The notes under the pieces were generated by a model. The model saw only the letters and a program-made list of their open reading frames with translations, had not been told where the DNA came from and searched no databases. The translations under genes and the position numbers were made by a program. From Spironucleus salmonicida (taxonomy: Eukaryota > Fornicata > Diplomonadida > Hexamitidae), in contig CM035318.1 in assembly GCA_000497125.2 (NCBI GenBank), forward strand, positions 1,174,001 to 1,238,000: a DNA stretch of 64,000 bases, read 5' to 3'. Of this stretch, positions 1 through 64,000 are shown one piece after another (positions within the stretch are counted from its first letter, which is position 1; each line of letters opens with the position of its first letter).

Positions 1-84
1 GGTAATGCTAAAGAGATATTGTATCATGTCTTAAAGACATCAGTAAATTTCAAGAAAGCAGAATTTTAAAGAAATGTCAAATGA
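1..84 (+). CDS. C-terminal end of a truncated gene, product unknown
   Basis: The window opens inside a reading frame that runs 27 codons and stops at TGA (82-84). One TAA codon is read as glutamine. The fragment is helical and lysine-rich and shows no recognisable motif. A 132-base AT-rich spacer separates it from the next start at 217, as with other gene ends here. It is too short to identify. That it is a real gene end rests only on the open frame and the spacing. Confidence 0.4.
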
Positions 85-216
85 GAATTTTATATATTAT
101 TATATCATCATACACGAATAATATCATATTTAATTAAAGACAAATAATATATAATTTATTTATTATATTATTGAACGTAATATTTATATCTTTTTCCACT
201 CCAAATTTCAACAAAA

Positions 217-1896
217 ATGGACTCTTCCTTTTTTCTGCTGAAGTACTGCCCACCTTTACGCAAGATTTTCACAAAGCACTTTGTGCTTAAATTTCTTATT
301 TCACTTATCTATACAACCGGTTTCTCGGCAGTTTCCCTGCTCATCCTGCCATCCTCCCCGGCGCTGGCCCAGAAAGATACCTTTGTCAAGCTGCTCACAC
401 TACCATTTATTTCAAACATTATTGCCATTTCTTCTTCATCCTACATGTTCTTACCAGTTACTATTCTTACGGTACTGATTTTCGTCCCTATTGATACCCC
501 AAATTTCGTTTTATGGCTAATATCGGGCGTAGTTTTTGTCAAATTTTCAACCTTCTCTGCCGAGCGCTTCACCCACGTGGACTACCACTATTCGTCACGA
601 TCTGCCCTGCTGGGAGACTCGGTCAAAACCGCATTCAAGCGCACCTTTCCACATCTACTAATATGGTAATTTCTGAAGCAGCCGCTCAGTAGTTTCGACC
701 TCGTAGCAGCGTATGCGTTGCTTCTTTTTGCTTCCATTTCGTTCGCATAACCTTTGTTCTTTGGACTACTGTACGAACCCGTGAAGCAGATTCAGAATGA
801 TCCGATTCGCCTAGCAACTATTTCTGCAAATCTGTCGTGTTATTTAGCCTTTCGGGCAGATAATAATCTGAAATATCACAATCAAATTTAGGAGCTTCAG
901 AGGCTTCAAAAAGAGAAAGGAAAGAAAGCTAAACTAACTGAACCAAGAATTAGGTTGATTTTGACGTCTCGAGCCGATAGTTTCGTTATTTCACAGACTA
1001 TTTGTGCAATTCAGCATTTGATTTAGACTGATTTGTAGGGTTCGCTAAATAATACATAATAATTGGTTAGTCCTGCAATTTAACTTGCTGAAAAACTACG
1101 TTCGTTGTTACCCCCTCAGAACTCGTTAACACACCTATTTGAAGCTAATGTTGCCGCTCCTGCTCCTTTGCACTTTTTCCTAGATTTCTTGACGTTTGCC
1201 GCCACGGATTCATTATCTAGAAGTTTTATTGAAAAATAGAACTCTTAAACAATTTTCAGAATTAATTAATTAGTCAAAAAATTGAACTAAGTTTATAGTG
1301 GGGAAACTGTGTTGAAATTAAATTAGATGGTTATGATGTAGGAAAATGATGACTAGTTGGAATTTGATTAGGAACAGCTGTTTGGATTTGGTGTAAATGG
1401 TTTAGATATGGAGAATGATAATGAAACTAAAAAATCTGAATTTAATATTATCAGCGAGGGACGCAAGAAAATTAAGCTTACTCCATTTTAGTTTGTTTCG
1501 TTATATTTGTTCAGCAATTTAACATTTGACTAGCTTATCAATGATCCTGATGCTATTCAAACCTATTTATAACAGAAAGCTATTTTGAAGCTTTAAAATA
1601 AAACTAATTTTATGCATAAACTTATCAATATATTAACGTTCAAATAACTTAGACATTTTGCTGGTGTTTAAGCAAGCTGCTCTGAAGATTTAATTGCGTT
1701 GAGATTCACGTTAGCTGCTGTTTCCGATGTGTGTTTTGGGTTGAGAGGAAATTAGAGCTATTATTTAAGCAAGGAAGCTGGGTTTGAAATTCTAAAATGT
1801 GTAATGTTTGCAGTTTTAAAAAGTGGGCGGAAAGGGAAGTAAGTTGACTAGGTCCTTACCGGTGTTAAAATATAAATGAATTTAATGCGTGAATGA
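217..1896 (+). CDS. Multi-pass membrane protein with helical C-terminal domain
   Basis: An ORF of 559 codons under the TAA/TAG=Gln code, starting at the first ATG after an AT-rich spacer (preceded by AAAA) and ending at TGA. Hydrophobic stretches lie at about residues 25-55, 65-95, 100-115 and 160-190, so the N-terminal third looks like a bundle of membrane helices. The rest is soluble, helical and partly acidic, around residues 370-420. N-terminal membrane helices with a long soluble tail is the layout of the nucleoporin NDC1, but no diagnostic motif was seen, so this is only a suggestion. The 5' end is GC-richer than the 3' end. Confidence 0.7.
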
Positions 1897-2563
1897 TAAA
1901 ATTTACTTTTTCGTAATGAACAATATAAATTTATTTATTCTATGGTCTCTGTAAACTCAATAAGTACCTATTATACATAAAGTGGTGTAACAAATTTATA
2001 TAATTACAATATTATACTAAATTAAGCAATAATAACCTAATTTATTATTGATATAACTAATGAGAAATTAGGAATAATTTGTTAATATAAACGAATCTTT
2101 AATTATTTATAAAGATCAATCTTAGATATTTAAAACAGTGAACTTGATTTGAATTATTTTTTATTATATCAATTAGAATCTTTATTAATATTTGGTTACT
2201 AAAAAAATACTTGCATTTCAAAATAAAAATGATTTTATTAGTTGCATCTTACTTATATTCTCTTTTTAAATAGAGTTAGAAAATAATTATGCATTTAAAG
2301 TATTTAAAGAGCAATTAACTCTATAACCTAGCCTCCTGGTAATTGATATCAACATATTATTTTGATAATTTATAATATATATTAAATATAATTATATAAT
2401 TATCATAAGATAGTAATATCATTGAAATAAATTAAAAACAAAATAATACGTTTCATATATTATATAATAATATAGGTATTAGACGTTACTTTTATATATA
2501 ATTGATTAATTTAAATAAATAAATTTTAAAATAATATATTCAAATATCGACCAATTAATAAAA
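1897..2563. other. AT-rich intergenic stretch, no convincing gene
   Basis: 667 bases of mostly A and T between two plus-strand genes. An open frame from ATG 2230 runs about 110 codons and ends in a TGA that overlaps the ATG of the next gene. With TGA as the only stop, frames of this length arise easily by chance in AT-rich DNA, and its composition (many Ile, Asn, Tyr, Leu codons) is that of the spacer itself. No tRNA or repeat was seen. Confidence 0.5.
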
Positions 2564-2908
2564 ATGACAGTAAATGCAGTTCTCATCACAGATTAGTTTG
2601 ATATTCCTATTTATACTTATTATACAGAAGATATGGAGAAAACTGAGATATAATTTGCTTTGTACGCTGCACTAGATTATTTTTCGATACTATCTGAGAA
2701 AAATGAGACTATATCAGAAGATGCACAAACTTACGCAATTTTTACAAGCTATAATCACAAAATAGTTATATATACATCAACATACATATAAATGTCTGAT
2801 GCTATTTCAGTTTTGATGAAGTTATCCATTAATTGGTAGAAAATAATATTAAATCCATTTTTTTCAAAAGATACTGTTCAAGAACTGGCAGTTTCATTAT
2901 ATGAGTGA
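2564..2908 (+). CDS. TRAPPC2 / sedlin-like TRAPP complex subunit
   Basis: 114 residues, the size expected for a short longin-fold TRAPP subunit. It starts with a beta strand (MTVNAVLITDQFDIPIY). A central helix of the type FALYAALDYF follows, and the C-terminal part carries KIILNPFF, close to the KxxLNPF segment near the end of sedlin/TRAPPC2 proteins. In the family this subunit is part of the tethering complex that captures COPII vesicles and activates Rab1/Ypt1. The fold and end motif support the family. TRAPPC2 versus TRAPPC2L cannot be settled by eye. A TRAPPC1-like gene lies 12 kb away (14452-14859). Confidence 0.7.
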
Positions 2909-3120
2909 ATATTAATACTGGTATAATGCATTATTTATCTATTACTAAAGCTATAATTTAAGAATCAAACCTAATTAAACTATGATATAATTCGTCAGCC
3001 TAATTCAGTTTAATGAACAAATAAATAAGACACATATACAGCTATAACATAGACTAACTTGATTATGCTGAACTTATTGAGAAAATCTATATAAAAAGAA
3101 TTATTAAACTACCAGATATT

Positions 3121-4116
3121 TCACTCAATATCATTAATCCATTTAATTTTAGCGGATAGCTTTCGTTTTGAAGTTTATAAAGTCGTTAAAAATGATCGAA
3201 TCGGGTTACTTCCAATCTATTAAATCTAAATCGTGTCTAAAAGCGATAGGTCATGTCCTTCTGCAAGATTTTTGTATTTTATCAGACTTCTATCTATTTC
3301 ACATTTAATTGTACTCATGATTAGATTTATTTCATCATCAAATCTATCATTTTCTTTTTTATCAAAGAGCTTTAATATACATTTTTCTATCACAAAGCAA
3401 CTATATCTATTTTCAAAAATAATTTGCTCTATTCCTGTAAATAATAATATTTTTATTAAAAGCAGTATTTAATTAAAATTTATTAAATCATCATAAATAA
3501 GTTTTTCTAGTAAATGCGAGGCGTGCTTTCCAAAAACTAACTCCCTTGCATTAGTAATTAATGAATCAATTATAGAGTCTGGACAAAGGGGGTTTGCTAA
3601 TATGTGTTATATTACATAGTTTCCAGTAGTCGAATTAGCTATCTGAACTATGTTTTAATTTATTTAAACAACAAGGTGCGGTGGGATAGAATTGTTTTTC
3701 AAGAGAATTCGAAGTGGCCATGATGAATGTTAATGAATAGCAAATAATAATAAATTTTAGTTATCAGATAGAAGATTAAAAAAGTAGTCTACGATAAATG
3801 GAAATTGATTTATGACATATTAAATAATATGGTTTCCATACTCATTAAAACAGAGCTAATAAAGATTCTCCATAATTTTAGGAAGCAATATGGTATTTGT
3901 CTAGATTGGATCATTAGCCAAAACATTTTGAATATAAATTGATCCCTAGTGCGTCTTAGATAACGCCACAAACTCTAGTTCTATATTAGTAAGCTCTGGA
4001 TTAATCTTTGCTGCGAAGGAATCACTACCCTAGAAGCATATTTCTGGAGATCGCTCATAAACTTTGACATCCGACAGATCAGGCTGGTGCTGCAACGAAA
4101 ACTTGGTCATCTTCAT
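3121..4116 (-). CDS. PUF (Pumilio) family RNA-binding protein
   Basis: 331 residues on the minus strand, ATG at 4116 and TGA at 3121. It contains several PUF-type repeats. The clearest core is NEYGNHIIQYVINQF at about residue 93, of the form xxxGxxxIQ, followed by a second, TTGNYVIQHIL, and a weaker third, GKHASHLLEKL. Residues of these motifs normally contact RNA bases, and PUF proteins bind 3' untranslated regions to repress or localise mRNA. The protein is shorter than a canonical eight-repeat PUF domain plus flanks, and the later repeats are weak. A second in-frame Met lies two codons after the first. Confidence 0.85.
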
Positions 4117-4223
4117 TTTAAAAAATAAACGATATATTATACAAATTAGAGCCAATTTACTTATTTTTCAACTTTGTAAGTTATTGAAATTACATCTTTG
4201 CCCCCGAAATCTGCCCACTCCCA

Positions 4224-5039
4224 ATGTCTTACGATCTGAAGGACCACGCATTCTGCACCCAGAACGACAAGACACAGCACGTCGTCGTACGACGGATCGA
4301 GCCTGGGAGCGCATTCTACGTGCAGAACTTCGGTTCAGGGCGACTCTTTCCAGCGCGGCTCGCGGAGCTGCGGCCCTTCGACCTCGAGGTCGCGAAGACG
4401 CTGAAAAACAAGAAGACACTCGCGTTTGTAGAGTAGGTGCTGGAGGGCAAGGTGCTCCGGACAGCGCAGAAGCAGTTCCTGTTCGATGGCGAGGTGCTGC
4501 GCGAGCAGCCGAAGCGGCGCGGGACGCTGCACAACGCGCTGGAGCTACGGTTCCGGCTGCCGCACTTCCTCTTCGCAGCGCAGCTTCCGCAGGTCCGCGT
4601 CGCCACGGAGACGCTCCAGGTGCAGCAGGAGTCGCTGTCCACGTACTTGAACGTCTGTAACAACCACTCCTGTATAGTGCTCCCAACGAGCGCAGCTGCA
4701 CAGCTGCTGGAGATGAAGGCGCAGCTGCCGCTGGCGCCCGCCGCGCCCCCGAAATCTGGCGACTTGCTGGGCGCTTTGGCGCGGGTCCGGCGCGGTGCTG
4801 TGGCTGCGCCACTGGCCGAGTTCCAGCGCGACTTCCTGGCCGAGTTCGCGCCCGTGTTCTCGGAGGGCGAAATCGGCACCGCGGAGGCCGTTTTTGCGCT
4901 TTTCGGGTCAGGCGATGTGCGCCAAATCGTCAACTTTTGCAACTCGCTCGCACACGAGCGCTACGGCCTCCGGGAGCGCTGCATGCTCGTCTGCATCGTT
5001 GATTTCCTGGGCCAGCGCTAGTACCAGTACTTCAAGTGA
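4224..5039 (+). CDS. GC-rich unknown protein, 271 residues
   Basis: ORF from ATG 4224 to TGA 5037-5039, with two TAG codons read as glutamine (4434 and 5019) and many CAG codons. Third positions are almost all G or C, in sharp contrast to the AT-rich genes on both sides. The N-terminal half is beta-strand-like and basic, with a leucine- and arginine-rich central part. Residues 190-265 form amphipathic helices around FAPVFSEGEIGTAEAVFALF. I do not recognise the family. It diverges from the PUF gene across a 107-base gap that must hold both promoters. Confidence 0.75.
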
Positions 5040-5220
5040 GCAGCGTATTTTTTGTTTTCAGTGTATAATAATGCAAAAATTTAATAACGGATTTGTATAT
5101 ATTATGTAATTTTAATGATAGATTTTCGGTAAGTTACCGTTTCTTTATATGGAGGCCTAACTTGCTTAGGTGCAGGAATTTCTTAAGTGCATATAACTAA
5201 GTTCACTGTTCAATGAAAAT

Positions 5221-8200
5221 ATGTTTGACGCAATTAAATATTTCTCCAACATTGACTCCTCTATAAATACGTAATTTGATAATTCTGAAATAGAGTTTTA
5301 GGTTTTAGATTTTTTCACTAAGGAAATGGAAGAATCTGCTTTGCAAGGTAGTTAGGCATGCAGACCTTTTAAAAATTTCCACTCATTTTAAGATAAATAC
5401 ACTAACAACAATGAATTTTTCAACAGTGATCTTTTCCACCCAATGCCTTCTGGGGATTTACCTTTTACAGATCAAGTTGTTTAGTTTCAGTAAGCATTTT
5501 AAAATAACGAAAATATTAGAGTTTAAATTACAATATATTTAAGGCAACTTAATTCTCATGCATAGATGAGTTCTGAAAATGCATTTAATTCGATTTTTGA
5601 AGATTATTCTGAATGTTTATAATATTTTAGGGCACAATCATCTAGCACTCTAAATGTATCGTAAGCTCAAAGTAAACAAGATATTTGTAAATTAGATTAA
5701 CAACATAGCACTTCCTGGGGACCGAAAAAATTAATAATGTTTGGTTTATTATTTTGTCTAAGACCTATGATTCTTACTATTTTATATGCTGTCAAGGTGT
5801 CTGACCCAATTAATTTACATTTATTTTAATCATACAAGATAGATTAATCCTCAGCTTCAAAATAAAAGCAAGTAAATGAATCGCCATTAATATGTGATCC
5901 AATTACCAATGTTATTAATGAGTTTGGTGGATATTATTTCTTTTATGAATTAATTGATGGCATATATAATTTTCTCATGCTAGATGAATGCTACAAACCA
6001 GATATTTCCTATTCAATTTATCAATATATATTAGAGTTTATAATGATTATTCCTCCTATTTTAGATTAATATTCTTAGGTGTTTTCCTGGAAGTAAGATA
6101 ATCAAATATATAAAGAAATTAATGATAAAATCAATAAAATTTTAGAGAAAACAAAATCTTTAACATAATTCGCCACTTCAGGCTACTTAGAACAATATAA
6201 TGACGAAAATGATCTTTTATATAATTTTCCATCAAATACTATTATATCATTATAAGAGTTATATTCAAAGGTTTCGTGCGCTAAAAATGGGAATTATGAA
6301 GAACTTAACCTATTTTTTGAATAAATTCTGATGAATTAAATAAAATAGTAGTAAAAATCAATACCTAATTCCATTTCTTATATTTTAGGTTTAAGAATGT
6401 GTTTAGATGAAGAATATCCGAATTAGTTGGATTAATATTTAGAATAATCAATTTTGAAAGTATTTGGTTAAACGAATCCAAGAATCTCTTTTTACTTATC
6501 AGAGTAGTTTTTAAGTAGTTTTTAACCATTTTCTCTGCGATATGTAAATACAGTTTTTAAATTTGCAGAATTTGTTTATTCCAAAGATATTTATGAATTA
6601 ACAAATAATCAAAAAGCAATAGCAGCTTCTAGATAGGGTATAGCCTTAGCCCTTAAAAATTATTAGCAAGATTTGTAGGAAACTACAGTATAAAAGCATT
6701 TGATTGATGATATTAAGAGTATTTCCTCAGATTTGAAAAAGTCCTAGTTAGATATATCAATTCAAACATTTAGTCATTTACTCAAATTTTATATTTAATT
6801 GATTGAATAAAAAATTATACTCTCATAATAAGAATTACAATATTATGACGATGAGAACCTTAGTTCCTTAACAATAGGTGATCAGCTTGAATCGATAATT
6901 GGTACAGAAGAATTTAATTTGTAGTTGGTATCATTATTTTCAAAGTTTGAATTACTACATACTGAAAAAGACTTTCAAAAATAATAGAAATATAAAATAA
7001 TGTAGGTTAATATTTTATAAAAATAACTAAAAGATATTACAATATTAGTGAATACATCAATACCTGAAATATAATAATTTTGGTAATTAGATATCAGTAA
7101 TATTGAATGCCCATAACTTAATATTACTAATGAATTAGATAAATTTTATTTAGGTTAATCATCTGAATATGATTCGTTTGGTCATATTTATATTAATATT
7201 TTATAAGAATCCAAGACATGTGTTAGTTAGGCTATTATAGTAGATGAATATGTTATTATCAATAAGGCAGTATTAGATGTTACTATCACAAACAAACAAT
7301 TCACGTTGAATAATTTTGCATTTTTATAAGAATTAGAATAATAAGACAAGTATAATGTCGTTATTAAAATCTATCCTATTTATAAAGTAAAAGTGGATTA
7401 GTATCTACTACCAATTGCCTTCAAATAAAATTAAAATTATACTTATAATGTAATTTAACCTAATGTGAATTAATTAAGAGAACTAAGTTTTACGTATTAA
7501 GAAACAGGATAATGTTCTCTTAACAATTAATCATGTAATGCATGTCAATTTAAAGGTATTTAGCATTTTAACTTTATTTCAGGAAGATTTAACTAATATT
7601 TACATAATTGGGAAGAATTTTATAGTCAATTTTTCATTCATTAAACATAGAAGGATATTATTATTTAAAGTCTGGATATGTTATAATTTAATTTTGTAGA
7701 TGATGATATTATTGTTTCAGATTTCACGTCATTGTTATACTTATTCAAATATAATTATTAAGGTGATCTATAAGTTGCTTTTACTTAAATTGCAATTGTG
7801 CTACTTAGAAAAAATTTGATACGTAATACTAAGGCATCCGCCACATATGTTAATAATATTATAAAAGGTTATGACGGTGATAAATTATTTGAGTTTCTAA
7901 CGAAAATAATATCTCACTATTATGAAAATGATAAAGAAAATGTTTTAATCTAAAAGCTAATGTCACTAATTGGGAATGTGTCACCATTTAATATTAATTC
8001 AAAAGTGTTAGTTTTTGATAAATTTTCATTCTAAAAATTTGTTAGAAACCAATATACTGTTATTTACCGTATAATAGATTAACATGGAGTTGGTATTAAT
8101 TTAATTCCTGGCGTACGTAATATTTTTGTAAAAAATTCAGTTATTTAAAATTAATAAGTTGTGTCTATTAAATTTAAATCAGAATTAAAGCTATCATAAG

Positions 8201-8901
8201 TTTGTTAAATTTTGTATTTAAATTACAATAGAATTATAGATTTAGTATCAAATTAATCTGATATTGTGTTTACGAAGGAGTGTGTTAATGTTAAAGTTAA
8301 TGATATTTTGGTATCATCCATGTCTTTGTCTCCTTTTGTGAAAGCAGAGTTTAAAAACAATCTATTGGTGGTTTATATTGAATAAAATCAGATAGAAGTA
8401 TTCATAAATTATATAATGTAATAGAAGCTCATATAATAGTCTATATTCTAAACAGTGAATCGAATGTTCCCTAATAATCTGAAAAAGAATTGCTTAAATA
8501 ACAGATTTGTTATCGTCTCCAATCATATTTTATAATTCTTATAATCTTCAGAATCAATTTTTGTTCAAAAATCTGAAGATTATAAGCTAGATATTGCTGA
8601 CTAGATTTTACGTCTCAAAGGTGATAAGGAATTTAGCCCCATCCACAACACGTATATTAAACCCTCATCACAAGAGAAAGTAGAAAAGTAATTAAAGAGT
8701 TAGCTTGAGTTAATTTAGGAAATCCTGAAATACTATTCCATAAAGTTACCTGAATATTAAATTATTAAAAAATTGATAGCGCTTTTAGAAACAGGTGAAT
8801 TTGACAATCTTTTAGATTATTATCCTCAACTTGCTGTAAGTAAAGTTATTTGGGATAAAATGACTCATACTGATGATGATTTCATTATTGAGATTGAATG
8901 A
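5221..8901 (+). CDS. Large unknown protein, 1226 residues
   Basis: A single frame of 1227 codons uninterrupted by TGA, with more than one hundred TAA/TAG codons that would all be stops in the standard code. Composition is rich in Gln, Asn, Ile, Tyr and Leu. One hydrophobic stretch sits near residues 180-200 (MFGLLFCLRPMILTILY). A possible CxxC (CNACQ) lies near residue 780. The remainder alternates helical and strand-like regions without a motif I can name. An out-of-frame ATG lies 8 bases upstream of the chosen start. It ends 7 bases before the stop of the convergent gene at 8909. Confidence 0.85.
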
Positions 8902-8908
8902 TAATTTT

Positions 8909-9379
8909 TCACTCATTTTGGAAACGCTTCCGTAGCTCAGCAGCTCTTATTTCAGCTAAATAATTAGAGCTTTAAAATTCAAATTCCGTGAGCTGTACAT
9001 TTCCAGCTTGCCCTTTAAGAATAAAATCTGTGCAATTTATTTCATCTGGATTTTCCCTTAACTGTTAGTCATTCAATAGCCTTTATATCTATTTAAGAGT
9101 AAATTAGAGGTGGTTTTCTTTGGAAAGCGCATATTATTCTGCTTTAAGATTTTTACCTAACTTTTATTGTAAATCATCAATATAAGCTGCTCCCATTTTA
9201 GAGCGTTTAATAATACGCGTTTATCTTGATAAGGCTTCAGGAATCTCTTTCGTTTCGAATGCTTTAGCATCATTAAAATTTGCTTTAAATTTATGCTCAT
9301 ATACATTGTGAATTTTGAAATTCTTATCTCGGGCGGTCGTCTTTTTAACCTTTTATCCCATTTTATTTAGCCTAGCCAT
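8909..9379 (-). CDS. Small basic protein of unknown function
   Basis: 156 residues on the minus strand. The N-terminus is strongly basic (MARLNKMGQKVKKTTARDKN), followed by charged helical segments and an acidic/basic C-terminal helix (SSNYLAEIRAAELRKRFQN). The size and lysine-rich start resemble small ribosome-biogenesis factors such as Nop16-type proteins, but no signature was found. It is divergent with the uS4 gene, separated by 98 AT-rich bases that probably hold both promoters, so co-expression with ribosomal genes is plausible but inferred. Confidence 0.7.
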
Positions 9380-9477
9380 TATAGAAATGAAAAAAGGAAC
9401 GCTAGAACAAGTAATATAACAATATAACAATTAATAATTTTCATTTCACTTTTTTTTCATTTCACCGCTCCTCGTGC

Positions 9478-9984
9478 ATGCCTCAGATCAGCCGTCTTTA
9501 AAATTAGAGGAAAACCTACTCCACCCCTAAGAGAAGATTTGAAAAGTCTCGTATCATGTCTGAACTTGAGCTTGCTGGTAAGTATGGTCTTCGTAACAAG
9601 CGTGAAATATACCGTGCACGTCTTGCTCTCGCTAAGATGAGATCTGCAGCTCGTAATCTCCTTACTCTCGATGCTCACGATCAGAAGCGTGTTATTGAAG
9701 GTGATGCCCTCCTTCGCCGTTTACATGCCCTTGGTGTTCTTGACGCTGAAAAGAATGAACTCGATCACATCCTCTCTCTTACCGTTGAGAATGTTCTTGA
9801 GCGTAGACTTTAAACCATTTTAGCCAACAACTCTACCACCAAGTCTGTCCACCAAGCTCGTGTTTGGATCCGTCATGGACATATCCAGATTGGTAACCAG
9901 ATCGTTAATATCCCCAGCTATCTCGTCAGAACCTCATCTGAATAACACATCCGTATTTCCGAGAAATCCGCTTATGCTAAGTGA
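9478..9984 (+). CDS. RPS9: Ribosomal protein uS4 (eukaryotic S9)
   Basis: 168 residues. The N-terminus ([15 protein letters not shown]) and the core segment [20 protein letters not shown] match eukaryotic small-subunit protein uS4. They are followed by [22 protein letters not shown] and the S4 RNA-binding domain ([20 protein letters not shown]). The start is 9478, not the Met at 9556, because the 26 upstream codons, which include a TAA and a TAG, carry conserved uS4 sequence. It is shorter than the usual 185-195 residues because the C-terminal basic tail is missing: the protein stops soon after the S4 domain. Codon use is comparatively GC-rich, as expected for a highly expressed gene. Confidence 0.97.
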
Positions 9985-10116
9985 TAATTTAAACTTTTAC
10001 TTAGCTTTATAATAGTACACATTAGTGTAACTTTCAATTAATTATTTTTAAAATAATAAATACTATTAATAATGATATAATATATTAATAACCCTCTCCA
10101 TTTTTCATTCCTCAAA

Positions 10117-10806
10117 ATGAGCCAAAGATTTCGTTCATACTATGCTGATTTTATGACACTCTTACCTGAAGATCGAAATAAATCTTCAAAACAATATGAT
10201 ACTGAAATATAAGAAATATTCTCAAAGTAGCGTGCCGAAAATCATTTATCAAGACCTGAAAAATCTCAAGCATTTTACGATGCATAATAGGCAAAGCAAA
10301 ATGCTAAAAACGAAGAGAGAAGAAATTTAGTAATGAAGTCTAAGATGGAAAGCAAAGCAAAGAGATAAAATTAATAAGAGGAGAATGTAACTATGGATTT
10401 TGGTGTTGTTGATACTGATACTTTACGTCAAGAAAAAATTAACAAGATTTTCAACGATCAATCAAAATCTAAACTATCGAAGACAAAGGATGAACTGAAT
10501 AAGGCAAAGGACATACAGTCTATGAAAACAAAGGCTGAAGACGGTGATTTATCCGCCTTGAAGAAGTTAAAAGAATTTGAGACAGAAGCTGCGTTGTAAA
10601 GAATATAAGGCCAGAAAGTGCACGATGATGTTTCTAGACTATAGAAATCTATTAAAAACCAAGAATAGATGAAAAAGAAAAGGACAAAGGAGTATGATCA
10701 CAAGCAACAAATCAAGGAGGTTCAAACCTTAGTTGCAGCTGGCACGAAATACCAGGACGCTAAAAAGTCTATCTTTTCAGACAAGAAGCAGCACCCCAAA
10801 AAGTGA
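10117..10806 (+). CDS. Charged coiled-coil protein, unknown
   Basis: 229 residues, very rich in Lys, Glu, Gln, Asp and Ser and nearly devoid of aromatic residues after the N-terminus. The whole length is predicted helical by eye, with long runs of charged residues (residues 60-95 and 180-225) and a lysine-rich C-terminus. This resembles nucleolar or ribosome-biogenesis proteins, but no family motif was found. It lies downstream of uS4 on the same strand, with a 132-base AT-rich gap. Its stop is 33 bases from the stop of the convergent gene. Confidence 0.75.
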
Positions 10807-10839
10807 AGTCGCCTTGTGAAATATTCTCTTTTGCTGGTT

Positions 10840-11442
10840 TCATAGTTCCTACATACCTCCTTCATATTCTTAGCCCCTCAAAACGCTCCTACCCCATTCA
10901 GCACTCTCGCTCTCTGGACCGTCGAATTTATAACTTTTACCTTTCCTTATAATATAATATAATCCAATTTGAAATTCAATTTCTACTCCTTTTAGCTCCT
11001 TTTCATTTCCAGTAACGAGCACGCCTTGCACACCCAATTATCGCAGCAGAACGAGCGCCTTGAGCGTTAGCGGGGCCTACACGATTAGAACCGCATCGGA
11101 TTCTGAGAATATGATAGCGTCCTTCAAGAATTCTGCACCTTTGAAAGAGTCTAAATTCTCCAAAACAAAACTTTCTATTTTTGAAAAATCTACTAATTTT
11201 TGTTGGGTTTCTGGGCCAAAAAGGGCAAACTAGTTAGGTGTTTCGCAGTGGATGGATGCACAGCTCACAGAGTGGAACGAGAGCGTTGCCTGGAACTTTT
11301 TGTCAAGCATAAAAATGCGCTTTTTGAGTTGCTTTGTGGGTGTTCCAATAGTGTAGAATATTCCAAATTCGGCCTAGGAGCCTATTAGTGCACGGTAGGC
11401 GCCAGCGGAAAGATGTGTTTGGAGCGTAATAAAAATGAACAT
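10840..11442 (-). CDS. Unknown protein, 200 residues
   Basis: Minus-strand frame from ATG 11440-11442 to TGA at 10840, moderately GC-rich. It opens with a hydrophobic segment (MFIFITLQTHLSAGAYRALI), which may be a beta strand or a weak signal. The remainder looks alpha/beta (LKALVLLRQLGVQGVLVTGN). Two TAA and three TAG codons act as Gln. I do not recognise it. It is divergent with the gene at 11496, sharing a 53-base promoter gap, and convergent with the charged coiled-coil gene. Confidence 0.7.
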
Positions 11443-11495
11443 TTTTATTTTTAATAAGATATATAATATAATAATCGTAACATATTGTTTTAAAA

Positions 11496-12173
11496 ATGAT
11501 TCTTCTCGTCGCCCGTTTAAGGACCGCGACAACGTTTACACAGGATAGTTTGGTTAAAGAATTTGCATCTTTTGGTGTGTTATATACTGGTAAAGATCAT
11601 TTTGAAGTGGTGTAAATCTTGAATTAAATTTAAAAAACTGTTCCAAAAAAGCATTTCCCAATTCTGCATGCTAAATGTTAAGAAAATACCAAAATATGTG
11701 ATTAAATCGATAGTTTGCCGAGTTTTGTAGTAAATAATATAAGTCCCAAAGGTTCACCTTCGATCAGGTATAAAGGGGATTTTTCTTATTAGGACTTAGA
11801 GATATTCATTAGAAATCACATAACCGCTCCTTTAGGATAATTTACTGACTATAATGGCTTTAATAAGTAAATTTCTGAAAATAAAACCGAAATTTGGTCC
11901 TTTTTCAGGCTTTCTAAGGATGCATATGAGACCTTTATAGTGTACGATATTTGTATAGAATTTATGTAGATAGTTACACCATGCTTGATTTAAGATTATA
12001 ATGAAAATATTAAGAAGTAAATCAATAATGTATAGTTTACAGATTTCTTAGAAGAAAACGAATTTACGATTGTAATATATAGCAATGGTGTATTTACTAA
12101 ATACGTTGGCGAAGTTTCAGTTCTTGCATTACGGAGATGGTTTAGATTTGTAATAGAAAGAGAGTAACTATGA
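11496..12173 (+). CDS. Thioredoxin-fold (PDI-like) protein lacking the CxxC
   Basis: 225 residues. Residues 50-110 read like the second half of a thioredoxin domain: KHFPILHAKCQENTKICDQI, LPSFVV, then GSPSIRYKGDFSYQDLEIFI. This matches the segment of protein disulfide isomerases from the strand after the active site to the last helix. The WCGHC-type active site is absent, so a redox role is unlikely and a chaperone-like or structural role is possible. There is no clear signal peptide, though the first ten residues are hydrophobic. The assignment rests on pattern only. Confidence 0.6.
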
Positions 12174-12183
12174 ATGATTCAAC

Positions 12184-12795
12184 TCACTTAACAATAGTAA
12201 ATGGTGATTCCATATGAGTTTATCCAAGTCGATATACTGTTTCTTTACAACCACATACCTACTCGTAACCTCCACAACAGGACCATATAACTTCATCTCC
12301 AATTTCTGTTAAACGTCCTGGGTGCTCTCTGGTAACTTAACAAGTATTCCTTAATTAAACTGTTTTAGTTAGATAAGATCCTTAACTCATAACAACTGGC
12401 AAAAATTATTCATATTGTTCTTCCTTTTTAACTTTATATTCTGCCCCAGTTGCAGTAGGCCCATAGTATACTTTTGGCTACTTTTTATGTTGTTATATTT
12501 TAATATATTCATTTTCTGCCTATTAAGCTAGTTTTTTCTTATCTCTGTAAGCTGTGGTATCCATAAAATCAGCTAATGAACTTTAAGTCACCTTTGGTAT
12601 GAAATCTTTTCGCTATGGAGATGGTGCTCTATAATCAAAATCTTTAAATTCTGGAAGTGGAGAGCCTCTTTACATCATTGCAGTTCTTTTTGTAGAGTTC
12701 AAAACTTTAACACCAGATTCTTTATATCTAAGCGCTGTTGAGGTGGAGATCATAAACTAAGGTCGTGATTTAGTTTATCTTTGTATTTCATTCAT
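12184..12795 (-). CDS. Small protein with C-terminal Cys/His zinc-like motif
   Basis: 203 residues. The N-terminal 140 are basic, Gln- and Pro-containing and probably disordered. The C-terminal end (about residues 145-195) has Cys and His spaced as C-x5-HPG, then WSCC, CGC and a final His. This recalls the CHORD zinc-binding arrangement (CxxHPG...WxCC...GC...H) though it is shorter and imperfect. It may bind zinc. Function is not assignable. Its stop is 10 bases from the stop of the convergent thioredoxin-fold gene. A second Met lies one codon in. Confidence 0.7.
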
Positions 12796-12901
12796 TTTGG
12801 CGGATTAAAATTAATTCTATATTATACACTATTAAAATTTATAAAAAATATTAGAACTAATTAATTAATAATATAATTAGGTTAATCTTTCACCTCTAAA
12901 T

Positions 12902-13990
12902 ATGACAGTGTCAAAATAAGTATATTACTTTTTTGGGACGTGTGGTATCGTCATTACCTAATCTGTAATACTTTCACTAATTTTTAAGAAGAAGATTAAT
13001 AAATAACTACATAGTCCTACATAATCATCGTATTTATTTTATTTTATGTTTACGATTTTTTTAACACTAATGTTAGGTATATTATCTTTATTGACTATGT
13101 AAATTGATTATAAATGTGGGTCATTATGTGCTAAGGTTATTCGTATGGGTTTATCATTTAATAGAAAAAAAGTTATTCTAAATCTTAACATCGAACATAC
13201 ATTTTATCAGAATAAGTTTTATGTTTACTTAGAATTTTGTACTAGTATTATCTCAATTTATTATCTCATTAAAATTTTTACTTAAAAACAAATAAATAAA
13301 TAAAATAAAGAATAATATTTTAGCTAGTATTTTAATATCAATGATAAAACAGAAAACTTACTAAAAGCTATAGCAAATACAGAAATACCATTCATATCAG
13401 TATCTAATACTGAATATGTTTTTGGTCTTGATCATCTTTGCCCATGGACAGGTAGAAATATATCTCATGAGAATATGCTACAATTTATATATTTTTTAAT
13501 TCTGGCTACTATTGGCACGGTTAGTAGACTTATTCGTTCGGTTATAATAATTATTTAAGAATACAAGTTTTTAAGACTAAATTTTCCAGACTTAAATAAA
13601 TTTCTTTTAATACCAGCATTGTATGCATCATTAGATGGAAATTAGATTTTTATATACTTTATTGGTATTTTATCAATAGTATTTCTTATTGTTGCTGGAG
13701 GATAATGTATTTATTAGGTCTTCTTTAATTCTCGACATGTTATTAATTCAAGTCTACGATAAAAAATATTTGATGTTTAAAAACGAATAAAAAATAACAC
13801 ACTTGTTGTAGTTTGTTAAAATGATACTTATATACTTATGCCATACCCAATAATGAAAACTTAAGAAGAGTTATAGCTTTGGAAAGATAGTTTAGGGTAG
13901 ATTATCTCTACAGATGATATTAAATCGGCAATTGTTAAATGCACAATAGGATAAAAAATTAAATACTTAAAATCATTTTATTCTAAGTGA
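12902..13990 (+). CDS. DHHC-type palmitoyltransferase with variant DHLC motif
   Basis: 362 residues with four hydrophobic segments, two before the motif (about 8-28 and 48-68) and two after (about 190-215 and 255-275). This is the layout of DHHC S-acyltransferases. At residues 177-180 the motif reads DHLC followed by PWTGRNISHEN, matching the DHHCPWxxNCIGxxN core except that the second His is Leu and the Cys after it is missing. The catalytic Cys is kept. The usual upstream cysteine-rich zinc region is poorly conserved. The enzyme would attach palmitate to membrane proteins, if still active. Confidence 0.8.
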
Positions 13991-14039
13991 TAATAATATT
14001 ATTATACAATATATTTATATTATTAATATTGCAATATTT

Positions 14040-14441
14040 ATGTCAAATTTAACCTCAACCTAGCTCATTACTAGTCTTCATGGCAGTTTATCAGAAAGAG
14101 TGTTAAATTAATCTTAATAAAATAATAAGTAGGCTATAAATCTTATAGAGTCATTAACTATCAATATCAATACTATTCCAAAAAGAAGACGAATTGATAA
14201 GTCCTAATTATAATCCTTATAATCATCCCTTCGTGTCAAGGATACTTAATAAGAACAAGATATATATGATGAAATATTATCATTAGAGGCGGAGCAATAA
14301 AAATTAGCATCATTTTAAGATTCTTTACTTATATAAGAAACTTAAAAGCAAGATATGCACTAAGATAATATTTAATAAGGATTTGAATTTTCCTGTATTT
14401 TACTCTAGGAGCTTTTCTCAGCTAATGTTATTATTGAGTGA
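14040..14441 (+). CDS. Small Gln-rich protein, unknown
   Basis: 133 residues with many TAA/TAG codons (over 20 glutamines), a short basic cluster (PKRRRIDK, about residue 55) that could be a nuclear localisation signal, and helical segments after it. There is no family match. It starts 50 bases after the acyltransferase stop and ends 11 bases from the stop of the convergent TRAPPC1-like gene. The long TGA-free frame and tight packing suggest it is real. Confidence 0.6.
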
Positions 14442-14451
14442 AATATTTGTC

Positions 14452-14859
14452 TCACTTTAACTAATTTGCCCAATTAGTCAGCTGAATAATAAAGAGTTCA
14501 GTAAATATTGGATTGGTCTGTGTATATCCAGGCTAAGCTACCACATAAGTTGTGTAGATTTATTAATAAAATTGTCTGATATTTGAATAAAATGGAGTTT
14601 ACACGGTTGACGTTAAGAGAATAAAAATAAATCCCGTTTATGATTCAAATATATGCGCAGAATACGAATCAGTGGAATAAAAATTAAATTGTGGTTCTGG
14701 AGATTTATCAAAAGCTAAAACAATGTTTTTTGTCGCATAAATTGCGCCAAAAAGGTTTTAAGATAGGTCACCAGCTGTAAATTTATGGTTAAATACAAGT
14801 TTCCCATTCTTTCTGTAAATAACAAATTAAAGCAATTAAAATGTACTTTTGTTATTCAT
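14452..14859 (-). CDS. TRAPPC1 / Bet5-like TRAPP complex subunit
   Basis: 135 residues. The pattern of a sybindin-type longin subunit is clear. An opening strand FVIYRKNGKLVFNHKF is followed by NLFGAIYATKNIV and the paired strands FNFYSTDSYSAHIFES and TGFIFILLTS, then the helix IRQFYQQIYTTYVV and a terminal helix FTELFIIQLTNWANQL. These match TRAPPC1/Bet5 in order and length. The protein would form part of the core TRAPP vesicle-tethering and Rab1 exchange complex at the Golgi. TRAPPC4 is a less likely alternative because it is longer. A TRAPPC2-like gene is at 2564. Confidence 0.85.
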
Positions 14860-14904
14860 TTTATATGTTATTATTTTATACATTAATTTATGATATACAG
14901 TTAA

Positions 14905-16743
14905 ATGAAATATAGTAAACTAATTTCTAATATTTGGGATGTTGTAATAGGTTCAGTCTAATAGTTTAAATTAACGGATTCTACACAATATATTTAAGGA
15001 AATTTAATTGATGTTAGCTTGGTCTGTAATTTTAAGCATGTATCAATTAATATTAAATTAAATGAGAGTAATAGGCAAATATTCCATTCAATAGGCTATG
15101 GATTTTAAGGCTATGATGATGATTAGTAAAGAATATATGTTCGAAACTACCGCTCTTTCATATTTGATTAATTTTAATTATTGATTACTTAAATAAATTA
15201 AGAAAAATAGTCGGGAATTAAATCATAAAATTTAATATTAGGTTAGTTACTATATTTCATTAATTAAGAATATGATATGCTTCATGAATATAATCTTAAT
15301 AAAAACTAAGAAATATAACCTTTAAATAAGTAGTAGTAATTATTTAATGTTTGGAGGCTACGATCTAACAAAAAGGTTATTGAAAATGATTCATCTATTA
15401 ACAAAATATAAAATATAGACTAAGATTTTACTTTGTAGAATAAACTCGATTTGATTTAATAATTTTAAAGTATTTTATAATAGTCGATATTTGAACAACA
15501 GAGTACAAATTCCTAACTTGAAGAAGCATATTAAAAATTTAATAACCTTTTACAATCTAAAAATCATCATAAATCATCATAAAATTTTGTTAACTAATTT
15601 TCTAATAAAGTATTTTTACTAAGAACTGATAAATTCGAATAATGGAAAGCTAGAAAAATTGTTGAGGATATTGACTTTATTGTTAATATATTTGTTATTT
15701 AAAAGTCATAAATTTAATATATGTCTTAGTAATTAGAACAATACCATTAAATAAATAATTCTTTCGTATAAAAATTATATAACTATTGGTTTGAACCTTC
15801 GTATAATGGACATGTATACTTATATTTATAGTTAGAATATATTTAAACACCATCTGTGTAAAATTTAGAAAATTAAAATCATTTATAAAATTGTAATGAA
15901 GATGATTTATGGGAAATTACTTCATAAATTTTTATTGGGTTATTAGAAGTATAGAAACATAATTTAGTCCATAATAACATTGATACGCGCTCTATTCACT
16001 TTAATAGTTAATTATAAGTTAAAATTTGTGATTTAATACCAAATGTTACTTCGACATCATAATATGATATTATTCTTTTATCTCAATTCTTAGAAAATTT
16101 ATGGAAGTATAAATAAAATTAACACATTACTGACCTACTATTCAACCTAGAAGTAACTAAACATTTAGGTCTTGTTATGAATATGAATCCTTTATAACAA
16201 AAATTATAACAATAAGGATAATTCTATACGTTAATTTAAAAGCTATCATCCAAAACTAATTAGTAGAAAATATATTCCACACTTATTGAAGTATTAAAGA
16301 AAAAACCATTAATAACATGTATACAATTAAAATATCATGAAATATAGTAAAAAATATTAATGATTATAACAAATAATTTAGAGTTTTAAGTTCAATAATA
16401 TTAACCAATCTTAGAGATTAATTCACAAAATTCGAATTTTTCTTCATAACAACCTCCAACTATTATTTACAATAACATATAATATTATAATATATTGGAG
16501 TATCCAGTTTTTTACTATTTTTAATAAAATTTAGACATACCTATTACTTTTTTCTCTCATAATTATAAATTTTACTGCTTCATTGATATTAATTTATATT
16601 AAAAAATACAATAAGTCAAAAAATTATCTAAGTTGATTTTCGTTGACTTTTAAATAAATACTTACTCTATTTATTTGTCTGATTCACTTATATTAGAAAT
16701 AATGATCATAAATAACTATGTATAAATAAAAATAATAGTATGA
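14905..16743 (+). CDS. Degenerate protein kinase (probable pseudokinase)
   Basis: 612 residues, very AT- and Gln-rich. A kinase-like domain sits around residues 240-420: a possible VAIK lysine in QWKARKIVEDI and a hinge-like YLYLQLEYIQ. Then comes GLLEVQKHNLVHNNIDTRSI, where the HRD catalytic loop has become HNN, and VKICDLIPN, where DFG has become DLI. The catalytic Asp of HRD is missing and the DFG glycine is lost, so phosphotransfer is unlikely. NEK-type kinases, many of them inactive, are greatly expanded in diplomonads; membership is plausible but not proven. The C-terminal 200 residues match nothing known to me. Confidence 0.7.
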
Positions 16744-16775
16744 TAATTATACAATATTAGTTTTGAATTTTACAA

Positions 16776-19664
16776 TCATTTTGATATTTCAGCTATTTCA
16801 CGGAACCGCTAGTATATTAAGTTATCATAGACAGATATATTACCAACAACATGCAACTATAATCTTCCTCTAGAAAATGCAACCAAAGTTCTATTAAGAT
16901 CTTACGCAAATTTACTTGGAAAAGAATTAGCTAACGATAGTATGATTATATCATTTTCTAAACCTTAGAATTCATCGACTGTGAATGATTTAATTTAAAG
17001 ATGTGAATTAAGAAGTTATATTTGTTTCTTATACAAACTAAGTACTGATATTTATGAAGGTTTATAACTTTATAATAATTTATCATATATTTCCTTAATC
17101 TTTAATACTTCTTCAATATTTGTCTCATTATCATATTTTCCTTTAACTTGATAGCCGAAAACTGAATTTTACAAATTAGGAATTCCATCTTCAAGAGATT
17201 ATTATAGCTTTAATGGTAATTTAACAGCATAAATATCGCGATAAAGGTCACATATTTACGAAGTTGTTCGCATCTAACAGTTTAATAAAATTGAAGGTGC
17301 CTCGTGTTAAACTTATTTATGAAATAAACTTTCTTATAATCCACAATTTGTTGATAATTTTTCATCCTTAATAACTGGTGGGAGTTATAATACATCTCCA
17401 ATTTATATAATTTTAGCTGGAACTAGAGGTACTAATGAAGCAATATTGTATTCAGCTACTCTAGCAGCTTCTTCAATAATCAAAATGGATTATTTTCCCA
17501 AATAAGGAGATTATTATTAAATTCCTGTAATTGTTCCAACAATAATATCAGCTTTTTATAATAAAGCTTATTAAAGAGTATGATGTGACTTAAAGTGACA
17601 TATAATATTGGAAAATAAATGATAATTCTTTTCCATGACAGTTTTTAAGTCTTATAATTTTGGATTTCTTAACTACTAAATAAGATTGCTTCTATAAAGA
17701 TCTTAGTAAAACAACTATATATAACCCTCCATTGTGAATTAATTAATTATTTGACTTTAGCTTTAACTACCTAATCTATATATAAAAGGTTTAATCAGCG
17801 GAAAATTCTCCTTAAGCAATGCTTCTGCCATTTAATCAGTAGCATTATTAGAGTGTGCAGTTAGAATAATCTAGTGATGAGGAGTTTAGGCGTGCAAAAA
17901 TCCAATATGTTCAGTGTGATATGAAATTCTAGGAAATTACTGCTTCATAAAAACAAATTTTTAGTTTATTTTCCAGTCTTTTGGGACATACCAATGTGAG
18001 TTAAATTATAATAAAAACGCTCTGATAATTTATGCAGCAGTAAAAGTTTTACCAGTACCTGGTGCACCAATAATATATAGTAAATCAGAACATAAAATAT
18101 GTATAAGACAGGCCATTTGAGCTGGCTTCATTGGCTATATCATCTTGTTGAGTTATTCATTGAAAATAAAATTAAAATTATTAGCAAATATCCTATATTT
18201 TTCTAGATCTAAAGATGGCGAAAACTAAAATATAGAATTGTATAATACTTTCTATACCTTCTCTAAATTAGTGGCGTCTTTAAGAGTAAAGGATAGAAAT
18301 ATGAGGGTTTTATTTGCTGTACGAAATGTATCATTTCGCTATAATTATAAGACACACAATGAAGGTAAATGTGTCTAAGATTTAACTAGATCAGTTACTG
18401 AATTTTGGTAAATTTCTGCGATAAGAATTTCTTTTAACAGCTATAAAGTTTGAATATGGTTATAGATACTACCGTGCACTTAAAAAATTAGGTAACTTCC
18501 ATCATTTAATGGTGAGGATATTGTAAAACCTTAATTGGTATACACACATTATACTATTCTAAAAAATATAAATATTTAATCTTTCAGTTAATAGAAGGCT
18601 AAATATTAATCTTATTATTATAGAATACTCGTTGAAAAACAGTTTTTAGTCAAGTTTATTTTATGACTCTACTAAATTTTTAAAATATCTATACAGATTG
18701 ATGTGATAAGGTCAATTTAGGAATGCTATACTTATGAGAATATATATGTTTTATATGAATAATGATAAAGAAGGGAATGAGGAATAAAAACTAAATTATT
18801 AAAGTGACGATTAATTAGATTAACATCATCAAACTGAGTAAAAAATTTTTCATCAATTTGATAGGTTGATATTGATGTGGTAAGCTTCCTGTTAAAAATA
18901 AGTAATGATAAGTACATTATTGTTTCCTTCAAAAATAATTATAATTCTGTAGAGCATTTTACGAGACATTTATTGAAGAAACTGAATATATTTTTATCTT
19001 TATAATTCTTATAAAGATAATTTTCAACATCAACTAGGAATTTATTTGCCAATTCTATTGGTGAATTAGATAAAAACACTATAAATAAATTAGCTTATTC
19101 AACTACATCATTAGTATCCTTTAGATTACGAATACCATCTACAAAATCTAAAGTCATGGTTTAAATTACTTTACTATCAATTAGGTCAAATGCAAAAATT
19201 GAATAGTAAGAAGAATATAAAAATATTATCTGTTGAAATTTAGAAAAAAGAATTCTTCTAAAAGAAGTCGAAGGTATGCAAATAATAACTTTCAAAATGA
19301 TTTCTATTAGAAGAATTCGCTTATTATCTTTGAAGATATTAATTATTAAGAATTCATCAACTAGTAGCTATTTTTATTCTAATTATTGTAAATAATAACT
19401 TAATAATAAAAGAATCGAAACATAGATTTCAGTGTATTATTTTTTAATGTAATATTCATACAGTATTATTTAAATATGATTAATATTAAGTAAATTTGAA
19501 AGTTGCTTCAAAGTAGTAGTGGTATACTTTTAGCAATATAAGTCAGTAGCAATAAAATCTTCTAAAGTATCTATATTTTTTAATTTTTATACTACTTTTA
19601 ACTATCTGGATTAAGAATCTTTGAGTACTACAAGATATATTGCTATATAATCATTGAAGTCCAT
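16776..19664 (-). CDS. UPF1-like superfamily 1 (DNA2/NAM7) helicase
   Basis: 962 residues on the minus strand, one unbroken frame. The C-terminal half holds the SF1 motifs in order: Walker A GAPGTGKT (about residues 533-540), Walker B region ILIIEEAARVAE (about 725-736), GDVLQLPP (about 755) and the late motif DEFQGLENDIIILSLANS (about 897) with VAFSRGRLQLHVVGN near the end. This set is diagnostic of DNA2/NAM7 helicases such as UPF1, SETX or IGHMBP2. The N-terminal 500 residues show no UPF1-type CH zinc domain, so senataxin- or Nam7-like RNA/DNA helicases are alternatives. DEAA is here EEAA. It is 45 bases from the profilin-like gene on the same strand. Confidence 0.93.
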
Positions 19665-19709
19665 TTCAAGATATATAATAAATAAATATAAGTATATAAT
19701 AAGTTATTA

Positions 19710-20117
19710 TCAGTAACCAGTTCCTTTAAGAGCTTCAACAATTTTGAATGCAGCTTCATTTGCAACACCCTTAGGCTATTCAGGGCCGTAACATACTGCG
19801 ATTGTAGATTAGTTAGGTGTTTTGTAAACAAATGCGCCAGCAGGGATCCAAGGAGTGTCCTTATCCGATTTTCCAGCTAAGATAATGATCTATTAACCTT
19901 CATCATCTTTTTCGTCCATATTAATGAAGCGCATGCGCTAATCATTAAAATTAACACCATTAGTTTTCAAATATTCAGTCCCCTATTCAGTGAATAAAGA
20001 AGGAACAATACCATCAGGCTAAATATTCATGACATTACATACCATCTATGATTCATAAGGATAGATAAAACGGCCAGATACCAATTGGTTTTAGTTATTA
20101 TAGATAACAACAGCCAT
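19710..20117 (-). CDS. Profilin-like actin-binding protein
   Basis: 135 residues, the usual profilin length. The middle has FTEQGTEYLKTNGVNFNDQ and MRFINMDEKD, then a charged loop and two paired strands QIIILAG and GAFVYKTPNQSTIAVCYG. The C-terminal helix AAFKIVEALKGTGY fits the conserved profilin ending (VVExLxxYLxxxGF/Y). The N-terminal helix with the conserved Trp is not obvious, so this would be a very divergent member. Profilins bind actin monomers and proline-rich peptides. Codon use is moderately GC-rich, consistent with good expression. Confidence 0.7.
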
Positions 20118-20234
20118 TATTTATGTCTACAAAGAGTTAAGATAACCGTCAACCCACGCGTCCATTTAAATGAAAAGGGAATCAAATCTGAAATTTATAT
20201 TTCCTATAAATTTATATATTTATAATTGTAAATA

Positions 20235-20633
20235 ATGCCAGTAAAAATCCTTATTTGGTCTGAGTACGAAAACAATCTTCTTTTATAGTCTTAATCTGGA
20301 AACGTTAATAACTGGAGCTATGCATCAAGTATCCTTAAAAGAAATAACTTTAATAGATCTCCTCACGATTGTGAATAACATTGGAAGCGAGTATTAAACC
20401 CAGATATTTAGAAAGGACGCTTCAAAGAAGAGGAAGATAATAAACTACGGGACCTAATATTAATTTATGGTTATAAAGATATCCCTCTTCTAAGTGAGAA
20501 AATGCAAACCAGAAGCTATCTGTAGATACGAAACCGTATCAAATCCCTTAAATTAGATCAGTAGATTGTCCATAGAGGTAGTACATTGACGGTGGAGTAG
20601 GAATAAATATTGATAGCATACTTCAGTGGGTGA
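20235..20633 (+). CDS. Myb/SANT DNA-binding protein (first of tandem pair)
   Basis: 132 residues with two Myb-type repeats. The first has WSYASSILKRNNFNRSPHDCEQHWKRVLNP (about residues 27-56) and the second starts KGRFKEEEDNKLRDLILIYG with TRSYLQIRNRIKSL. Conserved Trp, the EED acidic patch and the recognition helix ending in RNR are all visible. It is therefore likely a nuclear DNA-binding transcription factor of R2R3 type. The same repeat order and linker (LNP/LMP, KGRW/F) occur in the neighbour at 20941, suggesting tandem duplication. Confidence 0.85.
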
Positions 20634-20940
20634 GTTAGATTTTTGCCATTAGTTTAAAAAAATTATCTTTAATTTTATTATTTAGTCTTATGATATGAAT
20701 AATTTCAGAAAATATCGTAGTAGGCCCATGTATATATTCTAATATTATCATTTTAACTTTACTAATCAAATGTGTATCTATCAAATAACTACTTAACTCC
20801 AGAAATTAAACTCAAAGCTCTCAAAATAATATATAATTTATATACATATAAATTGAATACTTATAGAACATAATATTCGCAACTTTTAATATATAATATT
20901 GATATCTTCACTTTACTAAATTATCTCAATAATAACAAAT
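20634..20940. other. AT-rich spacer between the two Myb genes
   Basis: 307 bases without a convincing ORF. The only open minus-strand frame, from about 20752, runs some 37 codons into the end of the first Myb gene. The last 100 bases are almost entirely A/T with repeated TATAAT-like runs, probably the promoter of the second Myb gene. Nothing else was seen. Confidence 0.5.
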
Positions 20941-21414
20941 ATGGACCTGCAAAACCAGTTTGCTGATCTCCTTCAGCACAAACCACCGCCATGCGACCTA
21001 AATCAGTTCTATGGGATAGATTATAACCTTTAAATAGCAATTTCGCTAGCAGATCATATAAATATTCCGTTTGGCGTTTACAAGTAAAAACTACGCTCAG
21101 CGAAGCTATACTGGACAAAGGAGCAGGATAGCGCACTTTAAATTGCACTGCAGGATCATCCAGAAAATTGGAAATTTGCAGCGCAGGAAGTTAGCAAACT
21201 TGGCGAAAAAAATTCTCAGTAATGTCAGCAAAGATGGCGCCGAGTCCTAATGCCAAAATTAGTCAAAGGCCGATGGAGTACGGAAGAAGATTCTGAGCTT
21301 CTAACACTCTTAAATATTCACGGCACAAATTACCTCAAAATTGACAGTCTGATGCCCACCAGATCTTACGTCCAAATCCGAAATCGAATTTAAAAATTAA
21401 AAGGAAAGAAATGA
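20941..21414 (+). CDS. Myb/SANT DNA-binding protein (second of tandem pair)
   Basis: 157 residues with two Myb repeats: YWTKEQDSALQIALQDHPEN, with NSQQCQQRWRRVLMP, then KGRWSTEEDSELLTLLNIHG with TRSYVQIRNRIQKLKGKK. Tryptophans and acidic residues at canonical positions and the basic recognition helices are present. A 55-residue N-terminal extension is absent from the first copy. It is GC-richer than its neighbour at 20235, with which it shares repeat layout and the TRSY-x-QIRNRI ending. Likely a transcription factor. Confidence 0.9.
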
Positions 21415-21460
21415 AATTACAATTATTATATGAATTAATTCACATCATCAAATTTTAAAT

Positions 21461-22435
21461 ATGAAACCGAATAGCTACGTCGGCCACCAGATGAAGAAGT
21501 ACTACAACTCTCTAGCCAAGAAAACAGACACCTACTACTACGCAAAAGCTTTTACAACAGCTTAAAACGACCCACCGACTTTGGTGCAGTTGCAGGCGTA
21601 GGAAGAACAGTTTCTGCTCCAGTCGATCCAAGACGCACACGGGTTCACATCAGGCGAAGCACGTAACGCACACATGAACATCGAGCAGTTCCTGGAGAAA
21701 ACGTCGCCGTCGCTGGTTAAGCAGAGGCCTCTGGACATGCTCAAAAACATGAAATCGATGGCTAAAACACAGACCGAAATCGTCTGCGACGCTCAAAAAG
21801 AAGCGGAAAATGAACAGCAGAAGGAACTCGAATTGCAGCAGTTGGAACACATCGCGGAGGTCAAAAAGACATCCGTAGCCTTCGGTGCGCAGCTTTCCGA
21901 AAAGGAGCGGAAAGGTCTAGTATAACAAACGCAGTTTCTGAACGTGTAGGACGAGCGACTACAACACCAGAGCCTCTCTGAGTACATTGATGGGCAGTAC
22001 ATTGTGGCTTCCTTCATCGATTTGAAGGCCTCGTCGCTCTATTTGCATTATTAAGAGGTAATGTTCACTGTCGATTTCGTCAACAAATTCATCATTTCGT
22101 AGGAGTTCTACGAGTTCGTGCAGGTGAACACCACTAAGTGCGAGTACAAGCATGCCATCGACGTGTTGGTCAAAAATTGGAGCCAGAATTTAATGAAAAA
22201 TTTGGTAACGCTGATCGAGGTAAAAGTGCAGGAAATGAGGCTTCCGGTAATCCAGAAACGGCCCCGTTCGTACCTGCAGATGCTTATCGGGTCCAATTCC
22301 GCGTTCGTTCAGTTCGCGGTATCGTACATTGTCGCCAAGCTGTCCTAGTACACTATTATGCCAGACCCGTATTCACGTTTCCCGATCTTGCAACCTCCTG
22401 GGAAGCACGAAAATCTCTTAGTGAGCATATTTTGA
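21461..22435 (+). CDS. Unknown protein, 324 residues
   Basis: GC-rich ORF of 324 codons with seven TAA/TAG codons. Residues 70-180 are a charged coiled coil (EAENEQQKELELQQLEHIAE). The C-terminal 140 residues look like a compact helical domain with FTVDFVNKFIISQEFYEFVQ and SAFVQFAVSYIVAKLSQYTI. There is no family match. It ends three bases from the stop of the convergent gene, so the two transcripts must overlap at their 3' ends. Confidence 0.75.
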
Positions 22436-22438
22436 TTT

Positions 22439-22753
22439 TCACTCGGCTGCGTAGCATACTCCTGAGATCACCTCAGCAACCCAGAGAGCGTCGCCGTATC
22501 TATCGTACAAATCTTCTACCGAGCCATAGCAGGTTATTTCGTCTCCCGTTTGAGAGTAAAAAATTGTGTCATTTTCCTTCAATTTTAGTAAATTTGACGT
22601 AGCTTTACGGAATACCGCCATAGTTGTATCACGAGGTATAGTCAAGTAAACATACTGGTGTGTAGGATCTACACGTAGTGTAACGCGGAACTTTATCAGG
22701 TCTAGTTCTGATGCGTAACGATCCAGGTTCTCCTTGCTGGTGGGAATTTGCAT
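22439..22753 (-). CDS. Small beta-grasp-like protein
   Basis: 104 residues ending in a true TGA. The order of strands and helix looks like a ubiquitin/doublecortin-type beta-grasp: LIKFRVTLRVD, YVYLTIPRDTTMAVFRKATSNLLK, NDTIFYSQTGDEIT, then a helix VEDLYDRYGDALWVAEV. Diplomonads use DCX proteins on microtubules, so a tubulin-binding or scaffold role is conceivable. The family is a guess from shape only. Moderately GC-rich, like its convergent partner. Confidence 0.6.
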   Translation of the reverse strand: MQIPTSKENLDRYASELDLIKFRVTLRVDPTHQYVYLTIPRDTTMAVFRKATSNLLKLKENDTIFYSQTGDEITCYGSVEDLYDRYGDALWVAEVISGVCYAAE

Positions 22754-22836
22754 TAAATGATAAATGCATATGTATATATTAATATAAGATAATATTTAAA
22801 TATTTAAAGACAAACGATTCACGTACTTAGTAAAAA

Positions 22837-23202
22837 TCATTAAAATATTGTGTTAACTACTTGTGGGTTGTACATTTTCGATACATCAATGATATACTTT
22901 TCAAATAATAGATCGTGTTAAGCTAAAAATAAAAACGATACCTCCAGGTCATCAACTGATAAAATAGCTATGTTATGTGACAAACAATGGTATATTAGCT
23001 ATTCTTATGTATTTGAGAATATATTTTAATTTTTAACAATGAGTAATCCCTTATTGCTAGTAAAAACTTAAGATACATCTGCTGTTGTTTATTAATGTTA
23101 CATAAGTTCTTAAAGCTCTAAGGGAATATGTACTGCAATATTTATTTCTGGAAGATTAAGAAGAAAAGAATAAAGGGCTGTTTTCTATATTTTTGTTTTC
23201 AT
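22837..23202 (-). CDS. Unknown small protein, 121 residues
   Basis: Minus-strand frame from ATG 23202 to TGA at 22837. The sequence has natural alternation of hydrophobic segments (LLNLPEINIAVHIPLE, SHNIAILSVDDLEVSFLFLA) and is not simply an AT-rich translation. I see no motif or signal peptide. It sits between the beta-grasp gene on the same strand and a 266-base AT-rich divergent promoter region before IFT121. Confidence 0.55.
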
Positions 23203-23468
23203 TTTTTAATGTATGTATAGTTTTTATATATTATATAGTCTTTTATTTTGTTCATTCGTAATTATTTTAGTTGAACACAATAAACTTTGCCGAAAAAACT
23301 AAGGGCCCCCAAAGTGCAAAACTATAATTAAATAAATCTATAAATTTTCATATAATTATATTTCAATTTATAAGTTTTAGTATCTAAATACATGAGATTT
23401 CCTTATGTTTAATAAATAATTACATAATCTCTTTATTAAGCAAATATACAAATAATATACTATTTATT

Positions 23469-26400
23469 ATGAGATTTATAAAATTTCCCTTCCAACAAAA
23501 TTTAATGCTTTCAACATCGTTTGTTTTTAAGCGGATATCTTATGCAGAGACATAAGAGTAAATAACTAAAGTCGCATGGAATAGAACCGATGGATGGCTT
23601 GCTTTTGGTGGAGATATGGGATTACTTAGAATTATTATGCTAGAATTTTAGGATTAACATGACTTCAATCTATAGGGTGTAGCAGCCAGACCTTCTAGAG
23701 TATCTATTGATAGGAGATTAACTATACACGAAGGATCAGCAATAACGACAATTACTTGGAATGAAACTAAGGAACAAGTTACTACAGGCGATAATCGTGG
23801 ATCTGTAGTAGTATGTGGTTATTAATCTTCAAAATGGTCATCAGAATTTGTGAATGAATCAGTGTAATCTCCAGTTGTAACTGCAGTTTGGGCTTCCGAT
23901 TCATCTAAAGTATTAATTTTTTATCAATCCGGATAAATTCTTTTAGGTGCATCAACTGGTCATAAAATTTTATCTATGTAAGTTCGCTAACAGGAATAAG
24001 CGAAATTTGCTTTTGTTACAGATTCCAGAGTAGATATTTTTATGACTGGTTGGGAAACTAAAATCATAGCTTACAATTTTGATAGTACCGAAAAATATAG
24101 AATTTAATTAGGTGCTGGAGATAAATTTGTGGCAGCTAGTTTGCTAGAGTTTAAAGAAAATAAAGAAGATCCTAAAATTGTAGCAATTACTATGCAAGGT
24201 GAATTAATCATTTACAATGCTGTTTCAGGAGTTAGATTAATTTCTGCTCAGATCTCAATAATTCCTACTGATGTCTAGGTTTCTCCGAACGCACAGTATA
24301 TAGCAGTATCTGGTCAAGCATTAGAGCCTCATGGCGATTTATAAGGTTCGTCAGGCCCAGTTTAGTCTAATGCTGACTAATTAGCGGTAGTCAAACTATA
24401 TAGAACAAAAGATCTCGAGCATATCGCAACAATCAGAATTTAAGCCAAAATAGCAACCTGTATTTCCTGGGACGCCAGTTCTCTACGACTTGCCATAGGC
24501 ACTGATGGAGCCTTATATCTTGCATGCTTGCGACTAAGCTATCGTCATTTTATGCTATAAGACGGAACTGTAGTTTATTCTTCTGGTTCTTCTATAATCA
24601 AAACCTCAAACTAGATCGTTTCCGCCTAAAACACGTTTTAAAAGGACGAATGCATCACATTTTGGAAAAATCCTTCCACAAATTTTCATCAACGATACCC
24701 TCAATAATTCATCGACTAATGCGCCTGCGGGCCCTATTTAGCGATGCTCTGCGGCAGATCCGTTCTAAAATAGGACGGTAGCTACCGCCAGTTATCAAAC
24801 ATGACTTTGCACTCATCGGTAGGTGCTCCGACGCTGTCTTTAGACCTCAATTACACGCCATTTTTCATGGCAGGGTGCGAGAACTATCTCGTCACGGCCT
24901 CTCCCTCTCGAATTTCTATCTACGACATTCGCTTTTTGACCGGCGAAATCAAGTCCGAAAACGCTCAAATTGAGACCAAATTGGACCAAGGCCAAAACTA
25001 CACCGGAATCATCGAATGGCATGCGGATTCGAGCCCATTTGCGGCCGACAGAGAGCTCCACGTGGCAAAATTGAGCGTCAGCGCCGGAGTTACAGCTGTA
25101 TCAATCTCCAATAATGCGCTATTTGTAGCCAGGTAAAATGCGACGATTTAGCGGTTTAATTTGCCGAGTCTTCAAAGTAACGTAAATATTCACACTGGGA
25201 CCGTTTTGCGTGTAATTCGGTGCAATTGCAACGGAACGGCTGTCGCTGGCGTCAACGACGACGGTTTTCTGTCTGTCTAGTATACGAGCGATTTTATTAC
25301 GGGCGAAATCAAAGAAAACCGAGAGGTTAAGGACGCCAAAAAGAGCATTAAGATGATCGAGCGAGTTGAAGAGGAGGAAAAAGGAGACGATTTGAGCAAA
25401 ATGCTCGGATTCGATGGCGCAGCTCCAAAATCGACATACAAAGAATCATCCAAAAATGACAAGCCAGTCGATTTCAAACTACCCCAATGGGACACTCAGC
25501 TGACTGATATTTGGGGTATTTGCTGGAATAACGAAGATGCGAATATGCTTGCAATCAGCTCTAAACACAAGATATTTGTGCTCTAGGTTAATAAGAAGGT
25601 TAGGGAAGAGCCGATTACGAGTTCTGCTCATATTTTGGCGTTTTAGGGCTTGATAATTCATGGGGTGTATTTGGACGAGGCTGTTATGTACGGAGCTCCT
25701 ATGAAAGGCAGTTACAAGTAATTTGAGACGTAGTAGCTTAGAGATTTAAAAGAGCAACTGTACGGGAAAGTTGAAGAATAAGACGAGATTTAGCCAGTAA
25801 CGAACTTAATTAAGCTTTTTGGTCATGATTTGACTGATTATAATGTGAATAAGTAAACGCCTAATGTCACAGCAGGATTTGCATTTTTACAGCAATAAGT
25901 TTTTACACACCCTCATCTATATAAAATTGTAGCGGAGGCAGCTTTGCGAGATTTACAACTTGACATTGCGTCTTAATGCTTCGTTAGAGCATCAGATTAT
26001 ATTTCATATCATTTTACTGAGTATATTCGTAGAATTGGGTCGGATGAACTTAGAAAAGCTGAGGTTGCAGTATTTTTATCAGATTTCAAATTGGCTGAGC
26101 ATATTTTAACGAAATAACTAGGAAGAGTTGATTTATCGCTTAAAAATGATGAAGAGTTAGGTATGTGGATGAAGGTTCTGCAATAGCATAAAGACGCACA
26201 ATACAATGTATCGCATGCTGCTTTAATAACGGATGAACTCGCTAACTAAGCTCACCGTTAGGTTGGCCAGTATTATATGAGGATCAGACGTTATGCTGAT
26301 GCTGTTTCATTCTTATCTAAATCAGATGATATCTCACTCTTAGCGGAAGCTTTATATCGTGCAGAATAATTTGATGAATTAAGAACCCTTGCAACTTCAC

Positions 26401-27599
26401 TTCAACCTGACACTAATACTGAGGCTATTTTAGCAGTTTCAAAGATTTTGTCAAGAATTGGCGATGTCGAAGGCGCAAGTGTAGCTCTTTTGAGACTTAA
26501 TAGACCAGAGGAGGCTATTAAAACTTGTATTACGTTAAAACGGTTTGACAAAGCGATTTTAATTGCGTAAGAATTTGAAATGCTCGAAACAGTTGACAAA
26601 CACTTATCTGAATATCTCAGATAGCTTCTTTCTGCTGGAGACGATAAAGCCGCTCTCGACCTATTACGAAAAACAAACTAGGGTGAAATTGCTGCTTGTA
26701 TCATAATTTCGGCTGCAATGGAAAATCTTAAGTAAGCTATTGATGCCAGAACTTTCCCACTCAATCCGTCAGTTTTCAACAGAGTACGACGCTTAATAGT
26801 GCTTGCTGGTAAAGAAGCAACCACAGTATAGCGCTCAAACATCAACAGAGACCTGAGAAATAACCAAAACAACGATAATGCTCTTTTGACTCAAAATCAA
26901 ACGAATCAAACGATGAACTAGCTCTTACACGACGATGTGGTCAAAGACACCACACAGCAGCAATCAACCTCGTCTACACTTCTAGACGATCCATTGTTCG
27001 CAAAATTCGGAAATCACTCAAAATCTACTAACTAGATCTGGCGCTTAGTCAAACAGACCAGGTACATTGTTTTGGCCTCCTATATGCTCTACGTGAACAA
27101 GCCCCAATAAGCGCTTTTCCCTGCTATCGAGGCCGCCGGGTTCTACTACAAATTGCTCCAAAACTCAGCAAATCTTGACGAAGAATTCTGCTACTTTGCA
27201 AAAATTGCCCTTCCAATTGCTGTCTTCGCGGCGCTCCAAATCGAAGATTTCGACCTCGCCAGCCAACTCATGGAGGTCCTTGAGGCCGATGATGAAATTC
27301 CGTCGATCGAACGGGACCAGCTTGAGCAGTTAGCTGTAGATGTCTTTAGCAAGTTTCCGCCGAATATGTAATAGAATATACCAAAAGAAGCCATTTTGTA
27401 GTGTGAAAAATGCAAAAATCCGATGCAGAGATATTCTACCGTTTGTGTGTGCGGCTACCAGGCGAACCTGTGCAGCAGGACCGGAATGGTCATCAAGCAG
27501 GGGCACAAGATCCAGAAATGCGGGATGTGCAGCACGATGAGCACGATCGGTAAGAGTACTTTGCAAGTGTGCCCGATGTGCCACGAGCAGTTCGAGTGA
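23469..27599 (+). CDS. IFT121: IFT121 / WDR35, intraflagellar transport complex A subunit
   Basis: 1376 residues. The start (KVAWNRTDGWLAFGGDMGLL) and the repeated WD-type segments (AITTITWNETKEQVTTGDN, AVWASDSSKVLIFYQSGQIL) match the N-terminal beta-propellers of WDR35. A helical TPR-like region follows from about residue 800 (QYYMRIRRYADAVSFL). A C-terminal zinc module of CxxC pairs from about residue 1312 ends in CPMCHEQFE, typical for IFT121. It would act in retrograde flagellar transport and ciliary entry of membrane proteins. At 1376 residues it exceeds the usual ~1200, with a charged insert around residues 620-660. Base composition switches from AT-rich to GC-rich and back within the ORF. 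Confidence 0.92.
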
Positions 27600-27866
27600 G
27601 TGCGGAGCAGATTTTTGAGTTTTTGAGTAAAAATTAAAAATGGAGTGAGAAATCGAATTTGAAATTTAATTAATTTAGGAAATCGATAGATGTCTAAATT
27701 GCAATTAGATGGATAATTTGAAGATTCGAAATTGGATAGATCATATAACTAGATATTGCGGTTCACTCAGCGGTGACCAATTTTGTGATTTTTGCGCTAT
27801 CAATCCGATTTACACGATGTTATCAGTATTTCTCCCAAAAAGCTTCCTAAACAAATAATTTAAACC

Positions 27867-30800
27867 TCACTTCACGCGCCCTCTCACCTCCACGACCTAG
27901 ACATCCTCAACGACCTAGTCGTCGATTTGCGTGATAGTCTTCAGCTTTATCACCGATTCCGAGATGCATTTATGCCTAACCACCACACAGACGCTCTAAA
28001 AGGGCTAAATCAGAATTTCTGAGTTCTGAATGTCGATATCCTCCTTCTGGAACTGTAAGAACACTTTCACAGCTTCCTGCTGCAAATTCTTCAGAATGAC
28101 GTGATTTTCCTGGCATCTGCTGTTTATGCTCTACGGCATTATTTTCAGAACGCCAATCAGTGCACCGCTGACTTTTCCTAGACCTATTTTCGGTAAAATT
28201 CGTGCCCCGGTAGCCATCTTTTTGGCAGCCAATAGATAGCTGTTTCGGGAGCCTCTTTGGCTGACCAGCGTTGCTTATCCAAACGTATACTACGACTCCT
28301 CGTCCTCACTATCCTCGTCCGTTCCTAGTGATGTTCTGGGTGAAATTGCGCTTAATTGCATATGTTTATTTGGCGCCTTGTTTTTGTGCTTTTTATCGTT
28401 TTTCATGGGCTTATCAATCATGTAATCGAATTCTGGTTGTTATTCAATTTAATTTTAAATTTCCATTTCTTCAATAATTTTTTCTCTTTCTTATTATTGA
28501 ATTTTCTCCATTTCGAGCTTTTTCTACTGCAAGATTCTCTCATTTTCACGTTTTAATTACTCTTTTTTAGCTTAAATAATATCACTGATTTCACTTATTA
28601 AATGCTCAGAAATCTTCTATTTATTCTGAATGTTATTGTTATTTTTGAGTAAATTTGTACGTGTATTAGTTATCTCACGCCATTTTTATTTAGTTTTTTC
28701 TAGATTTTTCCAATATTCTGGGTCTGAGTTTGAAGCAAAATGATAAATTTAAAGGAAATATTCCGGATTTTGAATATTTGAAAACATATAAGTTGGGTCG
28801 AAATATGGTAAAAATTAACTGTACAGAGTAACCTATTAACTAGCTTAATTTTAATTATTTAGTGTCAGTTTTGATAATATAACACGTACTTCATTTAGCT
28901 ACTCTAGAAGTGAAGACTTAATACCAGGCTAAAATCCTAGGCCACAAATTTTTGAAAAATCAAAATTTGTAGATATTCTAGAGAAATAGCTATGAACTAA
29001 GAGACTAAAATTTGTTACATTCGCAAATTCTAACATATTCGCAAAATAAGTTAGCTAATTTATTTCTTTATTATCTACAACTATCCAAGGAACATCATTA
29101 TCTATCGTGCAAAATGCCTAATCAGAGAAGTCAAAAGATTATGTCCCTTTAAAATATTTTTAATCTGGTGATTGTGGTATTATAATGTAACGTTTATGCA
29201 TAATTTACTGGGCTGGGGATGGAATTTATGAATTAGGAATCGCCGATTATATAAACTACTCTAAAATATCTGACTCATAAGAATAATCTAACGCACGTTT
29301 TCCTAAAAGAACATGCTCAGTAGATCCTGACATAAACAAAATAAACTTTTTAAAACTATTTTATATTGTATCAATTTCAATTTATTCCAATTCATTTAAG
29401 ATTTGAGTCAACGGTCTTAGTTACGGAGTTTTTTCCAAAACAGGTTCAGGTGATTTAGGTTCATCTTTTTTGGACGGCTTTGTTGGCTTTTTAGATTTCT
29501 TATCATCTGGAGTAGGAGAGCGTGCAGCCTGCTCTTATTATAATATTTTTTCCTTTGCCTAGTTTATCGCCTCCAATTCTCGCTTCTTAATTAAGTTAAC
29601 TAGTTCACCTGTTATATCAGTTTATATAGTTTCGGTTAATAGTGGTGGAAATACAGGGTGACAATTATCTTGGGCAAAAATAATATCTTATTAATAATTT
29701 TGTTAATCTATAATAGCAGGATCTTTAGATCTCTGTTTAATAGCCGACGATGATATTGGTCTTGATTTTGGAGTATTAGAACGTGATGTTCCTGATTTAA
29801 GGTTAAATGTACTCTCATATGATGAACCTAATCTGAGATGGAATGTATTACCTACCCAGTCTATTGATGAAACTGATGGATATAATGGTGAGTCTTATGG
29901 AGCATCTGATGTTCCTAAAACAAAACGATAGATACCCGTAAGATGTGATTAGTAAGTATTTGATATTGGTAAAAACATTTCATGATGAATTCTGTTAAAA
30001 TTCAACTAAGCTTTTTGAAGTACTTTGAATAAAGAGGTAGAATTATGAACTAAATCTGTATATTCAGTTTAGCATAATTTTACTATATCGAATAATAAAT
30101 TAATTGGTTCTAAATTTTCATATTTATTGTTAAGCTCTGGATTTTTCATTATTGGTGCCTATTTTTCAAAAGAAATTCTAGTCGTTAAATCTACATTATT
30201 TAAAAATTTTGTTCTTCGCTTTAATATACTATGCCAAAAATGAAATCCTTATCCACCATAAAGAATTAATGGTGATTGGAAGATTTTAGATTCTTCTTTT
30301 GCATCATCTTGCACTCCTAACACGGATACATCACCAGAAGCTTTTGGTTTCTTAGATGCTTTGGTATCTACTGGTATGCCAGCAGTTTGTATCTCATTTA
30401 ACGTTTTATAGAAATTTCCTCCACATGTTGATACAGATAACAGTATAAAGAACGAAGCATCTTACTTTAAAGCATATGTTACTCCATCAATTTGAATAAA
30501 TACGTCGCCAGCAAAACTAACGGAAATTACAGTTTTACTTATATTAAACATAAATACTATACGTTCTAAAACAGGCAGTTCTATGATTGTGCATTTAGTA
30601 TCTAATTTCAAAAATGAATCTTTAATAGAATCTTCTTTAAATATAACTTAGCTAATAGATAATAAGTAAGGGATTTAAAATGTTTATATTACCTTCATTT
30701 CACCATCTTAGTCTAGTAGACTTCTCCTTATTGATTACAAAAACCCAAACTATTCAAATATCATTCCTGTGATCTAATCTAAATAGCTAGTTCTAGATTG

Positions 30801-33776
30801 AGATTTGCTAAATACTAATTTAGGGTGTAAAACAGCATTTTCAATCAACTCCTCTTCAAAAACATCACTAATTGCAAATAACTGTTAACCATCCTGTAAA
30901 CAAATAAATTAGCCGTCATTTTTAAAAATACATTTAATATATTTTGGTTGGTTATTAACCATTTTGCAGATAATAGGAATGTTTGAATTAAAGCTATCAA
31001 ATACTTTAAACAATTCCATATCATCTAACAAACTAAATTTTTAGCTAATACCATTTTTTTCAAACACCATTGATTCGTTAAAACATCTAAGGTTACTTTC
31101 ATCTTATAGTTCTCCGTGTAATTTACCTACTGTTGGAACTTCACTAGTAAATGTAACGCTTTCATTTTCTATTAAAACTTATCTTTATAATTATGCAGCT
31201 GAAAATGTAAACTTATCTGTAAACTACTATGGCCCAGAATAATTAACAATTGACTATTACAAAGAATTCCATTTTCTTACTAATTATATTTTATTATTAA
31301 TTGGAAAACTATTAATAATAGATCTATCACCCACTGGAATTGAAAAATTTTAATAATTTCTATACGGGCAAAAAAGTTTTTAATTAGCAATCTTTTCAAT
31401 AGTTAGTTATCTAGCATTTTATATTTTAAGCTGTCCTTACTGTAACTGTAAAATAAAATCAAAAGTTACATGCTTTTAAGTTTACTTAGTTAAAAAATTC
31501 GTATTAGATGATTTTTTTATGAAGAATAAAGGAGAATATTGTAATTCTATTGATTCTAAGCATTTTTCAATAGCATAAAATGCTTTTTCATCACCGATAT
31601 TTAAGGCTAAAAATAAGGCCTATACTACCAATGGATATGCTTAGTCAAATAATTCTATTTAAATTTTTGGAGTAATCTATTCTCCAGCTTTGGGTTTTTT
31701 ATCTTTTGATGGAGGTGGTTACATATCTATTTGTGAAATATTTTTGAATGATATCGACGAAATTAATCCAAACAACTAATAAATAGAACTATCCTCTTAT
31801 TTAAACTATTCATTAATATTTTAGAAAACCTAGATCTTTTATACTTCTTAGACAACTTCATTTTCATTAGTATCTCTTTCTACAGACGGTGCATCTTCGC
31901 AATCGATTGACAATTTTTCAACATTTTATGGTAACCCTTATTAAAGTAATGATAAAGACTAGCTATACCAACTATGTAATAGTAATTAAAGAAATACAAA
32001 AATTTAACCTTTATATGAACACAAAAATGGGCATCCAAATATTTTCCTTTAACCAGCATTTTTCTTATCTTTCTCATTCATTGGCTATAGAGCAACTATA
32101 AAATCTTGTTTAATTTCGTTGGTAATCAATTAATGTGAAAATCCTAATTCTTAAATAGTTTCTGATTTTTTCTTGGGATCTATCTGAACATCTTTTGATA
32201 CCAACAAAGAAACATCTTAAATAAGCTAAAAGAATTCATCAATATTGGGAGCTCCATTCACAAATTTTTCTCTGTTATATTCTATGTTTAAATCCTTAGC
32301 TATTTTTTCAACTTAATTTGAAATATAAAATTACATTTCCATATTATTTACATTGGTTTTAACTATACCTAAATCCTCATTTTATGGGAGTATAGGGTCT
32401 TAAACAAAGCATAAATTATTTCCCATAGCATCAAAATGTTGATGTAGACTACAAGGTATATCTTCAGATATTGATAATTAAGCATGAACAGGTAGTTCAT
32501 TATACTCTGAATTTTTTCTAGCTCCTAACTTTATTACAGAAATATCAGAGCTTATTTCATCCGAAATAGGATCTGTAAGATTAACATAATAATCACCAGA
32601 ATCTATATTTTATAAGTGCATTAATAAAGTTTTTCTAATTACACTTTCTGCTTCGATAAGACCTAGTTTCTCACCCCCACAATCCTTCATAAACATTCCT
32701 ATAAGTTCTGCAAAATCTGCTCTTCTAAGCATTACAGTGCGGGGCGTCTATCTATTAGGGTCTTTATTTGGAGTTTTTTAACTATCTAACTAATTAACTA
32801 ATTTATAATATTTAAGATATGCATCGAATGCCATTTTTGTATAATATCTAGCCTGAGTAGTAGTTAGTTTACAATAAATAGTGTGTTCAAATGTATCAAA
32901 AATTGAAAAATCTGTTATAGGCCTTGATAAAAATTAATGTGCTCTAATATTTGGTAGTGAATAATCTAATTATATTGTTTCTGAAATAGATAATTCTGAT
33001 GCAGGAAGGATAATACCCTATAGCGTTTCATCTGGTTATGATTAATGTTTTTCGGTAACAGTTTATACTGCATCAATAGCACATCCTAAAATAACAGAAA
33101 GAGAATTTTACTCAATGAATGGAATACTATCTATTAAAGCAGAATAACAGGAATTCATTTGGTTAAGTTGCATATCTACATCATACATTTTTTAAGTATA
33201 CTAATCATTAATAGTAACATAAAAATCCGGATAAACTTATGAAAAAAGAGATTTCCCTGATAAATTAATTACTGAGGAATCTTTTATATTTTTAAGATAT
33301 AACTAGCGTAACATAAAATCTTATACTAACTATTATGTTATTGTAATTAAAAGTGGACACACTAATTCTTACTCATTAATTTAATAAGAAATCGGCACTA
33401 CTTCAGTCTTTTTAGCAGGCTATTTTGCATTCGTAATAATAGGCTCCACATAGTCATGATATACGAATAATTAAAAATCATTTTTTAAAATCATCTCCGA
33501 TTTTTATGAAATATGATTAACCTTGACTTTATAGTGAGTTTAATCAGAATAATTGTATAAAATGACAACAATAGGATTTTCTGGTAAAGAAAGATTAATA
33601 GAGCCACATTACTAAAATGATGCAAGATATTGTGTGATATTGTCAAATTAAACATCATGAGGTTTTGATATTTGATTATAATCTATAAATAAAACATCAT
33701 TAAAGTAAGGTGTCTTCAAATCTTTAAGACAAAGATCGCTAAGTTCTGACTCAATGCTAAGAAAAAGATAGCGCAT
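27867..33776 (-). CDS. Giant protein, possibly SPAG17/PF6-like central-apparatus protein
   Basis: A single minus-strand frame of 1969 residues. Start at ATG 33774-33776; the next minus-strand gene upstream ends at 33832. Features in order: a long N-terminal alpha/beta region; basic linkers of PKKK type (about residues 600 and 1470); a strand-rich middle with FAGDVFIQIDGVTYALKQD; a Pro/Lys/Ser linker; a coiled coil near residues 1710-1780; an acidic stretch; and a C-terminal beta-rich domain. The segment EYWKNLEKTKQKWREITNTR before the coiled coil and the basic linkers recall SPAG17/PF6 of the C1a central-pair projection, but no diagnostic motif is certain. Most of it is AT-rich; the last 250 codons are GC-rich. 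Confidence 0.8.
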
Positions 33777-33831
33777 TTTAGAATTTATGTTTATCAAAAT
33801 AATATATAATATACTTTAGTTATCAATTTTT

Positions 33832-34392
33832 TCACTTATTCCACGCAGCAATCACATAGCCTAAATAGACAACAGCTATTACTTATATGATATACTTTTA
33901 GTACTTATTCAGAAATTTATTCTTTAAAATATGGATCTATCCAATTTTAGCATTCACTTCTTTTTCCAATATCTCATTTTCTTTTAAGAGTGCTATTTCT
34001 TCATTGTAAAGTTCTGTCTATCCTAAATCTGCCTCATTCAAAGACTTAAGAGGACTTTTTGAACCATATCGTTAGACTATTTACTCTAAACTAGCGGCTC
34101 CCGATCTTTACATTGAAATATCATCCTCGATTTACTCATTCTATTGTATTTAGAATTTATGACTTAATTCATTTAAAGCATTTTAAAATAAAATTTAATG
34201 TTATGAGACAGGTAAAAAGGGATGTATTTTTGTCATTGCCTAAATAATATTTTCTGTTGATTCTGAGGGATATTCTAACAATTGTTTAAGCTAATTTTAG
34301 TAATTTAAGAAAGGGTCTACAAACATAGCAAAATTTTCGTTTTACACAAAGAATTTGGGAGGGATTTCATTGAGTTACAAGAGAAATTCCAT
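33832..34392 (-). CDS. Tail-anchored coiled-coil protein, SNARE-like
   Basis: 186 residues. A helical cytoplasmic part includes a heptad-like segment from about residue 125 (ELYNEEIALLKENEILEKEV). It is followed by a single hydrophobic segment at the very C-terminus (YIIQVIAVVYLGYVIAAW) and two charged residues. A C-terminal single-pass anchor after a coiled coil is the layout of SNAREs and other tail-anchored proteins (Use1, Sec20 type). A SNARE zero-layer residue cannot be fixed by eye. Membrane tethering or fusion in the secretory pathway is a reasonable inference. Confidence 0.7.
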
Positions 34393-34553
34393 ATATTTTA
34401 ATATAATTTTAATTTATACATATAATAATAAAACTATGTAAAAATTAGAAGTACCTAAAATCTCATTTAAATTAATTCTACTTATGTAATATATAGTTAA
34501 CAAAATGAATCCATTTCATCTCAATCTTAAGTTTGTGTTTATCAAAACTACAA

Positions 34554-34964
34554 TCAATCATACCAAGCAGCAACTTCATCCTCGTACTTGTCATGTAGGT
34601 CTAGCATATCACGAATTTCGTCAACTTCACTTTTTGGTTTCGTCTTCCTCTCAAATTTCGGTTCAAAATATTCTTTTACAACTTCCTCATCCCTTACTAT
34701 GACCTTCGGTTTCTTAATTTGCTTGGCATACTCCTCTGCCCTAAACTTCTTTTCAGCTGCTTTCTGTTGGTCTATCTCTCTTTATGATGGCCTCGCCTGT
34801 GCTTTTGGTGCATTTTAGAGTGTCTTTTTTGCCTATTCCTTTACAGCCGCTGCATATTCTGTAGCTCTCTATTATTTCTCTGCAGCTTATTTAGTAGATT
34901 CTCGGTTGAGATCCGGTCCCAATCCACCTCGTCCAAATGGTATAATTGAGGGTTTCGGAGGCAT
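34554..34964 (-). CDS. Small charged Ala/Lys/Gln-rich protein
   Basis: 136 residues. The N-terminus MPPKPSIIPFGRGGLGPDLN is followed by a helix rich in Ala, Lys and Gln (residues 25-90) and a C-terminal acidic/basic part (DEIRDMLDLHDKYEDEV). No known family. It is GC-richer than its neighbours, and low aromatic content suggests an extended structural or coiled-coil protein, possibly cytoskeletal. Located 161 bases upstream (on the minus strand) of the tail-anchored gene. Confidence 0.7.
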
Positions 34965-35637
34965 TTTAGGGTCAAAGTGATATTATTTATATATACTTAA
35001 TAATGTTCATTATTCGATGAATATCATAAAACTGTTTGTTGAATATTACTTAGGTTATGAGTAGTAATTAGCAGTAAAATCTGATAACTATATGATATTT
35101 AATTTAATAGGATCTGTAGTAATTTATTTTGTTAAAAAATAAATTATATATATCAAGCTATGCTAAACAATATTGTATTTCGTATCAGATATATTGTTAT
35201 AGGTTGTTTAATAATTGTAAATAAGATAATAGTAACTGTGATTCCTATTACATATAATTTTCATACGTTTAACTTTATCATTGTGGTTGATATTTGCATA
35301 TAACTTATAAAATTTATATCTTTAAAAAACGTTAAATAATAATAAACACATGCATCAAATATTCTTTTAGGGTTGTCTTTTTTAATAGTAAAAAAATAAA
35401 CCAATTATCTAGGAGTAACTATTCCTAGTCTACTGTAATAATAAATAAGATTATATGAAGATATAAATTTTTGAATTTATAATATTGATTAATTGTAAAT
35501 ACATCAAATTAATTTATTAAAGAAAAATTTATACCAATAGCTAAAATTATATATCTCTAATTATAGATTACTCTTATTAATTAATAAATATTATTATAAA
35601 TAAGTTCGTGAAATAATTAATAATTATTATCATTGAT
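34965..35637. other. AT-rich intergenic stretch with one weak open frame
   Basis: About 670 bases, strongly A/T. The only candidate gene is the 104-codon frame at 35160-35474 (listed separately). No tRNA, repeat or motif beyond poly-A/T runs was seen. The TATAAT-like stretches near 34985 and 35630 lie next to the starts or ends of minus-strand genes. Confidence 0.4.
35160..35474 (+). CDS. Possible small membrane protein, weak
   Basis: 104-codon frame closed by TGA. The translation is very rich in Ile, Val, Leu and Asn with two hydrophobic stretches (residues 12-30 and 38-52). In DNA this AT-rich, a frame free of TGA for 100 codons has an appreciable chance of arising at random, and hydrophobic residues are over-represented by composition. 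Listed because it fills an otherwise empty 670-base gap. Confidence 0.25.
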
Positions 35638-36564
35638 TCAGCATTCATCGATATCTTAACTATCAGCAAATCCTGACGATTTTTATGATTCATCAGACTC
35701 AAATGTTTCCTCGGTTTCTTACTCTCTTAGTTCTTCTATAGACTCACTAATGTAGACTCTTTTCGTAATCTAATTGAAATATAATTCTTTTAAATTATAA
35801 TTGATGTCTTGCTATTAAATAGATGCTACTTATATACTAAACCCTTAAACTTATGTTAATCGCTCATAAACTATCTCTTAAACGCTTAAAATTCCTGCTA
35901 TGTATGAGGAAATAACATTTTTATTCTCAAATTTATATGTTTCACACATAGTACCAAATAAACTTAATTCATATGGGAAAAATTAAATAATACTAGCTAA
36001 AAGCTTATTAGCAACATCAATATAATTTTATTAGATATTTTCGATATCATCACTATTTAAATCTAGTTATATACTTAATGGTAAAAATATATCTGGTTCA
36101 TTAGTTACATATTTTGGAACAATTTCTACAAATATCAGTTAATTTTCTTCTAATCTCATGATTTATACGAGTTTTTTATTTTTACCAGTCTAAAAATTCT
36201 CAATATCGATTTCTAAAAATATTTGATAGTTTTCAAGGGCCTCTTAGTAATTTAACTTTGCTTATTTATATAAATCTATTTGTTAAAAACCAATATCAAG
36301 CTAAATAAGATATGGAATTATTTAATATTTACGTATATACTTCTTTATAATAGCTTTTTTAATTATATCTTATGCTTTTTAATATTAGTTTGACTATGAA
36401 TGTGGTGAAACAACCATATTGATATCTTCATTTAACAATATTGCTTTAAATGGACAATCAGAACATAAACATCTATATAAATTTACTTATTTGTTATATG
36501 GTTCAATAAAATGAGGTTAAGTAAGCGAAATAGTTAATTTAATATATGAATTTGTGGGTTGCAT
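35638..36564 (-). CDS. Unknown protein with CxCxxC cluster, 308 residues
   Basis: Minus-strand frame from ATG 36564 to TGA 35638. Near residue 32 is CLCSDCPFK, a possible small metal site. The rest is helical and Gln/Ile-rich, ending in a Glu/Asp/Ser-rich tail (residues 270-308) likely to be disordered. No family recognised. Many TAA/TAG codons. The acidic C-terminal tail ends in DIDEC. Confidence 0.65.
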
Positions 36565-36605
36565 TTTAGAACCGGAATTAAAGAATTATAACTAGAAAGA
36601 ATACG

Positions 36606-36974
36606 TCACTAAGTCATTAGAGCATTAAATACATCGTCAACCTCAATGCCTAATTTTTCCATAGTTTCATTGATGAGTGGTATTATCTTATCCTTCAGCA
36701 ATTATTGAGGAACTACTAATCCTGAGCATACAACAAAATCTTATCCTTTGACAGTAACAATATCACCAAATTCATCATCTTCGCCTAAATCTAAGTCATT
36801 TCCATCATCGTTCCCGTCTGAATCATCATTAACTAATGCTTCAGGAGGTTCTGTACGTGATTAGTGGGTTCCATCTAAAATAGCTTAAGCCCATGCTGAT
36901 AAAATGTCTTTGTCTATAAGTTTAGCAGCAGGTTATGTTTTAATAATTTCTTTCATCATCTCGTTTACAGACAT
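36606..36974 (-). CDS. Small acidic protein, unknown
   Basis: 122 residues. The N-terminal helix MSVNEMMKEIIKTQPAAKLI is followed by a strongly acidic stretch (residues 45-72, mostly Asp and Glu) and a C-terminal helix-rich part ending VFNALMTQ. There is no motif to name it. It is moderately GC-rich and ends 41 bases before the start of the 308-residue gene. The same-strand neighbour, prefoldin 3, lies just upstream, which could mean shared promoter strength but not shared function. Confidence 0.7.
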
Positions 36975-37034
36975 TATAAATTTGGAGTGGATTTATATTT
37001 GAATAAACCTAATATATTAAAGTGATTAAATTTA

Positions 37035-37583
37035 TCATTTGACAGTTCTATGCTCCATGACATCCCAATTAAAAACGCGAGAAATCGAAACCTCTGAAGT
37101 AGTAATCTATTCCTTAAGGAATTCAAGATTTCTCTCTAGATCATTAATTTGGTCTTTACACTCTTTAGTATTATCTTCTAAAACCTTAAGTGCCTCATCA
37201 ATAGTATATTCAACCATTGTTCTTGAACCCAAAAACAAGGCAACTTTGCTTCTATCCATAATTTTTGCTTTAGCATATACACCAGCAGACAGTTCATAAT
37301 GGAAAAATGACCCTTCAGGAAGATCACCCATAGATTATAACTACTTCAACGCCGCCTATGTCATTAATAACTCTGGAAGGGAGCTACAAAGAGCATTACG
37401 TTACTACTAAAAGTTTTAAAACATAAAGTTATATCTTTAAAGAGTATTGTCGAGACCAGTTATAACTAAACCAGTATCTCCATTAGTTTCTGCAACAACT
37501 TTAGCTATATCTTGTATATAATTCGCTCGAGGGATTTTGCGAGTATTGAATTCTTCAGGTACTACTAAATCATAAGAGTCCAT
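37035..37583 (-). CDS. PFD3: Prefoldin subunit 3
   Basis: 182 residues. N- and C-terminal coiled coils flank the beta-hairpin core GSFFHYELSAGVYAKAKI and DRSKVALFLGSRTMVEYTID. It ends TTSEVSISRVFNWDV, nearly identical to the conserved tail of prefoldin 3/VBP1 (TTTEVNxARVYNWDV). It is an alpha-type subunit of the hexamer that delivers unfolded actin and tubulin to CCT. The real protein starts at ATG 37581-37583, well upstream of the Met at 37331, because the N-terminal helix with TAA/TAG codons is required. Length is typical. Confidence 0.95.
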
Positions 37584-38571
37584 TAAATTTCGGAAAGAAA
37601 AAGTTTTGTGAAATTTAAGTAAAAATGATATATAATTTATATTGTAAACAATATATTAAATAATATTATATTATATGATAATTAGTAAAAATTTATATTT
37701 CTGAAATATAAAATTTAATACAAATACCATTTCATTATCTCATGATTGTATCTCTTTTTCATCGCTTATAGTAAATTTTATCTTACATATACTTAAATGA
37801 AAAACAATCGATATAAACTCGTTATTATTATTATTTATTGTTCCGTTTTAATAAACTTTATTAAATTAATATCAATAATTTGTTTAAGATAAAATAATAG
37901 GTTTTATAAAACTATTAATAATGTAAAATAAATTTATTTATCAAGCTTATATGTTAATGTAATTTTAAAGTATTAACAAAAATTCAATGGTAATATATAA
38001 ATACATTGGTCTCTTTAAATCATTAATTTTAAGATATATAAACTTAAATAGCAATACCTTACTTTAAATCTTTTCTAGCTTTATTATACTCAAAATCAAA
38101 ATCAAAAATATCAGGTTTTAATACTAGAATATGCAGGTAATAAAAACTAGCTGCATATTATTTTCCCCTTATTCATATACATAATTATTGATACAATACT
38201 GATAACATTCACTATTATTATTTGCTATTTATGTTTTAATGTTTAGCACATCTCAATTTACCATTAGTATAGTTAAATGTGATAGGAAATTTAATTTATC
38301 CTTTAAAAACTACACTCTTAATTGTTAATGTATATAACGAGATATAGGTATTATATACTTTATTTTAAAAGTATACAAATGATTTAATTAATTAATGCTA
38401 TATTTATTTATATATTAAGAATCACAATTAAACGTGCATTCTGTAATATTATTTATATTACTAAAATAATCCTCTAAATTAAATAATTTTCACAAAATTA
38501 AGAATAATGTAGTACTTACTCATGCATAATTGTTAAATCTAATTAAAAATCGTTTACAAAATATCTAAAAA
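37584..38571. other. Long AT-rich intergenic region before PFOR
   Basis: 988 bases between the divergent prefoldin 3 and PFOR genes, over 80% A/T. Only short or chance open frames were seen, for example about 47 codons from ATG near 38240, and none is convincing. No tRNA or repeat was noticed. The space is unusually large for this compact genome, and the final 100 bases before ATG 38572 are A-rich, as at other starts. Confidence 0.5.
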
Positions 38572-41500
38572 ATGACCAACTAGGTTTGCTTAGATGGAAA
38601 TACTGCAGTTGCTATGGCGTGTCATAAGTTTATCAACTTTTCATGTACGTTCCCAATTACTCCTAGTTCCACTATGGCAGAATTGGTTGAGTAGTATGCT
38701 GCTTAGGGTAAGAAAAATTTACTCGGTGAGGACATTGTTGTGAAACAAGCATAATCAGAACTAGGTGCTATAGGAACCTGTCACGGTGCGCTTGTTACTG
38801 GTGCATTAACTGCTACATTTTCTAGTTCATAAGGCTTGCTTTTGATGATTTCTAACCTATACAAAATTGGTGGCGAAAAGGCTCCATTTGTCGTTCATAT
38901 TGCTAATCGTAGTGTAGGATAAACAACAACAAGTCTGGCCACTGATCATACAGATATTTATGCCATTGAAGGTACTAATTTATCTGTTGTTTAAAGTGCA
39001 AACGTCTAAGAAGCATATGATATGGCAGTTTGTGCTCACGCAGCTAGCATCAGTGCCAGAAGAGCTGTTGCTCATAGTTTTGAGGGTTACAGAGTTTCTC
39101 ACTAACTAGAAAGTCTTGAAATAATGACGGATGACCAATTAAGCCAATTCATAGACTATTAATCATTAATGGATTGGAAGAATAAATCTGTAGCTAGTAC
39201 TGATAGACCTTATGCATAAAATGTTGGTCTTGGAGGTGAAGTAGCTATGTAATTGCTTGAAAGCTAGAAACATGATATTAATAAGGTTTGTTAAAAGTTT
39301 GAAAAGTACTTTACCCTTCTTAAATAACTTACTGGTAGAAGTTACCATTGTTATGAATATTATGGTGATGCCAACCCTGAGACAGTATATGTTCTCATGG
39401 GTAGCTCTACTGGTACTGCCATAAATGCTGTTACAGAATTGAACAAAAGTGGTGTAAAATGTGGTGTTGTTAAAATCCGTGTTTTTAGACCTTTTGATGT
39501 AAAAATGTTTTCTGATGCTATTCCTAAGAGCACAAAAGTCATTGTTGCACTTGACAGAGCAGGTGAGCTTGTTCAAACTGGTGGAACCATCTATAGAGAA
39601 GTATGCGCGGCTATGATACAGATGAATAGAATCAAAAGTATTGAAGTGGTAACTGGTGGAAGGTACGGTTATTTGGGAAAAGAGTTAATGCCAAAAGATA
39701 TTTTGTCTCTTTCTGAGATATTTGGATCGAAAAATTATGGTACAATGCCTAAATAGTTCACTGTAGGTATAAAAGATAACCTAACAAATTTATCTATAAC
39801 AGACTCTCCCAATTCTGCTAACTTTGAATTAAAAATGCTATCAGATCTTGTGTCCTAAACATTGTTATATGGTATTGGCTCTGATGGTACTATCGGTGCA
39901 GCAAGAAATGCAGTTTAAATTTTAAAGAATACAGCTGATAATGTTTAAGTTCAATGTTAATTTTAATTTGATGGTAAAAAGTCAGGTGGATTAACTATGT
40001 CACATATAAGACTTTATAAAGGTGACGACAAAGAAATTTAAAAGTCTCTTCATAATGCTTAATATGATATTTAAGCTGCTTAATATATTGGTTGTCACTG
40101 TGAAACATATCTTAATAGATATAAAACAATGATGTAATAATTAAAACCTAACGGTGTTGTTGTTCTAAATGTGGATAATAAAGGTGATTTACTTGAATAT
40201 GCTAATAAACTTCCTGCATAACTTAAACATGATATTGCTGAGAAAAATGGCAAACTGTATATGGTAAATGCTAATAAAGTTTCTATAGACTGTGGAATAC
40301 CAGGAAGAACTAATAATATACTTTTGCTATTTTATTTCAAATTTGGTATGACTCAGCTTATTAAATTTGAGGATGCTGTCGAGGCTATGAAAGATGCAGC
40401 TAGAAAAACTTATGTTAAAGCTGGATAAAAAGTTATCGATAATAATATCAACGCAATAGATGCTACAGTCAAACTTATAGATTAATGTTATGTCAACTAT
40501 GATGTAAAAGAATGGCTTAACTCTAATATTAGTATATCTGGTAATGAAAAAATCAATGATTATTGCCCAGATTACGATAAGTTCATGACAACTGTGTTAG
40601 ATCCTTCTTTTAGAAGAGAGTTTGATCACATTACTACTAAAACTATGCACGAATATAATGGCGGCTTCTTCCCACCAGGTTATGGTGCTTATGAAAAATA
40701 GACATCTGCTGTAAAGGTTCCTAAATGGAATTCATAAAATTGCATATAATGTTCTATATGCGCAAGTGCCTGCTCTCATTCATCTATTAGACCATTTATT
40801 TTAACAGAGAATGATAGTCCCCCAGAAGGATTTTAATCTATTGAACTGAAAGGAAAGCATGAGTATGGTAATGGTGCAAGATATAGTATCTAGGTATCTG
40901 CTGCTGATTGTAGAGGATGTAACGTCTGCGTTAAAGCATGTCCTAAGTAATGTTTAGAAATGTCTGACGTGTAGGAAGAGTTGAAGAAATAGTAATAATT
41001 TGAATGGGCTAGATCAAATCTTTACAAAAATACCGAAAATGTCGATGGTAAGAAGGCTCCATTAAAAGATCTAATGACTAAGAATCACTATATTGAATAT
41101 GCTGGGTCCTGCCCTGGTTGCCCAGAATCTACTATGTTAAAAATATTAACCTAAATATCTGGTGAAGCTATGTAAGTATCTGTTGGCGTCGGTTGCTCGC
41201 TTGTTTGGGGGCAATATAGTATGATGAGACCAAATACAATTGATAGACATGGCAGAGGTATTTCGTCAATTTCCAGCCTCTTTGAAGATGGTTCTGTCTT
41301 CCATTGGGGATCTGTTATTGGTAGAAATAATGTCAGATCTCAAATCAAGCAATTCTTGGTTGACAACATCGAGAATATCACGTGGGATAAAAACGTATAG
41401 GAAATTACCAGAGGAGTGCTCGAGCATTTTGATGACCCATCACAGTCCTACAAGCACGCTACTGAGCTTCGTAAAGCTCTCAAAATCGATAATTTCCACA

Positions 41501-42312
41501 TTGGTGACAAGAACGACATGATTTTCCCAGGTTCGCTAACTGATGAGCAGATCAAACTTTCGCCCAAGGAAGAGGCCGAACTCAGCCAGCTGCTGCAGAA
41601 AAAGGTAAAGTTGACGGAAAGCACATTTTTGACCTACGTGAAGCTCAATAATCTGCTCCTTTCGGCCCACAATAACTGGTTTTACGCCGGCGATGGCGCG
41701 GTGTTCGACATCGACTTCAACGGCGTGGACCACATTCTGGCCAAGGGCGATAACGTGAATCTGCTCGTTTTCTGCAACCAGGTCTTCGCGAACACGGGCG
41801 GCCAGCTATCGAAGAATTCGTTCCTGGGACAGGTGACCAAAAACGCGTACAACGGCGTCAGCGCGCCCGAGAAGCAGCTCGGGCTCATGATGATTTCCGC
41901 GTACGGGAAGCACATCTACGTGGCACAGGTCTCGTTCGGCTTCAACAGGCAGCAGACGATCAGCGCGCTCAGGGAGGCCGAGGCGTTCAACGGGCCCAGC
42001 ATTGTGCTATGCTACAGCCCCTGCATCAGCCACCTGATCGATGGCGGCCTGCAGAACGTGGAGGTGCAGCAGAAACTGGCGGTGGAGAGCGGCGTCTGGC
42101 CGCTTTTCAGGTGGAACGGTGGAGCGGAAAAGGGCCAGAGGCTCAAAATTGACGGAAAGAAGAAGATCGGAGTGGATGAATTTATCTGCAACGAGCAGAG
42201 GTTCATGAGCCTGAAGAGCAGGAACAACGCTAGGTTCGAGATGCTCAAGGGGCAGCTCGAATCGAACGTCGCAGAAGTTCAAGAGAGAATGGAGGCGTTG
42301 AAGGTGATGTGA
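38572..42312 (+). CDS. PFOR: Pyruvate:ferredoxin oxidoreductase
   Basis: 1246 residues, typical for the single-chain enzyme. Domain I has FPITPSSTMAEL (about residue 27). Two 4Fe-4S clusters read CIQCSICASAC (724) and CRGCNVCVKAC (780). The third cluster draws on CPGC (846), GVGC and SPC. The thiamine-diphosphate motif is GDGAVFDI (about 1039) with NTGGQ shortly after. It oxidises pyruvate to acetyl-CoA and CO2 and reduces ferredoxin, the core of anaerobic energy metabolism in diplomonads. The first ~950 codons are AT-rich with many TAA/TAG glutamines. The last 298 codons (from 41416) are GC-rich with none. Confidence 0.98.
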
Positions 42313-42534
42313 TGGGCTAATTTTCAATTTCGGGCGAATCGCAATGTTTAGTATAATTAGAGTTTTTTGGAATTAGATAAAATAAGATATAATAATGAAT
42401 AATAGAGATATTTGGTGTACTTGATCGTAAGTTTATTAAGATTTATAGGTATTTGTATAATAAATATGATAATATTTAGGTTAAAGGACAATTATAAGTT
42501 GAAATGAAATAATAGAATTATGACAAATTGACAT

Positions 42535-43021
42535 AATTCACTTTGCCATGAGCTGGAAGGCGGTGCGAGCCGGGACAGTATTCGCGTACAGCTCGCCACC
42601 GCGCGCGGTGAAGGAGAAGCTGAGGTCCATGGGCGTGCGGCCCCCCTGGATCGGCAGGGAAATGGATATGGGGATGGAGACGCTCACGCGCTACCGCCGG
42701 TCCCGGTACTCAACACAGTCCTCGTTTCGGATGGTGCTGACATGGCGGGAGCCGAGGTCGATCCGGAGGCACTACTCGCCGTTGCTGACCAGGAGGTCGT
42801 CACGCCCCTAGACGAAGGTGGCGCTGCAGCTGAAGCGGCCGTTCAGCGTGAGAGTACACACTTGGGGAATCATTACGGAAGGGGGCTGGAATATCGGGTT
42901 GTAACGGGGTATTGAGGCGGTATGTGCTCTACTTTCCACACTACAGGATCTCTACTCGGGGTGGGATTGTTGATTAAGGGCATCGGGTATACTTTCGGTC
43001 GTAGAAACGCAAGTTAGAATA
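42535..43021 (+). repeat. GC-rich 487-bp inverted repeat, copy 1
   Basis: This segment recurs in reverse complement at 50328-50814. Across 487 bases I find one difference: G at 42591 against A at the matching position. GC content is near 60% against about 20-25% in the flanks, with abrupt edges. The left edge is aattcactttgccatg and the right edge gcaagttagaata. The two copies enclose 7.3 kb. No terminal inverted repeats or target-site duplication were found at the edges, so a known mobile element is not indicated. Confidence 0.95.
42538..42873 (-). CDS. Repeat-encoded unknown protein, copy 1
   Basis: 111 codons on the minus strand, ATG 42871-42873 and TGA 42538-42540, with three TAG read as Gln. 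The translation alternates hydrophobic and polar residues like a beta-sandwich (VSVSIPISISLPIQGG, DLSFSFTARGGELYA). The frame stays open upstream of the Met for over 100 codons, past the repeat edge, without another Met. An opposite-strand 141-codon frame (42548-42973) is the alternative. I prefer this one because the only base that differs between the two repeat copies is synonymous here (Leu) but changes Ser to Asn in the other. Family unknown. Confidence 0.45.
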
Positions 43022-43262
43022 CAGGTTAAATACTCAGTAAGCTTTAATAATATATAGATGGATATAATTTTAAATTAAGATTTTCTTACAGATGTGAAAG
43101 CTTCACTTATTGCTAATAGTAATATACCATTATTCTTTTATATATTGATATTTAATTATTAAATTATAAATGAATTGTTATCTAAACAAAGACTTAAAAC
43201 TTAAGCTCATACTAATCGTAATTATTATATATGTAATAATACATATTTTATTAAAATTCCAA

Positions 43263-45167
43263 ATGTCATCCAGTTCTACAAAACTTGCTTTTCAATACGC
43301 ACTTTCATAATTACCGATTTAACTGCCATCTACTCTTTAAATACCAAAGATTCCATCATAATTATCAGCAAAATAGTCATTAGTTCATCTTTTAAATTGT
43401 TTACCTTTAGATATTTAAAGTTAAGTGTGCAGTTCTTTAGCATAATGTAAAAAATGCGGATTCCACGGCCCATATTCAGTAGTTTCTGAGCACAGAGTAT
43501 GCTTATGTGGAAATAATTTAGAAATCATTATTCCACCAATGATTGAAGGAACTGTCTATCAGAACAGCAACAGCGTATACACTAAGAATCTTACCAGCCT
43601 TGTCACGTTTAAGGAATAAAAATATTATTGTATAAGATTATTTAAAGACAAAGTTTTATTAAATGATGGAGATTAAGAAAATTTGTTAAGAGAATCTGAT
43701 TTTGAATTATATATTGAAAAATAGTAAGGACCAATCTTTGATTAAATCGGAAGAGTTGTGTTGGCAATTTATGTAAATCATGTTGGTAATAGTGAAAGAA
43801 CAATAGAATTTAGCAAAATACAACCAAAGCCACGTATTTACATGAATAACAATGAATCTGCAATTAATTCAAGCATAAATTATACAATCCCCTAAAAAGA
43901 AGTCCTATAAAAAACAATTTATGACGTATAACGAAAGTTTCCTAAGGATTTTTAAATTAATCCATTATCTAAAAAACTGTGCTGTTTTAATTATGATAGT
44001 GCGCCATCTCATCACTATAAGTATTGTGAATTTTGTGGATGTGGATGTTCACTTACTAGTCACTTTTCATTACTATCTATTATGTGCTTTATACCTATTT
44101 TGCTAATAATAATAACTAATGTTGTCTTACTTCTAGTCTTAATATTTTTACGTTTACCAGACCCTGAAGTATTTATCACAGATAATCTTATAGTGAGAAA
44201 TAATGCTGCAATAGCCATGAATCTTAATAATGCAACATATTCGACTTTCATAGCAACTTAGAAGAGCCTAGATTAAATTTATGAAATTTATACATAAAAT
44301 ATTATAACAGAATTATTATAAACTGATCTACTCTAAAATTAAAGTCCTTTGGTCATAAAAGGTGTATCTAGCGATTTAGTAACCGTTAACTAACTAACAG
44401 TAGATAATGTTACAGTTACAAATTAGACATAATTTGACGGAAACTCAGTTTCTACTTAATCTATTACTTTCTAGCCTAATACAAATGTTATTTTTGGGCA
44501 AACACCTAATTTTAATGGGCTTATTAGCCTTGTAGATGCAAAAATTGTAGACCTTACTGCTTCATCCTTAAATTTTACTTAGTTTACATAATCTGGAATA
44601 TTTTCATCACCTTTAAAAGTAAATTCATTAACCACAAAAATCGGTAAAATAACTGAATTGACAACTAAATCTCTTACTTCCTAATAGTTAACAGTAGATA
44701 CTTTAAAAGTTACTGGAAATTCTATTTTGAGCTAAATTAAGACAACAAACCTTACAGTTTAGTAATCCCTTTCAGTATCTAACTCAATTGTAAATCTTCC
44801 TTAGCTCCTTAAATTTAATTCAACTGGTAGAATTTCTGGAGATTTAAATATAGAAGGAATTTTATAAACCGGTTAAAATACTATTTAAAACTTGTAAATA
44901 ATTGATTTTAAAGGCACAACATCAACAATTTAATCATTGAACACTTAAATTATCAATGCTGCTGAGAGTAGACTTGATATATAAAATTTAATATCTTAAA
45001 GTGCGCTAATTACAGGTTAAGCTGGAGGGTTAAGCATTAATGGAAATAAAATTATCGAATCTAATATAAATGGTTTATCTTTAGGTGCCAATAGTATTAA
45101 TTGCACTACATTTACAGTAGCAAAAAATCTAGATGTTGGCGTAGTTAATACCACAAGAATAAATTGA
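43263..45167 (+). CDS. Type II membrane protein with fibre-like repetitive ectodomain
   Basis: 634 residues. Residues 60-85 hold a zinc-ribbon-like CKKCGFHGPY...CLCG, and residues 239-262 a second cluster (CCFNYD, CEFCGCGCS). One strong membrane helix lies at about 268-293 (SIMCFIPILLIIITNVVLLL). After it come about 340 residues of short, imperfect repeats rich in Thr, Ser, Asn, Val, Leu and Gln, such as LTVDTLKVTGNSI, LTVQQSLSVSNSI and GDLNIEGILQ, like beta-solenoid or trimeric fibre shafts in tail fibres and adhesins. Cytoplasmic N-terminus and extracellular C-terminus are inferred from layout. No exact family. It is the first gene inside the repeat-bounded cassette. Confidence 0.8.
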
Positions 45168-45561
45168 ATGAAGCACAATGTAATGGATTAGGAATAATTT
45201 ATTTAAAATAAATATAACTAATATTGAGAATTATCGGCATTAATAGTAAATTTATTATGATATGAGTTTTTTATTATTAATAATTAGGTAGATTCACTTG
45301 CTTAATCGAAAGGGCTAATCACTATTAATCAGTAAAATTTTAACCTATATAGAACTTAATATTAACCTTTAATTACAAATATAATGTATTAATTTATGTA
45401 TAGTTCCTGGTTAAATAATTTTTATTATTTCATGCAATCACTAGAAATGAAATTACAATTTATTAAATATAATAATGCTATAATATTTAATACTTGTAAC
45501 CATAATATCCAGTAAGTCGTCCTATAATAAGAATATAGAACCATTAAATATGTAAATGAAA
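45168..45561. other. AT-rich intergenic stretch, nothing recognised
   Basis: 394 bases of A/T-rich DNA between the convergent fibre-like and cysteine-rich genes. No tRNA, ORF over 60 codons with reasonable composition, or repeat was seen. A short frame from 45170 runs about 20 codons to a TGA. Confidence 0.5.
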
Positions 45562-46413
45562 TCATTCATTCGAAAGTTTTTAAAGCTTCACCTTTCTCAT
45601 TTATACTAATTTCACAGTTACAAAATAAGATAAAATTAATATTTAAACACTAATAATAATTCCTAGCATCCATAATGCTATAGTTTTTCTCGAATTATTT
45701 ATATGAGTTGATCTTTGATCTTTTTTGCATCCAATTTTATCTGGTGTAAAACCCGTAATGCATTAACACTTGTTATTATTTACTATCATATTTCTACTAC
45801 AATACTCACATGTATTATCTTCTTTTAAAAAATTATTCTATAATAGTCCATCACGGGAGCATTTATTTACACATTTACTATGATTACTTATAGCTACATC
45901 GAAATTTGAGCACAGTGTACACTTATTAAATCCTGTAATTGCCTGAACCATATTTTTTTAACATGTTGCACACTTCAAGGGTACCTTTTACAATATTTCA
46001 GAACCTATAGTGCATACACATTCATTATTTACTGTTACATAATTTCCAATTGGAAATAATGGACAAAGCATACATTTATGCGTTGAAACATCGTAATATT
46101 GTGCTGGAATAGTTCCACATATATTAACACATTTTCCTTGCTTGTTGTGTTGTTCATATGATTTACAAGCTATTTGACTAAGAATTTTATGAATATCTGA
46201 TAATCTAAAATATTAAACAACTAATTTTTTTATTTGTTCAAGAATTTATTATTCCTCTAAACAAATATTAAGTTATATATAAAATATAAATGAGCAAACT
46301 TTACCTAATTCTTTAAGTATATTATAGATAATAATATTAATATATTTATTCACTTTTATGTATATTCTAATAGTGATAGAAATTTGCAAAAATGACTTCG
46401 TATTAGTCTTCAT
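45562..46413 (-). CDS. Cysteine-rich membrane protein (CRMP-like)
   Basis: 283 residues. About 17 cysteines between residues 90 and 240 occur mostly as CxxC or CxC pairs (CVNICG, CMLCPL, CVCTIG, CATCQK, CTLCSN, CEYCSR, CQCITG), the pattern of diplomonad surface proteins. A single hydrophobic segment at about 245-265 (ALWMLGIIISVQILILSYFV) precedes a short basic tail (MRKVKLQKL), as in Spironucleus cysteine-rich membrane proteins and Giardia variant surface proteins. The N-terminal 60 residues are hydrophobic and may hold a signal sequence. It faces the fibre-like gene inside the repeat cassette. Likely surface-exposed. Confidence 0.85.
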
Positions 46414-46574
46414 AATTTATATTTTATAATTACTATATAGTATAACTATGTAGTAATAGTTATTTAATCACTATTACTGACAAAGTTTAACATCAATTAA
46501 TTCGAGATGTTGAGAAAACAAATATAATCTATTATATTCTTAATTATTATAAATTAATTTTTTCATTTCTTTTA

Positions 46575-48089
46575 ATGAATGGAATTATTAAATAGCTATA
46601 ACTTCTTAATGAAGCGATTTATAGTAATATGCCATTACCTTCAACAACATAATTAACGTAGCTTGTCTTGGATTAACTTATTAAAAATAATATATTATTA
46701 TTAGAGGTGTTTTAATCGGCACCTTTATTATTGCTAGGTTTATCTGGAAAAAATTCAATTTAGTTATAAATTTTTAAAAATGGCTACAAAAACAGACAGT
46801 GGTTAAGTATATTTGATCCTAGTTCAATACAAACTCTTTTATTTAAAGGTATAAATCATTGTACATTTAAAATATAAACTGAAAGTGATAAAATCGAGAA
46901 AAAATTTTTAGTTTAGTAGTTGTTTGCGATATTTGGTATGGAAGTTGATAGTTATGAAATTTTTGTCAATTATATTTTAGAAAGTTTAGTTTATTTAATC
47001 TAAGGAACATTTTAGTGCAATTTTTCCTAGATTACGAATATTCTGAAAGTAGGCGAAGTAGTTAATTACTCATCTTCTTTCAATAAACTATTAGATACAA
47101 TATTTTCTATATTATCTCCAGTTGCATAACAAAAATTAGCAGTTACTTTTCTCGAAATCACTCCTAATTTTTCTTAGTTTGACAATATCGTATAGACTCT
47201 ATAGGTAGTTACAAAGTTTACGTAGTTAAATGCATTTTAAAATTATCAATAACGTATTCCAGAGCTTTTATAGACTCTTAGCGCAAATATTAATACAGTA
47301 GATACTCCACGAATTTTAGAACATATTTATTCTCCATAAATTATTTCTTTATCTAAAAAACTTATTAGGTAAGGATCATTTGATTTCGAATAAATTTGCT
47401 AGAAACTTATTATCTAGTTGAAGGAGGTTATTAACTATGCAATCTATAGTTAAAATTCTTTATACTCTTTAAAAATGCCATTAAAAATATAAGAAATAAA
47501 TTATCATATTATAAGAAGCTAGCTACAATTTTTAATAAATTCTAGCTAAATTATGTTTGGAAACTACGTTCCACCATTTTATATGGCAACAAATATGATT
47601 GTTAACATGATAAATTAGAATTAATTTTTAAAATTGAAATTTAATGATATAATTTCTTCGTATAAAAATTAAATGCCAAATTAGTTTTTTTATGGAAATA
47701 TAACATTAGAATAAGTAATTAGTATCGGAGGAATTAAAACGACAGATTAAAAACTTGACTCATTTGAGATGTTATAAAAAGCATAGATTTAACCTTAAGT
47801 TTAAGTTCAATAGCTATTTAAATCTTCTATTGCTAATATATCAAATGTAAATATTACAAAAGTTGAGCCATAATAAAAAATAACAGAAGATAGTACTGTT
47901 ATACTCGGATTGACATCATTTGCTGACGATTCATTACTTAGTGAAATTATTGCATAAAAATAACAAATACCCAACACAAAAAATTTAGAGGTTACTGATG
48001 AATCAGGTAAACTTGAAATTTCAAAATATTATAATGAAAGCATAATTGGAGAGGAAAGTAAGATTGATCTTGATCTAAAATTCTTATGA
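46575..48089 (+). CDS. Unknown protein, 504 residues
   Basis: ORF of 505 codons including the stop, AT-rich, with over 40 TAA/TAG codons. The N-terminal half is hydrophobic and helical (ILLLEVFQ, LLLLGLSG, SSFNKLLDTIFSILSP). The C-terminal 150 residues are more polar, with an acidic ending (SIIGEESKIDLDLKFL). No signal peptide or transmembrane prediction is clear, and no family. It lies inside the repeat cassette, 16 bases from the stop of the convergent gene. Confidence 0.7.
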
Positions 48090-48104
48090 ATAATTTAATT
48101 AATA

Positions 48105-48518
48105 TCACTATTTAGTTTAATGCTTTTATATTTACTTCAAACAGTATGATACATATTTTTTAATTTCATCAATATTCAGCCCTTACTTTTTAGCATGATT
48201 ATCCCACACTTCTTAAAATATTTAAAAGTCATTTAAGTCTGGTTTACTTTATTTTGCTGTTTTAATTATATCTAACATAGTATCTTTGTCTATTTACTAA
48301 ATATCTTCTTAGAATATTCTTTCGTGTGCTTTAAACTTCTGGTGCATTATTTTTTACTAAATTTTAAGCTCTTTTTATCCAAAAGCTATAAATTGTGATT
48401 TAATTTTAGCGGATAAAAGTTTATACTCATTATAAACTTCAACATCGGTTGAAGGAATTTTGTCTGTGCATTTCATATGCATTAACACGTATTCTTTTAA
48501 AACACTTGCTACCGACAT
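48105..48518 (-). CDS. Small helical protein, unknown
   Basis: 137 residues, entirely helical by appearance: MSVASVLKEYVLMHMKCTDK, a Lys/Gln-rich centre (FGQKELKIQQKIMHQKF) and a C-terminal helix ending KQIQKHQTKQ. No motif. It is divergent with the ZMYND12-like gene across a 101-base AT-rich gap that probably carries both promoters. Lysine and glutamine richness suggests a cytoskeletal or nucleic-acid-associated protein, but function is unknown. Confidence 0.65.
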
Positions 48519-48619
48519 TTTCCACTTTATTCTAATATTAATTTTTAATATGTATAATACTATGAATATTTATATTTATATTTTATATATAATATTTATA
48601 TTATGATCTCATTATAAAA

Positions 48620-50041
48620 ATGAATTCAAATAGTCGCCTTTTCGCAAATGAAACTACAGAAAACGAGATTTAATGGAGAACAATTCTTGAATAATAAAAT
48701 ATTAGAACAAATTTTCATCTTTTAAGACCACTCAATCCCCTCTCATCATCATATTCATAAACTTGTGATATTTGTTCAAATCCAGCAATTTTAGCATGTA
48801 TTTCTTGCCATTCTAAATGGTGTTCACATGAGCATTTTCTTCTAGATGATGAACCAGTGCATTCTCATATATGTTCCAAGCTTACGGAGCTATGGTTTAT
48901 TGCTTATGAAAATAAGCATGGGAATGAAATTGAAGCACTTCTTACAAACAGTTCAGAAATGAAAATTGAAAGAGGATTGCTTATGGAGATTCGAAGAATT
49001 TGTTTGGAGCGGTGTAGTGGATATGTGGCTGATAGAAACTGGATTATGGCTGTAGCCCCTAGTTTAAGGGTAGTTGGTCTAAGTGAAAAAATATTTGGAA
49101 AGAGATCGTTAGAGTTCATTTCTGCAGGGCTTTTAATGGCAAAATGTCATTTAGGGCTCAAAAAATATGAATATGTAAACAGGCATTTGTAAGTGTTAAA
49201 TGTTTAGATTATGGATATTATTAATGATGAATTATAACGAGTTTCTGGATAAATTGATAAGAGATTAGTATTCAAAGAAGAACCAAAAAATTTAGGTGAA
49301 AACCGTATTAAATTTCCGTTCGTCCAAATTCCGATTAAGGTAATTGAAAAGATGAACAATGAAATTGTAGCGGTATAGGGTAGACTTTATCATCTTTTTG
49401 GGGCATTTTTCTAAAGCCTTGGAGAGAGTGAAGAAAGTATTGATTTTTTTGGAGCCTCCATATATTTTTTGTCGCTTGCATATGGACCTACAGCTCTTAA
49501 AACTACTCTGGGATATCTGGAATTGGGTAAAAGTATGCTTATTGGTTAGAAACCATTCCATTCTCCACATAATCCTAAAATTAGATATAGCGAATAAAAT
49601 GCTATTGTAAAAAAAGTCCTTAATATCGTTTAGTTTAGTGTTGATGTTTGGGATACTATGATACGGCGTGCTATTAATACTAATACTCAACTATTGTATG
49701 ATTTTTGTGAAATAGGTGAGCCTAGGCTACTTCTTTAAGATGCAAAAGCAATATCATCACTCTATGTAGGTACAGCAAGTAGCTATTATTGTTCGGCTTC
49801 AGTTACCTTAGCTTTTTTATTTTTATCATTTGATAAGGATTATGAATCTGTAGTAGAAGCCAAAATAGCATAAAAAGCGCTATAAGGATATTTTATATGG
49901 AATGATGAAATAAATTCTTAAGAGTATTAACGAATGAAATTTCTATAGAAAGATGTCTCGGACATACTTTCCATATTAGAAACACCTGATGTTATGAAGC
50001 GTATTGCAATTGTTGAGACAAATGCTAGATCAAGAGTGTGA
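48620..50041 (+). CDS. ZMYND12-like MYND zinc finger / TPR protein
   Basis: 473 residues. A MYND zinc finger lies at about residues 48-84 (CDIC, CISC, KWCSHEHF, HSHIC), with the required Cys/His spacing. A helical TPR-type region of about 350 residues follows (AKCHLGLKKYEYVNRHL, SIYFLSLAYGPTALKTTL). A MYND finger followed by TPRs and no SET domain is the layout of ZMYND12, an axonemal protein that partners TTC29 in other ciliates and animals. In this flagellate a role in the axoneme is likely. SMYD-type methyltransferases are unlikely because no SET motif is present. It is the last intact unique gene in the repeat cassette. Confidence 0.8.
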
Positions 50042-50117
50042 ATTTGTATTTAATAGTAGATTTTGTTATTTATTACGCTATATTTCAATAAAGCGGTTTT
50101 AGTTCAATTAATTTTAT

Positions 50118-50475
50118 ATGGCCAACACATTATCACTAGCAACTGAATAAATTTTAAACACATCATAAAACTATCTCATTAACACGTGAATAAAATAAGG
50201 TAAACTTATATGTTAATACGAATAACGAAGTATCTTATTCTCAATAAGTTATCACTGTTACATCAGTCTACAATGATTCCACTCCACTTATATTATCAAT
50301 CATTTTAATATAAATAATAAGCAATTCTATTCTAACTTGCGTTTCTACGACCGAAAGTATACCCGATGCCCTTAATCAACAATCCCACCCCGAGTAGAGA
50401 TCCTGTAGTGTGGAAAGTAGAGCACATACCGCCTCAATACCCCGTTACAACCCGATATTCCAGCCCCCTTCCGTA
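50118..50475 (+). pseudogene. Possible frameshifted 5' part of the repeat-encoded gene
   Basis: An ATG at 50118 with good upstream context opens a 23-codon frame (MANTLSLATEQILNTSQNYL...) that hits TGA at 50187. A natural-looking frame one base over (REQNKVNLYVNTNNEVSYSQ...) then continues without a stop through the repeat edge at 50328 and into the 50476 frame. One missing or extra base near 50185 would join them into a protein of about 230 residues. Either a real frameshift (decay), a sequencing error or an unrelated small ORF would explain it. Confidence 0.35.
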
Positions 50476-50814
50476 ATGATTCCCCAAGTGTGTACTCTCA
50501 CGCTGAACGGCCGCTTCAGCTGCAGCGCCACCTTCGTCTAGGGGCGTGACGACCTCCTGGTCAGCAACGGCGAGTAGTGCCTCCGGATCGACCTCGGCTC
50601 CCGCCATGTCAGCACCATCCGAAACGAGGACTGTGTTGAGTACCGGGACCGGCGGTAGCGCGTGAGCGTCTCCATCCCCATATCCATTTCCCTGCCGATC
50701 CAGGGGGGCCGCACGCCCATGGACCTCAGCTTCTCCTTCACCGCGCGCGGTGGCGAGTTGTACGCGAATACTGTCCCGGCTCGCACCGCCTTCCAGCTCA
50801 TGGCAAAGTGAATT
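50328..50814 (-). repeat. GC-rich 487-bp inverted repeat, copy 2
   Basis: Reverse complement of 42535-43021 with one base difference. It lies between the ZMYND12-like gene and the proteasome beta7 gene. Right edge (gtgaatt at 50808-50814) and left edge (tattctaac at 50328) mark abrupt loss of identity to copy 1. Because the copies are inverted, recombination between them would flip the 7.3 kb between. Near-identity suggests recent duplication or ongoing gene conversion. Confidence 0.95.
50476..50811 (+). CDS. Repeat-encoded unknown protein, copy 2
   Basis: Same 111-codon product as the copy at 42538-42873. The protein sequences are identical, because the one base difference is CTG versus TTG, both Leu. 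The frame is open upstream of the Met through the copy boundary, so the true N-terminus may lie outside the repeat (see 50118). The stop TGA (50809-50811) lies 98 bases before the ATG of the proteasome gene on the same strand. Beta-rich, three TAG codons read as Gln, no known family. Confidence 0.45.
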
Positions 50815-50909
50815 TTTTAATCATACTGTCATGAATATCTTTACTATGAAGAAAATTATTTACACATTATTATATATTTTATTACATATTCACTCCCATC
50901 CTCTACTAA

Positions 50910-51551
50910 ATGTCAACCCAGACTTTTTGCACAGGAAACTCTGTTGTAGCAATCCGCTACAACAACGGCACACTTATAGCCTCGGATAAAGCACTATCTT
51001 ACGGAAAGATGTCACTTTCTACGAATTTTTCGCGTATTTTCACTACCGCAACGACAGCAATTGCATTTTCAGGGGATGAGGCACATTTCAGGTCAACAGT
51101 CGACATAATCCAGCAAATAGAGAGGGATAACCGCCGCCTGGACAGGGCCGCCTTGACACCCGAACAGATCCACAGGGTGGTCCAGGAGCAGCACTACGCG
51201 GCTAGGAACGAACAGAAACCAGTCCTGAACTCGCTGATTGTTACGGGCAAGAATTTCCTGCAGACCATCGACGTTTTTGGAACCGTTTTCAGCCTGAACG
51301 TTGCATCAACCTCTCTCGGCAAGTACTATGCGTTACCGTTTTTGAGGGAGTAGTACAGAGAGAATTTGACAAAGGCGGAGGCAATCGATATTGCGAAAAG
51401 GGCGCTTTCAATAATGTACCAGAACGACTGCCTCGCATGCCAGAATATCGAGATCTGTACGATCGGGGATTAAGTGGAAAGGTTCCAGGAGAAGGTGGAC
51501 TGTAACTGGGACATCGGCAAGTACAGAGACCTGAGTGTCGTGATGAAGTGA
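50910..51551 (+). CDS. PSMB4: Proteasome subunit beta7 (PSMB4/Pre4-like)
   Basis: 213 residues. The start FCTGNSVVAIRYNNGTLIAS is the beta-subunit first strand pair, with no catalytic Thr1 after a prosequence, as expected for the inactive beta7/PSMB4. It continues with NFSRIFTTATTAIAFSGDEA, then SLGKYYALPFLREQYRENLT and the helix KAEAIDIAKRALSIMYQNDC, ending NWDIGKYRDLSVVMK. The order and the NWDI tail are those of PSMB4. It forms part of the inner rings of the 20S core. GC-rich, with one TAG and one TAA as Gln in the 3' part. It lies 98 bases after the repeat-encoded gene. Confidence 0.93.
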
Positions 51552-51566
51552 AAATACGCTAATTAC

Positions 51567-52208
51567 TCATTACACCTGCTGCGAGGAGCCTGATGAGCTT
51601 ACCCGGTCCAGGTCCGCAATCCAGTCCAGCGCTGGTACATCATTTTTCCCGCACTCCGGGGAGCTTGCCCGCATGGCTATCACACGGTCAGAATCAGGAC
51701 TCCCTTCTCGTGCCACCGCCGCCTGCTGGGCCTCGATCGCGCAGATGCTGAGCCAGTCCTGGCGGGTAAACTCGACGAATTTGGTGCTGATCTCCCGGGG
51801 CTGCGGCAGGGCCGAGAAGTCGATTCGGACGGACATATGGCCCTCAATCGCTTCACAGGTGAAGTTGATTGTGTCAGCCTCGCGGAACACGATAGGGATC
51901 AGTTTGAGTAGTCTGGGTTGCTGGAACTTCCTGCGCTTTTCCTGCGCCGGCGTGTCCTCGCGCAGTTCGAGAGGAAAATCCTACTAACGTAATCCGTTAC
52001 GCTGGTAGGAGTTCTTGACTTCGACGTTGAGCATTTGCACAAATTCCTGCTGGGAGGGAGAAATTTCGATGTCCGACTCGATCGTGGATAGGCACTGCTT
52101 GCTCACGGGATGGTTATTGGAAGAGTAATTCTTAACCTGCTGCGAAACTGACCTTTTGAATTGACCGAGCACTTATGGGGGCTTTCTGAGGAATATTTTT
52201 TAATTCAT
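51567..52208 (-). CDS. GC-rich unknown protein, 213 residues
   Basis: Minus-strand frame from ATG 52206-52208 to TGA 51567. The first ten codons (MNQKIFLRKPP) are AT-rich, the rest GC-rich. A charged linker at about residues 80-100 leads to a strand-rich region (LLKLIPIVFREADTINFTCE, MSVRIDFSALPQPREI) and an Ala/Ser-rich C-terminus. No family recognised. It ends 15 bases from the stop of the proteasome gene. GTG codons appear at alternative starts, but the ATG at 52208 is in frame and favoured. Confidence 0.75.
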
Positions 52209-52333
52209 TTCTATAGATAGATTTCAACTTAAAGATATATTAATAGCAAAGGTAAAATTATCGCGTCTGGGCAAGTAAAGTAATAAGTAGTTATTATAAG
52301 ATTAATAATCAGATATTATTACCGCAATAAAAA

Positions 52334-52753
52334 ATGTCAGGATAGTGCTCGGTTGTAGGCAGTTGTATTATCAATCCGTTGCTAGATAATAAAAATGTTA
52401 TCTACAAGCCATCCAGCAAAGAAGTTGGTGCTTTTTCTTATGAATAAGGCGCCTAGATCAGATAAGAATGTAATGCATTGAAAACACACAAAATGCCAAA
52501 AAAGTAGCAAGGTTTATTTGATCCGATTTAAGAATAAAAGAAAGAGAATTTATGGCTCACTAATTAAAAATGTTCACACAATATTTTGAATAAGGGTTTA
52601 AATAACTATGCAGAATTTTCTTCTACCCAAAAGACCTAATTACAGGATGCACTTCAACAAATTCCTTAAGATTTTAAGGTTAAAGTTAATGAAAATAGAG
52701 ATAAAGAGCGCGCTAGAGTCGAATATAAGTATGCGCATTATAATGACAATTGA
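52334..52753 (+). CDS. Small polar protein, unknown
   Basis: 139 residues, Gln/Lys/Asn-rich with a few Cys (residues 5, 11, 46, 81). The composition and the segment KVIYKPSSKEVGAFSYEQGA are of unclear meaning. No signal, no membrane helix. The divergent gene 51567-52208 shares a 125-base AT-rich promoter region with it. It could be a flagellar or cytoskeletal accessory protein, but nothing in the sequence proves it. Confidence 0.6.
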
Positions 52754-52832
52754 AGTTAGTTTTATGTATTTTTTAAAAGAAAATATGTTATATTTATTAT
52801 ATATTAACTATCATGAAATTTAAAATCCCAAA

Positions 52833-55800
52833 ATGCTAGTTCCACCACAAGAATTAATAAACTATATTAATCAGTTATATCCAGATTTAAATGAAATATT
52901 TCTTCTTCATACATCAATTTGCTTTAAATTAACCTCCCATAAGTAATATACACCATATTATATGACAGCAACTAAATATCATGTTTTATTTTATTCCTAT
53001 CACTAGAAAGATTAGTAAAAGAAAATTAAGACATTTAATTTACTGGACTCACAATTAAAATCAACTACAGTTTAGTCATAAGTTGAGATTTTTAGTTTAA
53101 CTTAAAGTTACTAATTCAAATTTTTATCTGAATTAGAAATTGATACTTGGAGCCAAATTATTAATCTTAAGTTACCTCTATCATTATAAATATAAAATTT
53201 TGGTGATTTTTCAGATCTTTAAGGATTAGATTTCTCATTAAAAAGAAATGAAATATCAATTAATTAAGGTGACTAATTAAGTATAAAGTTAGATTCATTT
53301 TATAACATATTAAGCTCCTAATAATATTTACGTGATACTGATATTAATATTAGGGACTGGTAAAAATAATTGAATTAGTATTTATATGATTTATCATAAG
53401 TAGACCATTTAACAAAATTTGAAGATTCATTTATAATTTTTTAGAAGTTAATTATTAATAATTATACTCATATACCATAAGAAACTGATGAATTATTAAG
53501 AAAGTAGAAGTTATCAGAATAATTTGAAAGCATACTTAATATTTAATTATAATAAATCAATATTTAGTCAAAAAATTCTGTTTTAGTACAAATTTTTAAG
53601 TTGATTGGAGATTTTTAATAGGTTTGCAAATAACAAGTAAAATAAATCATTGATGAATTCACATTGCCTTCAGCTGAATAATAGATTTACGATTGTAAAT
53701 AGGAGCAAATGAATTATAATGAATATGTTAAAAACTTAACAAATGAATAAAAAATTCAATTGGAATAATTTATGTCAGTTTTAGGAGTTACACATGGATT
53801 TAATGCTTATTTAGGTGTAACACCAGAATATTAATAATTAAGATAATAATGTATTATAAATTAATTTACTTAAGTGTAGGATAAGTACTTCCCAGATAAT
53901 TTAATTGAAACTTTCATAAAATAAACTGGTAATATTTGTTATCCTAATTAAAAAGCACCTATCATATAATTTGTAAAAAGTAATATTGAATTTTAGTTAA
54001 ATGTATCAAATCAACATGGCGAACTTAATATTTAAAGAGATAATTTTTAAATATGCTATGATGATTTAGAAGCTATGTAGTAATGTAACTAATAGTATTA
54101 AATATAGAAATAGTTTTTGTAAGATAATTAAAATTTTAATTAATAATTATAATGTGTTATCAATTATTCTGGCTTTTAAGTTTATTGTAGCTCTTAAATC
54201 GATGATAAAAATGTATGTTTGTTGCATGGATTGAATGAAAACTAAGAATTTACTATTAATTATGAAAAGGAGGAAATTATTAATTAAGTATAAAAATATT
54301 TTAATTTAGGCCCAAAAACAAATACAAATAAACTTTTTTGTTAATAGAAATCATTATTTTATTAATAAAAATTTGACACATTTACGGATTCTAAACACTT
54401 TTTGTTATATCTTGCAAGCCATTTAAAAGATGAAGGGCTGAATACTTTTTCTAAACTCATAATTGAAAATAAGCTGGATTTATAGGAATAGTTATAGTAA
54501 ATTTAATAGAAACATATACGGTCAGATCTTCAGAATGTTATCCCCTGGTGCAATAAACTAAGCATAAATATGAAACTATTATAATATGATGAATCGTATA
54601 TTTTGAAGAATCCATAAGAATTACTATTAATGGATTTACCGAGTTTATTTGTAGACAAGATGATGTCCAATTAAACTGTTATGACTTAAGATTAAATTGA
54701 TGCAATGAAACAATATGCTATCAAATTTAAATTACCTGTTAAGTATACTTAAATGATTGATTAATAATACAATCCTGACTTTTTGCAAGATTTCAGGTTT
54801 TCAGATGAAGATGTTACAAAATTGGAAAATTAGATTATTAATCATTTAGAAAGTATCAAATATGATATTGAGAATTTGGATAAGAGTTTATTTTCGGAAT
54901 ATTTAATATATAAATAATAATAGTATGAAAAGTAAGAATCTTTTAAGATATGCATATTTTGGAGCGACATGTATAGGACTTAATATTTACCTTAACTAAT
55001 CTTACTAATTGATCAGATTATAATATAATCAGAGCATTTAGCTATAGAGATAATAGATATATTTAAATATTTCTAAGTACCTTAACATCTGTGGTTATTT
55101 ACAGCTAACTTGAGTCAATTTGTAGAAATTTATGATATAATTCATCTATACATAATTAGTTAGTGTATATCAGATTTATTAAATACCAATTTAAGATAGT
55201 TATAGAGAAAAATTTAATAATTTGGTGTTTTTGACAACTTAAAAGGGTATTCTGAAGAGTAACTATTTTTCACAGTTAATAGTAAGCAGTAGAGATTAGA
55301 TATCATTCAAAATAAAGTTAAAAATTATATAGTTGATTTTCTAAATTAGTTATTTAGTGTTTAAAATTATTCAAAATAGCTTTGGATATAAATATAAGAA
55401 ATATTTACCTTTGATTACGTACAACATTCATATTCTGAATAATATACTTAACAAGTTTTTGATTCTGAATTTGGTTTAGAATTTCATCAATAAACATTTT
55501 AACTATAAATATTATCCCCAGATACCGTTTTTGATTAAGATATGCAAACAGGCAAGAAAATATTAAATAATTAAAGACGTTTACTTATGTTACACTTCAT
55601 TTAATAACTTACTGGAATCAAGTTAAAAGATACATCTTCATATGAATTTTCAACACAACCTTTTGAGATAACCGACATTATTGATATTGAGCTAATTTCA
55701 AAATGCTATAACCCCTTAGAGCAAATATTCACGAAAACCTCAAAATTGACTCAGACATGCGAGTTATTACAACAATAATTGAACCACACTTTCTCTTTGC

Positions 55801-57392
55801 AGTTCATCCAACCCCTTAATGATTCTGAAACTCTCCCAATAACTAACCCCAGGAAATATTTTATAACTACAACTAGTCAAACCTATAGCTAACCTTCTAT
55901 GTACATGAAAAATTTAGCATTTTAGATTTTACTCGACCAAAATCTCTCCAATCATACGAAAATGATTATTGAGGCCTCTTAAGCGTTCTCATACTGGATA
56001 TCCTATAAATTTGCGACCCTTGAGCCCTCCAATTCAGGATTAAAGAACTTCGTGAATTACGTCCAAATAGCGAAACTTTTAGCCTCAGCAGCCTACAAAA
56101 CTACACACATTGCTTCACCGTTAGCTTCAAAAATTCTTACGGATATATATCAGTTATTATATCAAGTAAATAAATTTACTTCAAAATTGACTCAAAATTA
56201 ACTATTAATCTGCAAATAATATGACTATGACATCCCTTTTTGTCTACCAAACAACGCAAATCTGGCTCTCCAGATGGCGCTCAAATCCGTTCCGAATTAT
56301 TACAGTTCGGCGTCAAATTTCGTCATTAAAACGCGGATTTTGCACCTCAAAAACTCGCAAAAAGTAGCGAATTCTGCCGAAAATCAGCTCAAGATTCTTA
56401 AAAAGTTGACCCAAAAAACCCCGTTCTATGCTGAAATTTTAACGCATTCTAACGATTTGAACGAGCTGGAAATCGCATTTAACGGACTCTGGAGCGTCCT
56501 GAACCGGCGCAAAATCGCAATTTCGAAGCTTGAAAACAAGCTCAAATCGGTAGCTGCCAGCAGCAGTTAGCCACGCCGAACTGGTCCTAAAAAACTGTTA
56601 TTGGTCGATATTTAGGGTGAAATTTCGGACAAAATCGACCTTTTGGCCACCCGCAAAATGCTGCTAAATGTGTCGGACGCGGCTTTTTCCAAGGAACTGC
56701 TAATCGCGTTTTTAGAGCGAAAAATCGATTTCTATGCCAATTATACCAGTCTAAACGAGCTGCTCTTGAGCCAAATCTACGAGAATTAGGCTCGTCTGCT
56801 GATGCAAAGCGACGTCAAAAACGTACTTTTCGAGGCCAAAAGTGCGATTTTGAAGGCGGTGAAAATCCGCGCAAACCTGCTCTCCCGAGCTGACTATTAC
56901 ACGCTGCAGGGCGTGTTCGTCCTGGGAAAAATCGACGCCCTGTTGGGCGATTTTCGCGCCTCTTTGAGCTCTTTGGAGTTTGTTTGGACCAATTTGAGGG
57001 CTGTGATGGAAAAATACGATTTAGGTCTCGGAAAAGCGCATTTGATCGACGAAAAAGAGGTCCAAATGTGCATTCTGAAAGCGATTTTCAGCTCTTTTGA
57101 GTCAGAATTTCAGTAGCGAATTCGAAGCATCCGGGCAGCCTCCACCAACGATTAGAATAACCGCTAGGAGCTAACGCTGCTGTTCAGCTAGGCTGACGTC
57201 GTGAATTCGATTTCTGGGTACATTTTTTAAGCATTTCAGGACGGCCAGTTTGACAAAATCAGCTTTGTCCTGAGGTTCATGTAGGGGTCTGATTTGGGGA
57301 CAGAATGTGATGATATAATCGAGGGCAGTTTAGGTGATAACGGGGAAGAGGTTTAGGGCGGTTTGCAGATCGAGGAAGGTGACTGGATTTGA
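52833..57392 (+). CDS. Very large unknown protein, 1519 residues
   Basis: One TGA-free frame of 1520 codons. Residues 1-1100 are AT-rich, Gln/Tyr/Phe/Ile-rich and mainly helical, with strand-like parts near residues 20-110. From about residue 1150 (56280) the DNA becomes GC-rich and the protein becomes a helical, TPR/HEAT-like array (KVANSAENQLKILKKLTQKT, ILKAVKIRANLLSRADYYTL), ending acidic. Size and helical repeats are seen in axonemal proteins such as CFAP46/CFAP54, but no signature supports a name. The frame spans the composition switch without a break. Confidence 0.8.
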
Positions 57393-57571
57393 TTAGATCG
57401 TATATAATTTGTTATTGTAATTTAGAATATTGGAGAGGGGGGATAGGTTACTTTATAGAATAAATAATAATAAATTCTAGTAATGGAATTAATACAACCA
57501 ATTTTGTAAATATTTCCCTTGTCGATAGATATTTATGCATTTTCATATTATTTACATTTCCACTTCCATTG

Positions 57572-58222
57572 ATGCTGCCTAACAAAGAATATTACATTTT
57601 TGATTTTGATGGAACCTTGTTCAATTCGCTAGCAGTATTTGGCTAAATAGACAACATGATAATGAAGAAATATAATATCTCATTTAATAGGCATTAGTAC
57701 GAAGATAGAATTGGTGGTTTATCTATCAAAAAGTTTACTGAGTTTTTAACGAAGGAATTTAAGCTAGATGTTTAACCATAGTAAATTTATAAGGATAGAT
57801 TGGATGCTTTTACAGCATAGATAAAATAAATTTAATTTATAGATGGTGCAATTTAATTCTTAAAATTACTCAAAAGCTAAGGCAAAAAAGTAGGAATAGC
57901 ATCAGCCACTGACCCTGACTATTTTAAAATAATAACTTCCACATATCCAGAATTAATAGAATTAACCAACAACACAATTGTGACATGTTATGAAGTTGGT
58001 AAATCGAAACCAGATCCAAGTGTTTATTTAGAATGCTTAAATAGGCTAGGTGGAAATATAAATGATGGAATTGTATTTGAAGATTCTTATCCTGGCATTT
58101 AAGGAGCTAAAGCTAGTGGGATGTTTGTTTGTGGTATAATTAGTGATAAAAGGTCTTTTGAAAAAAAGACTGAATTATGTGATGCTTATGCTGAAAACTT
58201 TTTACAATTTTTAGTTTAGTGA
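57572..58222 (+). CDS. HAD-superfamily phosphatase (beta-phosphoglucomutase-like)
   Basis: 216 residues with all four HAD motifs: DFDGT at residues 10-14 (nucleophile Asp and acid Asp), IASATD at about 109-113, GKSKPDP at about 142 (Lys) and VFEDSYPG at about 168 (acidic pair). A helical cap domain of about 60 residues sits between motifs I and II (GGLSIKKFTEFL), making it subfamily IA. These enzymes are phosphatases or sugar-phosphate mutases in the cytosol. The substrate cannot be told. The start is 57572; an upstream AT-rich spacer of 179 bases separates it from the 1519-residue gene. Confidence 0.92.
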
Positions 58223-58292
58223 GATAATCTATGAATTTATATGTTTTTATTCATTACTATACTTTTGAAAAAACATAAATTAAATTATAAAT

Positions 58293-58751
58293 TCATTTTA
58301 TAGCATAAATTTTATCATACTGCAAAAAAACACTCCAATATGGAGATATTTCCCCAGACCATGATTTTTCTAGTTATTTTTCCAAACTTTATAATATCTC
58401 GTTAAGTTAAAGCATACTTATCTCAATTATTTCCTTTTAACATTTTTGGTTAGCTCTAATTTCTCGAAACACTTTGTAATCATAAACTAAAAAATGGCTA
58501 GTCTTAATATGCCTCCACGGATATTATTCATCTTTTTCTGCCGAATACATAAGTTTGTGTAAAAATTTAGTAGGTTTATCTAAAGTTCTTAGTAAGGAGT
58601 ATATATTTTCATGATACAATTCAGGTAATTACAAAATTTCTAAATCTTCCCGCTTCTATTTAGTTTTCCACTTTATACTCTTAACTTTGATATGATTTGC
58701 AAATTATAGTAGAATTGGGATCAATATTAGAAGAAGTAGATAAAATATCAT
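58293..58751 (-). CDS. Small protein with N-terminal membrane anchor
   Basis: 152 residues. Residues 1-17 (MIFYLLLLILIPILLQF) form a strong hydrophobic segment, either a signal peptide or a single anchor. The rest is polar and helical with conserved-looking segments (YPWRHIKTSHFLVYDYKVFRE). No family. It lies 70 bases from the stop of the convergent HAD gene and starts 61 bases from the divergent CEP164-like gene. AT-rich composition makes hydrophobic residues common, but the clear cluster followed by a polar domain argues for a real secreted or membrane protein. Confidence 0.6.
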
Positions 58752-58812
58752 TAAATTAGAGAGGATAATATCTATATAATATTTTGTTATTTTATTTTCA
58801 AATTTTTAGATA

Positions 58813-60558
58813 ATGGACTGGAAACCATCAGACGAAGAAATCGTGGAATATGCATAATATCTTAGTGTAGATTTGGATAAAAATCCTTAGTATAAATCTT
58901 TAATGGTTGAAGGACTAACTGCACCTCTACCAGAAGGATGGAAAATAGAAGAAAAGGGAGATGATGTTTTATACATATCTCCAAAGGGATAAAAACAATA
59001 AGATCATCCTTATGATGATATTATTAGATAAAAAATTTAAAGTTAAGTTTAGTAATAATAATCAACTAAAATAAGTAAAATATAAGAAGTTAAAATACTT
59101 AATAAATCGGAGCCACAATTGAAAGCAACATTGTCAGAAATTTAGCCTCTGGCTATATTTAAAAATATATTGCCTACTTAAGATGATATTAACAAAGCTG
59201 CAATATATTTCAAAATTTTAAATATCACCCCATCCCATAAGGTTTTATTAGTGGAATTTTTAACAAATAAATTGGAAGATTGGAATATATTTAAGTATAA
59301 GGATACTATATTTTTTCAAAAGAATAATATATCGTAGTGGTAACATCCACTTGAAGATTAATATCGCAAAAAATTTTTGGCATTGAATCTTTTAGAAACA
59401 ATGAAGGGAACACCGCCAGCAACAACTTTGCAACACACTCCATTGTTACGATAACTGACATAAGATAATTTAGAAACTATTCAAGAATAAGATGAGGTAA
59501 TTTCAGTAATTAAAATGAACTTAGATGATGAATTGAATAAACAATAAACATAAATATAGTAATAGGTATTAAGTGTCAGTGACTTAAATTTAAGCTAAGT
59601 TGAAGCCAAAAAACTTGAAAAATCATAAATTTATCAGTAATTGTGTTAAGAGATGATAAATATTAAAAGATAGCATGCAGAAAATATATAACATGAAATT
59701 TAAGTTCATCGATAAGAAATGGAGAAATTAAAATCAGAGCATTCTATTACTATTGATAGACTTAATAAAGAGAATAAAAATGAAATTGAAGTTAGTTTAA
59801 TTAAGTAAACATAGATTCTTAAGGAATTGCGTGAAAATTTGGAAATCGAAAGTTTGAATCTTAAAAATTTATTTACTATTGATTTGGAAGATATAAACAA
59901 GAAGCACATAATAGAAAAGTAATAATTAAATAATGTGTAAAACGAAACGTAGTGCTTATAATTTTAAATAAAGGAAGAGTAAATAAAAACTTAGAACTTA
60001 TAACAATAACTATTAGAAATTTAAAGCTAAGCTTCCATTATTACTTAATAGTTGATTAAGTTTTAGGAACTATCATAATTATAGATTCCATCACATTTAA
60101 AATCATTATTTGATACGTTGGATAAATAAGTATTAAGAGAGAAGTAAGTATTAAGTGTAGAAAAAGCATAAATTGATGCGTTAATAGCAGAATTTAGATT
60201 AAAAAATGCAAATAAAGCGGTTATTTCGCGCAAAATTATATTATTTAGAGATTAATAGTTTGAAATTCTTCAAAAATATAGCTTGATTGAAATTTTAAAG
60301 AATAGTGTCAAAAGATCATCTTAATAACATAATAAGGATTCTTTTAGCGACTTTCTTCATGAAAATGATACATAAGAATAAAAAGCAATCGATACTATTG
60401 TGGAAATTATTTTACATGATAAATATATAAAGATTAACTAATAAGTAAACGATTAATTAGAACATGTTAATGCCATAGTTAATACACCAACTAGAACACC
60501 TATATATAATGTTACAAATGAAGATTGGTTATGTTAATTTAAAAAAGGGTTATAGTGA
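58813..60558 (+). CDS. CEP164-like centriolar/transition-fibre protein
   Basis: 581 residues. The first 75 match the N-terminal module of CEP164: PSDEEIVEYAQYLSVDLDKNP, then LTAPLPEGWKIEEKGDDVLY and DHPYDDIIRQKI. The WW fold has its first Trp (PEGWK) but its end is QQDHP instead of TWDHP. A second WW-like segment follows at about 170-200 (DWNIFKYKDTIFF...ISQWQHP). From about residue 230 the protein is a long Gln/Glu coiled coil. CEP164 sits on distal appendages where the flagellum docks to the membrane. In this multi-flagellated cell it would mark mature basal bodies. Shorter than the vertebrate protein. Confidence 0.85.
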
Positions 60559-60666
60559 TTTTAAGTAAAATTAAATTTTGTACTAGTACTACGTATTTTA
60601 ATGATTTAAAGTTTATATTAATTAATATTATATTAAATATTGAGTAAAATATAAATTCTATAAATT

Positions 60667-62280
60667 ATGCTTCTTAATCGTCCCTCAAGAACATTATCTG
60701 CAATTAGTAATAAAGCTGCATTGTAAATAAGCAAAAACTAATTATAACCAGTAACATCAAAAACTACAAAAAGATCTTCATCAACATAGAAAAAATAATT
60801 AAATACTCAATTCGCTTAAAAAGATTTGAATACAGATGAATTATTGAAAAATCTAATCACATTAGATTCATAAATATCTGAAGTAAAATAAATTGGACAA
60901 GTTAAAAAAGATATTACTAAATTTACAAATATTGGTATTTAAGATATTTTACCTATATAAATTAATAATGAAGATAACAATTAAACGTCATAAAAATAAT
61001 AAAATGACGATTAAGAACTTAATGAACATATGTCTGTTGAAGAAAAATTAAAGATGTATCGTAATAACCCACTTTTATTTTAAAAAGTTTTGTTAGAATC
61101 TAAAAAAGTTAAATAACAAGAAATAAATAGATAAAGAGAAGAGTAAAATAAATTTAGATAAAAACATAGATAATAAATTGCGGGAGATATACCAATACCA
61201 CCTATGATTTCTAATTTTCTATCTCATAATAAGAAAGAATTATAATCTGGAAAATTCTAGTATGATAAACTTATGCATAATAGACAGATAAGAGGATAAT
61301 TATTGGAAGCATAAATAGATGATACGTTATCTAGAAAACGAAGATTAGTGGAAGTTGAAGAAACATTAAAGTATCCAATATTATTTCAATAAAAACGGGA
61401 AGTTTTACTACCACGTATTTATGCCCTATAAAAATAAAAGCTAGGAATATATCTTTTTTTAGTATCACGTATATCAGCGATTAATAAATAAACATGTAAC
61501 TATTAAAAGTTAAAATTTGAGAATATTAAAATCACAAATGGATCTAATCTTATTATAAAGTATTACAGAGAGTATGCAAGATTATAAAGAGAGAATAAAG
61601 TTTTTAATGCTAAATTAATCATAACCTAACATCTAAGATATTTTAGAATTAAAAATTAAAAGAATATACGTCAAAAAGCATTAGGTAGTATAAAGTATCT
61701 ATTATTTTAAAATTATAATGATAATGTATTTTTAGCTTCTATTAACTTGTTTTATCAGGTGTAATATGATCTTACTGAATCTCTATCTGAACTTAATATT
61801 AAAAATATGGCTAGAATGCAGATACTAAGAATGTATTTAAAACATAAAATAGATGAAATATCTCTTCATATTTGGATATAAAATAGAGAAAAGTTTCTTT
61901 AGGTTACACTAAAGCGATTATAGAATGATCGAAAAAAATTGAAGGAATTAAAATAATTTATGATTTAGAATCCTGCAGGAAAGATAGTCTAGCCTGAGAC
62001 TTCAGATGACTTTGACCTGCTAAAAAAGCTATAATTTTCGGACATTGAAATTACTAGTGCCGCAGAGGCAATTCTGTACGCGATTCTGAGTACACAGCAA
62101 GACGAGCTGCAGGACCGGTACGTCCAAAATAACAGTCCGGCGCAGTTGAATATCACGGTCGTCAACCTTCTTCCGGACCAGGATACGGTGGAACGATGCT
62201 ATCATGCAGTCAAGGCTAACCAGGATGTGTTCGAGTGGGCCCGATGTAGTGCGGTAGGACTGATGGTTCCCGACGAGTGA
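60667..62280 (+). CDS. Unknown coiled-coil protein, paralogue of the minus-strand gene at 62658
   Basis: 537 residues. Residues 120-470 are charged helical segments such as EAQIDDTLSRKRRLVEVEET, DRKKLKELKQFMIQNPAG and ILYAILSTQQDELQDRYVQN, ending in SPAQLNITVVNLLPDQDTVE. The same order of segments recurs in the convergent gene 62658-64000: DAQIDNVLSRKRNLLEREEF, SRKIKEFKQFIALYPPD, AMQEDLQQNYLLNSQPGAIN and VNTINLIPTDAYLE. They are therefore paralogues. Family unknown. The first 430 codons are AT-rich and the last 100 GC-rich. Stop at TGA 62278-62280. Confidence 0.8.
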
Positions 62281-62304
62281 TGGCACAAGGTTCACTTGAT
62301 TCGC

Positions 62305-62655
62305 ATGCGAGGGTTACGAATGCCAAGCCTCACACGGCGGCGGGTGGTGTGGAAGTGTTACCTGATCTGGCTCTTCACGGGTGTTTTCGGCGGTCACTAT
62401 TTCTATTGCTTATAATACGAGGCAGGGTTCATCTACCTGTTGACCTTGGGCATATTCCTTTTCGGCTGGCTCGGTGATCTCTTCATTATCCCACTGCTTG
62501 TCTTTTAGGCCAATATGATTGTAGACTAGCGAAATCAGCGTGTGGTACGGGAGGGCATTGGCGCTAATATCAAGGACAACCCTGGGCTGCGAATTCAGAC
62601 CGTACGATAGGTGCGGCCCACTCCCGACGACGGGGATACTGAGTTCGCACGATGA
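62305..62655 (+). CDS. TM2-domain membrane protein
   Basis: 116 residues, start ATG 62305 (a second Met follows at 62320). Residues 20-70 hold two hydrophobic helices split by a short loop: KCYLIWLFTGVFGGHYFYCL, then AGFIYLLTLGIFLFGWLGDL and FIIPLLVFQ. GGHYFY before the loop and GWLGDLFIIP after it are the TM2 signature. A charged C-terminal tail is cytosolic or luminal. TM2 proteins are usually small membrane scaffolds. It starts 24 bases after the stop of the preceding gene, in the same frame, and its stop is 2 bases from the convergent gene. Confidence 0.85.
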
Positions 62656-62657
62656 GG

Positions 62658-64000
62658 TCATTTATACTCTTCTTCAGGCTAGAGTAGTACGACTTCTTGG
62701 CCATCGAGCCAGTCCTGAAGGTTTTACTTGCGCCGCACGACCCATAGCATCTGCTCCAGGTAAGCGTCGGTCGGAATGAGGTTTATGGTGTTCACATTGA
62801 TGGCGCCTGGTTGCGAATTAAGCAAATAATTCTACTAAAGATCCTCCTGCATGGCCTTGGACACCCGGAGAACATACTACCAGGACATTTCGAGTTAGGT
62901 CTCTACCGGTAACTCTAGCTCAGCGATGCGCGCCTAGTCCTACTCCATAGTTGGTAATACTGGCTTATCAGGCGGATACAGAGCGATAAACTGTTTGAAT
63001 TCCTTGATCTTGCGAGAATCAGCCTAGAGCACGCGCATTTGCCGGGCGATAAAATGGTCTTTTTCTGTCTTCCAAATTTGAAATGCAGAGTTCTTCTAAT
63101 ACCCAAGAAGGTAGCTCATCAGCACATGGACCCTGGCGTTATTTTTTGTGTTTAAGTCATGAACACTCTGTACTATAAGCTCCTTGCTACTGGTGAAGCG
63201 AACTACTGCACCTAGGAAGCATTGTTGGTTGTAGTTCTCAAGAAGGAGCGCCTTTGCCGTCCTTAGTGAGCTAATTCGGTTGTTTTTGTTGCGCCTGTTG
63301 ACGTAAATCCTAAGGTTTCGTGTGATAAGGAATGCTGCTCTGAGTTCAGCCTGCTCTCGGTTGAATTGATGTCGATTGGAGAGACCTCTGAGGATAATCC
63401 CTTTGGCCCAGAGAATTAGGTTGTTGCTACGCTTAATCTTGTCGTATACCGCTCCCACCTGCCGCAAAACAGCAATGCGGCTGGAAAAGAAAAGGTAGAC
63501 TCCTAGAGTATTGCGCTAATTTATAAATATCATCGGTAGTATCGTTGAGATCTTGGGTTGCGAAACATTGTTCTAGGCATCGAACTCTTCTCGCTCAAGC
63601 AGATTTCGCTTCCGGGACAAGACATTATCAATCTATGCATCGGTTAACATCCCCTAATACTATCGTTTTGCCTATAGGCGTGATTTTCGCATAGCATCCG
63701 AGATGTTCTGAGCAAGATTATGTGTCACAAAATTATCAATGAATTTAATCTATGGCAGTCCTCTACAAATCAAGTTACGATGCTGTTTGCGTTACACCAA
63801 GTGATTATTGTACGTATTAATGGCCTCCTACCGTTGGATCTGCTACGACTCAAGTACGAATTTTCGCAAAAGGTCAGGATGTTAACGCAGGATCTTGATT
63901 TTCTCCTACATGGGGATATTGGCGTCCATAATGTTATCATTAGTTGCATTTTCGCTTTGATTTTCCTACGCAGCCTCAGCCTTATTCAGAGATACTGGGA
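62658..64000 (-). CDS. GC-rich paralogue of the 537-residue gene, 5' end outside window
   Basis: Minus-strand frame open for 447 codons from the window end to TGA 62658, with many TAG/TAA codons. Helical, charged: DAQIDNVLSRKRNLLEREEF, RSNNLILWAKGIILRGLSNR, SRKIKEFKQFIALYPPD, ending INVNTINLIPTDAYLEQ and QEVVLLQPEEEYK. The segment order matches the AT-rich gene at 60667, so this is its inverted paralogue. The start codon is not in the window. GC-rich throughout, unlike its partner. Stop lies 2 bases from the TM2 gene stop. Confidence 0.8.

What the first reader, a model, noticed from the sequence alone, without database searches (positions are those of the whole stretch)
42535..50814. 7.3-kb cassette bounded by a near-perfect inverted repeat carrying surface-protein genes
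Copies at 42535-43021 and 50328-50814 are inverted and differ at one base in 487, while flanking DNA is about 20-25% GC against about 60% in the repeat. The enclosed region holds a fibre-like type II membrane protein and a cysteine-rich membrane protein. Recombination between the copies would invert the cassette, which could switch the orientation or expression of surface genes. Alternatively this is a recent segmental duplication kept identical by gene conversion. I know of no described system of this form in diplomonads.
Basis: partly seen in the sequence, partly recalled or inferred. Interest (0 to 1): 0.85.

Follow-up and report, generated by a model that had tools for sequence, protein, structure and literature searches.

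The report
Identical inverted gene pair, likely homogenised
Two almost identical mirror-image copies of one small gene flank five other genes in what is probably a fish parasite; they are one of several such GC-rich mirror-image pairs along this chromosome, whose halves probably keep copying each other, rather than a switch for surface proteins.

Summary
The repeat is real: arms 42535-43021 and 50328-50814, inverted, 486 of 487 bases equal, flanks unrelated; no third copy found in the genome. Each arm is one complete 111-codon gene with its upstream region; the one difference is synonymous. The arms being identical, inversion would leave the five enclosed genes with the same neighbouring sequence, so a surface-gene switch is unlikely. 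Wider result: 260 kb of this chromosome hold five such inverted pairs (arms 0.5-12 kb, spacers 2.5-7.3 kb, 97.7-99.9% identical), with a sixth at the edge. Arms are 57% GC, spacers and remaining DNA 31%. This resembles mammalian palindromes under GC-biased gene conversion and Giardia's identical inverted vsp pairs. Diverged tracts inside two pairs support conversion. Against: 6 of 8 GC-rich pieces searched genome-wide have no second copy found, so conversion between copies cannot be the whole cause of the GC islands, unexplained in print since 2007. No reads or related strains were available, so conversion and inversion remain untested.

The parts
42535..43021 (-). left arm of the inverted repeat (487 bp, 58.5% GC): one whole gene with 148 bp upstream and 3 bp past the stop
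50328..50814 (+). right arm, reverse complement of the left with one mismatch (50758)
42538..42873 (-). arm gene copy 1, 111 aa in code 6, transcribed outwards; diverged relatives on C4 and C1; no Pfam hit; weak PH-like beta model
   Evidence: (Pfam run on copy 2, same protein)
50476..50811 (+). arm gene copy 2, same protein; GC3 0.85
42874..43021 (-). upstream non-coding part of the arm, 49% GC (0.19 and 0.25 in the 148 bp just inside the spacer at the two arms), C-rich stretch just before the ATG resembling the published promoter motif (by eye)
   Evidence: PMC3916229 passages
43022..50327 (.). spacer, no copy within the 260 kb surveyed, 26% GC
43263..45167 (+). 634-aa fibre-like protein: N-terminal Cys motifs, membrane segment, repeat-like C-terminal part (by eye); distant relative whose gene lies mostly in the arms of pair E
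   Evidence: no homologue found outside
45562..46413 (-). 283-aa cysteine-rich membrane protein (7% Cys, 4 CXXC, 2 CXC; C-terminal membrane segment and lack of a KKXKK motif by eye): fits published CRMP-2 criteria; one relative found on C1 (35%)
   Evidence: PMC3916229 section 15
46392..48089 (+). 565-aa protein, no Pfam hit
48105..48518 (-). 137-aa protein; sub-threshold hit to a recombinase core-binding model (15.8 bits, cut-off 27)
48620..50041 (+). 473-aa protein, MYND-finger-like by eye (no Pfam hit)

Best explanation
The feature is a short palindrome: an inverted duplicate of one complete small gene around a 7.3-kb spacer, one of several such pairs on this chromosome of what is very probably Spironucleus salmonicida. 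The two arms most likely stay identical because they repair from each other (arm-to-arm gene conversion), and this exchange, being biased to G and C, probably raised the arms' GC content. Crossover between the arms would invert the spacer now and then, with little or no effect on expression because the arms are identical. The enclosed surface-type genes are bystanders. Shown: the pair, its identity, its gene-sized extent, the other pairs, the GC contrast. Inferred: conversion, its GC bias, occasional neutral inversion.
For: One mismatch in 487, synonymous. Five inverted pairs in 260 kb of C3, 97.7-99.9% identical, plus a sixth (C3:1008842-1012733 and 1018001-1021892, at least 3.9 kb) found with a piece chosen for its GC alone (1 of 8 such pieces). 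Two pairs hold diverged tracts inside near-identical arms: A 54-78% identity over about 780 bp, GC 0.31-0.38; B 81-94% over about 590 bp, GC 0.44-0.58; windows of 99% identity or more average 0.63 GC in A and 0.57 in B. Arms GC 0.570 (A without its outer 1.8 kb), spacers 0.311, rest 0.315; 0 of 2000 circular shifts reach the arm value; one arm per pair, equal weight: 117 of 20000 random placements reach it. All codon positions and non-coding DNA are raised: GC1/2/3 0.56/0.43/0.75 against 0.37/0.28/0.31, non-coding 0.52 against 0.28. GC falls on leaving the arm at 18 of 20 boundaries, 13 of them by more than the 95% point of random steps (0.167, 150-bp windows); the 2 exceptions border another copy. 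In D the non-coding 148 bp of the arm are 0.49 GC, the DNA just inside the spacer 0.19 and 0.25.
Against: No outgroup and no reads: conversion, its direction and inversion were not observed; D alone could be a recent duplication. 6 of 8 GC-rich pieces searched genome-wide have no second copy found (copies in 42 inverted, 46 direct), including both GC-rich blocks just outside D. Taken singly, only A (2.5%) is below 5% for GC at its length (B 9%, C 30%, D 12%, E 20%). The outermost 800 bp of A are 98% identical or more at about 0.37 GC, so identity and GC do not always go together. Direct copies are GC-rich too (F 0.51), so the inverted arrangement is not needed for it. Some arm edges, such as the outer ends of D, are gene edges, where GC drops anyway; the random-step control does not allow for that.
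Confidence: 0.62

Rival explanations
1. Recent inverted duplication of a GC-rich gene; identity reflects youth, and GC-rich DNA already existed before the copy was made.
For: One difference in 487. GC-rich blocks without a second copy exist on both outer sides of D and elsewhere.
Against: In the original place GC should run on past the copied piece; at both inner edges of D non-coding GC drops from 0.49 to 0.19-0.25. Pairs A and B hold diverged tracts inside near-identical arms, which a single recent copy does not give.
Confidence: 0.3
2. Invertible cassette: recombination between the arms flips the spacer and switches surface-gene expression.
For: Geometry permits inversion; two of five spacer genes look like surface proteins; a relative of the fibre-like gene lies mostly in the arms of pair E about 19 kb away.
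Against: Identical arms give spacer genes the same neighbouring sequence in both orientations; the fibre-like gene carries its own upstream DNA; no recombinase above Pfam cut-off; the spacer genes scanned in pairs A, C and E show no common theme.
Confidence: 0.04
3. Assembly artefact.
For: Near-identical repeats are a known source of assembly error; no reads available here.
Against: Published mean read length works out at about 9.7 kb (2.6 Gb / 267,495 reads, from the table) at 161x, longer than the 8,280-bp locus; unique flanks; one difference between arms; the missed-adapter type of artefact leaves no gene-bearing spacer (recalled). Holds only if the window is from that assembly.
Confidence: 0.04

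Closest known systems
Identical inverted vsp gene pairs of Giardia (PMC2996952, PMC7000408, PMC7641422)
   Same: diplomonad; two identical genes head-to-head or tail-to-tail; identity extends a little beyond the ORF and then stops abruptly (139-729 bp in PMC2996952); intervening DNA between, with coding sequences in some pairs
   Different: here the gene is not a VSP and the spacer holds five genes over 7.3 kb (vsp pairs: 2,190-3,847 bp in PMC2996952; 2,513-12,440 bp in Table 2 of PMC7000408); GC contrast at these pairs was not mentioned in the passages I saw
Mammalian X and Y palindromes with GC-biased gene conversion (PMC8981503, PMC3723533)
   Same: inverted arms above 99% identity, spacer between, arms richer in GC than flanks (X palindromes)
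   Different: much shorter arms, in a protist, far larger GC contrast (57 against 31%; human X 46.3 against 41.2%); conversion not observed directly here
Duplicated regions of the S. salmonicida assembly (PMC9509377)
   Same: mostly single-gene duplications, mean GC 44.7% against 30.7% for the rest
   Different: paper counts only matches of 2 kb or more at 95% identity and does not mention inverted orientation (0 hits for 'inverted', 'palindrom' and 'orientation'); this 487-bp pair falls below its limit

Membership tests
gene-conversion palindrome (mammalian sex-chromosome type) | inverted arms above 99% identity around a spacer | tested here: met
   of the five pairs, C, D and E are above 99%, A (97.7%) and B (98.1%) below it overall
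gene-conversion palindrome (mammalian sex-chromosome type) | arm-to-arm conversion shown by shared change in both arms | not testable with these tools
   needs strains or an outgroup; only indirect signs, in pairs A and B
gene-conversion palindrome (mammalian sex-chromosome type) | arms richer in GC than flanks | tested here: met
Giardia-type identical inverted gene pair | two identical ORFs in inverted orientation, identity ending abruptly outside the ORF | tested here: met
   (ORFs differ by one synonymous base)
Giardia-type identical inverted gene pair | paired gene is a VSP | tested here: not met
   111-aa protein, no Pfam hit; by eye no membrane segment and no CXXC repeats (sequence)
invertible phase-variation cassette | a promoter or gene end is exchanged by the inversion | tested here: not met
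   from sequence only: arms identical, spacer gene next to the arm has its own upstream DNA
invertible phase-variation cassette | both orientations coexist | not testable with these tools
   no reads

The most novel reading that the evidence does not exclude
The S. salmonicida chromosomes are strewn with small palindromes that recombine with themselves, and GC-biased conversion in present and former palindromes made the isolated GC-rich islands and the very high GC3 genes that earlier papers could not explain; islands without a copy would be places whose partner was lost, or where allelic exchange is frequent. As a further step, polymorphic spacer inversions may hold back allelic exchange inside spacers.
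Probability: 0.3. Interest if true: 0.75.

Novelty: new variant of a known kind. Interest (0 to 1): 0.5.

Why it matters
Papers of 2007 and 2010 state that GC-rich regions and genes with very high GC3 in this AT-rich genome are hard to explain by mutation or selection (PMC1805757 section 15 read; PMC2874811 passages). A link to local inverted copies under conversion turns that into a testable claim, and would give a protist model of palindrome evolution outside sex chromosomes. It also removes a likely false lead about surface-protein switching.

Tried and rejected
Non-coding RNA or tRNA in the arms: no Rfam match at gathering threshold and no tRNA found in the window. Retrocopy: no poly-A tail and no target-site duplication seen by eye at the arm ends (sequence). 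Upstream overlapping frame as part of the protein: dropped, because the two diverged relatives lack it; the C1 frame starts at the corresponding ATG, the C4 frame has an ATG there but its longest form starts seven codons earlier, and I cut it to that ATG for the alignment. Phage or known relatives of the fibre-like protein: none in PHROGs, PDB sequences, or the 5.8-billion protein set apart from itself. Arm protein: no homologue but itself; model pLDDT 69, many PH domains among the Foldseek rows shown but none below E 0.06, so the fold name is a lead only. Outer flanks richer in GC than spacers, as suppressed exchange in inverted spacers would give: 4 of 5, 4 of 5, 3 of 5 and 1 of 2 pairs in successive distance bins, too weak to claim.

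Papers, what I saw: PMC9509377 sections 16, 21, 22 and passages; PMC3916229 section 15 and passages; PMC1805757 section 15 and passages; PMC2874811, PMC2996952, PMC7641422, PMC8981503 passages; PMC7000408 section 17 and passages; PMC3723533 outline with abstract, and section 13; PMC11787283 term counts only (no hits for the five terms). Statements that something is not in print rest on the searches (listings) and the term counts.

Full report
What was checked. The inverted repeat stands as described: 42535-43021 and 50328-50814, 487 nt each, one mismatch, 7,306 nt between. Ungapped identity outside falls to 24-44%. A genome-wide search with the left arm returned these two places only.

Anatomy. 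Each arm is one gene of 111 codons in code 6 with 148 bp upstream and 3 bp past the stop; the two copies are transcribed outwards. The mismatch is CTG/TTG, both Leu. The published polyadenylation signal overlaps the stop codon in this species (passages), so the arm holds what looks like a complete transcription unit. A C-rich stretch precedes the ATG, like the published promoter motif (passages; compared by eye, the logo was not seen). Two diverged relatives lie on C4 and C1 (33 and 26% identity); the C1 frame begins at the corresponding ATG, the C4 frame has an ATG there but its longest form starts seven codons earlier. They are AT-richer (GC 0.28 and 0.43 for the frames, against 0.63). They were the only other matches at E up to 10.

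Spacer. Five genes: fibre-like membrane protein, cysteine-rich membrane protein that meets the published CRMP-2 criteria, and proteins of 565, 137 and 473 aa. Their GC3 is 0.17-0.25 against 0.85 in the arm gene. The fibre-like protein has a diverged relative about 19 kb away (23% identity over 631 columns, E 6e-13 for that comparison, left copy; both copies show a short match). Its gene lies mostly in the arms of pair E, where GC is 0.41 against 0.28. So members of one membrane-protein family occur in two of these pairs; I take that as chance or local duplication, but it is the one fact that keeps a surface-gene link open.

The wider pattern. Comparing all against all of C3:1016001-1276000 gave five inverted near-identical pairs: A 1028755-1040829/1045741-1057813 (97.7%), B 1084679-1091565/1094534-1101434 (98.1%), C 1114853-1116415/1118895-1120457 (99.9%), D (this one), E 1236089-1240103/1243775-1247789 (99.8%), plus direct copies beside B and one direct pair F 20.5 kb apart. 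A sixth inverted pair lies at the left edge, and one direct pair on C4. Near-identical local copies, A's diverged tract and the sixth pair's inner copy included, make up 62,562 of 260,000 bases.

GC. Arms 0.570, spacers 0.311, rest 0.315. Of ORFs of 150 aa or more, 20 of 28 lying more than 90% inside copies have GC3 above 0.5, against 10 of 102 wholly outside; the arms of a pair are not independent, and ORFs in between are in neither group. Of 94 500-bp windows above 50% GC (520 in all), 73 lie mostly in copies. The conservative test, one arm per pair and equal weight, gives 117 of 20000. ORFs were called by length alone, covering 88% of the sequence against a published coding density of 69.5%, so 'non-coding' is approximate.

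Reading. Conversion between arms explains identity despite diverged tracts in A and B; GC bias explains composition in coding and non-coding DNA alike. It does not explain the islands without a copy: 6 of 8 GC-rich pieces have no second copy found (against 42, 46). The PFOR gene next to D goes from GC3 0.11-0.28 in codons 1-900 to 0.90 in codons 1101-1200, and no copy of that part was found elsewhere.

Comparison. The 2022 assembly paper reports duplicated regions (2 kb or more) as 19.2% of the genome with GC 44.7% against 30.7%, and suggests that gene conversion might be involved in expanding surface-protein families (sections 21, 22); it does not mention inverted orientation. In Giardia 14 identical vsp pairs are inverted and no identical vsp genes were found in another arrangement (PMC2996952 passages). 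Primate X palindromes show the same GC sign, more weakly (PMC8981503 passages), and in human P6 conversions far outnumber inversions (PMC3723533 section 13). The points I did not find in print are such pairs with genes of many kinds in this species, the size of the GC contrast at them, and the link to the unexplained GC3 genes.

Noticed in passing
window 41395-42312: Third-position GC of the PFOR gene jumps from about 0.2 to 0.58-0.90 in its last 300 codons; no second copy of this part found.
   Followed up: partly
window 62089-64000 (C3:1236089 on): The window's right end lies inside the left arm of another inverted pair (E, 4,015 bp, 99.8%, spacer 3.7 kb).
   Followed up: yes
C3:1028755-1057813 (L010-L013): Palindrome A: 12-kb arms whose GC rises from about 0.37 at the outer end to as much as 0.74; one arm gene matches Pfam IF-2B.
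   Followed up: partly
window 50910-52208: Proteasome subunit gene and a 213-aa frame, GC-rich, no second copy found.
   Followed up: partly
window 35299-35481: Imperfect AT-rich inverted repeat, 46-nt arms, 74% complementary.
   Followed up: no
C4:637623-638933 and 644215-645524: Near-identical direct copies 5.3 kb apart, next to the C4 relative of the arm gene.
   Followed up: no
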